From: an uncultured Bryobacteraceae bacterium | GTDB taxonomy: Bacteria; Acidobacteriota; Terriglobia; Bryobacterales; Bryobacteraceae | Assembly: GCA_938027685.1 (NCBI GenBank) | Contig: CALJAM010000004.1 | Span: 1-50,819, forward strand | Direction of reading: 5' to 3' | DNA length: 50,819 bases | In this document: in pieces, positions 1 to 50,819 of the stretch | Position numbering within the stretch: the first letter of the stretch is position 1 | Layout of the letters: the number at the start of each line of letters is the position of its first letter | Position numbers and translations under genes: made by a program | The notes under the pieces: generated by a model | Databases searched by the model: none | What the model saw: only the letters and a program-made list of their open reading frames with translations | What the model was told of the DNA's origin: nothing

Positions 1-446
1 CGCTCGGTGTCCAGCACCAAGAGCAGCCGCTCTTTGAGCTTGTAGATCCCCCGGATGAGATCGCGTGCGGGGCCTTCCAGATTTTCCGGGGGACGCTCGA
101 AGGTCTCCGGGTCGACTTCCAGCACGTCGCCGATTTCATCGACCAGCAGGCTCACCGCGCCGTCGCCGCTGCGCACCACCATGCTCATGGGCAGGAGTCC
201 TTCGGGGCGCGGCCGCAGTCCCAACCGCCGCCGCATGTCGATGGCGGTGACGATCTGGCCGCGGAGGTTGATGAGCCCCTCTACAACCTGGGGCGCCAGA
301 GGAACCCGCGTCATCTCCTGGTAGCGGAGCACCTCCTGGACCTTGAGCACCTCGATGCCGAAGAAAAAGCCGTCCACGAAAAAGGTTGCGTACTGCTTAG
401 CGCCGGCGGCGCTGCGGCTTGCCGCAAGGTTCTCATCAGCGGGCAT
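1..446 (-). CDS. cheW: Chemotaxis adaptor CheW, 3' end cut by window edge
   Basis: CheW couples chemoreceptors to CheA at the inner face of the membrane. The visible 148 residues are a CheW fold: an N-terminal strand region (YATFFVDGFFFGIEVLKVQEV), then the characteristic INLRGQIVTAIDMRRRLGL segment, and a second half with SLLVDEIGDVLEV. The start at 446 is set by the GGGAGGTGA ribosome-binding site 6 nt upstream. The reading frame is open to base 1, so the C-terminus lies outside the window. It is the last visible gene of the minus-strand operon cheY-cheX-cheA-cheW, 296 bp downstream of cheA. The family call is firm; whether it serves flagellar, pilus or another pathway cannot be told here. 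Confidence 0.9.
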   Translation of the reverse strand, partial: MPADENLAASRSAAGAKQYATFFVDGFFFGIEVLKVQEVLRYQEMTRVPLAPQVVEGLINLRGQIVTAIDMRRRLGLRPRPEGLLPMSMVVRSGDGAVSLLVDEIGDVLEVDPETFERPPENLEGPARDLIRGIYKLKERLLLVLDTE

Positions 447-742
447 CGCGTTCACCTCCCTGTGCCTTGCCGCTCTGGTTCTGGTGCTTGCTCATCGGAA
501 CTCTCGCCTGGCCCCGGCAGATTGCAGCTCCGTTGCCGTCCTTGGGCATTGCGGCGTCCCCCGCGGCCGCGCAGGGCGGCTCTGCTCCAGCACGCCTCAT
601 CGCGCAATCGGACGAGGCTTGCGTTTTCGTGCGTTGCGGCCATGCCGCGGGCCTTGCTCACTGCCCGTATCCTTTCCATCCCGCGCGTCCCCGCCTGCTT
701 CCCTCGCCTGGCGATTGCCGTCCGCCGGTCCGAGTCACAGGC
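447..742. other. cheA-cheW spacer without a convincing gene
   Basis: These 296 bp separate cheA from cheW, far more than the other gaps in this operon. A 75-codon minus-strand ORF fits inside (452-679), but it has no recognisable motif, is rich in Arg, Gly and Ala as random frames in GC-rich DNA are, and lacks a clear Shine-Dalgarno sequence. The cheW ribosome-binding site lies at the left end. The stretch may be the remnant of a lost gene or an internal regulatory region; I see no tRNA or obvious terminator. Confidence 0.4.
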
Positions 743-3436
743 TCACGGGCTGGTGACGCCTGCCTCCCGCTCAGCCCGACCGAGGGCGGCGGCCAGCCGC
801 TCGATCGAGGCCAGCATCGCCTCCTGATCGAATCGCGCCTGGCAATCGGCGAAGGCCTCGGGCGATAGCGGCGGCCCTTCGGCCGCGGAGCTGAGAGCCA
901 GCACCGGCACTTTTGCCAGCGCGGGCTGCCGGCGCATCTGCTCGACCAGCGTCCCCGCTCCTCCGGGCAGATCCAACGCCACCGCGACCACGTCGACGCG
1001 ACTGCGCTTGAGCTTTTCGAGAGCCTCATCGGCGGTAGCCGCTTCGAGGACGCGATGACCGGCCATCTCCAGCCGGCAGCGCGCCATGCCCCGCCAGAAG
1101 GCCGAGCCGTCGGCCAACAGCACGGTGGCCGCGGTGCGCCGCCGGCCGGCCTCGCCACGCAGCCAGGCCGGATCCACCTGCTCCAGGAGCGCCCGCACAT
1201 CGAGGATGTCGGTCACCTTGCCACCGATCACGGCGGATCCGAGCAGCCCCGGCCGCTGCTGTTGGGCTTTGATTTCGACGGCCTCGTCCACGATGTCCAG
1301 GATCTGATCCACCAGCACGCCCACACTGCGCCCGCCATCGCTGAAGACGATGGCCTGGGCAGGGTCGCGGCTACCGGCCAAATCTTGGGCCGCCGGATCG
1401 AGAAGCTGCGTCAGCGAGACCAGCGGCAGGATGCGCCCGCGATACTGCACGACCATCCGCCCGCCGGCCCGCTCGATTCTGGACTGGGGGAATTCCTCCA
1501 GCCGCGCGACCAAGGCCAGCGGCACCCCCAGTCTGTGGAAGGAGCCCGCACGGAACAGCAGGAACGTCTGTTGTTCGCGGTCCCGCGCTTCCGCGTGCTG
1601 AGCTTCGCCCAAAGCCTGTTCGCGCGACTCGGTCATGACGCCGGCCAACTGGGCGATTCCGAGCACGTCGAGGATGAGCGCCACCCGGCCGTCACCCATG
1701 ATGGTGGCGCCTGCGTAGCAGTTCAGCCCTTTGAGCTGCTTGCCCAGCGGTTTCACCACGATTTCCTGGGTATCGCTGATGGAATCCACCACGAGGCCGA
1801 ACTGGCGGTCTTCGGCCTGCAGGACGACGATATTGAGGGCCTCGGCATGCGCGTCCGTCTTCAAGTCCAGAACCTGATTCAGATAGGCGATGGGCAGCAG
1901 TTTCCCGCGTCGACGGTAGACCGGGGTTCCGTGGATCCACTCGATCTGCCTGCGTCCCGCATCGCCCTCCAGGCGGATCAGCTCGAGCAGGCTCACTTGG
2001 GGGATGACGAAGCGCTCGCCGCCCGAAGTGATGACCAGACCGGGGATGATGGCCAGCGTCAGCGGGATCTTGATGCGGACGGTGGTCCCCTCGCCCACGC
2101 GGCTGGAGAGGTCGACCACGCCCCCGATCTTTTCGATATTGGTCTTGACCACATCGAGGCCCACGCCGCGCCCGGAGATGTTGGTCACGCGCTCGGCGGT
2201 CGAGAAGCCGGGCAGGAAGAGGAGGTTCACCAGTTCGCGCTCGCTCATGCGCTCGGCCTGGTCGGGACGCACGAGGCCTTTCTGGAGGGCCTTGGCCTTG
2301 ACTCGTTGAGGGTCGATTCCGCGCCCGTCGTCGCTGATCTCGATGTTCACCTGACCGCCCTCGTGGTAGGCGCGCAGACTAAGGCGGCCCATGGGGGGTT
2401 TCCCCGCGCGCACTCTCTCTTCGGGGGTTTCGATGCCGTGGTCGCAGCAGTTGCGCACGATGTGGGTGAGCGGATCCTTGATGGCTTCGATGATCGAGCG
2501 GTCCAGCTCGGTGTCGGCGCCCTCCATTTCGAGACGGATCTGTTTGCCGCAGGCGGCCGCCAGGTCGCGCACCATGCGCGGCAGCTTGTTCCACACCGTG
2601 CGGATGGGCTGCATACGGGTCTTCATGACCCCTTCCTGCAGTTGGGTGGTGATGAGGTTCAAGCGCTGGGAAGCAGCGTTGAAGGTAGCGTCCTCCTGGC
2701 GGGCGCTGTACTGCACGATCTGGTTGCGGGCGAGCACCAGCTCGCCGACCAGGTTCATGAGCTTGTCGAGCAGTCCGACGTCGACGCGGATGGTGGTGTC
2801 CGCCACGGAAGGGCAGCGTTGCGTCGTCTCGAGCTCGGCGGCGCCGGTCCCCGCGCGAGGGGTCTCGGAGGTCTGCTGCCGGGATTCGTCGGCCGACGGT
2901 GGGGTTTGGGCGGCCTCGGGGGCGGGCGTCACGGCTTCGGACGGGAGCACGGGCGCCTGGGAAGCGGGCGGCACGGCCTCGCGGCGTTCGGTGGGCTCAA
3001 CGGTCGGGGTCTCCCGCGCCGACTCGGGCCGGCGCGCTGCGGTCGTCGCGGGCCCGCCGCGCCAGGCGGCTTCCAGGCGCTGCTTGAGCTCGTCGTAGCC
3101 TTCCTCGCCCTCGCTGCCGGTGCGCTCGATCCGGTCGAGCATTTCCTTGACCGCATCGACGGCCTCCAGGATCAGGGTGGCCAGCGCGGGCGTCAGAGGC
3201 CTTTCGCCGTTACGCAATTGGTTGAGGATGTTCTCGGTGAGGTGGGTTACGGCCTCCAGCCTGGTGAAGCCCAGAAATCCGCAGGTGCCCTTGATGGTGT
3301 GGATGGTGCGGAAAACCGAGGCCAGCAGTTCGGCGTCGTGCGGTCGCTTTTCGAGCTCGACCATCTCTTGGTCCAGGCGGGCCAGATTCTCGTGACTTTC
3401 GATCAGGAACTCGCGAATGATCTCCTGCTCGTCCAT
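743..3436 (-). CDS. cheA: Hybrid chemotaxis histidine kinase CheA with extra CheW-like and degenerate receiver domains
   Basis: CheA autophosphorylates and passes phosphate to CheY-type regulators. In 897 residues the order is: Hpt domain (about 1-105, phospho-accepting His46 in RTIHTIKGTCGFLGF); a Pro/Glu/Ala-rich linker (125-210) in place of a recognisable P2 domain; dimerisation helices (212-280); HATPase with N-box HIVRNCCDHGIE (325-336), DDGRGID (369-375) and GRGVGLD (422-428); a CheW-like P5 domain (462-600); a second CheW-like domain (about 622-755); and a C-terminal receiver fold (768-885). The receiver looks inactive: the phospho-acceptor position, four residues before Pro824, is Ala820, and the KPF motif reads ARF. 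GAGG lies 7 nt upstream of the ATG. The fusion resembles CheA-receiver hybrids of the FrzE type; the pseudo-receiver role is inference. Confidence 0.93.
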   Translation of the reverse strand: MDEQEIIREFLIESHENLARLDQEMVELEKRPHDAELLASVFRTIHTIKGTCGFLGFTRLEAVTHLTENILNQLRNGERPLTPALATLILEAVDAVKEMLDRIERTGSEGEEGYDELKQRLEAAWRGGPATTAARRPESARETPTVEPTERREAVPPASQAPVLPSEAVTPAPEAAQTPPSADESRQQTSETPRAGTGAAELETTQRCPSVADTTIRVDVGLLDKLMNLVGELVLARNQIVQYSARQEDATFNAASQRLNLITTQLQEGVMKTRMQPIRTVWNKLPRMVRDLAAACGKQIRLEMEGADTELDRSIIEAIKDPLTHIVRNCCDHGIETPEERVRAGKPPMGRLSLRAYHEGGQVNIEISDDGRGIDPQRVKAKALQKGLVRPDQAERMSERELVNLLFLPGFSTAERVTNISGRGVGLDVVKTNIEKIGGVVDLSSRVGEGTTVRIKIPLTLAIIPGLVITSGGERFVIPQVSLLELIRLEGDAGRRQIEWIHGTPVYRRRGKLLPIAYLNQVLDLKTDAHAEALNIVVLQAEDRQFGLVVDSISDTQEIVVKPLGKQLKGLNCYAGATIMGDGRVALILDVLGIAQLAGVMTESREQALGEAQHAEARDREQQTFLLFRAGSFHRLGVPLALVARLEEFPQSRIERAGGRMVVQYRGRILPLVSLTQLLDPAAQDLAGSRDPAQAIVFSDGGRSVGVLVDQILDIVDEAVEIKAQQQRPGLLGSAVIGGKVTDILDVRALLEQVDPAWLRGEAGRRRTAATVLLADGSAFWRGMARCRLEMAGHRVLEAATADEALEKLKRSRVDVVAVALDLPGGAGTLVEQMRRQPALAKVPVLALSSAAEGPPLSPEAFADCQARFDQEAMLASIERLAAALGRAEREAGVTSP

Positions 3437-3535
3437 GGTGCGGCCTCGAAGTCGGACCTCCTAGTGAAAGGATCGGCAGAACGGGCGATCGAGTGTAGAT
3501 CCCGCCGCGAAGATTGCCTCCTTGGGAGGGTTCGG

Positions 3536-4072
3536 TCATCGCAGCTCGACGTAGTCGGGGGCCTGGAAGCCGTGCCGGACGGGCGCGGGGTCGCGGGCCG
3601 GCGCCAGGCAGATGCGCACTTCCAGCCTTTGCCCTTCGCACTCGAAGGGGACGACGGTCCAGTCGCCCTGGCCCACGCTGCGCGTGGTGAAATTGCGGCC
3701 GAAGATGACCGTGGGGATGCTCATTCCCATCGGACCGAGCTCCTCTTCGAGCAAATTCTTCACGTTGCCGATGATCATGTTCGCGATCTCGGCCACGGCG
3801 TCCAGGACGTCCTCGCTGACGGCGTCGCCGCCCGGAGCGTACTCGGCCATGAGCAACAAAGAAGCGAGCCGGCAGGCCAGCGAGGGCGGGCAGGAAATCA
3901 TGCCGGTGCCTGTCCACTTGCCCGCCAGGCCTATGAAGGCCACGACGCCGTCGCTGACGTTGGGCATGCGTTCGCGGTAGGGCTGGGCGAGCGCGGCCTC
4001 GGTTCCCAACATGGTCGAGAAGACTTCGCCTGTCGCCGCTGCCACTGCTTGAACGATACGATCCGTGTCCAT
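3536..4072 (-). CDS. cheX: CheX-type CheY-P phosphatase
   Basis: CheX dephosphorylates CheY-P and so resets the chemotactic signal. The 178-residue protein has the CheC/CheX/FliY signature: Glu95 and Asn98 in EIANMIIGN fit the E-x2-N catalytic pair of the family, and Asn103 follows in the same helix. The rest (TGTGMISCPPSLA, IPTVIFGRNF) also fits CheX. A strong GGGAGG site precedes the ATG by 6 nt. The gene sits between cheY and cheA in one operon, which supports CheY as its substrate. No flagellar gene is visible, so this may belong to a non-flagellar pathway. Confidence 0.85.
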   Translation of the reverse strand: MDTDRIVQAVAAATGEVFSTMLGTEAALAQPYRERMPNVSDGVVAFIGLAGKWTGTGMISCPPSLACRLASLLLMAEYAPGGDAVSEDVLDAVAEIANMIIGNVKNLLEEELGPMGMSIPTVIFGRNFTTRSVGQGDWTVVPFECEGQRLEVRICLAPARDPAPVRHGFQAPDYVELR

Positions 4073-4203
4073 AGTTTCCTCCCTAGGGCGTGGCGGCGCC
4101 GGACCGCCGTTCGCGTCCGGCGCTTCCTTTCAGCCCCCAAGAGCCGCGGCCTGACGCGATCCCCGCGACCGAGGCTTCCGGCCGGGCCCGGCGCCAGGCC
4201 TGC

Positions 4204-4575
4204 TCAGAACAGGTTGGCGAGCTTGTCCTTGATCTGCTCGGCCGAGAAGGGCTTGCGGATGTAACCGGCGGCGCCCAGCTGGGCCGCCTCCATGACCTTG
4301 CTCTGGCTGCCCTCCGTGGTGACCATGATGACGGGCAGCGAGGCCCACTCCGCATGGGCCTTGATCTGTGCGAGCAATTGGATGCCGTTCATGTTGGGCA
4401 TGTTGACGTCGGCCAGGACCAGATGCACTTTGTGCCTCTTGAGCGTCTCCAGGGCCTCGAGGCCGTCGCCGGCTTCGTAGACCTGTCCGACGTCCACGTC
4501 GGCCTGGCGCAGGACGCGTTGCAAGATCTTGCGTATGGCGGCCGAATCGTCGACGATCAGAACATCGAGGGGCAT
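4204..4575 (-). CDS. cheY: Single-domain response regulator CheY
   Basis: This is a 123-residue stand-alone receiver. All active-site positions are present: the acidic pair in IVDDS (Asp9, Asp10), phospho-acceptor Asp56 in LADVNMP, Thr86/Thr87 in MVTTEG and Lys108 in IRKPF. The frame is open well upstream, but the ATG at 4575 follows AAGGAGG at 6 nt spacing and gives a normal CheY length. It is the first gene of the visible che operon. Unlike the receiver fused to CheA, it looks fully functional and is the likely phosphate output of the pathway. Confidence 0.9.
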   Translation of the reverse strand: MPLDVLIVDDSAAIRKILQRVLRQADVDVGQVYEAGDGLEALETLKRHKVHLVLADVNMPNMNGIQLLAQIKAHAEWASLPVIMVTTEGSQSKVMEAAQLGAAGYIRKPFSAEQIKDKLANLF

Positions 4576-4603
4576 CGAACCTCCTTGCGGGTTCCGTTGT
4601 TGC

Positions 4604-4611
4604 TTATCGTC
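4604..4611 (-). promoter_or_regulatory. Possible flagellar-sigma-like -10 box before cheY
   Basis: On the minus strand GACGATAA stands 28 nt before the cheY start and matches the sigma-28 -10 consensus GCCGATAA at seven of eight positions. The corresponding -35 region is a poor match, so this is only suggestive. Confidence 0.22.
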
Positions 4612-4653
4612 TAGGCGGCAAAGCCTCTTGAGCGGCGGGGCAGGCGCATAGGC

Positions 4654-4659
4654 TAGAAT
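4654..4659 (+). promoter_or_regulatory. Candidate -10 (TAGAAT) for the DUF1501-SDR operon
   Basis: TAGAAT lies 15 nt before the ATG at 4675. No well-spaced -35 is seen (TTGAGC is 20 nt upstream). If used, the mRNA leader would be only about 8 nt. Confidence 0.35.
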
Positions 4660-4674
4660 TGCTGCTGGTCGGCC

Positions 4675-5511
4675 ATGGCAGGATTTTCCCTGACTCGCAG
4701 GAGCTTTTTTGCGGCGCTGGCCCCAGGGCCGTTGGCAGCCGGCCGCGGCGCGCGTGCGGCCATCGTGATCCGACTCAGCGGCGGGCTGAGCCACCTGGAC
4801 AGCTTCGATCCCAAGCCGGCGGCGCCGCGCCACATCAGGGGACCCTTCGGAGCCATCGCCACGGCGATCCCCGGCGTGGTGTTCTCGGAGCACCTGCCGC
4901 GCCTGGCGGAGCGCGCCGGACGGCTGACGGTGGTGCGGTCGATGTGCTCGGGCGAGACCAATCACGAGCGCGCCTCCGGCCTGCTTGACATCACGTCTGC
5001 CGTGCCCGACAGTCGCAGAATCGTCGCGGAGACCCGCCGGTTGGACAGGGCGCTACTGGCGGCATGTCGGCTGGCGGCGCGCGGGGTAAGGCTGGTCGTG
5101 GTGGAGCCGCGCGAACCCTATTACGACACGCACGCGGCGGCCTTCACGACGCTGGCGCGGCTGCTGCCGGAGCTGGATGTGGCGCTATCGACCCTGCTCG
5201 ACGAACTGGAGGAACGCACTCTGCTGGCGAGCACGCTGGTGGCGGCGGCAGGAGAATTCGGGCGGAGCCCGCGGATCAACCCGCAGGGCGGCCGCGATCA
5301 TCATGCGGGTGCATGGTCGGCGATGCTGGCCGGCGGGGGCCTGACGGGCGGCCGTGTGTTAGGCGTCACGGATGAATGGGGCGCGCGGGTGTCGGCCTCG
5401 CCGGTGCGGCCCGAGGATCTGGCCCGCACGATACTGTTTGCGTTGGGCTGCGAGCCTCGGCCGGGCTCGGCGGCTTCGCGCGGGCGCGTGCTCGCGGAGG
5501 TTCTGGCATGA
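4675..5511 (+). CDS. Short DUF1501-family protein (alkaline-phosphatase superfamily)
   Basis: DUF1501 proteins are exported members of the sulfatase/alkaline-phosphatase superfamily with unproven substrates. This 278-residue copy keeps a twin-arginine-like N-terminus (TRRSFF), the N-terminal family block GGLSHLDSFDPKP with IRGPFGAI and the EHLPRLAERAGRLTVVRSM segment, and the C-terminal block GEFGRSPRINPQGGRDHH. Family members are usually about 400-480 residues; here the central part between SGLLDITSAV and the LDRALLAACRLAARGVR region is missing without loss of frame. Its stop overlaps the SDR start (ATGA), so the two are translationally coupled. It could be a minimal active form or a decayed one; the terminal blocks look intact. 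Confidence 0.75.
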   Translation: MAGFSLTRRSFFAALAPGPLAAGRGARAAIVIRLSGGLSHLDSFDPKPAAPRHIRGPFGAIATAIPGVVFSEHLPRLAERAGRLTVVRSMCSGETNHERASGLLDITSAVPDSRRIVAETRRLDRALLAACRLAARGVRLVVVEPREPYYDTHAAAFTTLARLLPELDVALSTLLDELEERTLLASTLVAAAGEFGRSPRINPQGGRDHHAGAWSAMLAGGGLTGGRVLGVTDEWGARVSASPVRPEDLARTILFALGCEPRPGSAASRGRVLAEVLA

Positions 5512-6290
5512 GCGCGGCAAGCGCGCATTCGCTCGAAGGCCGCACGGCCCTGATCGCGGGCGCCAGCCGCGGCATCGGACTGGCCATTGCGCGCGAGATG
5601 GCGCGAGCCGGGGCGGACACCATTCTGGCGGCGCGGTCCATGGACAGGCTGGAGGCGGAAGCCGCGCGATTGCGCGAGGAGGGTCTGAAGGCGGAAGCCC
5701 TGCGGCTGGACATCAGTGATCCGGCCTCGATCGAAGCTGCCGTTCGCGCCGCGCCGGCCGTGGATGTGCTGGTCGTGGTGAGCGGGATCAATCTTCGAAA
5801 GCCGTTCCTTGAGTACACGCGCGAGGAGTACGAGGCTTTGCTGCGCACGAATCTCGACGGCCCGGTGGAGCTGGTGAGGGCGGTGGGGCGAGGCATGATC
5901 GAGCGCGGGCGCGGCGGCAAGATCATTCTGATCGGGAGCATGACGACGATTCTCGGTCTGCCCTACCTGGTGCCCTACGCGCTGGCCAAGAGCGCTCTGG
6001 GCGGGCTGACGCGCGTGCTGGCGGCCGAGTGGGCGCAGTACAACATCCAGGTGAATGCGATCCTGCCCGGGTTCATCCTGACCGACCTGACGCGGGCGAT
6101 GTGGGAGAAGCCCGAGATGCTGGCCTGGATGCGGAGCGTGGTCCCTGCCGGACGGCTGGGGAGGCCGGAAGAGATCGCGCCGTTGGCCGTTTTTCTGGCC
6201 GGGCCGGGCTCGAGTTATATCACGGGCCAGTTGATCGCAGTCGACGGCGGCTACTCGACCTGTTCGGTCTGGCCGCTCAAGCCGGCCTGA
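5508..6290 (+). CDS. Short-chain dehydrogenase/reductase
   Basis: This 260-residue classical SDR oxidises or reduces an unknown alcohol/ketone with NAD(P). It shows the nucleotide loop GASRGIG near the N-terminus, the catalytic Ser in LIGSMTT, YALAK with Tyr 13 residues after the Ser, and a C-terminal FabG/gluconate-dehydrogenase-like block (GRLGRPEEIAPLAVFLAGPGSSYITGQ). The frame is open upstream, but ATG 5508 is chosen because it overlaps the DUF1501 stop as ATGA and gives the normal SDR length. The neighbourhood of sugar-processing genes suggests a sugar-acid or polyol substrate, which is inference. Confidence 0.85.
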   Translation: MSAASAHSLEGRTALIAGASRGIGLAIAREMARAGADTILAARSMDRLEAEAARLREEGLKAEALRLDISDPASIEAAVRAAPAVDVLVVVSGINLRKPFLEYTREEYEALLRTNLDGPVELVRAVGRGMIERGRGGKIILIGSMTTILGLPYLVPYALAKSALGGLTRVLAAEWAQYNIQVNAILPGFILTDLTRAMWEKPEMLAWMRSVVPAGRLGRPEEIAPLAVFLAGPGSSYITGQLIAVDGGYSTCSVWPLKPA

Positions 6291-6324
6291 AGCGCGAGGG
6301 CGAATTCTCCGATACAGATGGGGG

Positions 6325-6993
6325 ATGGCATTGTGCGGCATCGCTCTGCTTTGGCTGCTGATGGAAGATCCCTACGAGCGGGCGCGGGCGGCGATGGAGC
6401 GGGCTGCCGCGCAGCAGCGGCAGGCTGTGGAAGCCATGCAGGCGGCCAGCGACAGACAGCGCGCGGCCGTGCAGGCACAGTTGGGGACGGCCTCGGCCTC
6501 CTCCGACGGCTTCTTCACTACGCCGTGGCTGCGGCCGGCGGTGGAGACGAGGCAGGACGCCGATTTGGAGCGCCGATGCGAACCCGTGCCCGAAGAGGAG
6601 CTCGGACCGCTGGTTGAGCAGATCGCCGAACGAGAAGGGCTCACGCCGGACCTGCTGCGGGCGGTCATCGAGAAGGAATCGTCGCGGCTGCCGTGCGCCG
6701 TCTCGGACAAGGGGGCGCTGGGGCTGATGCAACTGATGCCCGCCACGGCGCGGGAGCTGGGGGTGAGGGACCCGTTCGATCCCGCCGAGAACGTAAGCGC
6801 CGGCGCCCGGTTGCTGCGGCGACTGCTGGGGCGCTACGGAGGCGATCTGGCGCTGGCGCTGGGGGCATACAACGCCGGTCCCGCTTACATCGATGCTTTT
6901 AAGGGACTGCCGCCGTTTCGCGAAACGTTGGAGTACGTCTCTGCGATCCTGGGTGCTGCGCGGCCGAAGTGGCCGCGATCTTCCCCGCCATAA
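6325..6993 (+). CDS. Lytic transglycosylase (SLT domain)
   Basis: SLT-fold enzymes cleave the glycan strands of peptidoglycan. The 222-residue protein has a short hydrophobic N-terminus (about residues 2-13), an Ala/Gln-rich probable coiled coil (18-55), and an SLT domain (95-210) with the catalytic glutamate (Glu118 in EKESS), then GALGLMQLMPATA and AYNAGP. No good Shine-Dalgarno precedes the ATG; a -10-like TACAGA ends 6 nt upstream. It is likely anchored to or exported through the inner membrane. No cell-wall or secretion partner is adjacent, so its cellular task is open. Confidence 0.85.
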   Translation: MALCGIALLWLLMEDPYERARAAMERAAAQQRQAVEAMQAASDRQRAAVQAQLGTASASSDGFFTTPWLRPAVETRQDADLERRCEPVPEEELGPLVEQIAEREGLTPDLLRAVIEKESSRLPCAVSDKGALGLMQLMPATARELGVRDPFDPAENVSAGARLLRRLLGRYGGDLALALGAYNAGPAYIDAFKGLPPFRETLEYVSAILGAARPKWPRSSPP

Positions 6994-7013
6994 TAGGCGG
7001 GGAGGCAGCAGAT

Positions 7014-9839
7014 ATGATGCGGATCTTCGGGGCGGCGATGGCGCTGCGGCTGACGGTCGAGGCCGGGAGTTTCGCGTCAGAGCCGCGGCTGCTGCTGGGT
7101 CCGGAGGATTTCGCGCGGATCCGGCGGCTGGCCGAGTCCGAGAGTTGGGCGGCTTCGGTGCGCAACGCGATCGTGCGTGCGGCTGAGGATTGGCCTGCGG
7201 CGCATAACCAGCGCTACGGGTTGAGCGAGTGGGCTCCGCCGCCGGAGGGCGGGCAGTGGACGCACCATTACGTTTGCCCGACGCACGGCGTGGCGCTGCA
7301 GTTTCAGAGTCCCGACCGGCACGTCTGTCCGGTGGATGGGAAGGTTTACACGGGCTGGCCTTATGATCAGGTGATTTACACGCGGCGGCATAGCGAAGCG
7401 GCCGCGGCGGCCAGGGACAACGGTTTGGCGTGGCAGCTGACGCGGCGCGTGGAATTCGCGCGCGCCGCCGCCAGGATTCTGCTGGCCTATGCCGAGGTCT
7501 ATCAGAGCTACCCGATCAAGGACGTCAACAACCGCGCGGACACTCGCAGCGGAGCCCGCGTCACGGCGCAAACGCTGGACGAGGCCGTCTGGCTGATCCC
7601 CATGGCCTGGGCTTACGATCTGATTCGCGATAGCGGCGTCCTGAAGGACTCGGAAAGAGTCCGGATCGAGAACGAGCTGTTGCGAGCCGCTGCCGCGGTC
7701 ATTGCTCGCAACAACGCGGGGCGGAGCAACTGGCAGTCCTGGCATAACGCCGCTCTGGGCGCGGTGGGTTTCACTTTGGGCGACGAACAACTGGTGCACC
7801 TGGCGATCGACGGCCACGGCGGCTTCCGGTATCAGATGCGGGAGAGCGTGCTCGCCGACGGCCTCTGGTGGGAGGGGGCGTGGGGCTACCACTTTTATGC
7901 TTTGGACCCCCTGTGCCAGTTGGCGCAGATGGCGGCGCGCGCGGGCATGGACCTGTGGGCCGAGCCGCCGCTGCGGCGCATGTTCGAGGCGCCGCTTTAT
8001 TTCGCGCTGCCCGACGGCACGCTGCCCAATTTCAACGACAGCGGCAACGTGAGTCTGTACAACTACGATCGGCTCTACGAGATGGCATACGCCCGCTACT
8101 GCGATCCGCTGCTCGCCACGGTGTTGGGACGCCGGGCGCGCGGACGCGAGGCGCTGTTCTGGGGCGTCGAAAAGCTGCCCGAGGCGCCGTCGCCGGCCTT
8201 GTCCAGCGCCGTCTTCGAAGCCTCGGGGCACGCGGTGTTGCGAGCGGCCGGCACGGATCACTACGCGGCCTTCAAGTTCGGACCGCACGGCGGCGGACAC
8301 GGGCATTACGACAAGCTGAACTTCATTTCGTTCTGGCGCGGGGCGATGATGGCGGTCGATCCCGGCACCCAATCCTACGCCGCGCCCACGCACGCCACCT
8401 GGGACAAGACCACGGTGGCGCATAACACGGTGGTAGTGGACGAGCGCTCGCAGGCCGCGGCTACCGGCCGTCTGCACGGTTTCGCGTTCCTACCTGCGGT
8501 GAGCGCGGTGCGGGCGGATGCAGGCGAGGCGTACCGTCAGGCCGAGCTGGAGCGGACGTTGATCCTGACGCCCGAGTATCTACTGGACGTCTTCGAGGTT
8601 CGGGCGCGCGACGGGCGCGAGCATCAGATCGATTGGGTCTATCACAATTACGGAGCGCTCACCAGCTCGATGACGGCGGCTCCCTACGACGGCTTCCCGA
8701 AGAGCGAGGGCTATCAGCACCTGAGTAACGCCCGCGCCTTCGTGAGCGGAGAGCCTTGGCAGGCGAGCTTCGAGATGACTCCGGTCAGCGCCGGCTTCGG
8801 CAGCGTCTGGACGAGTGCGGGCGGCGTGCGCGCCGCCTTCGAGTACTCGCGCGAACAGGCGGCGACCGGCCGGTTTTCGGGCAGGATGAGCTATGACTTC
8901 TCGGCTGCGGGCGGCTACATCCTTTATCAGACGCCGGTGCCGGCGGGTTCGCCTGCGGAGGTACCCAGCGCGGTTTCCCTCAAGATCTATGGAGACGGCT
9001 CCGGTCATCGCCTGGCGCTGCGGCTCTACGACAGCACGGACGAGCGCTTCGTTTACACGGTAGGGCCGGTGGATTGGTCGGGATGGCGCGAGATCACGGC
9101 GGCGGCGCCCGAGCGCTGGTCGCACTATCTGGGAAACAACGATGGAGTCTTCGATGCGCCGGTCAAGACCGTGGCGGTGGAGTTGACGCAGACGCCGGGC
9201 GGTCCTGCGCGAGGCGCGTTGTTCGTGGACGACATTGTGCTGGAATACTCGGGAGGCCGGCGTTTCGAGGTCGCCAACTTCGAACGGCCCCTGCGCAACC
9301 TCCGAGTGTGGATGCTGGGGGCGCCCAAGACCACGGTCGTCATGGGAGAGGGATTGGGGCCCAATCTGCGGGTGCCGGTGCCCTTCCTGATGGCCCGGCG
9401 GCGTGCGGCGGAGACGCGTTTCACGACGCTGCTGGAGCCGTGGGACGAAGAGCCCCGCGTGAGGAGCTTCGTCAGCCTAGCGGACGGGTGGCTCGAGGTG
9501 AAGGGCCAAGAGTACGATGATCGCGTGTGGTTTGGTTCCGACGGCATCCTGCGCTTCGTGCGGCGGCAAGGCGGTCGGCTGCGGCGAATCGGGCTGGCGG
9601 GGGAACTCCGGCTCGTGGACGACGGGCAAGTCCTGTTGGAATCCACTGTTCCGCTCTCGGTTCAGGTGGACTACGTTGCGGACGGGGCGCGGGCGGAGGT
9701 AGCGGTGCAGGCCCAAGGGGAGGCCGAGCTGCGCATTCTGGGTCCGGCGCTGCGGGAGGTCGTGCTCAACGGCGCGCCGGTCGAGTGCCGAACCGAGGGC
9801 GACTATTGTTTGATCCGGTTCTCTGCATCGGCGCTCTGA
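7014..9839 (+). CDS. Heparinase II/III-family polysaccharide lyase-like protein
   Basis: Heparinase II/III enzymes remove uronic-acid-containing polysaccharide units by beta-elimination. This 941-residue protein has an alpha-helical N-terminal region (about 20-400, including DEAVWLIPMAWAYDLI and NWQSWHNAALGAVG) and the family block HGGGHGHYDKLNF starting near residue 425, followed by AVDPGTQSY and HNTVVVD. A beta-rich C-terminal half contains a carbohydrate-binding-like jelly-roll (GDGSGHRLALRLYD, DWSGWREI, LFVDDIVLEY). Start 7014 is chosen because GGGAGG stands 8 nt upstream; an in-frame start at 6969 overlaps the transglycosylase gene. The N-terminus is weakly signal-like. The substrate is unknown; export to the periplasm is inferred. 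Confidence 0.8.
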   Translation: MMRIFGAAMALRLTVEAGSFASEPRLLLGPEDFARIRRLAESESWAASVRNAIVRAAEDWPAAHNQRYGLSEWAPPPEGGQWTHHYVCPTHGVALQFQSPDRHVCPVDGKVYTGWPYDQVIYTRRHSEAAAAARDNGLAWQLTRRVEFARAAARILLAYAEVYQSYPIKDVNNRADTRSGARVTAQTLDEAVWLIPMAWAYDLIRDSGVLKDSERVRIENELLRAAAAVIARNNAGRSNWQSWHNAALGAVGFTLGDEQLVHLAIDGHGGFRYQMRESVLADGLWWEGAWGYHFYALDPLCQLAQMAARAGMDLWAEPPLRRMFEAPLYFALPDGTLPNFNDSGNVSLYNYDRLYEMAYARYCDPLLATVLGRRARGREALFWGVEKLPEAPSPALSSAVFEASGHAVLRAAGTDHYAAFKFGPHGGGHGHYDKLNFISFWRGAMMAVDPGTQSYAAPTHATWDKTTVAHNTVVVDERSQAAATGRLHGFAFLPAVSAVRADAGEAYRQAELERTLILTPEYLLDVFEVRARDGREHQIDWVYHNYGALTSSMTAAPYDGFPKSEGYQHLSNARAFVSGEPWQASFEMTPVSAGFGSVWTSAGGVRAAFEYSREQAATGRFSGRMSYDFSAAGGYILYQTPVPAGSPAEVPSAVSLKIYGDGSGHRLALRLYDSTDERFVYTVGPVDWSGWREITAAAPERWSHYLGNNDGVFDAPVKTVAVELTQTPGGPARGALFVDDIVLEYSGGRRFEVANFERPLRNLRVWMLGAPKTTVVMGEGLGPNLRVPVPFLMARRRAAETRFTTLLEPWDEEPRVRSFVSLADGWLEVKGQEYDDRVWFGSDGILRFVRRQGGRLRRIGLAGELRLVDDGQVLLESTVPLSVQVDYVADGARAEVAVQAQGEAELRILGPALREVVLNGAPVECRTEGDYCLIRFSASAL

Positions 9840-10245
9840 CCGGCCGCGCCACGGACGAGGTGGCAGGGCGCTGCATCGAGCGACGGCGCAGGGGGGTCTC
9901 ATGCAACCGATGCCGGCCCCAGCGCAGTAGCGGTCGTGAGGGAGCCGTTGGACTTCAACGTCAAGGCAAGCGTGGGAGCGCGCCGGCTGCTGCGGCTGCG
10001 GGCGCGCGAGGGGAGGGAGACGGCCGAGACGCGCAGCCGACGGGTCGCGGCGGAGGTTCCCAATCCGCGACGGCGGCGGTCGGGCGCAGAGCGGTCGGGA
10101 CGGGTATCCGGTTGCATGGGCACCGGGCACGGCTGTCGCCGTTTGGCGTGCCGTCCGGATATGCCTTGGGGATGCCAGGCCGGCTACGGCGCGGCGGGCG
10201 GCGGACGCGCCGAGGCGGTTCGCCCCCTGTGCTAGGTTTGTTCGC
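9840..10245. other. 406-bp intergenic stretch with no supported gene
   Basis: Between the heparinase-like gene and the enolase-family gene I find only short ORFs with Arg/Gly/Ala-rich products on both strands, typical of out-of-frame GC-rich DNA, and no clear ribosome-binding sites. The right end holds the candidate promoter of the downstream gene. There is no tRNA-like fold or direct repeat that I can see. It may be an eroded gene. Confidence 0.4.
10230..10238 (+). promoter_or_regulatory. Extended -10 promoter element TGCTAGGTT
   Basis: TGCTAGGTT ends 7 nt before the ATG at 10246 and fits the TGnTAnnnT extended -10 form. With this spacing transcription would begin at or next to the start codon, giving a leaderless mRNA. 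No Shine-Dalgarno is present, which agrees. Confidence 0.4.
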
Positions 10246-11409
10246 ATGAGACCCAGCAGGCGCGAGTTTCTGGGCACGACGGCCGCAATGCTGAATGCCA
10301 CCGCAGCCCCACCGATTCGGAGCGTCGAGGCGTTTCCGCTGCACTATCCCACGCAGGGCCGTTTCAAGTTCCTAGGACCGGAGGGACGCCCTGCGGTCTT
10401 CGTCAAGGTCACGGCCGAGGACGGTACGGTCGGGTGGGGCCAGAGCGTGCCCATCCGCAGCTGGAGCTACGAGACGCTGGAATCGGTCACGACGACGATC
10501 CGCCGCTACCTGGCGCCCGTGCTGGTGGGGCGCGATCCCTTTGACATCGCAGGCGCGCACGCAGCGATGAACCGCGCGATCGCACCTTCGTTCTCGACGG
10601 GCATGCCCATCGCCAAGGCCGGTGTGGATCTGGCCCTGCACGATCTCATCGGGCGGTTGGCCGGGCGTAACATCTGCGAGCTCTGGGGGCGCAAGCCGCT
10701 CGAGCGGATCACGCTGAGCTGGACGGTGAACCCGGAGACGCTGGATGAGATCGAGCCGCTGGTCGAAGAAGGTCGCCGCCGCGGCTACCGGCATTTCAAC
10801 GTGAAAGTGGCGCCCGATCCGAAATTCGATCTCGAGCTCTGCCGCCGGGTGCGGAAGCTGGCGCCCGAGGCGTTCCTGTGGGCGGACGCGAACGGCGGCT
10901 ACGACCTGGCCACGGCGCTCCGGGTGGCGCCGAAGCTGGCGGATGCGGGGGTCAATGTGCTCGAACAACCGCTGCCCGCCAACCGGCTCACCGGTTACCG
11001 CGAGCTGAAGAAACAAGGGGCGCTGCCCATTGTGATGGACGAAGGCGTGGTCAACTCGGCGGAGCTGGTGGAGTTCATAAGGCTGGGGCTGCTCGACGGA
11101 GTGGCGATGAAGCCGGCGCGCACTGCGGGACTTTGGGATTGTCGCCGGCAGATCGAGATCGTGCGCGAGGCCGGGCTGCTATTCCTAGGCAGCGGCCTCA
11201 CGGATCCGGATTCGGCGCTGGCGGCCGCCGTGCAGCTTTACGCCGCCTACGAGCTGAAGTTCCCGGCTGCCCTGAACGGGCCGCAGTTTCTGAGCGGCAG
11301 TTGGCTGCGCACGCCGCTGGTAGTTGGGGACGGCTCCATCGAAAGACCCACGGGGCCGGGGTTGGGCGTCGAAGTCGACGAGGACCGGCTGCGAAAGGAG
11401 AGCTCATGA
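10246..11409 (+). CDS. Mandelate racemase/muconate-lactonizing enzyme-like enolase-superfamily protein
   Basis: Enolase-superfamily enzymes abstract a proton alpha to a carboxylate, for example in racemases, cycloisomerases and sugar-acid dehydratases. This 387-residue protein begins with a Tat-type signal (RREFLGTTAAML). The capping domain (about 25-150) is followed by the barrel, with metal ligands Asp214 (WADANGG), Glu240 (LEQPLP) and Asp265 (MDEGV). Catalytic lysines are Lys187 (NVKVAPD) and Lys289 (AMKPARTAGL), the muconate-lactonizing-enzyme arrangement. The usual KxK pair is reduced: the first Lys position is Asn185. The gene overlaps the next one as ATGA, linking it to a DUF6807 protein. 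Exact substrate unknown; export of an enolase-superfamily enzyme is uncommon. Confidence 0.85.
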   Translation: MRPSRREFLGTTAAMLNATAAPPIRSVEAFPLHYPTQGRFKFLGPEGRPAVFVKVTAEDGTVGWGQSVPIRSWSYETLESVTTTIRRYLAPVLVGRDPFDIAGAHAAMNRAIAPSFSTGMPIAKAGVDLALHDLIGRLAGRNICELWGRKPLERITLSWTVNPETLDEIEPLVEEGRRRGYRHFNVKVAPDPKFDLELCRRVRKLAPEAFLWADANGGYDLATALRVAPKLADAGVNVLEQPLPANRLTGYRELKKQGALPIVMDEGVVNSAELVEFIRLGLLDGVAMKPARTAGLWDCRRQIEIVREAGLLFLGSGLTDPDSALAAAVQLYAAYELKFPAALNGPQFLSGSWLRTPLVVGDGSIERPTGPGLGVEVDEDRLRKESS

Positions 11410-12251
11410 TCTGGTGGTCACTCCTGCTGGCGGCGACCGCCGCGGCAGACTCGCCGTTCGCATTCCGCGAGATCGAACCGGGCAGGCTGGAGTTGAGCGA
11501 GAGCGGTCGCCCGGTGTTTGTTTACAACAGCGCGCCGCAACTCAAGCCGGGCGTGCCTGAGGATCGGCGGCGCTGCTGTTACCTGCATCCGGTCTGGACG
11601 CCTGCGGGCACGATGGTCACGGATGATTTTCCCGCCGATCATTACCATCACCGGGGCGTTTTCTGGGCGTGGCCGCGGGTGACGGCAGGCGGCCGGACGC
11701 GCGACCTGTGGTCCCTGCGCGGCATCGAGCATCGTTTCCTGCGGTGGCAGGGCCGTGAAGTTTTCCCGGATCGGGCGCGGCTGGAGGCGGAGAACGGGTG
11801 GTTCGCCGACGGGCGGCAGGTGCTGCGCGAGCGAGTCACGGTGACGGCCCACCGCGCACGGGGCAGAACGCGCAGGATGGAGTTCACGCTGATTTTCGAG
11901 GCGCTGGAGCCGCTGGAGATTGCGGGCGAGCCGGCGCAGAAGAAGGGCTACGGCGGTTTTTCGATCCGCTTCGCGCCGCGCCGTCAGACGCTGCTGCGCA
12001 CCGATGCGGGCGTCGAGAAAGAGGACAGCAACATGGCGCCGCACGCGTGGGCGGAACTGGAAGGCGACTTCGAAGGCGGCCGGGCGGCGGTGCGCATCGA
12101 GATCGATCCGGGGCATCCCGGATATCCCAACGGCTGGTGTCTGCGCCATTACGGCTTTCTCGGCGTGAACTACCCCGGTTTGGAGCCGCTCAGCCTGAAA
12201 CCGGGAAGGCCCCTCGGGTTGAGTTACCACGTGGTGGTTTCGGATCGCTGA
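11406..12251 (+). CDS. DUF6807 ('PmoA-like') secreted protein
   Basis: The 281-residue protein starts with a Sec signal (IWWSLLLAATAAA) and continues with the family blocks YLHPVWTPAG, DHYHHRG and a C-terminal HYGFLGVNYPG region. DUF6807 members are often labelled methane oxygenase PmoA, but there is no membrane-spanning architecture here; the fold is predicted to be beta-rich and soluble. The start overlaps the stop of the enolase-family gene (ATGA), so the two are translationally coupled. A paralogue occurs at 15214-16083, coupled to an oxidoreductase gene. Function unproven; a role in sugar-derivative breakdown is inferred from neighbours. Confidence 0.75.
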   Translation: MIWWSLLLAATAAADSPFAFREIEPGRLELSESGRPVFVYNSAPQLKPGVPEDRRRCCYLHPVWTPAGTMVTDDFPADHYHHRGVFWAWPRVTAGGRTRDLWSLRGIEHRFLRWQGREVFPDRARLEAENGWFADGRQVLRERVTVTAHRARGRTRRMEFTLIFEALEPLEIAGEPAQKKGYGGFSIRFAPRRQTLLRTDAGVEKEDSNMAPHAWAELEGDFEGGRAAVRIEIDPGHPGYPNGWCLRHYGFLGVNYPGLEPLSLKPGRPLGLSYHVVVSDR

Positions 12252-12318
12252 GGGGCGGAGCCCGCTCCCTTCCGCTCGCCGTGCGGGCGGTCTCGCGGAT
12301 TGCGCGGAGAGGCGGCGT

Positions 12319-13575
12319 TCAGGCCTTGGCGAAATACAGCGAGACGGCGCGTTCGAGATTCTCCCGCGTCATGCGCGGCGGGACGTTTTCGTAGCGGCTG
12401 ATGGCCACCAGGATATTGCAGATGTCGTTTGGGTAGCACGCCCGCAGTTCCTTGCGCCCGTCGCGCAGGCAAAGCTCGCGCAGGCAGGCAGGGGTATCGG
12501 GCTCCAGCGGGATGTTGCGCGCCGCGGCCACGCGACGCACGATCTCATCGAAGCTGTCGGGATCGACCGGCTCGACGTAGATCTTGTTCTGGATGCGGCG
12601 GAGGAAGGCTTCGTCGGCCAGATCCGAGGGGTTCAGGTTGGTAGCGAAGACCACCATCATTTCGAAGGGGATCTGGAACTTGACGCCGTAACGCAACGCA
12701 AGGTAGTCAACGCGGCGATCCAGCGGGACCATCCAGCGGTTCAGCAGATCGCGCGGGGAGATGGCCTGCCGTCCGAAGTCGTCGATGACGAGCACGCCGT
12801 TGTTGGCCTTCATCTGAATGGGCGCCGCGTAGATGCTGGTGGCCTCGTCGAGTCTGAGATCGAGCATGCTGGGCACCAGCTCGCCACCCACGATGACGCA
12901 GGGACGGCGGCAGAGGACCCAGCGGGGGTCCAAATCCGGATCGTCGCACTCGATGCGCTCATGCACGACCGGATCGTAGACCATGATGAACTGCCCGTCG
13001 ACCTCGATGGCGTAGGGCACGAGGATGGCGTCCTGGTAGACGCGGAGCAGCCGCTCGGCGATGCTGGATTTGCCGTTGCCGGTGGGGCCGTAGATGAAGA
13101 TCGAGCTTTGGGAGATGATGGCCGGACCCAACTGGTCGAGCAGGCGGTCCGTCAGCACCAGATCCGAGAAGGCGTCGCGCAGCATCTTGCGGTTGACGCG
13201 CACGCGAGCGGCCTGAAGCTTGACCGCCTTGTGGTAGTCCTTGAGGGAGACGGGGGCCGGACCGCAGTAGTGCGTCACTTGGAAGCACTCGTGTGCCCGC
13301 TGACGGCCGGCCTGGGTGAGGGTGAAGTTGTAGTCGTTGCCGGTCATACCGCGGACCTCGACCAGTTGTTCCTGGCGCAACTGCCGGAAGACCTGCTCGA
13401 TGACGAGCGGCGAGAGCTTCAGCGCCTCGCTGAGGGACTGGAAGTTGCTCAGGCCCCGCACGTAGAGGCGGCGGAGAACCAGATCGACGACGAGCGCGGG
13501 CGGGATGCCCAGAGCCTCCAGGTTCTCGGGAATCCGGGGCTGGTAAGCGCTACGCACCGGCTCGGTTTGCAGCAT
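12319..13575 (-). CDS. AAA+ ATPase with N-terminal winged-helix-like region
   Basis: The protein (418 residues from ATG 13575) has an N-terminal winged-helix-like segment (about 25-95: SLSEALKLSPLVIEQVFRQLRQEQLVEV), then an AAA+ core with Walker A GPTGNGKS (163-170), Walker B VLVIDDF (261-267), sensor-1-like FATN (310-313) and Arg326/Arg327 in FLRRIQNK as candidate Arg-finger residues. The frame extends 16 codons upstream, but ATG 13575 has GGGAGG at suitable spacing. It is transcribed divergently from the secretin gene, 81 bp apart, which suggests shared control. I do not recognise a named family; it is not a PilB/GspE-type assembly ATPase. Membrane association through the secretin system is speculative. 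Confidence 0.75.
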   Translation of the reverse strand: MLQTEPVRSAYQPRIPENLEALGIPPALVVDLVLRRLYVRGLSNFQSLSEALKLSPLVIEQVFRQLRQEQLVEVRGMTGNDYNFTLTQAGRQRAHECFQVTHYCGPAPVSLKDYHKAVKLQAARVRVNRKMLRDAFSDLVLTDRLLDQLGPAIISQSSIFIYGPTGNGKSSIAERLLRVYQDAILVPYAIEVDGQFIMVYDPVVHERIECDDPDLDPRWVLCRRPCVIVGGELVPSMLDLRLDEATSIYAAPIQMKANNGVLVIDDFGRQAISPRDLLNRWMVPLDRRVDYLALRYGVKFQIPFEMMVVFATNLNPSDLADEAFLRRIQNKIYVEPVDPDSFDEIVRRVAAARNIPLEPDTPACLRELCLRDGRKELRACYPNDICNILVAISRYENVPPRMTRENLERAVSLYFAKA

Positions 13576-13600
13576 GGACGGACACCTCCCGTTCAGAGGG

Positions 13601-13609
13601 ATTCTAACA
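13601..13609 (-). promoter_or_regulatory. Extended -10 element for the AAA+ ATPase gene
   Basis: The minus strand reads TGTTAGAAT here, an extended -10 with five of six bases of TATAAT. It would give a leader of about 19 nt containing the GGGAGG site. No -35 match is seen. Confidence 0.42.
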
Positions 13610-13656
13610 GGCGCGACCTGCACGCGTCGCTGCCCGCCGCCGTCAAAACATATCGG

Positions 13657-15222
13657 ATGACGCTGCGCGCGCTGGCAGTGTGGTTGACGCTGGCCTGTTC
13701 ATCGCCGGCCGCGACCACGGCGCGCAAGCTTTTTCAGGAGGCCCGCAAAGCCGAGCGGGAGGGCGACGAGGCTCGGGCCTGCCTGCTCTATTCGCTGGCC
13801 GCGGCGCAGCAGCCCGATCATCCGCTCTACTGGTCGCGGGCCCGCGAGCTCAGGGCTCGGCTTAGCGCCCAGGCCGCCCGCGTCGAGACCGCGCCGACCG
13901 ACGTCTTGCCCACCTTGACCGAAGCGGACTGGCTCGAAGCCCGCCGGCTCCAGCCGCCGCCGGAGCTGAAGCTGCCGGAGGGAAGGCGCGATTTCGAGCT
14001 GGAAGGCGACGCGCGGCAGCAGTTCGAACAACTGGCGCGCGCGTGCTCGCTCGAGATCGTTTTCGACACCGACTACCGACCCGCCGCGCGGTCCCGCATG
14101 CGGCTGAGCGAGACCGATTGCCTGCGCGCGCTCCGCCAACTCGAAGCGGCTAGCGCCAGTTTCGTCGTGCCTTTGGCCGAGCGACTCATTCTGGTCGCGC
14201 AGGATACGCCGCAAAAGCGCGCCGCGCTGGAGCCTCATGTCGCGGTGACGATCCCGGTTCCGGAGCCCGTCACGCTGCAGGAACTGCAGGAGGTCGGCCG
14301 CGTTGTGCAGCAGACCATGGAAATCACCAAGATGGGCTTCGACTCGCAGCGTCGGATGGTTCTGCTGCGCGACCGGGTTTCGAAAGTGCGGCCTGCCGAG
14401 CTGCTGTTCCGCCAATTACTCGAACACCGCGCGCAGGTCGTGCTCGAGCTCGAGCTCGTCGAGGTGGATCGCACCAGTCTCGTCTCCTACGGTTTTCAGT
14501 GGCCGACCGATTTCCCCTTCTTGAATTTCACGCGGCTGCCCCGCACAATCGTCGAGTTGCCGCCTCGGGGGCCTACGCGAGGGTTGCTGTTCGGCGGCGG
14601 CCGCACGCTGTTCGGCATCGGCGTGGGAGACGCTCAACTGATCGCGCGGCTCAGTGAGACTTCGGGGCGCACGTTGCTGCGCGCCGAGCTCCGTTCGCTC
14701 GCGGGACAGGCGGCCAGTTTCCACGTGGGCGACCAGTATCCGGTGATGACCGCGGGCTATTTCGGATACACATTCGGACTGCCGGTCTACGCGCCGCCGC
14801 CCACGCTTCAGTTCGCGGATCTGGGCCTGGTCCTCAAGTACACGCCCTACGTGCACGGTATGGACGAAGTGACGCTGGACCTGGAGGCCGAATTCAAGCT
14901 GCTGGCGGGAGAGAGCGTCAACGGCATCCCGCTGATCTCGAACCGGCGAGTGGCTTCGAAGGTGCGGCTGAAGGCGGGCGAGTGGGCGGTCGTGGCCGGC
15001 TTGATGAGCGCATCGGAAGCGCGCACGATCCGGGGCCTGGCGGGGCTGGCGCGGCTGCCGGTGCTGGGGCCGCTGTTCCGGCAACAGAACGTTTCGCGCG
15101 AATCCTCCGAAGTTCTCATCCTCCTCAAGCCCCACGTGGTAGCACGGCCGCCCTCGGAAGCGGCAACGACGCTCATTTGGGTGGGCTCGGAAGGTCGGCC
15201 CCGCGCGCCGCTGTTAGACTGA
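13657..15222 (+). CDS. Secretin-family outer-membrane channel protein
   Basis: Secretins form outer-membrane gates for type II secretion, type III secretion or type IV pili. The 521-residue protein has a signal peptide (1-19), a TPR-like stretch (21-70), an STN/N0-like domain (about 112-185), an N-domain (190-270) and a C-terminal secretin domain (270-495) with VGDQYPVMTAG, LGLVLKYTPYV and the signature region VRLKAGEWAVVAGLM...LPVLGPLFR. The frame is open far upstream; ATG 13657 is used because a signal peptide follows it directly. No other pilus or type II genes are adjacent; the only partner is the divergent AAA+ ATPase. The gene ends 9 bp inside the convergent DUF6807 gene. Confidence 0.85.
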   Translation: MTLRALAVWLTLACSSPAATTARKLFQEARKAEREGDEARACLLYSLAAAQQPDHPLYWSRARELRARLSAQAARVETAPTDVLPTLTEADWLEARRLQPPPELKLPEGRRDFELEGDARQQFEQLARACSLEIVFDTDYRPAARSRMRLSETDCLRALRQLEAASASFVVPLAERLILVAQDTPQKRAALEPHVAVTIPVPEPVTLQELQEVGRVVQQTMEITKMGFDSQRRMVLLRDRVSKVRPAELLFRQLLEHRAQVVLELELVEVDRTSLVSYGFQWPTDFPFLNFTRLPRTIVELPPRGPTRGLLFGGGRTLFGIGVGDAQLIARLSETSGRTLLRAELRSLAGQAASFHVGDQYPVMTAGYFGYTFGLPVYAPPPTLQFADLGLVLKYTPYVHGMDEVTLDLEAEFKLLAGESVNGIPLISNRRVASKVRLKAGEWAVVAGLMSASEARTIRGLAGLARLPVLGPLFRQQNVSRESSEVLILLKPHVVARPPSEAATTLIWVGSEGRPRAPLLD

Positions 15223-16083
15223 GCGCTGCGTCCAGCGGCGATACCAGTCAGCCAGCCGCGAGGCATGGGCGGGGCCGTCGAACGCGGCCACTGCCCAGCG
15301 CAGACGCAAGGGGCGCCCGGGCTCGAGGCGGAGCGGCGCGCGGTAGGTAGGCGCGGCGCTCAGGTAGCCGAAGGGTTGCGACATCACGAAGAAAGGCGTA
15401 GGGTGGCGCGGGTTGCGCGGGTGATCGAAGATGACTACGCCCGCGGGCTTGCCGGACGGCTCAGCCCAGTAGGCGCACCAGTGGGCCGGTTCGCCGTCGG
15501 CCTGCTTGATCTCGACCGTCCCCTGCGAGTTCAGAACGCGGCCTCGATCCATTTCGCGGATGAAACGGATTCCGAGTCCGTTGTAGACGTGCTTTTCGGC
15601 GGAAAGCGTCACGGGCGCCGAGGCGGCCGTGAGCTCGCTCTCCCACTCGAGCCAGACTGCGTCCGGCGTGATACGCGGCGCGCGCAGCGTGCGTCGTTCG
15701 ACGAGCAACACACTACCAGCGGCGACCCAGTGATTCAGAGCCGTGATCGCGGGCGGTCTGGTCCGTCTGGCCAGGAAACGCTGGTGGAGAATCTCGCCGT
15801 GCGGTGCGGGATTCAACTCGCCCCAGAAATCGTAGCCGTTCACGTCGCTCCAGGCCAGCATGAGGCCACGGTGATGGACATGATCGGCGGGGCCGTCGAG
15901 CGTGAGCACGCGCCCGTCCGGCGCGCACAGCGGATGCACATAGGTCTTGGGACGGGATTTCGAAAAGCGGTATTCGAACCACAACGCCCCGCCGTGGCGG
16001 AACCTCACCGTCTGGGACCCGGTCTCAAGCAGCTGAAGCGCGGGGCCTGCGGAGGCCAGCAGGAACTCGCGTCGCGACGTCAT
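15214..16083 (-). CDS. DUF6807 ('PmoA-like') exported protein, second copy
   Basis: This 289-residue protein carries a Tat-type N-terminus (SRREFLLASAG) and the same blocks as the copy at 11406-12251: YVHPLCAPDGRVL, DHVHHRG and a C-terminal MSQPFGYL region. The ATG at 16083 overlaps the stop of the upstream oxidoreductase gene as ATGA; the frame is open further upstream but that start is clearly coupled. It is a paralogue with a different export signal and a different enzyme partner. Function unknown; the conserved His-rich motif (HxHHRG) may bind a metal or sugar, which is inference. Confidence 0.75.
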   Translation of the reverse strand: MTSRREFLLASAGPALQLLETGSQTVRFRHGGALWFEYRFSKSRPKTYVHPLCAPDGRVLTLDGPADHVHHRGLMLAWSDVNGYDFWGELNPAPHGEILHQRFLARRTRPPAITALNHWVAAGSVLLVERRTLRAPRITPDAVWLEWESELTAASAPVTLSAEKHVYNGLGIRFIREMDRGRVLNSQGTVEIKQADGEPAHWCAYWAEPSGKPAGVVIFDHPRNPRHPTPFFVMSQPFGYLSAAPTYRAPLRLEPGRPLRLRWAVAAFDGPAHASRLADWYRRWTQRSV

Positions 16084-17324
16084 CCCAGACGGATCCTTTC
16101 CTGCTCGGCGTCGTAGAAGGCCACCTTGCCTTCCAGGTGCGACTGCATCGCCATGATGAGGGGAAGCTGCGTGGCGTAGCCGAGTTCGATGTCGGCGTAG
16201 GGAGTTCCGCGCGTGCGCACGCACTGAAGGAAGTTTCTGAGATGATCCTGCTCATAGTTGCGCGCGGAAGCGATTTGCACGCGCGGGCGCTGCACCCCGT
16301 GGGCGGGCTCCACGGCCAGCCCCGCCGTTTCGATGAGGCGCATCGTGCCCTCGCTGCCGCGGATGACGGTCTCGATGGGCGTCCCGTTAACGATGGTGCC
16401 GAGCACGGCCAGAGTGAAGCCCTGCGGATACTCGATGAGCAGATCGAAGGTGTCGGGAACATCACGGTCCCCGTCGAACCGGAAGCGGCCGCCGACGGCC
16501 GCCACGCGACGGGGCAGCGGCGCGCCCAGCGCCTTGAGGACGCGGGCCAACGGGTGCGGGTAAAGATCGGTGACCGGGCCGCCGGAGTAGTCGGCGTAGA
16601 GGCGCCACTGGAAGAAGCGCGAGACGCTGAAGGGACGGCGGGGCGCATCGGCCTGGAAGGCTTCCCAGTCCAGGCCCGCGCCCGGCGTTGCTTGAGGGTC
16701 GTCGATCGGCATGCCGCGCTCGCCGGCATCTCCCTGCCGGAAGTAGCCCGTTTGTACGTGGACCACCTTGCCGATGACGCCGCGGCGGATTTCGGCGGCC
16801 GCGCGCTGCCAGATGGGATCGGAGCACCATTGCGTGCCCATCTGGAAGACGGCTTTGCTGCGGCGCACCTCGTCGCGCAGCTGCTTGAGCAAGTCGAACT
16901 GGGCCCAATGAGTGAGCGGCTTTTCGCAGTACACGTCCTTGCCTGCGCGCACGGCCTCGATCGCTTGCGGGGCGTGCAGCCTGTCGGGTGTGGCGATAAT
17001 GACGGCTTTGACGCGCGGATCGCGGATGAGTTCGCGAGCGTCCCGATAGGCGGTAGCCGAGAAACGCGCCGCCGCGCGTTCCAGCCGCGGCTGGTAAATG
17101 TCGCAGACGGCGACCATGCGCGCGGCCTCTCCGGCCTGGGCAAGTTGCGTCACCGCGTTGGCCAGCGCGTTGCCGCGAGCGCCGCACCCGATGAGGCCGA
17201 CACCGACGGTCGGCTCGCCCGAGGGCCGGTCCGCCTGCTGCTCAGCCGGCGCAAAGCCCGCCGCACCCCCGCCCAGCGAGGCCAGAAACGTTCTCCTGTC
17301 AGGCGCAGAAGCTGATTCGCTCAC
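16080..17324 (-). CDS. Gfo/Idh/MocA-family oxidoreductase with Tat signal
   Basis: Members use NAD(P) to oxidise or reduce sugars and polyols such as inositol. From a GTG start (17324, GGGAGG 6 nt upstream) the protein is 414 residues. It has a Tat-type leader (DRRTFLASLGGGAAGF), a Rossmann domain beginning VGVGLIGCGARG, the family motif CEKPLTHW, and a C-terminal alpha/beta domain with GGPVTDLYPHPL carrying the conserved Asp/His region. A Tat signal allows export with bound cofactor and is common in this subfamily. Its stop overlaps the DUF6807 start. An upstream ATG in the same frame (17414) has no ribosome-binding site and would put the Tat motif too far in. Confidence 0.88.
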   Translation of the reverse strand: MSESASAPDRRTFLASLGGGAAGFAPAEQQADRPSGEPTVGVGLIGCGARGNALANAVTQLAQAGEAARMVAVCDIYQPRLERAAARFSATAYRDARELIRDPRVKAVIIATPDRLHAPQAIEAVRAGKDVYCEKPLTHWAQFDLLKQLRDEVRRSKAVFQMGTQWCSDPIWQRAAAEIRRGVIGKVVHVQTGYFRQGDAGERGMPIDDPQATPGAGLDWEAFQADAPRRPFSVSRFFQWRLYADYSGGPVTDLYPHPLARVLKALGAPLPRRVAAVGGRFRFDGDRDVPDTFDLLIEYPQGFTLAVLGTIVNGTPIETVIRGSEGTMRLIETAGLAVEPAHGVQRPRVQIASARNYEQDHLRNFLQCVRTRGTPYADIELGYATQLPLIMAMQSHLEGKVAFYDAEQERIRLG

Positions 17325-17384
17325 CTCGCCCTCCCTGTCAATCAGCGAGCATAACGCAAGCAAGGGCGGGCGGGGAGCCGATTG

Positions 17385-17390
17385 TACAAT
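17385..17390 (+). promoter_or_regulatory. Candidate -10 (TACAAT) at the rhomboid start
   Basis: TACAAT, with TG directly before it, overlaps the first ATG (17389) and lies 7 nt before the second in-frame ATG (17398). If it is the promoter, translation must begin at 17398 on a leaderless mRNA. Confidence 0.35.
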
Positions 17391-18216
17391 GAAGGCAATG
17401 GCGCAATTGCGCATGTGCCCGAACTGTCGGGCTTTTGTTTCCTCCCGCGAACGGGTTTGTCCTTATTGCGAGACGGAACTCGGTCCGCGCGCCGTCGATC
17501 GTCGCGAGAGCGCGCTCGAGCGGCTGCCGTTTACGCGGTCGACCACGGCGATCCTGCTGCTGATCAATTTCGGCCTGTACGTGGCCCTCACGCTGGCCAG
17601 TCTGCGCGCGGGTAATCCGGACGCCTGGAACATCGACGGCCGCACGCTGTTCGAGTTCGGGGCCAAGTACCGTGACGCGATCCTGCTGGGGCAATGGTGG
17701 CGCCTGGTGACCGCCGGCTTCCTGCACGGGGGGCTGTTTCACATCCTCATGAATTCGTGGGTTCTGTTCGATCTGGGTTCGACCGTGGAACAGACCTACG
17801 GTACGGCGCGGCTGGTGGTGATTTATTTCCTGGCGACGGTCGGCGGCTTCTTTGTCAGCACGTGGTGGTCACCTGCGCTTTCGGTGGGCGCTTCAGCCGG
17901 CATTTTTGGATTGATCGGCGCCATGATCGCACTGGGGCTGCGCTACCGCACGCCGCTCGGCTCGGCCATACGCAGCTTTTACATGCGCTGGGCGATCTAC
18001 GGACTGATCCTCGGCTTGCTGCCGGGTCTGCGCATCGACAACGCGGCGCACATCGGAGGTCTGCTGGTGGGGATGGGCTCGGGTTACCTTGTAGGCCTCC
18101 CCACCGCGGGCGCCCGCATTGAGCGGCTGTTGCGCTGGGCCGCTGTGGTCGCCGCTCTGGTCACCGCGCTCTGCTTTCTTCAGATGTACGCGTGGCTGAC
18201 GCGCGGCGCGCGCTAA
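17389..18216 (+). CDS. Rhomboid-family intramembrane serine protease with N-terminal zinc ribbon
   Basis: Rhomboids cleave transmembrane helices within the membrane. The 275-residue protein opens with a zinc-ribbon-like CPNC-x11-CPYC pair (residues about 10-27), then a six-helix rhomboid core: HGGLFHILMN, the catalytic Ser in SVGASAGIFG, and the catalytic His in NAAHIGGLL. A last hydrophobic helix (AAVVAALVTALCFLQMY) closes the protein. The start could be ATG 17389 (GGGGAG 11 nt upstream) or ATG 17398. It stands alone, divergent from the oxidoreductase gene. Substrate unknown. Confidence 0.87.
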   Translation: MKAMAQLRMCPNCRAFVSSRERVCPYCETELGPRAVDRRESALERLPFTRSTTAILLLINFGLYVALTLASLRAGNPDAWNIDGRTLFEFGAKYRDAILLGQWWRLVTAGFLHGGLFHILMNSWVLFDLGSTVEQTYGTARLVVIYFLATVGGFFVSTWWSPALSVGASAGIFGLIGAMIALGLRYRTPLGSAIRSFYMRWAIYGLILGLLPGLRIDNAAHIGGLLVGMGSGYLVGLPTAGARIERLLRWAAVVAALVTALCFLQMYAWLTRGAR

Positions 18217-18225
18217 AGGCCGCGC

Positions 18226-18765
18226 TCAGCGCGAAGCGGCCGGCTGCCGTGTGAGCACCTCGATCACCGCACGGCAGAAGGCCGGCAGGTCGTCCGGCTG
18301 GCGCGAGGTCACCAGATTGCGGTCCACCACCACCTCGGCATCCTCGAAGTGGGCGCCCGCATTCACCACGTCGTCCTTGATGGCGAAGAAGCATGTGACG
18401 CGCCGGCCCTTGAGGATGCCGGCGGAAACCAGCACCCAGCCCGCGTGGCAGATGGCGGCCACGAGCTTGCCCTGCGCGTCCATGTCGCGCACGAACCGGT
18501 TCGCCACGGCGTGGCGGCGGATATGGTCCGGCGCGTAGCCTCCCGGTATGACGACGCCGTCAAAATCGGCGGCGCTCACCTGCTCGTAAGAGCGATCCGC
18601 CACGATGGGGTAGCCGTACTTGCCTTTGTAGGTCTGCCCCGCTTTGGCGCCGACGGTGACGACTTCCGCGCCCGCTTCACGCAGGCGGTAGTAAGGGTAC
18701 CAAACCTCCAGATCCTGGTAGATTTCGTCCACGAGAATCGCGATGCGTTTCCCTTTAAGTTCCAT
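18226..18765 (-). CDS. DJ-1/PfpI-family protein
   Basis: PfpI-like proteins act as cysteine-dependent proteases, deglycases or chaperones. The 179-residue protein has the family fold with IPGGYAPD and the nucleophile elbow AICHAGW (Cys106, His107). Length and motifs fit the PfpI/YhbO group. It is convergent with the rhomboid gene (9 bp apart) and alone on its strand. A stress-related role is likely from the family; no regulator is visible. Confidence 0.87.
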   Translation of the reverse strand: MELKGKRIAILVDEIYQDLEVWYPYYRLREAGAEVVTVGAKAGQTYKGKYGYPIVADRSYEQVSAADFDGVVIPGGYAPDHIRRHAVANRFVRDMDAQGKLVAAICHAGWVLVSAGILKGRRVTCFFAIKDDVVNAGAHFEDAEVVVDRNLVTSRQPDDLPAFCRAVIEVLTRQPAASR

Positions 18766-18803
18766 AAGACCAGATCAGGTTCGGGTTTCACCATCGATCT
18801 ACA

Positions 18804-18809
18804 TTTATA
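18804..18809 (-). promoter_or_regulatory. Candidate -10 (TATAAA) for the PfpI-like gene
   Basis: On the minus strand TATAAA sits in an AT-rich island 38 nt before the ATG at 18765. No -35 match is present at normal spacing. Confidence 0.3.
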
Positions 18810-19004
18810 TTGATGCACGACCCGTCGCTCGCGAAGCCGCTTTGCCGCCGATCATCCCCCTGATCCTGGCGCACCACAGCGGGACAGAAGAGCCGCGTTG
18901 GAGGCGCCGGCCCACGGTGCTTCCCGTGCGGGACGCGCTGTGCGGGAGACGGATCCGCCCTGACCTCGTCCGGCTCGGTGCTTCCCGCACGCACCAGGCT
19001 GGGT

Positions 19005-19010
19005 TACCAT
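19005..19010 (+). promoter_or_regulatory. Candidate -10 (TACCAT) for the alpha/beta hydrolase gene
   Basis: TACCAT ends 7 nt before ATG 19018, and no Shine-Dalgarno lies between. The geometry implies a leaderless transcript. Confidence 0.3.
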
Positions 19011-19017
19011 CGGACGC

Positions 19018-20247
19018 ATGAGACGTCGCGAAGTGCTCGCCTTGCCGGGCGCGCTGGGCTTACCGCTACCCGGAGCCGCCGTGCAAACGGAGTTCCCCAA
19101 TCCCGACTTGGGCAACCTGCATCCGCTCCTGGAATGGCTCGAGCAGGAAAATCGCCCGCGCATGTCTTTCCTCGAACCGGGCCGGCGCTCGCTTGAAGCG
19201 TGGAAACGCGAAGCCCGGCCCCTGTTTCGGCAATACCTCCGTTACGATCCGCCCGCCGAACCGCTCCGCGCAGAATCGCTCGCGCGTGAAGAGCGCGAGG
19301 ACTTCACCATCGAAACGCTGAGCATCAGCGCGACCAAAGCCTACCGCATTCCCGCACGGCTGCTGCTGCCCAAGGGCCGCAAGGGCAAGCTGCCCGGCGT
19401 GCTGGCGCTGCACTGCCACAGCGGGCGTTACGTGTGGGGGCACGAAAAACTCTTGAGCAGCGCTGCGGACTCGCCGCCGCTGGCGGAGTTCCGCAAGCGC
19501 GCCTACGGGCGTCCCTGGGCCGAGGCGCTCGTGCGACGCGGCTTTGCCGTGCTGGTCATCGACGCTTTTTATTTCGGCGAGCGCAGGCTCCGCCCGGAAG
19601 AAATCGATCCGAAGACCGCGCCCGGGGACATGCGCGAGGCTCTGCGGAGGCTGGCGAGCCTCGAACGAGGGAGTGCGGAATGGATCGCGGCCGTCGACAG
19701 TCTCGCTTCCCGGTACGAGCATCTGACGGCCAAGACCATATTCGCGGCGGGCGCCACGTGGCCCGGCATTCTGGTCTGGGACGACAGGCGGAGCCTGGAC
19801 TACCTCGCCGGCCGCCCGGAAGTGGATCCCAATCGCCTGGGCTGTCTGGGCCTTTCGCTCGGCGGCATCCGCACCGCGATGCTCATCGCCGCGGATCCGC
19901 GCATCAAGGCCGCGTGCGTCACGGGCTGGATGACGCTGTTCGGTCGCCAGCTCCGCAATCACCTGCGCAACCACACCTGGATGGTCTATGTGCCCGGCCT
20001 CTATCGCCAGCTCGATCTGCCGGACGCAGCCGCACTGACGGCGCCGGGCGCGCTGCTGGTACAGCAGTGCGCGCGCGATACGCTCTTCCCGATGGACGGC
20101 ATGAAGGGCGCGGTGGAGAAGCTGGAGAAGATCTACGCGAAGGCCGGCCTGCGCGAGCGTTTCCGCGGCACCTTTTACGACGTGCCGCACTCGTTCAATC
20201 CCGAGATGCAGGAAGAGGCTTTCGCCTGGCTGGAGAAATGGCTCTGA
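19018..20247 (+). CDS. Exported alpha/beta hydrolase (dienelactone hydrolase/acetyl-xylan esterase-like)
   Basis: The 409-residue protein has an Arg-rich Tat-like leader (RRREVLALPGALGLPLPG) and an alpha/beta hydrolase core. The likely triad is Ser280 (GLSLGG), Asp354 (CARDTLFP) and His391 (DVPHSFNPEM). The lid and N-terminal region (FRQYLRYDPP, ALHCHSGRYVWG) resemble the esterase group often seen beside sugar-polymer enzymes. It is probably an ester hydrolase acting on carbohydrate-derived substrates outside the cytoplasm. The substrate is not predictable. It is convergent with the HAD phosphatase gene (7 bp apart). Confidence 0.82.
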   Translation: MRRREVLALPGALGLPLPGAAVQTEFPNPDLGNLHPLLEWLEQENRPRMSFLEPGRRSLEAWKREARPLFRQYLRYDPPAEPLRAESLAREEREDFTIETLSISATKAYRIPARLLLPKGRKGKLPGVLALHCHSGRYVWGHEKLLSSAADSPPLAEFRKRAYGRPWAEALVRRGFAVLVIDAFYFGERRLRPEEIDPKTAPGDMREALRRLASLERGSAEWIAAVDSLASRYEHLTAKTIFAAGATWPGILVWDDRRSLDYLAGRPEVDPNRLGCLGLSLGGIRTAMLIAADPRIKAACVTGWMTLFGRQLRNHLRNHTWMVYVPGLYRQLDLPDAAALTAPGALLVQQCARDTLFPMDGMKGAVEKLEKIYAKAGLRERFRGTFYDVPHSFNPEMQEEAFAWLEKWL

Positions 20248-20254
20248 GAGCGGC

Positions 20255-20968
20255 TCAGAAGTGGCGCTTGAGGTCGGCGAAGCTTTCGAGCACGAGGAGG
20301 CGGCCGCGCCCGTCTTGAATGGGCTCCTGCTCGAGCGACCACGTGCGTGGATGCGGGATGTAGACGGCGCGCAAGCCCGCCTCCAGCGCCGGATTGATGT
20401 CGGACTTGGGCGAGTTGCCCACCATCCAGACGCGCGCCGGATCCAGCGCGAGCTCGAAGATCAGTCGGCGATAGGCGGCGGCATCCTTCTCGCGCACCAC
20501 CGTCGTGCGACGGAAGTAGCGGGCCAGACCCGAGCGCTCGACCTTGCTTCGCTGCTCCTCGGGATGCCCTTTGGTGAAGAGGATGAGCGTGTGGCGGGCG
20601 GCGAGATAGGGCAACGTCTCAGCCACCCCGGGCCTGAGTTCGATGGGGTGATTGAGCAATCGTTCGGTGGCTGCGCGAATGAAGCCTTCGTGCTCGGGGG
20701 CGGGCGGGCGCCCCTGGATGCGCTCATAGCACTGGCGCAGATTGCGCACGAAGCTCTCCGTCCCGTAGCCCTGAAGGGCGCGGTTGGCCAGCTCGATCTC
20801 GTCCAGCACGCTGCGGACGGCGGCGGGCGTGAGGTCGCGGCGATCGAGCAGTCGGACAAAGTCGTCGAAAACCTCTTCGAAGTAGATGTTGTTTTCCCAG
20901 AGCGTGTCGTCGGCGTCGATCAGCAGGATCCGGCCCTCGGCCTGCCCCGATCCTTGCGTCTGCCGCAT
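20255..20968 (-). CDS. HAD-superfamily phosphatase
   Basis: HAD phosphatases hydrolyse phosphomonoesters through an aspartyl-phosphate. The protein (237 residues from ATG 20968) has motif I DADDT (nucleophile Asp18), a helical cap (about 28-110), motif II LFTKG, motif III Lys in the TVVREKD region, and motif IV MVGNSPKSDINPA. An earlier in-frame ATG (21046) would overlap the divergent SDR gene. CATAAT on the minus strand ends 6 nt before the chosen start. The substrate is unknown; nucleotide or sugar phosphates are typical. Confidence 0.82.
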   Translation of the reverse strand: MRQTQGSGQAEGRILLIDADDTLWENNIYFEEVFDDFVRLLDRRDLTPAAVRSVLDEIELANRALQGYGTESFVRNLRQCYERIQGRPPAPEHEGFIRAATERLLNHPIELRPGVAETLPYLAARHTLILFTKGHPEEQRSKVERSGLARYFRRTTVVREKDAAAYRRLIFELALDPARVWMVGNSPKSDINPALEAGLRAVYIPHPRTWSLEQEPIQDGRGRLLVLESFADLKRHF

Positions 20969-20974
20969 GATACC

Positions 20975-20980
20975 ATTATG
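20975..20980 (-). promoter_or_regulatory. Candidate -10 (CATAAT) for the HAD gene
   Basis: CATAAT ends 6 nt upstream of the HAD start and there is no good ribosome-binding site, again the geometry of a leaderless mRNA. The site is in the 46-bp divergent gap to the SDR gene. Confidence 0.33.
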
Positions 20981-21014
20981 CTTCTTACCCGAAGGCGGCA
21001 CGACCCCGGCGAGC

Positions 21015-21806
21015 ATGCGCTGCGAAGGCAGAGTGGTTCTGATCACGGGCGCTTCCGAGGGTATCGGAGCGGCCTGCGCCGCAGCTTTCCGCCGGCGGGG
21101 CGCACGGCTTTCGCTGGTGGCCCGCTCGCGCGAAAAGCTGGAAGCCGTGGGCGGCGACGATGCGGTCCTGACGGCGGGCGATCTGACGCTGGCCGAGGTG
21201 AGGCGGCAGGCCGTGGAGCGGACGCTGGAGCGCTACGGCCGCCTGGACATTTTGGTGAACAACGCCGGAGTGGGGCTTTACACGCCCTCTTGGCAAGCGC
21301 CGCCGGAGGTCGCGCGACGCCTGTTCGAGCTGAACTTTTTCGCGGCTCTCGAGTTGATCCAGCTGGTGACGCCTGTGATGCGGCGGCAGGGCGAGGGCAT
21401 GATCGTCAACGTCAGCTCCATCGCGGGCAAGGTGACGTTCCCGTGGCTGACGCTGTACTGCGCCAGCAAGTACGCGTTGAACGCGCTGGGCGACGGGCTG
21501 CGGATGGAGCTGGCGGGCACGGGCATTCGCGTGCTGACCGTATGTCCCGGCCACGTCCTCACGGGCTTCAGCCGAAACGCGCTCGCAGGCCAGCCGCCGC
21601 CGGCCGTCACGGGAAGGCGTTGGGCCGCCATTACGGCGGAGCAATGCGCCGAGGCCATCGTGCGGGGAGTGGAGCGCGAGGCTCGCACCATCGTGACGCC
21701 GCGCGTGGGCTGGCTGGTGGTGGCGCTGGCCCGCGTGGCGCCGCGGCTTCTGGAGCGGTCCATGATTCGGATGATGCGCGGGCATCCTGCGGAGAAGGGC
21801 GCATGA
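21015..21806 (+). CDS. Short-chain dehydrogenase/reductase (DltE/DHRS7-like)
   Basis: This 263-residue SDR has TGASEGIG (cofactor loop), NNAGVG, the catalytic Ser in NVSSIAGK and YCASK. The C-terminal tail with a hydrophobic segment (VGWLVVALARVAPRLLERSMIRMMRG) is typical of the DltE/DHRS7-type group rather than of FabG, and may touch the membrane. In-frame starts exist upstream (20886, 20967), but ATG 21015 places the cofactor loop at the normal distance. Its stop overlaps the aroK start (ATGA). The substrate is unknown. Confidence 0.83.
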   Translation: MRCEGRVVLITGASEGIGAACAAAFRRRGARLSLVARSREKLEAVGGDDAVLTAGDLTLAEVRRQAVERTLERYGRLDILVNNAGVGLYTPSWQAPPEVARRLFELNFFAALELIQLVTPVMRRQGEGMIVNVSSIAGKVTFPWLTLYCASKYALNALGDGLRMELAGTGIRVLTVCPGHVLTGFSRNALAGQPPPAVTGRRWAAITAEQCAEAIVRGVEREARTIVTPRVGWLVVALARVAPRLLERSMIRMMRGHPAEKGA

Positions 21807-22330
21807 TCGTGAAGCTGGCACGCACGCCGGGCATCTACCTGGTGGGCTTCATGGGCAGCGGGAAGAGCACGGTGGGGCGTCTGCTGGCCGACAGGCTGGG
21901 CTGGAACTTTGTGGATCTGGACGAAGAGATCGAAGCGCAGCAACGGATGAGAATCGGCGAGATTTTCGATCGCTACGGGGAAGCGTACTTTCGCCGACTG
22001 GAGCACGAAGCGCTGCGCCGCCACGTGCGCGCCATTCAGCGGGGCGAGCCGACGGTTTTGGCGCTGGGCGGAGGGGCTTTCGCGCAACCGGAGAATTACG
22101 CGCTCATCGAAGAGAACGGCATCAGCATCTGGCTGGACTGCCCGCTGGAGGTGGCCCGCCGCCGCATCGAGCAGGACACCAACCGTCCCCTGGCGCGCGA
22201 TCCGGCGAAGTTCGAACAACTTTACCACGCCCGCCGCGCCAGCTACGCACGCGCCGATTACCGCATCGAAGTGACCGGCGAGGATCCCGAACAAATAGTC
22301 GAAGCCATTCTGAGGCTGCCTGCTTTTTGA
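21803..22330 (+). CDS. aroK: Shikimate kinase
   Basis: Shikimate kinase phosphorylates shikimate with ATP in aromatic amino acid synthesis. The 175-residue cytoplasmic protein has the P-loop GFMGSGKS (15-22), shikimate-binding acidic residues in DLDEEIE (Asp38/Asp40), the Arg region YFRRLE (64-65), the GGGA motif (LALGGGAF) and the lid Arg near NRPLA. GGAGAAGG precedes the ATG, and the start overlaps the SDR stop. No other shikimate-pathway gene is adjacent. Confidence 0.92.
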   Translation: MIVKLARTPGIYLVGFMGSGKSTVGRLLADRLGWNFVDLDEEIEAQQRMRIGEIFDRYGEAYFRRLEHEALRRHVRAIQRGEPTVLALGGGAFAQPENYALIEENGISIWLDCPLEVARRRIEQDTNRPLARDPAKFEQLYHARRASYARADYRIEVTGEDPEQIVEAILRLPAF

Positions 22331-22332
22331 TC

Positions 22333-23703
22333 ATGACCCGGCGCGGAAGAACTTCGGCCGGCCCTCAGCCCGAACAGGAGTTGCGTCGCAAGGCGCAAGT
22401 GATTTTCCTGCGGGGCGTGCGGGCGGCGGACCCTTATCAGGCCGTACTGCGTCACCTGCGAGTCGAGGACGGCAAGTTGATCGCCGACCGGCGGCGCTAC
22501 TCGCTGGCGACAATTCGCGACATTTACGTTGTGGGCGCAGGGAAGGCGTCGGCCGTCATGGCGGCGGCGGTCGAGCGCGCGCTGGGGCGCCGCATACGCG
22601 GGGGTCTGATCAACGTCAAGTACGGGCACACCGCGCCGCTGCGCCGCATCGAACTCAACGAATGCGGCCATCCGGTTCCGGACTCGAATGGGGAGGCCGG
22701 GGCGCGTCGCATCATGGAGATCGCACGCAAGGCGGGCGAGCAGGATCTGGTGATCTGCCTGATCTCGGGAGGCGCCTCGGCATTGATGCCGGCGCCCGCC
22801 CCGCCCGTCACGCTGGAGGAGAAGCAGCAGGTCACGCGCCTGCTTTTGGCCTGCGGGGCCACCATCCATGAGATCAACGCGGTGCGCAAGCACATCTCCG
22901 ACATCAAAGGCGGGCAACTGGCGCGGCTGGCCTTCCCTGCGCGGGTCCTTGCCTTGCTGCTCTCGGACGTCATCGGGGACCAGTTCGACGTGATCGGTTC
23001 CGGCCCCACCGCCCCGGATGCCTCTACATTCGCGGGGGCCCTGGCCGTGCTGGATCGGTATGGCTTGCGGGAGCGCGTGCCCGCGTCGGTGCGGGAGCGG
23101 CTGGAACGGGGCGCGGCCGGGCAGATTGCGGAGACGCCGAAACCGGGCGACCCCGCGTTCGAACGCACGCAGAACGTGCTGGTGGGCAGCAACCGCTGTG
23201 CGGTGGATGCGGCGGCGGCTGCGGCGCGGCGCTTGGGCTTCAAGCCGCTGGTCCTTTCCACCGTGATCGAGGGAGAAACGCGCGAGGTGGCCCGTGTGCA
23301 CGCGGCCATCGCGCGCGAGATCCTTGCCTCGGGCCGTCCCGCGCGGCCGCCGGTTTGCCTGATCTCGGGCGGCGAAACCACGGTCACTCTGCGCGGCAAA
23401 GGGCTGGGCGGGCGCAACCAGGAATTCGTCCTGGCCGCCGCCATCGACCTCGCCGGAGTTCCCCGCGTGGTCGTGCTGAGCGGGGGAACCGACGGGACCG
23501 ACGGTCCCACGGACGCGGCGGGCGCCATTGCCGACGGGGCGACGCTGGCGCGGGCCGAACGGATCGGCCTCGACGCCCGAAGGATGCTGGACGACAACGA
23601 CTCGTACCACTTCTTCGAGCCGCTCGGGGATCTCATCAAGACCGGACCCACGAACACCAACGTCATGGACCTGCGGCTCGTGCTGATCGGGAAAGCCGAG
23701 TGA
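22333..23703 (+). CDS. Glycerate 2-kinase (DUF4147/MOFRL type)
   Basis: This enzyme class phosphorylates D-glycerate to 2-phosphoglycerate, feeding sugar-acid or serine carbon into lower glycolysis. The 456-residue protein has the N-terminal DUF4147 domain (about 15-250; VVGAGKAS, LISGGASALMPAP, INAVRKHISDIKGG, LLLSDVIGD) and the C-terminal MOFRL domain (ISGGETTVTLRGKGLGGRNQEFVLA, GTDGTDGPTDAAGA). ATG 22333 is 2 nt after the aroK stop; a TTG two codons earlier is possible. The operon SDR-aroK-glycerate kinase is compact, though no pathway obviously needs all three. Confidence 0.9.
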   Translation: MTRRGRTSAGPQPEQELRRKAQVIFLRGVRAADPYQAVLRHLRVEDGKLIADRRRYSLATIRDIYVVGAGKASAVMAAAVERALGRRIRGGLINVKYGHTAPLRRIELNECGHPVPDSNGEAGARRIMEIARKAGEQDLVICLISGGASALMPAPAPPVTLEEKQQVTRLLLACGATIHEINAVRKHISDIKGGQLARLAFPARVLALLLSDVIGDQFDVIGSGPTAPDASTFAGALAVLDRYGLRERVPASVRERLERGAAGQIAETPKPGDPAFERTQNVLVGSNRCAVDAAAAAARRLGFKPLVLSTVIEGETREVARVHAAIAREILASGRPARPPVCLISGGETTVTLRGKGLGGRNQEFVLAAAIDLAGVPRVVVLSGGTDGTDGPTDAAGAIADGATLARAERIGLDARRMLDDNDSYHFFEPLGDLIKTGPTNTNVMDLRLVLIGKAE

Positions 23704-23883
23704 ACGTTGCGCGTTGCGGGCGCAGCGCGGCGGAGGCGGCAACGAACCCTTCCGGCGCGCGGCGCTGTCGGGGATGGGGCTCGCGAGGGGCTAAAGAAGC
23801 GCGGGTGAATGCACGAGGGGCCTTCTCTACCGGGCCGCAAACCTCGGCAGCGGCTCGAGCCGTCGCTGTCCCCGCACCGCACC

Positions 23884-26814
23884 TCACAAAGGTACGACCC
23901 GAAACGGGGTCAGCGTCACCGGGCCCAGCAGGCCGGAACGCGGCAACGGCTCGAAGCCGTAGACGTTGCGCACGCCTTGCCAGCTCTGCCTCAAGCCGCC
24001 TCCGTACATGGCGGCCAGATCCGGCGGCAGAGGCGGCTCGCGCGTCCATGCCGCCACGCGGTTGATCAGCGTGTTGGTGACCTTGACGGTAAGCACGTTG
24101 ACGCCGGGCTTCAGCAGGTCCGTCACATCCAGCGACTGGCCCCGCATCCAGACGACGCCCGCGGGAGCGCCGTTGAGTTCCACTTCGCCGACGTTGCCCA
24201 GATCACCGAGGCTGAGCCGCAGGCGCAAGTCGGGCTGGAAATATTCTGCGGGCAGCTCGAATCGCGCCTCGTACGCAGCGGTCCCGCTGAAGTGCCGCGT
24301 GGCGGGGTCCTCGGTCCAGGATTCAAGGAGGAGCAACCGCTTCCGGATTCCCGCGATGCTGAGTCGCCAGGGGCCGGCGATTTCGAAGACCGCGGGAACG
24401 CCCTCAACGCGGTAGGTGCGGTCGTCCGCATAAAAGCGGCCGTTGCGCGAGGCCAGCGCCTGGCGCGGTGAGAGCACCTCGTGGAAGTTGCTCTTGCGCA
24501 CGCGGCGCGGATCGGGTTGGCCCGCGAAGACGACAAAGACGGAGGCATAAGGTGCGAGGCGCACGGGAATGCGGGTGACGCTGCCGGAGATTTCGAACTC
24601 GCCGGCGGCCCGGATGGAGCCGTCCATCGGGTCGCAGAAGTGCGGCCGGCGTGCGGTGATGCGAAAGGCGAGACGCGACACCAGGGGCCGGTCCTGAACG
24701 TTGGTGAGAAAGTAGACGTCGGCCTCCAGCCCGCGCCGGTGAGCGAAGAGCAGGCCCGTGTTCTCGCGGATGTCCTCGCGAACGAAATCACGCGTCAGGT
24801 CGGGCGGCACGTGCGTTCGCAGGAGCTTGAGGAAGGGATCGAACACCGCGGCCTTCCGATCGAGCACGTCGCGGCGGTACATGACCTTCTCCAGCAAGTA
24901 AGCGCGACCCGCGCGGTAGCGCTCTCCGGCGAAGATCCGGCGCGTCAGCTCCTTCACTCGGGCGTCGCGGGCGACGTGGTCGATGAAACCCGTGGCCGCC
25001 TGGGGGACGCGCTCGAGCGCGATGAGGACTCCACCGTTGCGCACGAACTGCTCGATCCGCTCCATGGTCTCGACGGGCAGCGCCTCGATGTTGGGCAGGA
25101 TGAGCACACGATACCGGAGGTCGCCCACGCGGATCCCCTGGCCCTCGAAGCGCGCACGGTGCCGGAGCACGTCGTCGTTGATCAGGTGGAAGTCCCAGCC
25201 GTTGGCCAGCAAAAGCGTGCCGAGATCGCCCCAGTCGAAGTCGCGCGTCCAGCGGCGTGCATTGAGCACGTCCTTGGTCCACTGGTTGGCCAGCGGCGAG
25301 TAGACGGCCACGTCGGCGACGGGCTGCCCGTAGCGCATCATCACGCAGCCGCGCGCCACGTAGTCGCTCAGGTGACGGTAATACGGCCACCAAACGTTGA
25401 CGTGGCTGATGAGCATCTCGGCACCGAAACGCCGCGTGGGCACGAACTCCATTTCCGGCGTGCCGGTGTAGCCGTGGTTGAAGAAGAGGTTCGCGCCGCT
25501 GCGCAGGAATATGTCGGAGGAGATCTTCAATTCCTCCAGCGTGTCGCGGCCCTGCTCCCAGTGCAGAAACGTGTAAGCTTCCGCGCTGATGATCCGACGT
25601 CCGTAAAGGTGCGCTCCGCCGGCCGTGTAAAGGCGCGGGCCGATGCGCGTGTCGAACCAGGGCACGGCATCCTTCTCGCCCGCCGTTATCTCCATCTCGG
25701 GAATGTGCGCCCGGCCTGCGCCTTCCAGGATGTCGGTGACGAATCCGTAGGGCTGGATGCGCGCCTGGAGGTTGTGCCGTTCGGCCCAACCGATGAAGGT
25801 GTTGAAGAAGGCTTCCATGCCCATCTCGTGAAGGAACCGGTTGACGTCGTAACGGATCCTCGGCGCGATCGCATCCGCCTCGAACCATAGAGCCGGCAGG
25901 TAACGCCTGAGATCGTATCCCTTGCGCTTGCGGAATTCCTCGAGAAAGCCTTCGCTCCAATACAGGCCGTTGGGGTAGACAGGGACCTCGAAGCTGTCCA
26001 TGAAGACGGTGGTCACGGTGCGGCCCAGTTCGTCGCCCAGGCCCGCCTTGAATCTGCCGCCCAGAAACTCGCAGTAGCGCTGCATGGCGGCCTTGCTGAG
26101 GTGATCGACGGTCGGACCTGCGGTCTCGTTGAGCACCTGCCAGAAGGCCGTCAGGAGCCAACGGCCCGGGGGTACGCGCCAGCGGATTCGCCGCCCACGC
26201 ACGAGCGTGGTCAGGTCTTGCAGCGACGCCGCCATCAAGCGCTGGTCCCGGATCCGGCCGGCGACGACGGCCAACAGCCGGTCGTCCGGGCGGACGCGCT
26301 CGAACGGCTCCGTAGGATTGCGCGGGTTCCGAACCGCGTCGAGCGGCAACTCGCGGTCGTATAGGCGCGGTCCGCGCAGCTCGACCGCAGTGGCGACCAT
26401 GTTTTTGTTACGGTCCTCCCTGGGAACCCACGGGCCGCCCCAGATCCAGCCCGGGCCGGCGAAGTTGAGCGAAACCTCCATACCGAGCCGCCTGGCGACG
26501 CTGACGGCGTGGCGCAGGCGGACGAAGTATTCCTCCGAGAGGAACTCCACGTTGCCACGCTGGTACACCGGCGGCATGGAGACGATCTCGACGCCCGCTA
26601 TGCCCTTGCTGTGCATTTCGGCGAGCTGAAACTCGATGTCCTGCGGCCGAAGGCTGTTGCCCATCCACCACCAGCGGGTCTGGGGACGGGCGTGGGGAGG
26701 CGGGTCGCGGAAGTCTTGCCGCAGCCTATCCAGATCCTGGGCGGGCCCGGCGCGCGGCGCCAGGACCACCGCACCGAGCACAGCGCACGCCGAGCATCGA
26801 AGAACTGCCCGCAT
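23884..26814 (-). CDS. Large secreted glycoside hydrolase, GH106 alpha-L-rhamnosidase-like
   Basis: The 976-residue protein has a Sec signal (about 1-25) and a catalytic region beginning PQTRWWWMGNSLRPQDIEFQLAEMHSKGIAGVEI, the opening typical of GH106-like enzymes. Candidate acidic catalytic positions occur in FMDSFEVP and the SAEAYTF region. A later alpha/beta segment (about 590-660, LILPNIEALPVETMERIEQFVRNGGVLI) resembles the glutamine-amidotransferase-like domain of such enzymes. The C-terminus is a galactose-binding jelly-roll (VGEVELNGAPAGVVWMRGQSLDVTDLLKPGVN). GGGGAG lies shortly before the ATG. It is the second gene of a two-gene operon. Removal of rhamnose from plant or bacterial polysaccharide is the family inference, not shown. 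Confidence 0.75.
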   Translation of the reverse strand: MRAVLRCSACAVLGAVVLAPRAGPAQDLDRLRQDFRDPPPHARPQTRWWWMGNSLRPQDIEFQLAEMHSKGIAGVEIVSMPPVYQRGNVEFLSEEYFVRLRHAVSVARRLGMEVSLNFAGPGWIWGGPWVPREDRNKNMVATAVELRGPRLYDRELPLDAVRNPRNPTEPFERVRPDDRLLAVVAGRIRDQRLMAASLQDLTTLVRGRRIRWRVPPGRWLLTAFWQVLNETAGPTVDHLSKAAMQRYCEFLGGRFKAGLGDELGRTVTTVFMDSFEVPVYPNGLYWSEGFLEEFRKRKGYDLRRYLPALWFEADAIAPRIRYDVNRFLHEMGMEAFFNTFIGWAERHNLQARIQPYGFVTDILEGAGRAHIPEMEITAGEKDAVPWFDTRIGPRLYTAGGAHLYGRRIISAEAYTFLHWEQGRDTLEELKISSDIFLRSGANLFFNHGYTGTPEMEFVPTRRFGAEMLISHVNVWWPYYRHLSDYVARGCVMMRYGQPVADVAVYSPLANQWTKDVLNARRWTRDFDWGDLGTLLLANGWDFHLINDDVLRHRARFEGQGIRVGDLRYRVLILPNIEALPVETMERIEQFVRNGGVLIALERVPQAATGFIDHVARDARVKELTRRIFAGERYRAGRAYLLEKVMYRRDVLDRKAAVFDPFLKLLRTHVPPDLTRDFVREDIRENTGLLFAHRRGLEADVYFLTNVQDRPLVSRLAFRITARRPHFCDPMDGSIRAAGEFEISGSVTRIPVRLAPYASVFVVFAGQPDPRRVRKSNFHEVLSPRQALASRNGRFYADDRTYRVEGVPAVFEIAGPWRLSIAGIRKRLLLLESWTEDPATRHFSGTAAYEARFELPAEYFQPDLRLRLSLGDLGNVGEVELNGAPAGVVWMRGQSLDVTDLLKPGVNVLTVKVTNTLINRVAAWTREPPLPPDLAAMYGGGLRQSWQGVRNVYGFEPLPRSGLLGPVTLTPFRVVPL

Positions 26815-26841
26815 GATCAGACTCCCCGATCAGGATCGCAT

Positions 26842-28896
26842 TCAGCGCGCTGAAGCAGGGCTCCAGTACAGCTCGAACTCGTAGATGTCGTTGCCGGGCT
26901 GGGGATCGTCGAGGTAGACTGCGACGATCCCGGTCTTCTCGGGGGAGGGTTCGTCCATCAGGTAGACCACGCCGCGGCCGCGCATCACGCGCAGCAGCCA
27001 ACGCCCGCCCCGGCGCGGTTCGACCGCGTGGAAGAACTTTACGTACCGATCCGGCACCCCGTCGCCCGCGAGCGCACGGACTTCTGCTTCTCTGCCGCGG
27101 AAGGTTACGATGGCGCGGGCGTCGACCGTACCGCGCCAGTAAAGGATCTGCTCCGCCGCCGGGTCGGCGGCGAGCAAGCGGTGATGCTCTTCGCGGGCGC
27201 GCGCGAAGCGCTCCAAGAGCTGTTCGCGTGAGGGAGCCTCGCGCAGGATGCGCTCGGCGCGTTCGCGGTCTTCGAGCATGCGCGAGGCCAGATCGATTGT
27301 CACGTCCACGCCGGCCAGATCGTAGAAGGAATGGCTGCGGCGGTAGGCGCCTGCGGAGGCCCTGAGCGCGGCAAGGTCGGCCGCCAGCTGTCTCCGGGCC
27401 TCGTCGGTAGGACGCTCGCGGTAGCGGCCGTAGCTCAGGATAGTGTGCGTGTAATCCCGCAGGAGAGCGGCCGTCGCGAGGGAGTGATCCAGCAGCCGTT
27501 CGAATTCCCGGCGCGCCTCCGTCGTCTCGATGCTCTCCCGCACGGCGAGGAAGCGTTCCCGCAGCTCGGCATAGCGACGATGGCCGCGCTCGACGCTTTC
27601 ACGCGTTTCTGCGAGCCAAGGCCGCGACATCAGATAGAGTTCGCGCAGGAACTCGTCGTGTCCGCGTCCACGGTCCCAGAGCGGGTCGCCTCGCGCCACC
27701 ACGCGGTTCACGCGGACGTGGGGCAGCGGGTTCCAGCCCAGCGCGGGGAAGGCCGGCCAGTAAAAAACATGGCGCGCAGCGGAAGCGGAATCGAGCAGGA
27801 TCCCGGCAATGGTCCCTGCTGCTTCACGGCCGAATGCGGTTTCGGCCCACTGGCGCGTGAGCTGCTCCTCGTTGGCCGTTGGGTCCTGGGCCAGCCGGGA
27901 GAAGACGTCGAATATCGCTGCTGCCATAAGGCCCGGCCTGGCGTCCCCAACCATCACACCCTGCGCGCCGCGGGCGACGGCTGCGCGCAGGGCGGAAGCG
28001 AACCAGCGGGCCGGAAAATCGAGCAAGGTTCCCAGGCCGTGATATTGGCTGTAAAGCTCGGCTTCGGCCACCGTGAGGTGCGGGGTCTGGCCGAAAGTGG
28101 GGTTGAACGCTGACCCGTAATACCAGGCATCCTGTTTCGTCAGCTTGATAGAGACCAGAAGATTCTGCTGCGGCACTTCGTCGGTAAAAGCAGCCCGGTA
28201 GATTTCGGGGACGCTGTGCAGGCCCCAATCGTTGGTGGCCCAGGTTCGAACGAGCAGGAGCTTGCCGAATTCGCCCGCAACTACGCGATGCGCCGTAAGC
28301 AGGAAGCGACGCACACGCTCCTCGATGCGGGGATTCGGTTCGCCCTCCGGGGCATGGAGCAGGTCGAGCGCCTCGAAGCCGTGGTACGGGATGACTTCAC
28401 CGAACCGGAAGGCCAGGCCGTCGAGTTCGGGGAACGCCCGGAGCAGGCGACGGTATTTGGCGGCCAGCATCTGCCAGAACAGCGGGTCGTTAACGGAGGC
28501 CTTCGCCCCAGCACGCTGGAGCCATTCGGGGCGGTAAATAGCCTCGTCACCGTATAGCAGCAGCTTCATGCCGCGGGCGTGCACGGCGCGGATGGCGGCC
28601 TCCAGGTAGGGCGCGAAGCGCCGGGCGCGTTCGCCGCCGGTCTCCTCGGGGACGTAGTTTTCCAGGCCGGCGACGAGCACGTAGTTGTAACCGAGGCTCT
28701 GTGCCTGCGCGAGGCGTTCTTCGAACCGGGCGATCAGGGTCGTCAGCTGGGCGGGGTCCGCGGGCGGCCCTTCGCGCGGGTTGCCCACACCCAGGTTGAT
28801 GCTGAGGATGCGGTAAGGGAGAGCGGCTGGGGAGGCGGTAGAGACGACCAGAACGATGACAAGGGCGCGGAGCGCGGCCGGTGGGAGAGTACTCAT
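26842..28896 (-). CDS. Secreted protein of unknown function, possible glycoside-hydrolase barrel
   Basis: I do not recognise this 684-residue protein by name. It has a Sec signal (ALRALVIVLVVSTASPAA), then a region whose pattern (ARFEERLAQAQSLGYNYVLVAGLENYV, AAIRAVHARGMKLLLYGDEAIY, FRFGE) resembles the TIM barrels of alpha-glucuronidase/hexosaminidase-type glycoside hydrolases. A helical middle (about 430-580) and a short beta-rich C-terminus (VRALAGDGVPDRYVKFFHAVEPRRGG) follow. It precedes the GH106-like gene by 27 bp, so the pair is probably co-expressed for glycan breakdown. CAGAAT on the minus strand ends 6 nt before the ATG; no Shine-Dalgarno is seen. Confidence 0.6.
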   Translation of the reverse strand: MSTLPPAALRALVIVLVVSTASPAALPYRILSINLGVGNPREGPPADPAQLTTLIARFEERLAQAQSLGYNYVLVAGLENYVPEETGGERARRFAPYLEAAIRAVHARGMKLLLYGDEAIYRPEWLQRAGAKASVNDPLFWQMLAAKYRRLLRAFPELDGLAFRFGEVIPYHGFEALDLLHAPEGEPNPRIEERVRRFLLTAHRVVAGEFGKLLLVRTWATNDWGLHSVPEIYRAAFTDEVPQQNLLVSIKLTKQDAWYYGSAFNPTFGQTPHLTVAEAELYSQYHGLGTLLDFPARWFASALRAAVARGAQGVMVGDARPGLMAAAIFDVFSRLAQDPTANEEQLTRQWAETAFGREAAGTIAGILLDSASAARHVFYWPAFPALGWNPLPHVRVNRVVARGDPLWDRGRGHDEFLRELYLMSRPWLAETRESVERGHRRYAELRERFLAVRESIETTEARREFERLLDHSLATAALLRDYTHTILSYGRYRERPTDEARRQLAADLAALRASAGAYRRSHSFYDLAGVDVTIDLASRMLEDRERAERILREAPSREQLLERFARAREEHHRLLAADPAAEQILYWRGTVDARAIVTFRGREAEVRALAGDGVPDRYVKFFHAVEPRRGGRWLLRVMRGRGVVYLMDEPSPEKTGIVAVYLDDPQPGNDIYEFELYWSPASAR

Positions 28897-28902
28897 GCAC
28901 CC

Positions 28903-28908
28903 ATTCTG
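28903..28908 (-). promoter_or_regulatory. Candidate -10 (CAGAAT) for the glycan operon
   Basis: The hexamer ends 6 nt before the ATG at 28896, the same short spacing as at 10.2, 17.4, 19.0 and 21.0 kb. No -35 match was found. Confidence 0.28.
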
Positions 28909-28955
28909 GCGCGATCGAGCAGCGCCGGGGAGCGTTAAGCTAGCCTTCGGAGCCG

Positions 28956-29471
28956 ATGGAGCCGCCGCGCCAGCATGAGCTGTTCGAGCCCGGTCCGCCA
29001 GCCCCGCGCATCTACAGCATCGGCCACTCCACGCGCAAGCTGGAAGAGCTCATCAGCGTGCTCAAACACTACGGCATCGAGCGCTTGGTCGACATCCGGC
29101 ACTTTCCGGCCAGCCGCCACAACCCGCAGTTCAACCGGGAGGAACTGGAGCGGGCGTTGCCCGATGCGGGAATCGAGTATCGCTGGCTGGTGGAGCTGGG
29201 CGGCTATCGGAGCGGCGGCTACCTGGCGCACATGGCCACGGCGGAGTTCGCCTGGGGGCTGGGGGAACTGGAGCGGTTGGCGCGCGAGCGCCCGACGGCC
29301 TTCATGTGCGCGGAGATCAAGTGGTTCCAGTGCCACCGGCGCCGCGTGGCTGACGCGCTCGTCGAGCGCGGCTGGCAGGTGGTGCACATTTTCACTGAGA
29401 AGCGCGCCGATCCGCACCGGCTGAAGACCAACCGCATCCGGTGCGAAAAGGAGCCAGACTCTCAGGGCTGA
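28956..29471 (+). CDS. DUF488-family protein
   Basis: DUF488 proteins are small soluble proteins of unknown function, often with conserved Cys/His residues. The 171-residue protein has the family opening IYSIGHSTRKLEELISVLKHYGIERLVDIRHFPASRHNPQFN and the second block MCAEIKWFQCHRRRVADAL. CGGAG stands just before the ATG. It overlaps the convergent hspR gene by 10 bp at their 3' ends. The function is not predictable. Confidence 0.85.
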   Translation: MEPPRQHELFEPGPPAPRIYSIGHSTRKLEELISVLKHYGIERLVDIRHFPASRHNPQFNREELERALPDAGIEYRWLVELGGYRSGGYLAHMATAEFAWGLGELERLARERPTAFMCAEIKWFQCHRRRVADALVERGWQVVHIFTEKRADPHRLKTNRIRCEKEPDSQG

Positions 29472-29899
29472 GCGGGCGTTTCGCGGGGGGCGCTCCTGCG
29501 CGACTGCGCACGCGCCGGGCGGGCGGGAGTGGGCGGCAGGTTGATGACGGGAATCAGCGACGTCTTGGGCTGGCTGGCGAACTGGCTGAAGCGTTCGGCC
29601 AGTTCCTCGTTGAGCGAGCGGATGAACTCCTCCATCTGCCGCTGCATCTCGAGCATCTTCTCGCGCATGTTGAGGATGATCTCGACGCCTGCGAGATTGA
29701 CGCCCAGTTCGCGCGTCAACTTGAGGATGAGCTCCAGCCGCTCGAGGTCCTCGTCGGTGTACAGGCGCGTATTGCCCTCGCTGCGCGAGGGTTTCAGCAA
29801 GCCCTCGCGCTCGTAGAGCCGCAGCGTCTGAGGGTGGATGTTGTACTGCCTGGCCACCGCCGAGATCATGTAGGCTGCTTTGGCTCGTTTCTCGGGCAT
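29462..29899 (-). CDS. hspR: HspR, MerR-family heat-shock repressor
   Basis: HspR represses dnaK-type operons by binding HAIR inverted repeats, with DnaK as co-repressor in studied species. The 145-residue protein has a MerR-type winged helix-turn-helix at the N-terminus (AYMISAVARQYNIHPQTLRLYEREGLLKPSRSEGNTRLYTDEDLERL), a helical linker with NLAGVEIILNMREKMLEMQRQMEEF (coiled coil) and a variable Pro/Arg-rich tail. It is the third gene of dnaK-dnaJ-hspR, 3 bp after dnaJ. A HAIR-like site in front of dnaK (33138-33158) is its probable target, which would make the operon self-limiting. Confidence 0.9.
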   Translation of the reverse strand: MPEKRAKAAYMISAVARQYNIHPQTLRLYEREGLLKPSRSEGNTRLYTDEDLERLELILKLTRELGVNLAGVEIILNMREKMLEMQRQMEEFIRSLNEELAERFSQFASQPKTSLIPVINLPPTPARPARAQSRRSAPRETPAQP

Positions 29900-29902
29900 G
29901 GT

Positions 29903-31045
29903 TCACACCTGAGACCAGATCGAGGCCCGCGGATCTTCGGGGTTGAGTTGAGCGAGCTCGCGCAGCAACTCTTTCGTGCGTTCGTCCCTTACCTTGGGAG
30001 GCTGCACGTAGACTTCGACAATCTGATCGCCGCGGGTGTTCTTGCGGGAGTTGAAGACGCCTTTTTCGCGCATGCGGAACTTCTGACCGCTCTGCGTGCC
30101 GGGCGGGATCTTCAGCAGGGCGCGGCCGTCGATGGTGGGCACCTCGATTTTGGCGCCGAGGCCGGCCTCCGTGACGGTGATGGGCACTCGGATGTAGATG
30201 TCGTCTCCCTGCCGCTCGAAAAAGGGGTGGGGCTCGACGCGTACGGTGATGTAGAGATCGCCGGGCGGGGCGCCGAGGGTGCCTGCGTTTCCCTTTCCGG
30301 GTACGCGGAGGCGAGTACCGGTGGAGACGCCCGGTGGGATGCGGACTTCCACGGTTTCATTGCGCAGCACGCGTCCCTCGCCGTGGCAGGTGGGACAGAC
30401 GTTGCGCAGCCGGCCCGTGCCTCCGCAGCGCGGGCAGGTCAGGGTGAACCGCATCACGCCTGCCATCTGCGTCACGTTGCCGGTGCCGTGGCACTCCGGG
30501 CAGACGGCCTCCTGTCCGCCCGTGCTGCCACTGCCGCCGCAAGCCGAGCAGACATCCTGCCGGGTGATGTTGAGCGTGACTTGGGTGCCGCGTATGGCCT
30601 GCCAGAAATCGATGTTCAGCGCATACTCGAGATCGGTTCCCTTTTCGGGCTGGCGCTGCGACCGTGTGCGGCCGAAGAACTGTTCGAAGATGTCGCCGAA
30701 ACTGAAGCCGGCGCCCGAGCTCCGGCTCGTTCCCGTACGGGTGAAGAAATCCCCGAAGTCGAAGCCGCCGAAGTCCATGCCCGGGCCGGTGCGGGTCTGC
30801 GCGCCGGGGAAGCCGGTCTCGGAGTAGAAGCCGTACTGGTCGTACATCTGGCGCTTCTTGGGATCGCTGAGGACGTCGTAGGCTTCCTGGATGCGCTTGA
30901 ACATCTCCTCGGCGGACTTGTCGCCGGGATTGACGTCGGGATGGTACTTGCGCGCCAGCCGCCGATAAGCCTTACGGATTTCTTCCGGGGAAGCGTCGCG
31001 GCGGACGCCAAGGGTCTCGTAGTAGTCGTGCGTGGCAGCCGGCAT
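29903..31045 (-). CDS. dnaJ: Chaperone DnaJ
   Basis: DnaJ delivers unfolded proteins to DnaK and stimulates its ATPase. The 380-residue protein has the J-domain (about 6-70, with HPD in KYHPDVNPG), a G/F-rich linker (70-135), four zinc-finger repeats of CxxCxGxG type ([32 protein letters not shown]) and the C-terminal substrate-binding domain. It lies 80 bp after dnaK and 3 bp before hspR. All key motifs are intact. Confidence 0.95.
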
Positions 31046-31125
31046 CGCTCAGCACTCCGTCGACTGTGGGCAACTTGTTCGGCCGGGAGGCGGACGCGCC
31101 GGTGTGGTCGCGTCCGCCCCGGACT

Positions 31126-33036
<1,911 letters not shown>

Positions 33037-33128
33037 TTTAGCCTAATTCCTCCCCTGAGGGATCTTTCGAGGATGGGCGCCTCGTTGCGAGCTGTAGGGC
33101 CAGGCGGCGCCATCCTTAGCACAATTCC

Positions 33129-33157
33129 ATTATGAACCTTTAGTGCGATATTGTCAA
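33129..33157 (-). promoter_or_regulatory. dnaK promoter (TTGACA-17-CATAAT)
   Basis: On the minus strand a perfect -35 TTGACA (33157-33152) is followed after exactly 17 bp by CATAAT (33134-33129), five of six bases of the -10 consensus. This is the strongest sigma-70-type promoter I find in the window. Transcription would begin near 33122. Confidence 0.75.
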
Positions 33158-33158
33158 G
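33138..33158. promoter_or_regulatory. HAIR-like HspR operator overlapping the dnaK -35
   Basis: On the plus strand CTTTAGT and TGTCAAG are separated by 7 bp. The HAIR consensus is CTTGAGT-N7-ACTCAAG; the match is 11 of 14 with exact spacing. The site overlaps the -35 and half of the spacer of the dnaK promoter, as expected for a repressor operator, and the gene for HspR ends the same operon. Confidence 0.65.
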
Positions 33159-33352
33159 TCCCATGGTCTTCGGCGGTGCCTGCACCAGTGACCCTCCAGG
33201 CACGCTGTCCAGAAGGACTGCGTGGGAGCCACCCGTCGAGGCAGGCCGAGTTGACAAGGAGGGAGGAAAACGTTTGATTCCATTGAGCCTAATTTGCTGA
33301 AAAACAAACAGTTACGAGCGGATCACTTTCTTGTTGCGCCCCTTCCGTTGTG

Positions 33353-33361
33353 TGCTAAACT
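33353..33361 (+). promoter_or_regulatory. Extended -10 element TGCTAAACT upstream of dnaA
   Basis: TGCTAAACT fits TGnTAnnnT; TTGCGC lies 16 bp upstream as a weak -35. The leader to the dnaA start would be about 136 nt and would include the DnaA-box match. Confidence 0.4.
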
Positions 33362-33480
33362 TCCCCTTCCGCATGACCCAGGTGAGGTCGGGGCAAGCCG
33401 CAGTAGGCCAGCGACGATTCTTGGCCAGCCATCCCGACAGCGATAGCTGAGGTCAGGCTTTCCAGGGTAGGTTGAAATCC

Positions 33481-33489
33481 TGTGGAAAA
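33481..33489 (-). promoter_or_regulatory. DnaA-box match (TTTTCCACA)
   Basis: On the minus strand TTTTCCACA fits the relaxed consensus TTWTNCACA. It stands 14 nt before the dnaA start, where it could serve autoregulation or origin function. Only this clear match was found in the region. Confidence 0.45.
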
Positions 33490-33503
33490 GCGACAGGATA
33501 CTT

Positions 33504-34826
33504 GTGCGAGAACTGCTGCCTATGGACGTGTGGGAACAGATCAAGCAGAGACTTGCCAGTCGGCTGACCCGAGAGAGCTTTCACAACTGGTTCGAAGCGA
33601 CCCGTCTTCATTCGCGCCAGGGCGACGCCATCTGGGTTTCTGTTCCCTCTGACGCCGCCGCTGACTTCATCCAGCAGGAGTACGGAACGCTTGTTCGGCA
33701 GGCGATCAGCGAGTTGCGGCTGCCCGTCCGGCAGGTGTACTTCGAAGCGAATTCCGATGCCGGTCCGGCCGGTCAGCCGGTCCGCTGCGAGCGGGATGAG
33801 CGAGCGGACGGCGTCGCGCTGAATCCGCGGCTGACGTTCGAGAGGTTCGTCGTGGGCAGCTCGAACCAAATGGCTCATTCGGCGGTGCGCGCGGTCGCCG
33901 AGCGCCCTGGACAGGTCTACAATCCCCTGTTCATCTACGGCGGGTCGGGCCTGGGCAAGACGCATCTGCTGCACGCGTTGAGTTTTCAGTTGCGCGAGAA
34001 GCACCCAAACCTGAGGGTGGTGGCGACCTCGGGCGAGCGCTTCATGAACGAGATGATCGCAGCGATCCGTCAGCAGCGTATGTCGGCGTTTCATAAGACC
34101 TACCGAATGACGGACGTGCTGATCATGGACGACGTCCACGTGCTGGGCGGCAAGGGCGCCACCCAAGAAGAGTTCTTCCACACGTTCAACGAGCTCTACG
34201 AGCGACGCCGGCAGATCGTCCTTTCCAGCGATGCGCCGCCGCGTGAGATCCCCAACCTCGCGCAGTGCCTGCGGACGCGCTTCGAGTGCGGGCTTACGGT
34301 GGCGATCGAGCCGCCGGATCTGGAAACCAAGCTGGCGATTATCGAGCAGCGCGCCGCTGAAGAGGGCCTCGAGATCCCGGAGGAGGTCAAGCTCCTCATA
34401 GCCTCTCGCACGCACTCGAACGTGCGGGAGATCGAAGGCGCCTTGCTGCGCGTGCAAGCCGTGGCCTCGCTCACCAAGTCACCCGTGACGCTGCAGATGG
34501 CCCAGCAGGCCCTACGCGACCTGCTGCCCGCGCGGGAGCGACGTACGACGCTTGAGTCCATCGTGAAGGCCGTCAGCCTGGAATTCAACCTTCAGCCCGC
34601 CCAACTCAAAATGCGGTGCAACGCCCGCCAGATCGTATTGCCCAGGCAGGTGGGCATGTACCTTGCCCGGGAGCTGACGCCTGCCTCGCTGACGGAAATC
34701 GGCAAGGCCTTCGGAGGGAAGCACCACACGACCGTGATGCACTCGATTGCCAAGATCGAGAGACTGCGTCGGCGAGATCAGGATCTCAACAGAGTCATCC
34801 ACAAACTAATCGACTCGCTGCAATGA
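33504..34826 (+). CDS. dnaA: Replication initiator DnaA
   Basis: DnaA binds the origin and opens the duplex. The 440-residue protein has domain I (about 1-80), a very short domain II, the AAA+ domain with Walker A GGSGLGKT (146-153) and Walker B VLIMDDVH, and the DNA-binding domain IV with the signature IVLPRQVGMYLARELTPASLTEIGKAFGGKHHTTVMHS. The GTG at 33504 has AGGA 5-8 nt upstream; ATG 33522 is an alternative but lacks a ribosome-binding site. dnaN and gyrB follow in the classic order. Confidence 0.96.
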   Translation: MRELLPMDVWEQIKQRLASRLTRESFHNWFEATRLHSRQGDAIWVSVPSDAAADFIQQEYGTLVRQAISELRLPVRQVYFEANSDAGPAGQPVRCERDERADGVALNPRLTFERFVVGSSNQMAHSAVRAVAERPGQVYNPLFIYGGSGLGKTHLLHALSFQLREKHPNLRVVATSGERFMNEMIAAIRQQRMSAFHKTYRMTDVLIMDDVHVLGGKGATQEEFFHTFNELYERRRQIVLSSDAPPREIPNLAQCLRTRFECGLTVAIEPPDLETKLAIIEQRAAEEGLEIPEEVKLLIASRTHSNVREIEGALLRVQAVASLTKSPVTLQMAQQALRDLLPARERRTTLESIVKAVSLEFNLQPAQLKMRCNARQIVLPRQVGMYLARELTPASLTEIGKAFGGKHHTTVMHSIAKIERLRRRDQDLNRVIHKLIDSLQ

Positions 34827-34958
34827 AGTTGCGGAATCTTCCAGAGCCAATGACCGGTCGGACCGTGGATGGAGCACCTCTCGCTCGGCAGAGAGGGCCT
34901 TGTGCTCGGGCGGCCAGCGTTCCCTGCACAGGATCCGCAACTGCTAAGCCCCAGTATT

Positions 34959-34967
34959 TGCTAGAAT
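34959..34967 (+). promoter_or_regulatory. Extended -10 element TGCTAGAAT in the dnaA-dnaN gap
   Basis: TGCTAGAAT is a strong extended -10 (five of six to TATAAT) within an AT-rich island of the 241-bp gap. It could drive dnaN separately from dnaA. Confidence 0.42.
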
Positions 34968-35019
34968 TTAAAGTGAATTCCAGAATTCCACCGCTCCTAC
35001 TAAGCTCCGGTCGGATTGT

Positions 35020-35028
35020 TGCTATGTT
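35020..35028 (+). promoter_or_regulatory. Second extended -10 element TGCTATGTT before dnaN
   Basis: TGCTATGTT lies 39 nt before the dnaN ATG and would give a leader of about 33 nt that contains the GAGGA ribosome-binding site. Confidence 0.38.
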
Positions 35029-35067
35029 AGAAGGGCAGCCCAGAACGGTACCGCGCGAGGACGTCTG

Positions 35068-38644
<3,577 letters not shown>

Positions 38645-38692
38645 GCGCGGCAGGCCTGTCCGGCCGGCACTCAGAGGGGCGCTCGCGAGCGA

Positions 38693-38701
38693 TGGTAGGA
38701 T
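38693..38701 (+). promoter_or_regulatory. Extended -10 element TGGTAGGAT before the glycosyltransferase pair
   Basis: TGGTAGGAT fits the TGnTAnnnT form and stands 24 nt before the ATG at 38726. This would separate the pair from gyrB transcription. Confidence 0.35.
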
Positions 38702-38725
38702 GTCAGGTTCCGGCCAGTCGACTCT

Positions 38726-39799
38726 ATGAGTGCTTCCCCCTCCCGCGGGGCGGCCGCCTGCAGCATCGCCTCCCGCTCGCGCATCGCGCTAGTGCGCGCT
38801 ACGGCCCATTCGTTCCGCGAACGCCATCCGGATCTGCCCTTCTACGTGTTGCTGGCTGACGAGCCGCACGAGGGTGTGCCCGACGCCTCGGAGCCTTTCC
38901 AGGTTGTTCTTTTCGAGGCTCTCGAGATCCCGGACAGTGCGGCCTTCCGTTTTCGCTATCGCGAGCTCGAGCTGAGCTACGCCTGCACGCCCTATCTCAT
39001 CCGTCACCTGCTCGAGCGAGGGTTGGACCGGGTCCTGTTCCTGAAACAGGAAACCCTCGTGCTCGACCGCCTGGACCCGCTTTTCGAAATGCTGCTGCGG
39101 CATTCGGTGATCCTGACGCCCCACCTGCTGGAGCCTGCCACGGGCGCCGACGCCGTGGCTCGCGAGATCAGCGTGCTGCGCGCGGGCGTCTTCAACGGGG
39201 GGGTGATAGGGTTCTCGCGCTGCGAAGAGGCTTTCGCCGTCCTCGAATGGTGGCAGAGGAGGGTGGAAAGCGATTGCGTGCTGCAGGTCGACCACGGCTT
39301 GCACTACGAGCAGCGGTGGCTGGATCTGGTTCCGAGCCTCGCCCCCGGCTGCGGCATCGTGCGCGATCCCGGCGTCAATATCGGGCACTGGAACCTGCAC
39401 GAGCGCCGAATCCGGGAGCTCGGCGGCACGTACCGGACCGGCGCAGATCGGGTGCGCATCGTTCGCTTCAGCGGTTATGATCCCGCGCGCCCGGAGATGG
39501 TGAGCCGATACAACCTCACGTTACGGGTTGGCGACACGGCGGATGGGGCCGCGATTTTTCGCCGGTACCAGCGTCTGCTGCTCGAGTTCGGCTGGGAGGC
39601 GACGTCGCGGCTGCCCTACGCTTGGGATTTCTTCGACAACGGGGTCCGCATTCATCCGGAGATGCGTACGCTTTACCGACGCTTCCCCGACGGGACTTCC
39701 CGCTGGAGGGACCCCTTTCGCACCGCGGGCCCGGCGACTTTTTACGGCTGGCTGAGAGAGCACCGGCCCGAGCTGTTCGAGGAGGTCGGGGGTGCCTGA
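38726..39799 (+). CDS. Glycosyltransferase-like protein lacking the DxD motif
   Basis: This 357-residue protein is a paralogue of the next gene, with shared blocks [29 protein letters not shown] and FSGYDPARP. The overall pattern is GT8/GT-A-like. The position of the metal-binding DxD in the neighbour (LFLDPDMLV) reads LFLKQETLV here (residues 107-109 KQE), so the usual metal ligands are absent. It may be inactive, use another mechanism, or act with the neighbour. No transmembrane segment is obvious. The last 8 bases overlap the next gene. The family call rests on the paralogue; the function is open. Confidence 0.65.
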
Positions 39800-40805
39800 A
39801 CCAACGGGCGTCGTCAGCATCGCGGCGCCGAACTACGCGGCGCATGTGCGCGTGCTCGCACGATCCCTCCGGGGGTTCCATCCCGACGTCCCGCTTTGCG
39901 TCGTGCTTGTTTCGCCGCGGGCCTGTCCGGCTCCGTTTGCCGACCCGCCCGTTCGTTGGCTGACCTTGGCGGACCTGTGCACGCCGGCGGAACGACGGCG
40001 TCTTCTGCTCCGATACGGGCCCAAGGGGTTGTGCGCCGCGTTGAAGCCCCGCGCGCTACGGTGGATACTGGACTCGGGGCACCGGAGCGCACTCTTTCTC
40101 GATCCCGACATGCTCGTTCGGGCGAGTCTCGACGATTGTCTGGAGGTCGTACAGCGCTACGCCCTTACCCTTACACCCCATCTGACGCCTTCACAACTGG
40201 GCCGCGCCGATCCCGCTTTGGAGCGCGAGCTGGTGATGGTCGGGACTTTCAACGGAGGTTTCATCGGGGTCAGTGACCGCCCCGAGGTGCGACGGTTCCT
40301 AGACTGGTGGGATAACCGCTTGCAGACCCACTGCCTCGAGGATCCCGCAGGGGGGATACATTACGATCAGCGGTGGCTCGATCTGGCGCCGGGTTTCGTG
40401 CCGGATTTCCGGGTGCTGTCGGATGCAGGAATCAACTTCGGCCACTGGCGGTTGCCCGCGCTGCGGGTGGAAAGGCGCGACGGCGACCTGGCGGTCGAGG
40501 GACGTCCGCTGCGGCTCATGCATTTCAGCGGTTACGATCCGTCACGGCCGGATGAGCTGACGCGCTTCCGCCCAGGCCTGCGCGTTCATGAGTTGGGTCT
40601 GCCGGCCGAGCTGTTCTTCGATTACGCGGCGTTGCTGCTGGAAGCCCGTTGGGACCAATGGCAACAGGTGGGATGGGAGCTACCGCGCGGGCTTCGTCTG
40701 GCGCGGCGCGTTCAGCGAGCGTTGCGGTGGGCACGGGCGGGAGCTGCGCTGCTGATGCGAGCGACGGGGCGCCGGGTTCGCACGCCGCGAAGGAGTCAGA
40801 GGTAA
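39792..40805 (+). CDS. Glycosyltransferase, GT8-like
   Basis: The 337-residue protein has a GT-A-like N-terminal strand-helix pattern (GVVSIAAPNYAAHVRVLARSLRGFHPDVPLCVVL), the DxD-type motif DPD at 104-106 (ALFLDPDMLV), and FNGGFIGVSD, DQRWLDLAP, NFGHW in the acceptor half. It probably transfers a sugar from a nucleotide donor with a divalent metal. A basic C-terminal tail (RRVRTPRRSQR) may bind membrane. It starts with GTG after GGAGGT and overlaps the previous gene by 8 bp, so the two are made together. Acceptor unknown. Confidence 0.75.
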   Translation: MPEPTGVVSIAAPNYAAHVRVLARSLRGFHPDVPLCVVLVSPRACPAPFADPPVRWLTLADLCTPAERRRLLLRYGPKGLCAALKPRALRWILDSGHRSALFLDPDMLVRASLDDCLEVVQRYALTLTPHLTPSQLGRADPALERELVMVGTFNGGFIGVSDRPEVRRFLDWWDNRLQTHCLEDPAGGIHYDQRWLDLAPGFVPDFRVLSDAGINFGHWRLPALRVERRDGDLAVEGRPLRLMHFSGYDPSRPDELTRFRPGLRVHELGLPAELFFDYAALLLEARWDQWQQVGWELPRGLRLARRVQRALRWARAGAALLMRATGRRVRTPRRSQR

Positions 40806-40806
40806 G

Positions 40807-40835
40807 GCGCTGCGGGGCTGTGAGGAGCGCAGCGC
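40807..40835. terminator. Stem-loop after the glycosyltransferase pair
   Basis: GCGCTGCG (40807-40814) and CGCAGCGC (40828-40835) form a perfect 8-bp stem with a 13-nt loop directly after the stop codon. There is no T-tract, so it is at best an atypical terminator. Confidence 0.35.
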
Positions 40836-40841
40836 AAAGAG

Positions 40842-40865
40842 GCCGCCGACAGGCTGTCGTGCGGC
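40842..40865. terminator. Second stem-loop between convergent operons
   Basis: GCCGC-CGACA and TGTCG-T-GCGGC pair around a 3-nt loop, a 10-bp stem with one bulge. It lies between the convergent glycosyltransferase and hydrogenase operons, a plausible bidirectional terminator without T-tracts. Confidence 0.35.
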
Positions 40866-40949
40866 GAGGGTTCGGGCGAAAAATCCCGGCGATGGGCAGG
40901 GGCCGCGTTGCAGTGGAACGCCTCGCAGCGGGCTCCTTCGGAAGGCGGG

Positions 40950-41453
40950 TCACGCGGGTTGCTGCGAGCTGCGAGTGGCGAGCGCCACGAGTTGCTCTTC
41001 GATCCAGTCGAGCGCGGCAGGGATCGCCGCTTCGACCGCAGGATGCATCCGCCCGCCCAGCGTCACGCAATCGGCCGCCTCCACGGCGAGGATCCGGACT
41101 TCGGTCGGGGCGCTCAACCCGAGGGCGCGGGCCAGGTCGAGGGCTTCGCGCAGTCCCGCGCCGTGAGGCGCTGCGGCCGGCGCGGTGCATAGCCTGTCTG
41201 CGTCGAAGGCATACAAAGTGCCCGGTTCGCGACGACCCGTCTGGATCGTATCCACGATGAGCAGGGAGGGGACGCCGTTCAGGTAGTCGAGAAGGGCCAG
41301 GCCCGATTCGGATGTCATGACGACGTCGAGGGATGGGAAACGCGCGGCCGCCTCTCGCGCGACGATGATGCCAAAGGCGTCGTCGGCCAACAGTTCGTTA
41401 CCGAGGCCGAGCAGCCGAACCCTGACAGCGTCACTCCCTGCGGATCGTTCCAT
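40950..41453 (-). CDS. [NiFe]-hydrogenase maturation protease
   Basis: These endopeptidases cut the C-terminal tail of the hydrogenase large subunit once nickel is inserted. The 167-residue protein has LLGLGNELLADDAFG at the N-terminus with the metal-binding acidic residues, VDTIQTG in the middle, and the HGAGL and ILAVEAADC regions that fit the HyaD/HoxW family. It overlaps the large-subunit gene by 23 bp, and is the last gene of the redox operon. The large subunit ends with a tail after DPCLGCATH, so a substrate is present in the same operon. Confidence 0.88.
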   Translation of the reverse strand: MERSAGSDAVRVRLLGLGNELLADDAFGIIVAREAAARFPSLDVVMTSESGLALLDYLNGVPSLLIVDTIQTGRREPGTLYAFDADRLCTAPAAAPHGAGLREALDLARALGLSAPTEVRILAVEAADCVTLGGRMHPAVEAAIPAALDWIEEQLVALATRSSQQPA

Positions 41454-42930
41454 CCGAATCCCGGCGCAACAGCGCTACGCGGTGACCCTTGGTGTCGCGG
41501 ACCTCGATCCACAGCGGCATGCTTCCGGGCAGCGAGTGGGTGGCGCAACCCAGGCAGGGATCGTACGCCCGGAATGACATCTCCACCATGTTCAAGAGGC
41601 CCTCGGAGACGTTTGCGCCCGAGACCAACGCACGCGCCGCCTTTTCCACGCTGAGCGAGATGCGGGCGGCGTTGTTCTGTGTGGCCACGATCATGTTGGC
41701 CTTCTGAATGATGCCGCGGGAATCGGTGAGGTAGTGGTGGATGAGAGTTCCGCGCGGGGCCTCGACCACCCCCACGCCTTCGCTCGGGGTGGCTGTGGGG
41801 ACCGTGCGGATGTTGGGGTCGGTGATGCCGGGATCGTCGGCGAGCTCCTTCATGCGCTCGGCTGCGTAGAGCAGCTCGATCAGCCGTGCCCAGTGGTTGG
41901 CCAGCGTGTGATGCACCGGCCGGCCCAGCGTGGCGAAGTATTCCACGGCGGCTTGTTGGGCCAGGGGGGTGGCCAGTTTTTCGGCCGCGTTGAGGCGGGC
42001 CAGCGGAGCCACGGCATAGACGCCGCTGTCGGCGCCGTCGGTGAATCCCTTCCAGCCGACGGGCTTGAGGAAGCAGAACTTCATGTAGCTCCAGGGCTCC
42101 ACGCGCTCGGCGATGTAGTCCACGTACTGCGCGGCCGTGAAGGAGGCGAAGGGCTTGCCCTCGGGCGTGACGACGCGGATGACGCCGTCGTAGAAATTCA
42201 GGCGGTTTTCCGCGTCGACCAATCCCATGTAGTAAGTGCGGTGCGTGAAAGCGTCGGAGCGGATCAGCTCGACGTAGTGGCTGTCGGCCAGCACCAGTTT
42301 GCGGAAAGCCTCGAGCGAGAACAGTCCGAACTCAACCGCCTCGGCGGCCACGCTGCGGAACTTCTGGCGGTCCTCCTCGCTGAGCGGACGGGCCACGCCA
42401 CCGGGCAGGCCGAAGACGGGATGGCCCGCCTTGCCGCCGGCCAGTGCGATCAGCTCGCGCAACTTACGGCGCATGGCGATAACCTTCTGTCCGGTTTCGA
42501 CGCCCACCTTCGCAATGACGCCCAGTACGTTGCGCTCGGCGGCTGGGGCCTGCGGGCCGACGATGAAGTCCGGGCCGCCCAGGAAGTAAAAGTGCAAGGC
42601 GTGGTCCTCGACCATGAAGGTCGTGTAGATCAGTTCGCGGATCTTTTTGGCTGCGGGCGGAGGCTCGACTTGATAGAGGGCGTCGAGCGCTTTGGTCGAG
42701 GCCATGTGGTGCGCGGTAGGGCAGACGCCGCAGATGCGCGAGGTGATCTGCGGCATGTCCTCGGCCGGGCGGCCCTGGGCAAACTTTTCGAAGCCACGCA
42801 GCTCGGGCACCTGGAAGTAGGCTCGATCGACGGCGCCCTGCTCGTCGAGGAAGATTTCGATGCGGCCGTGTCCTTCCAGGCGGGTGATGGGATCGATGGT
42901 GATCCTGCGGGTGGTCGAAATCTCAGCCAT
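41431..42930 (-). CDS. mvhA: [NiFe]-hydrogenase large subunit, MvhA-like
   Basis: The large subunit holds the NiFe site that splits or makes H2. The 499-residue protein opens with the family block ITIDPITRLEGHGRIEI, has the first Ni-binding motif SRICGVCPTAHH (Cys67, Cys70) and the second DPCLGCATH (Cys459, Cys462), followed by a 34-residue tail for cleavage. The sequence pattern fits cytoplasmic group 3 (MvhA/F420-nonreducing) enzymes rather than membrane-bound group 1. GAGGTGA precedes the ATG. It follows the small subunit by 9 bp, and HdrA and MvhD are in the same operon, which supports group 3c. Confidence 0.92.
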   Translation of the reverse strand: MAEISTTRRITIDPITRLEGHGRIEIFLDEQGAVDRAYFQVPELRGFEKFAQGRPAEDMPQITSRICGVCPTAHHMASTKALDALYQVEPPPAAKKIRELIYTTFMVEDHALHFYFLGGPDFIVGPQAPAAERNVLGVIAKVGVETGQKVIAMRRKLRELIALAGGKAGHPVFGLPGGVARPLSEEDRQKFRSVAAEAVEFGLFSLEAFRKLVLADSHYVELIRSDAFTHRTYYMGLVDAENRLNFYDGVIRVVTPEGKPFASFTAAQYVDYIAERVEPWSYMKFCFLKPVGWKGFTDGADSGVYAVAPLARLNAAEKLATPLAQQAAVEYFATLGRPVHHTLANHWARLIELLYAAERMKELADDPGITDPNIRTVPTATPSEGVGVVEAPRGTLIHHYLTDSRGIIQKANMIVATQNNAARISLSVEKAARALVSGANVSEGLLNMVEMSFRAYDPCLGCATHSLPGSMPLWIEVRDTKGHRVALLRRDSDGTIRRE

Positions 42931-42939
42931 GGCGTCACC

Positions 42940-43914
42940 TCACTTTCCGGCCCGGTTGGGGCGTTTTCCCGGCAGCGGTGCAGCCGGAAGACTGTAGCGA
43001 TAGAAAGTGCCCACCGGGTCAGGGATGTTTTCCAGGATGCGGATGATTTCGGCTTCGTCGTTGCTGCCGGTGAGCGACGCGATCGAGGAAAGGGCTTTTG
43101 CGCCGAAGTCGCGCACGCGGCTGGTAGCGCCGAAGCACCCCGTGCAAGGCATGTTGCCCTGGATACAGCGGGCTTCGCAGCCGGCGCGCGTGGCCGGACC
43201 CAGGCAGAGCAGGCCTTGGGCAAGCAGGCACCTGTCGGTCTCGATCAGCGTTTCGTGCGGGCGCCGGAACCGGGTGATGGCGAGCTTGTCCGGCTTGGAT
43301 TCGCGCCGCGGGCATTCCTCGCACAGGGCTTTGTCGGGAGCCAGCACGGCGCCGCGTTCGGGAAGGCTGCCTGTGAGTAGAGCGGCCACCGCATCGGCGA
43401 GCAGCTTAGGGGTCGGCGGACAGCCCGGGATGGAGTAGTCCACTGGGATCACCTGTCCGAGCGCGCGTACCCGGTCCCAGAAGACCGGAAGCTCCAGGGC
43501 CGCACCGTTGGTTGCGTAATGGGGCGCGGGCCGCGTTCCTTCGGGGTTCAAGGTGCTGGGCGATTCCGAGTAGACGGCTCGGAGCAGACTTTCCCGGTCA
43601 TAGAGATTGGCGAGGCCGGGCACGCCGCCCGTCTGGGCGCAGGCGCCGAAGGCGACGACGATGCGGGCCTTGCGACGCAGCAGTTTGGCCATCTCTTCCT
43701 GTTCGCTGGTGCGGATGGCGCCGTTGATGAAGGCGGCCGCGATCGAACCATCGGGCATGGCTTCGACGTCGGTGCGCTTGAAGTCCAGCGCCACCGGCCA
43801 GAAGACGATGTCCACGGCGGCGACGACGTCCAACACCTTTTCGGCGAGGTCCACCACCGCCTCTTCGCAGCCGCCGCAGGAAGCGCACCAGTAAAAGGCG
43901 AGTTTCGGCTTCAT
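42940..43914 (-). CDS. mvhG: [NiFe]-hydrogenase small subunit, MvhG-like
   Basis: The small subunit relays electrons from the NiFe site through iron-sulfur clusters. The 324-residue protein has no Tat signal, in agreement with a cytoplasmic enzyme. The proximal-cluster ligands are in WCASCGGCEE (Cys10, Cys13), GACAQTGG and PGCPPTP; further cysteines in LCEECPRR and AGCEARCIQGNMPCTGCFG are candidates for additional clusters. Its start overlaps the mvhD stop (4 bp). The closest described type is MvhG of HdrABC-MvhADG complexes. Confidence 0.88.
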   Translation of the reverse strand: MKPKLAFYWCASCGGCEEAVVDLAEKVLDVVAAVDIVFWPVALDFKRTDVEAMPDGSIAAAFINGAIRTSEQEEMAKLLRRKARIVVAFGACAQTGGVPGLANLYDRESLLRAVYSESPSTLNPEGTRPAPHYATNGAALELPVFWDRVRALGQVIPVDYSIPGCPPTPKLLADAVAALLTGSLPERGAVLAPDKALCEECPRRESKPDKLAITRFRRPHETLIETDRCLLAQGLLCLGPATRAGCEARCIQGNMPCTGCFGATSRVRDFGAKALSSIASLTGSNDEAEIIRILENIPDPVGTFYRYSLPAAPLPGKRPNRAGK

Positions 43915-44390
43915 CGTGCCACCGCCTCCTCAGCCGGCTCGAACTGCTCGGACTTGCGGAAGGGCCCCAGGGCGCGCACCTGCTCGACCATTTCGTTGAC
44001 GACCTGGCGCAAGCGCTCGCCCTCGGAGGCGGAAATCCACTCCAGTCGGAAGCGCTCCGGCTCCACCCCCATCTGCTCGAGCATGCGGCGGAGCAGATGG
44101 TAGCGTCGCAGGGCCTTGTAATTGCCCTCCTGGTAGTGGCAGTCGTTGGGATGGCAGCCACCAATCAGCACGCCGTCGGCCCCCTGTGCGAAGGCCTCCA
44201 GCACGAACTGCGGATCCACACGGCCGGAGCACATCACGCGCACCACGCGGACGTTGGGTGCATAGCGCAGGCGGGAGGTGCCGGCCAGGTCAGCCGCCAG
44301 GTAAGTGCACCAGTTGCAGAAGAAGGCGACAATCTTGGGTTCGAAAGCCGCCGTCTGGTTTTGCCCGACTGGGGCGGTTGCTTCAGGCAT
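43911..44390 (-). CDS. mvhD: MvhD-like iron-sulfur linker subunit
   Basis: MvhD carries electrons between the hydrogenase and HdrA. The 159-residue protein has the DUF3209/MvhD pattern with five conserved cysteines: FFCNWCTY (Cys25, Cys28), VMCSGRVDP (Cys54), GGCHPNDCHYQEGN (Cys79, Cys84). Normal family members are about 140 residues; this one has a longer acidic tail. The gene lies between hdrA and mvhG, in keeping with its bridging role. Confidence 0.88.
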   Translation of the reverse strand: MPEATAPVGQNQTAAFEPKIVAFFCNWCTYLAADLAGTSRLRYAPNVRVVRVMCSGRVDPQFVLEAFAQGADGVLIGGCHPNDCHYQEGNYKALRRYHLLRRMLEQMGVEPERFRLEWISASEGERLRQVVNEMVEQVRALGPFRKSEQFEPAEEAVAR

Positions 44391-44441
44391 ATGCCGTCAC
44401 TCCTTTGATCTGCCGAATCCTTGTCCGGATCACCGGCCTAC

Positions 44442-46409
44442 TCAGGCCAGCACGCCCACGACCTCCTCGAAGATTTGCTCGTCCTCGAACAGGTGCTGGC
44501 GGATCGAAGCCGACGGGCACGCGGCCACGCAGGTGCCGCAACCCTTGCACAGGGCCTCGTTGACCTGGGCGACGTTCTTTTCCGGCAGGAACGAGATCGC
44601 ATTGTAGGGGCACAGGCCCACGCAAGTCTTGCAACCCGAGCAAACCTCCTCGAGCACGTAGGCCGTATTGGGTTCGAGCTCGATGGAGCCGGTGTCCAAC
44701 AACTGCATGGCCTCCGCCGCGGCCGCTCCGGCCTGGGCCACCGTGTCCGGGATGTCCTTCGGGCCCTGGCAGCAGCCTGCCAGGAAGATGCCGTCGGTGA
44801 AGGTGTTCACCGGGGCCAACTTGGGATGCCGTTCGAGGAACCAGCCCTCGCTCGAGCAGGAGATATTGAACAGGCGGCGCACCTCGGTGGCGTCGGCCTG
44901 GGGCTCCAGGCCGGTGGCCAGGATCACCATGTCCACCGGGATCTTGCGCACCTGCCCGAGCAGCGTGTCTTCGGCTCTCAGGATGAGCCGGCCGTCGGTC
45001 TCAGCCGGGTAGACGTCGGCCACCTTACCGCGGATGAAGTGCACGCCCTCCTCGGCCACGCGATTGTAAAACTCCTCGAAGGCCTTGCCCGGCGTGCGCA
45101 TGTCGATATAGAAGTTGTAGACCTCGGCCCCGGTGCGTTCCTTGACCAGGTGGGCCAGCTTGAGCGAGTACATGCAACAGACGCGCGAGCACCAGCGGTT
45201 GGTGTGCTCGTCGCGGCTGCCCACGCAATGGACGATGCCGACGCTGCGCGGCTTGCGCCCGTCACGCAACACAAGCTCGCCTCCCGTGGGTCCGGCGGCG
45301 TTGATCAGGCGCTCGACCTCGAGCGCCGTGTAAACGTTGGGGTAGACGCCGTAGCCGTAGTAGGGGATGCGCGAGGCATCGAAGGCCTTGTAACCGGTGG
45401 CCAGGATGATCGCCCCAACCTCGATGGTTTCGATGGTCTCCTGTTGCCCGAAATCGATCGCTTGGCGCTCGCCGCAGGCTTCCAGGCAGGTCTTCTTGCA
45501 CTTGCCGCTCTTGAACTCGATGCAGGTCTCCGGGTCAATGACAACCACCTGGGGCACCGCTTGCGGGAAGGGAATGTAGATGGGCTTGCGCTTGCCCAGA
45601 CCCTGGTTGAACTCGTCATAAAACTTGGGCTGCTTGTAGACACACGCCTCGATGCACTCGAGGCAGCCGACGCATAGGTCCTCGATCACGTAGCGGGGCT
45701 TGCGGCGGACACGGACCTTGAAATCGCCCACGAATCCTTCCACGCCGATCACCTCGGAGTAGGTCCACAGCGTGATATTGGGGTGGTCCTTTACGGCGGT
45801 CATCTTGGGCGTGAGGATGCAGGCGGCGCAATCCAGCGTCGGGAAGGTCTTGTCGAACATGGCCATGTGGCCGCCGATGGTGGGCTCGCGCTCGACCAGG
45901 TAGACCTTTTTGCCGGCGTTGGCGAGCGTGAGCGCCGCGTGGATGCCGGCGATGCCTCCGCCCACCACCAGGACGGACTGCCGGATGGGTATGCTGCGGC
46001 GCTCCAGCGGGCGATTCCAGGCCACGCGCTGGACGGCGGCGCGGAGCAGATCGCGCGCCTTCGCGGTGGCGGCTTCTCCGGAATGCACCCACGAGTCGTG
46101 CTCGCGGATGTTGACCATGTGGCAGAGATAGGGATTCAGCCCGGCTTCCTCGCAGGCGGTGCGGAAGGTGTGCTCGTGCAGGTGCGGGGAGCAGGCCGCC
46201 ACCACCACGCGCTCCAGGCCGTGCTGGGCGATATCGGCCTTGATGAGCTCCTGGCCCGGATCCGAGCACATGTATTTGTAGTCGCGGGCCACGATCACGC
46301 CGGGGAGCGTGGCGGCGAACTCACGCAGCGCAGCGACGTTGATGGTACCGGCGATGTTGGTGCCGCAATGGCAGATGTAGACCCCGATGCGGGCGCTCGG
46401 TTTCGTCAC
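44442..46409 (-). CDS. hdrA: HdrA, FAD/iron-sulfur subunit of heterodisulfide-reductase-type complexes
   Basis: HdrA is the flavin subunit that performs electron bifurcation in HdrABC-MvhADG of methanogens. The 655-residue protein shows an N-terminal HdrA domain (GVYICHCGTNIAG, AACSPHLHEHTF), the FAD-binding GGGIAGIHAAL (150-160), a ferredoxin-like cluster (Cys246, 249, 252, 256), further cysteines at 296, 304, 308 and 312, the HdrA signature CVGSRDEHTNRWCSRVCC, and two C-terminal [4Fe-4S] sites (Cys590-600 and Cys621-631). It is full length and overlaps the EMO-like gene by 4 bp. No stand-alone hdrB or hdrC follows; the Hdr-type partner here is likely the EMO/HdrD-like proteins. Confidence 0.9.
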   Translation of the reverse strand: MTKPSARIGVYICHCGTNIAGTINVAALREFAATLPGVIVARDYKYMCSDPGQELIKADIAQHGLERVVVAACSPHLHEHTFRTACEEAGLNPYLCHMVNIREHDSWVHSGEAATAKARDLLRAAVQRVAWNRPLERRSIPIRQSVLVVGGGIAGIHAALTLANAGKKVYLVEREPTIGGHMAMFDKTFPTLDCAACILTPKMTAVKDHPNITLWTYSEVIGVEGFVGDFKVRVRRKPRYVIEDLCVGCLECIEACVYKQPKFYDEFNQGLGKRKPIYIPFPQAVPQVVVIDPETCIEFKSGKCKKTCLEACGERQAIDFGQQETIETIEVGAIILATGYKAFDASRIPYYGYGVYPNVYTALEVERLINAAGPTGGELVLRDGRKPRSVGIVHCVGSRDEHTNRWCSRVCCMYSLKLAHLVKERTGAEVYNFYIDMRTPGKAFEEFYNRVAEEGVHFIRGKVADVYPAETDGRLILRAEDTLLGQVRKIPVDMVILATGLEPQADATEVRRLFNISCSSEGWFLERHPKLAPVNTFTDGIFLAGCCQGPKDIPDTVAQAGAAAAEAMQLLDTGSIELEPNTAYVLEEVCSGCKTCVGLCPYNAISFLPEKNVAQVNEALCKGCGTCVAACPSASIRQHLFEDEQIFEEVVGVLA

Positions 46410-48358
46410 GGTTGGGTCGCCTCCTCGACCAGCTCGACGATGTCTTTGATGACCAGCTTGTCTTCCAGGCCCGTCGTCTTACGGGCGTCCTGGAACATCA
46501 CCCAATCTTTCGGACAGGCCACGACCAGCGTGGCGGCTCCGGTGGCGGCGGCCTCTCGCACGCGGCTTTCGGCCGGCCGCTCCTGAATGCCGGCCACATC
46601 CTCCATCCAGATTCGGCCGCCGCCGGCGCCGCAGCAATAGGAGCGGCTGCCGCAGCGCGGCATCTCGACCAGCTCGAGGCCGAGCGCGCGCAGAATCCGG
46701 CGCGGCGCGTCGTAAACGCCGTTGTAGCGGCCCAGGTAGCAGGGATCGTGGTAGGTGACCTTGCCGCTCAGCCGCCGGAGGGGCGTCAGCCGGTTGGTGC
46801 GAATCAGTTCCCAGATCAGCTCGGTGTGATGCGCCACTTGGGGCCGGCCGTTCGACCAACGGTATTCCTGTCGCAGTGCATGCAGGCTGTGCGGATCCGT
46901 GGTGACGATCTTCTCGAAGCGCGCCTTCGCGATGGCGGCTAGATTCTTTTCCATGAGGGTTTCAAACAACCCCTCTTCGCCTACCCGGCGGGCGTCGTTG
47001 CCCGAATTCTGTTCGGCCTCGTAAAGGATCCCGAAATCGACGCCTGCACGCGCCAGAACGCGTGCCGCTGTGCGGGTGATCGGCTGCAGGCGCGGGTCGT
47101 AGGCGGCGTAATCGCCGGTGAACCAGAGCCAAGTGACCGGCTCCTTGCGCGCGTCCTTGATCTTGAAGTCCAACCCTTGTGCCCAGCGCGCGCGGTTACG
47201 CGCCGATTGCCCGAAGCTGTTGCCGTAACGCGCGAGGTTGGTGAGCGCCTCCTGGAGATGGCCGTCGAGTTCACCGTCGGCCACGAGCTTGCGGCGGAGC
47301 TCGATGAGCACGGGAACGTGCTCGTTGGAAACCGGGCAGCGGGCGATGCAGGCCAGGCAGGTCATGCAAGCCCATACCTGCTCCGGTTTCACCCGGTCGG
47401 GCAACAAGGCGTGGCCGTTGCCCCCTGCTGCCAGCGAGGCCATGATCAGTTCCTTGACCTGATGCATAAGCATCTTGGGCGACAGCTGGTAACCGCTGTT
47501 CTGAGCGGGGCAGGCGCGATCGCAGCGCCCGCATTCGGCACATGCCAGCCCGCTGAAGAGTTGCCGCCAGGTGAATTCCTCCAAACGCGAGGCGCCGTCG
47601 GAGGCTGCGGGCATGGGGGGCTCCAGCGCGCCGAACAGTACGCCGAAGGGCGAGGCCAGCAGGTGCAGGTGCTTCGAATAGGGCAGGTAGACGAGGAACC
47701 CGAGGACGGTGACCATGTGGACCCACCACATGGCTGCCGCCAGTGCGCCTGCCTCAGCGGCTTCGGCGCCAGCGGCGGCGAGCAGGCCGCCGACGGCCGT
47801 GGCTACGGGCCTCCAGCCATGGGCTTCTCCGGCGAGACTGGCGGCACCGGCGCCCACCAGAGAGCTGAGCAGGACGACGGAAATCAGCGTGAGGATGATG
47901 CCCGCATCGCGCGTCTGCTCAAGACGCGGCGGTCGCAGCAGATAGCGCCGGAAAGCCGCCGTCACCAGCCCGGCCAGACCGATCACACCGAAGATTTCCA
48001 GTGCCAACGCCATGGCGTAGGCCTGATCCGCGTAGGGAACCGGCAGGAACGGCAGGAGCCCCTTGAGCAGGTTCCAGAAGAAGCTGGTAGCGTAAAAGAC
48101 GAACGCCCAGAAGATCAGCAGGTGCGCGACGCCGATCAGCGGCTCTTCGAGCAGCTTGCGTTGCAGCAATACTTCGAAGAGGAAGCGGCGGATTCGGGCG
48201 GGCCAGCGGTCCCAGCGAGGCTCCGGACGCGCGCGCTTCAATACCTTCACGTAGGCGGCCACGCGGCGGCCGAACAGGCCGAACGCGACCAAGGCGAGCC
48301 CCCACAGAATCAGGCGCGCTGGGATGCCCAAAACTAAGCCGGCCGCCGGATCCGTCAT
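46406..48358 (-). CDS. Membrane cytochrome b/HdrD fusion, Etf:menaquinone oxidoreductase (EMO)-like
   Basis: EMO-type proteins pass electrons between reduced Etf and menaquinone. This 650-residue fusion has a NarI-like membrane domain with several helices (about 10-235) and candidate heme-b histidines His79, His214, His230 and His232; two [4Fe-4S] sites (Cys273, 276, 279, 283 and Cys331, 334, 337, 341); and HdrD-type CCG repeats. The second CCG repeat is intact (Cys540, Cys569, Cys575, Cys576, Cys615). In the first repeat the cysteine position near 451 reads NSGND, where the truncated HdrD-like protein of this operon reads CAGEC. It follows etfA by 5 bp and overlaps hdrA. The quinone link is a family-based inference. 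Confidence 0.82.
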   Translation of the reverse strand: MTDPAAGLVLGIPARLILWGLALVAFGLFGRRVAAYVKVLKRARPEPRWDRWPARIRRFLFEVLLQRKLLEEPLIGVAHLLIFWAFVFYATSFFWNLLKGLLPFLPVPYADQAYAMALALEIFGVIGLAGLVTAAFRRYLLRPPRLEQTRDAGIILTLISVVLLSSLVGAGAASLAGEAHGWRPVATAVGGLLAAAGAEAAEAGALAAAMWWVHMVTVLGFLVYLPYSKHLHLLASPFGVLFGALEPPMPAASDGASRLEEFTWRQLFSGLACAECGRCDRACPAQNSGYQLSPKMLMHQVKELIMASLAAGGNGHALLPDRVKPEQVWACMTCLACIARCPVSNEHVPVLIELRRKLVADGELDGHLQEALTNLARYGNSFGQSARNRARWAQGLDFKIKDARKEPVTWLWFTGDYAAYDPRLQPITRTAARVLARAGVDFGILYEAEQNSGNDARRVGEEGLFETLMEKNLAAIAKARFEKIVTTDPHSLHALRQEYRWSNGRPQVAHHTELIWELIRTNRLTPLRRLSGKVTYHDPCYLGRYNGVYDAPRRILRALGLELVEMPRCGSRSYCCGAGGGRIWMEDVAGIQERPAESRVREAAATGAATLVVACPKDWVMFQDARKTTGLEDKLVIKDIVELVEEATQP

Positions 48359-48363
48359 GGCAG

Positions 48364-49338
48364 TCAGCCTTTCCGCGCCCGGACGGCCTCGGCGAGGGCC
48401 GGCATGAGCTCCAGCGCGTCAGCCACTACGCCGTAGTGGGCGAGGTTGAAAATGGGCGCCTGGGGATCGGTGTTCACGGCCACGATGAGCGCTGAGTTCT
48501 TCATGCCCTCGACGTGCTCGGGCGCGCCGCTGATTCCCAGCGCCAGGTAGAGCTTGGGTTTGACCGTGAGGCCGGACTTGCCGACCTGTCGCGACAGCGG
48601 CAGCCAGCCCTGATCGACTACGGGGCGCGAGCCGCAGACTTCTCCACCCAAGGCCTGGGCGAGCTCTTCGGCCAGCTCGAGGTTGTCCTTGCTCTGGATG
48701 CCCCGGCCGACGGCCACCAGGATGTCTTCGCGCGTCAGGTCGACCTCGCCGGCTTCCGGCTCGATGTAGCGCTTTAGGCGCAGGCGGACGTCGGAAGGAA
48801 CGCTAACGGGGACCTGCTCGACGGCGGGCTGACGCTCGGAACGCCCCTGATCGGCGGGCCGCGCGCCCGGCCACAGCCCGATGATCGCAGGCTCTTTTGT
48901 CAGACGGACGCGTGTTTCGAGCTTGCCGCCGTAAAGCACGCAGCGGGCTTCCAGGGCGCCGTCGGAAGCCTTCAGGTCGATGGCGAAATTGACCGCGGGA
49001 GCGCCGAGGATGGCGCCGAGCAGCGTACTGACGCCCCAAACGTTGTTCGTCGCCGGGACGAGCACGACGCGCGGCTGCCGCTGCCGCGCCAGATCCGCCA
49101 GCGCGGCCGCATGAACTTCAGGAATGGGCTCGGCCAAAGCCGCATGGTCTGCGCACAATACCGTATCCGCGCAGCCCAACTGCCCGGCCAAGGTCGAGCA
49201 CTGAGGGCCCGGCAGGATCGCCTCCAGCGGGACCTGGAGAGCGTCCGCCAGTTCACGCCCGAGAGCAAGCGCTTCAAAGCTGATGTCGTTGATCTGTCCC
49301 TGCCACTGCTCCACGACAACCCAAACGCTTCCTGCCAC
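48364..49338 (-). CDS. etfA: Electron transfer flavoprotein alpha subunit
   Basis: EtfA carries the electron-transferring FAD. The 324-residue protein has the N-terminal domain (LVPATNNVWGVSTLLGAILGAPAV) and the FAD-binding C-terminal domain with AVGRGIQSKDNLELAEELAQALGGEV, SRPVVDQGWLPLSRQVGKSG, LYLALGISGAPEHVEGM and NTDPQAPIFNLAHYGVVAD. The pattern is a complete Etf alpha. It follows etfB by 12 bp and is next to the EMO-like gene. Whether this Etf bifurcates cannot be decided from these motifs alone. Confidence 0.93.
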   Translation of the reverse strand: MAGSVWVVVEQWQGQINDISFEALALGRELADALQVPLEAILPGPQCSTLAGQLGCADTVLCADHAALAEPIPEVHAAALADLARQRQPRVVLVPATNNVWGVSTLLGAILGAPAVNFAIDLKASDGALEARCVLYGGKLETRVRLTKEPAIIGLWPGARPADQGRSERQPAVEQVPVSVPSDVRLRLKRYIEPEAGEVDLTREDILVAVGRGIQSKDNLELAEELAQALGGEVCGSRPVVDQGWLPLSRQVGKSGLTVKPKLYLALGISGAPEHVEGMKNSALIVAVNTDPQAPIFNLAHYGVVADALELMPALAEAVRARKG

Positions 49339-49350
49339 GGCGCACCTCCT

Positions 49351-50133
49351 TCAGAGCAAGCCCCGCTCCGCGAGCAGCTCGCAGATCTTGCCTGCGACTT
49401 CCTCGGGCGAGCCTTCCAGCATTTCGGCCCGGCCGGCCACTTCCGGCTTGGCCATCGACAGCACTTCGATCCCGTCGAGGGATTGGGCGACCGGCTGGGG
49501 AACCTCGACGTCCTCAATCTTTGCGCTCTTCATAGCCGCGCGGACTTTGGCCACGGGCACGTAACGGGGCGGTTTCTCGGCCGACTGCACGCCGAGCACG
49601 GCAGGCAGAGCGATCTCGAACTCACCCCGGTAGCCGGCCTGGAACTCCTTTATGACGGAGGCCTTGCCCTCGGCGATTTCGGTCACAGCCGTGACCACGC
49701 CGATGTAGGGCAAACCGAGTCGGAAGGCCACCAGCGGCGCGATGAGACCGTCGAGGTCTTCGATGGTTTGCGCCCCGGTCAGGATCAGGTCGGCCGGCAA
49801 GAGCCCGGCAGAGGACTGGAGGGCGGCGACGCATGAGCCGGCCAGGGCGGGGACGCCGAGGCCGGGGTTCACGCCGCGCAAACGCACGAGCCTGTCGGCC
49901 CCCTTGGCCGCTGCCGCATATAGCAGATCGTCCACCTCAGGCGCTTCGGGCGCCACCACAGTCACCCGCCCGCCGTGGCGTTCCTTCAGCAGCAGCGCCT
50001 CTTCAAGAGCGTGATCGTCGGATTCGCTCGCGATCAAGCGCAAGGCTTCACGGTCGAGCGATTTGCCATCGGGCGCGATCTCCAGCTCCTCGATCACGTC
50101 CGGCACCATCCGCATCAGCACCAGGAAATGCAT
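49351..50133 (-). CDS. etfB: Electron transfer flavoprotein beta subunit
   Basis: EtfB binds AMP in ordinary Etfs or a second FAD in bifurcating ones. The 260-residue protein shows the family pattern: HFLVLMRMVPDV at the start, SESDDHALEEALLLKE, AAAKGADRLVRL, LILTGAQTIEDLDG and the C-terminal PRYVPVAKVRAAMK block. ATG 50133 is chosen because GGAGG stands 8 nt upstream; a GTG two codons earlier would be too close to it. The start lies 2 nt after the stop of the HdrD-like gene. Acceptor proteins are likely the EMO-like and HdrD-like products of this operon. Confidence 0.92.
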   Translation of the reverse strand: MHFLVLMRMVPDVIEELEIAPDGKSLDREALRLIASESDDHALEEALLLKERHGGRVTVVAPEAPEVDDLLYAAAAKGADRLVRLRGVNPGLGVPALAGSCVAALQSSAGLLPADLILTGAQTIEDLDGLIAPLVAFRLGLPYIGVVTAVTEIAEGKASVIKEFQAGYRGEFEIALPAVLGVQSAEKPPRYVPVAKVRAAMKSAKIEDVEVPQPVAQSLDGIEVLSMAKPEVAGRAEMLEGSPEEVAGKICELLAERGLL

Positions 50134-50135
50134 GT

Positions 50136-50819
50136 TCACGCCTCCATTGCCTCCGCCAGCAACTCGGTGACGTCACGCACGACCATCTTCTGGTCGTAGC
50201 CGAGAACCTTGAGAGCGTCCTCGAACCGCGAGATCTCGTAAGGGCAGGAAACCGCGAGCACGTCGGCGCCGGTGGCAATGGCCTCCTTGACGCGCCGCTC
50301 CGACAACCTTTCATACCCCTTGGCCTTGTAGTAGGTGTCCAGCCACATGCCGCCGCCTCCGCCGCCGCAGCAGATCGAGTTGATCCGGTTGTGCGTCATT
50401 TCGACGAGCTTGACGCCAGGGATGGCTCGCAACAGGGCCCTGGGCTCGTCAAAGAATCCGTTGTGCCGTCCGATGCAGCAGGCATCGTGGTAGGTGACGG
50501 TGTAGGGCAACTTGCGAGTGAGCAGCGGACGGAGCTTGTCCACATACCGGGCCAGGAAGGGCGTGGTCTGCTCGACCGGGTAGCGGAAGCCGCGCTCGGG
50601 ATATTGATAAATGAAGGCATCGTAGGCGTGGGCGCCCGACGTCACAATCCGGTTGAACTTGTACTTGGCGAAGACCGCCATGTTGTAGTCCATCAGCGTG
50701 TCGAACAGGCCGGTTTCGCCGAGCAGGCGGGCGCATTCGCCGGCGCACTTTTCCTCGTTGCCCAGAATGGCGAAGTCGATGCCCAAGGCATGGAACAGGC
50801 GCGCCGTGGCGCGGCTCAC
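50136..50819 (-). CDS. HdrD/GlpC-like CCG-domain iron-sulfur protein, N-terminus outside the window
   Basis: The visible 227 residues correspond to the C-terminal half of an HdrD-like protein. Two CCG-type repeats are seen: EEKCAGECARLLGETGLFD (first) and YHDACCIGRHNGF...NSICCGGGGGGMW (second), with a last cysteine in AVSCPYEI. Such repeats bind [4Fe-4S] clusters of the heterodisulfide-reductase type. The frame is open to the window end, and the GTG at the edge is not taken as a start. Homology to residues 440-645 of the EMO-like protein is clear. It is the first visible gene of the operon, 2 bp from etfB, and may be the cytoplasmic partner that replaces HdrB. Confidence 0.82.
   Translation of the reverse strand: MSRATARLFHALGIDFAILGNEEKCAGECARLLGETGLFDTLMDYNMAVFAKYKFNRIVTSGAHAYDAFIYQYPERGFRYPVEQTTPFLARYVDKLRPLLTRKLPYTVTYHDACCIGRHNGFFDEPRALLRAIPGVKLVEMTHNRINSICCGGGGGGMWLDTYYKAKGYERLSERRVKEAIATGADVLAVSCPYEISRFEDALKVLGYDQKMVVRDVTELLAEAMEA

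Follow-up and report, generated by a model that had tools for sequence, protein, structure and literature searches.

Why should the genes of an electron transfer flavoprotein (EtfAB) and its membrane oxidoreductase (EMO) stand in one operon with HdrA and an MvhADG-type [NiFe] hydrogenase, and what could such a set do with the electrons of H2? The question is raised by the window, the whole stretch of DNA that was analysed (50,819 b), which is the entire contig C4 of an uncultured Bryobacteraceae genome. At 40950-50819 it carries nine ORFs, all on the (-) strand, in the order hdrD-etfB-etfA-EMO-hdrA-mvhD-mvhG-mvhA-protease. The tight spacing described in the earlier note, with overlaps or gaps of at most 51 bp, is borne out by the junctions: hdrD/etfB, EMO/hdrA and mvhD/mvhG overlap by 4 bp each and mvhA/protease by 23 bp; 12, 5 and 9 bp separate etfB/etfA, etfA/EMO and mvhG/mvhA; and the widest gap, 51 bp (44391..44441, (-) strand), lies between hdrA and mvhD.

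The hydrogenase, HdrA and the contig end

The mvhA gene (41431..42930, (-) strand) encodes a [NiFe] large subunit with a NiFeSe_Hases domain and the motifs ICGVCPTAHH and AYDPCLGCATHS. According to the accessible text of PMC6085437, ICGxCxxxH and AYDPCxxCATH define bifurcating Mvh; both group 3c motifs of this rule are present and MvhG and MvhD are encoded alongside, so that the hydrogenase, whose group the earlier note had left to be assigned, is of group 3c by motif. The best NCBIfam match of MvhA is VhuA with 402.6 bits, under the curated cut-off of 800. Among solved large subunits, that of NiFe-HydABCSL comes closest (7t2r_D, 4.5e-114), with MvhA 5odc_F (4.3e-110) just behind it, a ranking that was counted against reading the operon as a variant of HdrABC-MvhAGD. 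The small subunit MvhG (42940..43914, (-) strand; PF01058 Oxidored_q6) matches VhuG with 216.1 bits, under its cut-off of 450. MvhD (43911..44390, (-) strand) matches FlpD (8.4e-57), 8rvu_F (8e-53) and 5odc_D (8.2e-52), and is expected to be the [2Fe-2S] link between hydrogenase and HdrA. The last gene (40950..41453, (-) strand) encodes a maturation protease of the HycI/HyaD superfamily (PF01750, 3.1e-11; TIGR00072 above cut-off).

HdrA (44442..46409, (-) strand), the FAD and [4Fe-4S] subunit, is full length, with the FAD domain and the inserted and C-terminal ferredoxin domains. It can be aligned over its whole length with the HdrA of bifurcating complexes, at E about 1e-216 (8rvu_a, 1.6e-216; 5odc_A, 4.2e-216) and is expected from this likeness to be the bifurcation site. 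Its HdrA2-like score of 862.7 bits is under the cut-off of 1100, in a model that covers MvhD too.

The earlier note had looked to the genes beyond base 50819. Because the window is the whole contig, no further genes follow on C4, and the hdrD ORF is truncated there, with 227 aa of about 400 present. Its missing N-terminal part is probably a 171-aa ORF at the end of contig C3. This ORF shares 89% identity with hdrD in the operon of a same-genus genome (G002) and has the same neighbours, and it is on these grounds, not on an exact end overlap, that C3 is linked to C4; no exact overlap of the C3 or C5 ends with C4 or C17 was found. The ends of C4 and C17 share 141 bp, as do those of C3 and C5, which we take to be a repeat node that dropped out of the assembly. 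In G002, the operon starts at hdrD and the adjoining DnaJ-domain gene is divergent.

HdrD, EtfAB and the membrane protein

The truncated hdrD-like gene (3' part, 50136..50819, (-) strand) encodes a CCG protein, putatively a soluble HdrC-HdrB fusion and EtfD-like wire. A full-length homologue (L054:5018-6226) matches EtfD 9ojn (3.3e-45) and HdrC 5odc_C; its N-terminal part resembles HdrC (1.2e-13) and its C-terminal part EtfD. The AF2 model of the L078 homologue, built on an alignment of 12 rows, gives Z 34.8 against EtfD over 382 residues and about 22 against HdrB; the fold search additionally lists LutA (Z 23.1) and a Helicobacter pylori protein of unassigned function (Z 20.2). Eight dicluster cysteines, then C289, C325, C326, C367 and H239 with E370, are invariant in 12/12 rows. 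HdrD thus keeps one complete noncubane site, whereas two cysteine sets are conserved in the HdrB of 11 loci of HdrCB or double type, and since the second site is absent HdrD is unlikely to act as a classical disulfide reductase. The operon contains neither hdrB nor hdrC, and a genome search with one HdrB gave a single match, on contig C5 in a different cluster; neither the operon nor HdrD itself supplies the two-site noncubane HdrB with HdrC of HdrABC-MvhAGD. The earlier note was therefore right that no separate HdrB or HdrC is visible in the window, but HdrBC is not simply missing because HdrD is itself a fusion of HdrC-HdrB type by sequence and model matches, and it is likely the HdrBC equivalent that was overlooked.

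EtfB (49351..50139, (-) strand; PF01012) is devoid of the stretch AIDGDTAQVG(P/S) (DGDTAQVGP-like), which, from aligned solved chains, would be a signature of bifurcating EtfB; the window has TIEDLDGLIAP and the 13-row consensus is AIDDLDGLxAP. EtfA (48364..49338, (-) strand; PF00766 and PF01012) has the FAD domain. The EMO/EtfD-like protein (46406..48358, (-) strand; phmmer 9ojn_A, E 1.2e-78) has a membrane N-terminus, and combines five predicted TM helices, a [4Fe-4S] dicluster (Fer4) and a CCG domain in a single chain. Its AF2 model, built on 15 rows, has five long N-terminal helices (pLDDT 81, pTM 0.67). C540, C575, C576, C615 and H490 with D618 are invariant in 15/15 rows, and the ligands of both HdrD and EMO align with EtfD D2 Cys637/672/673/709 and His583; at the position of Cys712 they have Glu or Asp. 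EMO, like HdrD, retains a single noncubane site of relay type and not the pair of HdrB. The invariant EMO residues His79, His214 and His232 are candidates for heme b binding or menaquinone reduction. The linear [3Fe-4S] D1 site is absent, as the residues aligned to M. smegmatis Cys503, 538, 581 and 584 are not Cys. In the available portion of PMC13083937, FadF and DgcB, both homologous to EtfD, likewise have no D1 cysteines and are believed to accept ETF electrons directly at D2, so D1 does not define the wider EMO/EtfD family.

Partner modules beside a common hydrogenase

The arrangement is not a one-off gene order. Among the best 80 named MvhA relatives of at least 558 confirmed hydrogenase loci, a choice on which the counts depend, 16 have Etf/EMO or HdrD beside the mvh-adjacent hdrA, in the usual place of HdrBC; 37 carry HdrCB, 2 carry both modules and 25 have no assigned partner. 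The nearest in this set are Bryobacteraceae of the Acidobacteriota, and the 16 are distributed over seven named phyla and one unclassified record; the earlier note had proposed to map such a spread. One of the 16 (L155) was assigned by hdrD alone and four (L091, L120, L148, L155) are cut upstream; L054, L056, L057, L060 and L061, on contigs equal in length to those of L078, L083, L082, L104 and L101, were taken to be the same records and counted once. Gene order varies, yet the set is kept together. Complete HdrB and HdrC next to the operon had been named as an observation that would speak against a joined set. They are found in relatives, between two hdrA genes (L082, L101), at the operon head replacing hdrD (L113) or alongside it (L138, hdrC cut by the contig start), while the L134 operon has two HdrB-like pieces at its head; the window operon has neither. 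In these relatives they neighbour the Etf/EMO module, and we read such loci as two modules side by side.

Trees of 49 loci were compared for changes of partner. The comparison omitted the long branches L084, L145 and L152, incomplete HdrA, loci without an assigned partner and four HdrA fusions of >800 aa (L100, L105, L116, L121), and scored the HdrCB-side hdrA of double loci as HdrCB. The HdrA tree needs 3 changes (0/300 shuffles as low, mean 13.4), whereas the MvhA, MvhG and MvhD trees need 11 each (16/300, 31/300 and 17/300 shuffles as low). Thus, HdrA travels with its partner and the hydrogenase is common to both. With a looser label (any Etf/EMO in the operon) the numbers are 5 for HdrA versus 12, 12 and 12, and on a 77-row MvhA tree (76 of the 80 named relatives, short MvhA omitted, plus the window) 14 changes are required for the Etf/EMO label, against a shuffled mean of 15.7 (71/500 as low). 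A careful HdrA tree of 55 rows places 16/18 Etf/EMO-labelled rows in one 19-row set with support 99/96, together with 2 HdrCB rows and 1 unassigned row; in the two double loci the EMO-side hdrA falls inside this set and the HdrCB-side hdrA outside. By this comparison, the exchanged module would end at the hdrA/mvhD gap (44391..44441).

Without residues 420-498 the HdrA tree goes from 3 to 7 changes (shuffle mean 13.7, lowest 10); in fasttree runs, residues 1-330 need 5 changes and residues 331-655, again without 420-498, need 9. At overlap <0.35, 23 alignment positions distinguish HdrA of the Etf/EMO type (16 rows) from that of the HdrCB type (33 rows); 21 of them fall within residues 326-570 and most of these in 425-489. 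A partner-specific interface at about 425-489 was considered and rejected on held-out rows: L110 and L115, with an HdrCB partner within the Etf clade, have the Etf-like segment, L104 and L134, with an Etf partner outside it, have the HdrCB-like segment, and L145 is ambiguous. As four of the five track HdrA ancestry and not partner, the interface claim was dropped. Common ancestry of HdrA and the genes beside it can also account for the clustering of partner labels, with no need for physical contact.

Electron path, alternatives and meaning

We give about even chances to the reading of this operon as a membrane-linked form of HdrABC-MvhAGD, in which H2 electrons are split at HdrA to ferredoxin and, via HdrD, EtfAB and EMO, to menaquinone; we infer the physical complex, the bifurcation and the direction. 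By homology, MvhA would oxidise H2 and pass electrons through MvhG and MvhD to the HdrA FAD, which would send the low-potential electron to ferredoxin and the high-potential one to HdrD. HdrD, in the position of HdrBC in the known complex, would serve as a wire linking its HdrC-like dicluster to a single noncubane cluster of relay type; EtfAB would carry the electron from there to the matching EMO cluster, and the EMO dicluster and heme b would reduce menaquinone. The net reaction would be 2 H2 + 2 Fd(ox) + MK -> 2 Fd(red) + MKH2 + 2 H+. By standard potentials it should be exergonic down to about 0.2-5 Pa H2 and reversible at lower pressures. Just short of even is our confidence in the fuller proposal of a new bifurcating H2:ferredoxin/menaquinone oxidoreductase, with ETF as internal shuttle between the soluble HdrD wire docked on HdrA and the membrane EMO wire, and with HdrA and its acceptor module as a cassette that was exchanged time and again, in different bacterial phyla, next to a hydrogenase that stayed conserved.

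Known systems resemble parts of this set. The methanogen H2:CoB-CoM heterodisulfide/ferredoxin reductase HdrABC-MvhAGD (5odc, 8rvu) shares alignable HdrA, MvhD, MvhG and MvhA with both MvhA motifs, but the operon has HdrD without a two-site CCG in place of HdrB/HdrC and adds EtfAB and membrane EMO. The ETF:menaquinone oxidoreductases EMO/EtfD (9ojn of Mycobacterium smegmatis; EMO of Syntrophus aciditrophicus) share the five TM helices, the dicluster, D2-type noncubane ligands and adjacent etfBA; the operon EMO differs in having no D1 cysteines, Asp for Cys712 and a place in a hydrogenase operon with HdrA. The trio of HdrA, HdrC-HdrB fusion and EtfAB has a precedent in the type II sHdr sulfur-oxidising system, given as shdrC1B1AHB3 plus etfAB in the accessible part of PMC11582611, and two type II sHdr-looking clusters (L159, L160) have EMO directly after etfBA. 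However, C1, B1 and H are absent from the nine genes, which include no sulfur-carrier or lipoate-binding protein genes, and the donor module is MvhDGA. EtfABCX, in the text available from PMC10734219, reduces ferredoxin and menaquinone with Etf in the high-potential branch; the same is proposed for the operon, which differs from EtfABCX/FixABCX in H2 rather than NADH as donor, in the HdrA FAD as proposed site and in an EtfB without the bifurcating stretch. In Desulfobacterium autotrophicum HRM2, the pairings of membrane HdrD-like HdrF3 with etfBA and of HdrA1 with MvhA2DG are described, in the accessible text of PMC2702500, as separate clusters, in contrast to the one operon here. No earlier description of an operon combining Etf/EMO with HdrA-MvhADG was found in the literature covered, from which subscription papers are mostly absent.

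The same complex might run in reverse, confurcating menaquinol and reduced ferredoxin to H2 when a better acceptor is absent, as in fermenting or syntrophic cells. A balance near 0.2-5 Pa H2 means that either direction is possible, and Syntrophus EMO and Etf operate in reverse electron transfer according to the available text of PMC8805022. However, two COX1-family matches in the genome make a good quinol acceptor likely; with two POR_N matches also present, outlets for both quinol and ferredoxin likely exist, and nothing in the operon indicates direction. We regard the reverse reading as unlikely. In a different arrangement, judged equally unlikely, one transcript would serve two machines, a soluble ferredoxin-linked HdrA-MvhADG-HdrD and a separate EtfAB-EMO for acyl-CoA or other ETF dehydrogenases. 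EMO/EtfD are known partners of fatty-acid oxidation (accessible parts of PMC13083937 and PMC8805022), and in the phylum EMO matches at E<=1e-100 occur in 65/396 genomes (mostly 3 candidates scored per genome), with no hdr match at 18/20 loci fetched from this set; Etf may have partners besides the hydrogenase/HdrA set. Against this arrangement, Etf/EMO is paired with HdrA in seven phyla and follows it rather than the hydrogenase, and the set stays intact despite changes of order. Moreover, the one acyl-CoA dehydrogenase found by PF00441, a family that does not cover every ETF-linked dehydrogenase, immediately follows a second etfBA, on contig C1, which makes a fatty-acid role less likely.

This last observation also set back one option of the earlier note, disposal of acyl-CoA electrons as H2, and leaves H2 oxidation into the quinone pool as the better of its two; the functional link of Etf/EMO with the hydrogenase that it proposed is strengthened by the recurrence across phyla and by the way in which HdrA keeps to its partner. 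Electron flow from H2 to menaquinone is strongly downhill by itself, so HdrA might be a plain relay that has lost bifurcation; sHdr-type HdrA has an oxidative role and is not known to reduce ferredoxin. HdrA here retains its FAD and ferredoxin domains at full length and bifurcator-like similarity, and a simple uptake hydrogenase would presumably need no HdrA, which makes a ferredoxin-free path improbable.

In the methanogen HdrA hydrogenase, a soluble disulfide pays for ferredoxin reduction. If the bifurcating reading holds, a version paid by quinone would give respiring bacteria, perhaps including those with oxygen-using oxidases, low-potential ferredoxin from pascal-level H2. A soluble hydrogenase would couple H2 to the quinone pool, and H2 would feed respiration while a very strong reductant is made simultaneously. 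The acceptor of bacterial HdrA systems would become testable, and the function of group 3c hydrogenases in uncultured bacteria would be readable from the gene upstream of hdrA.

Organization and ends of the operon

The operon occupies positions 40950-50819 on the minus strand of contig C4, which is complete at 50,819 bases in a genome of 3.93 Mb and 45 contigs. Its nine genes begin with hdrD, truncated at the contig end, and finish with the gene of a hydrogenase maturation protease; all lie on the same strand with junctions of -23 to +51 bp, upholding the single nine-gene operon of the earlier note. They encode HdrD, EtfB, EtfA, an EMO/EtfD-like membrane protein (EMO), HdrA, MvhD, MvhG, a group 3c-type MvhA and a HycI protease. 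Among the best 80 of at least 558 confirmed relatives, the nearest named relatives of MvhA are two MAGs of the Bryobacteraceae (Acidobacteriota), SKYB110 at 94% and RSWS6 at 91%. Since plus-strand ORFs oppose the protease gene at its downstream side, the operon ends there. In G002, a genome of the same genus, the DnaJ-domain gene beside hdrD is transcribed away from it, which makes hdrD the first gene of the operon.

The earlier note had proposed examining the genes beyond base 50819. C4 itself stops there, but the rest of hdrD is probably the end of contig C3: the C-part on C4 matches the operon hdrD of G002 at 94% over 227 aa, and an N-part at the C3 end at 89% identity over 171 aa. The neighbours of this N-part are those in G002, including the DnaJ-domain gene and two more that we take to be a symporter and a Der-like gene. 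A second hdrD paralogue is spread over the end of C5 and the start of C17; 141 bp are common to the ends of C4 and C17, and 141 bp to those of C3 and C5. These two paralogues and the paired contig ends account for the assembly break inside hdrD (50136-50819; L051, L052 and L053).

Presumed dnaN- and gyrB-like genes adjoin the operon (35068-38644), and also a canonical hdrCBA-mvhDGA cluster in G028 (L055:3415-8622), in the other orientation. The gyrB-like gene is separated from the operon by two tandem, related-looking ORFs (357 and 337 aa; 38726-40805), and in G002 (L054) it directly follows the protease gene. A second cluster, on C5 (L052, L010) and in G002 (L064), comprises hdrC, hdrB, a short HdrA (281 aa), mvhDGA, a protein with an Fe-hydrogenase C-terminal domain, NuoE- and NuoF-like proteins and a 2Fe-2S/HdrA-like hybrid (589 aa). 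Its MvhA is 63% identical to that of the window, and it may be an NAD-linked Hdr-hydrogenase composite.

Distribution and probable exchange of the partner genes

GTDB species genomes were scanned with an MvhA alignment, and the best 80 of at least 558 confirmed relatives were classed by the gene adjoining the mvh-adjacent hdrA. With repeat records from the first retrieval left out, 16 were of the Etf/EMO or HdrD type, 2 were double loci with both modules, 37 were of the HdrCB type and 25 were left unassigned (14 of them flagged as running off the contig). The 16 loci belong to seven named phyla, Acidobacteriota (7), Actinomycetota (2), Ignavibacteriota (2), Sysuimicrobiota, Bacteroidota, Zixiibacteriota and Planctomycetota (one each), and to one unclassified bacterium. 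The genome search suggested in the earlier note found the window order, from hdrD to mvhA, in nine of the 16 (L078, L083, L089, L090, L097, L104, L128, L134 and L145); a protease match was absent in L104 and L145, and L134 has two HdrB-like pieces upstream of hdrD. L129 reads etfB-etfA-EMO-hdrD-hdrA, and L091, L120, L148 and L155 are cut loci, the last with only hdrD visible. Adjoining HdrB and HdrC genes, which the earlier note would have counted against its reading, are absent from the window operon but present in some relatives: hdrC-hdrB replaces hdrD at the operon head in L113, accompanies it in L138, and occurs in both double loci (L082 and L101, EMO-hdrA-hdrC-hdrB-hdrA-mvhDGA).

Several other features were observed among the loci. 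L063 (G095) and L137 have a reversed layout, mvhDGA-protease-etfB-etfA-EMO, beside another hydrogenase pair. In four HdrCB-type loci from three phyla (L100, L105, L116 and L121), the mvh-adjacent HdrA has about 1130 aa, some 460 aa above the usual. At the head of four operons of HdrCB type, a double one and one of Etf/EMO type (L055:8811-9410, L061:464-1123, L079, L087, L094 and L097) stands a MarR-type regulator whose C-terminus is rich in cysteines; in L075 it lies downstream. Pfam was run on two of these regulators. For MvhA of G018:C13 and G036:C14 (L074, L065), one or two TGA codons within the frame were flagged by the genome search, where the ORF caller gives an unbroken frame.

Trees were compared over 49 common loci, 16 Etf/EMO (including the window) and 33 HdrCB-adjacent. 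The HdrA tree needs at least 3 changes of partner type, and none of 300 shuffles gave so few (shuffle mean 13.4). The MvhA, MvhG and MvhD trees need at least 11 each (shuffle means 13.7-13.8), a number matched or undercut by 16, 31 and 17 of 300 shuffles, respectively. HdrA tracks its partner module and the hydrogenase does not. Because of this difference, hdrA and the acceptor genes seem to form a cassette exchanged beside a common hydrogenase. In a careful 55-row HdrA tree, which does not tell gain from loss, 16 of the 18 Etf/EMO-labelled rows, including the EMO-side hdrA of both double loci, fall in one 19-row set (support 99/96) whose other members are two HdrCB loci and one unassigned locus. 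HdrA of L104 and L134 forms a separate pair outside it, so a single clean origin of the Etf/EMO-type HdrA is not supported. Removing HdrA residues 420-498 raised the partner changes to 7 (shuffle mean 13.7, lowest 10), and part of the signal therefore sits in this stretch. It was rejected as interface evidence since it follows ancestry in held-out rows.

Predicted iron-sulfur ligands of HdrD and EMO

The earlier note described the operon as lacking visible HdrB and HdrC. No hdrB or hdrC is among the nine genes, and a genome search with one HdrB query gave a single match, in another cluster on C5. HdrD itself, however, is a fusion of HdrC-type and HdrB-type parts, with an N-part similar to HdrC of HdrABC-MvhAGD (5odc_C, 1.2e-13) and, towards the C-terminus, a part similar to EtfD (9ojn, 3.3e-45). 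For the L078 homologue, an AF2 model (pLDDT 84, pTM 0.86) aligns with EtfD (Z 34.8, 2.4 A, 382 residues), HdrB (Z about 22, 2.5 A, 231 residues) and HdrC (Z 8.9, 3.7 A, 139 residues).

Eight dicluster Cys, C289, C325, C326, C367, H239 and E370 (L078 numbering) are invariant in all 12 HdrD rows, as are C540, C575, C576, C615, H490 and D618 in all 15 EMO rows. These invariants align with the ligands of the D2 cluster site of EtfD, with Cys712 replaced by Glu or Asp. The window EMO has none of the D1 cysteines, and HdrD retains no more than two of the four. The EtfD paper regards the D2 site, with its His ligand, as non-catalytic and argues that, in homologues lacking D1, ETF donates its electrons at D2 (PMC13083937). 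Two cysteine sets are kept in HdrB of 11 HdrCB-type or double loci, one short row being without the N-terminal positions. Since HdrD and EMO keep D2-type ligands and HdrB the two cysteine sets, the Etf/EMO version appears to retain a relay but no longer the disulfide chemistry.

Proposed electron path

Each half of the window operon is already known, as HdrABC-MvhAGD and as Etf-EMO/EtfD. In D. autotrophicum the pieces are present but in separate clusters (PMC2702500). No report of the joined operon was found in an open library of 5.39 million papers that includes few subscription titles. In two Acidobacteriota loci (L159, L160), an HdrC-HdrB-type fusion, etfB, etfA and EMO follow, in this order, HdrA genes of sulfur-oxidising look, accompanied by genes that we take to be TusA-, DsrE- and LbpA-like. 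In these loci as in the window, Etf would serve an HdrA. Their layout minus EMO is that of type II sHdr as defined in PMC11582611, a system from which the half made of HdrA, fusion and EtfAB is known. Speaking against such a role of Etf, 18 of the 20 EMO loci retrieved from this phylum gave no hdr match; EMO as such is therefore not bound to HdrA.

The earlier note offered two directions, H2 oxidation into the quinone pool and disposal of acyl-CoA electrons as H2. The latter fared poorly: two ETF alpha genes and one acyl-CoA dehydrogenase gene (by PF00441) were found in the genome, and this dehydrogenase gene is immediately downstream of the other etfBA, located on C1; the EtfB encoded there does carry GRQAIDGDTAQV. 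The operon Etf is therefore without an obvious dehydrogenase of its own, and probably does not serve fatty-acid oxidation.

In the likeliest mechanism, H2 oxidation, electrons would pass from H2 through MvhA, MvhG and MvhD to the FAD of HdrA, and from there one branch would lead to ferredoxin and the other through HdrD, EtfAB, EMO and heme b to menaquinone. Bifurcation at HdrA is favoured because HdrA would seem needless without ferredoxin reduction. HdrA is also the likelier splitting site since, in an alignment, the operon EtfB lacks a stretch of solved bifurcating EtfB chains. If E0' is taken as -414 mV (H2), -74 mV (menaquinone) and either -420 or -500 mV (ferredoxin), the reaction would yield 64 or 49 kJ per 2 H2 in the standard state, with its balance point at about 0.2 or 5 Pa H2. 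Because the genome has two COX1-family and two POR_N matches, the organism likely has outlets for both quinol and ferredoxin.
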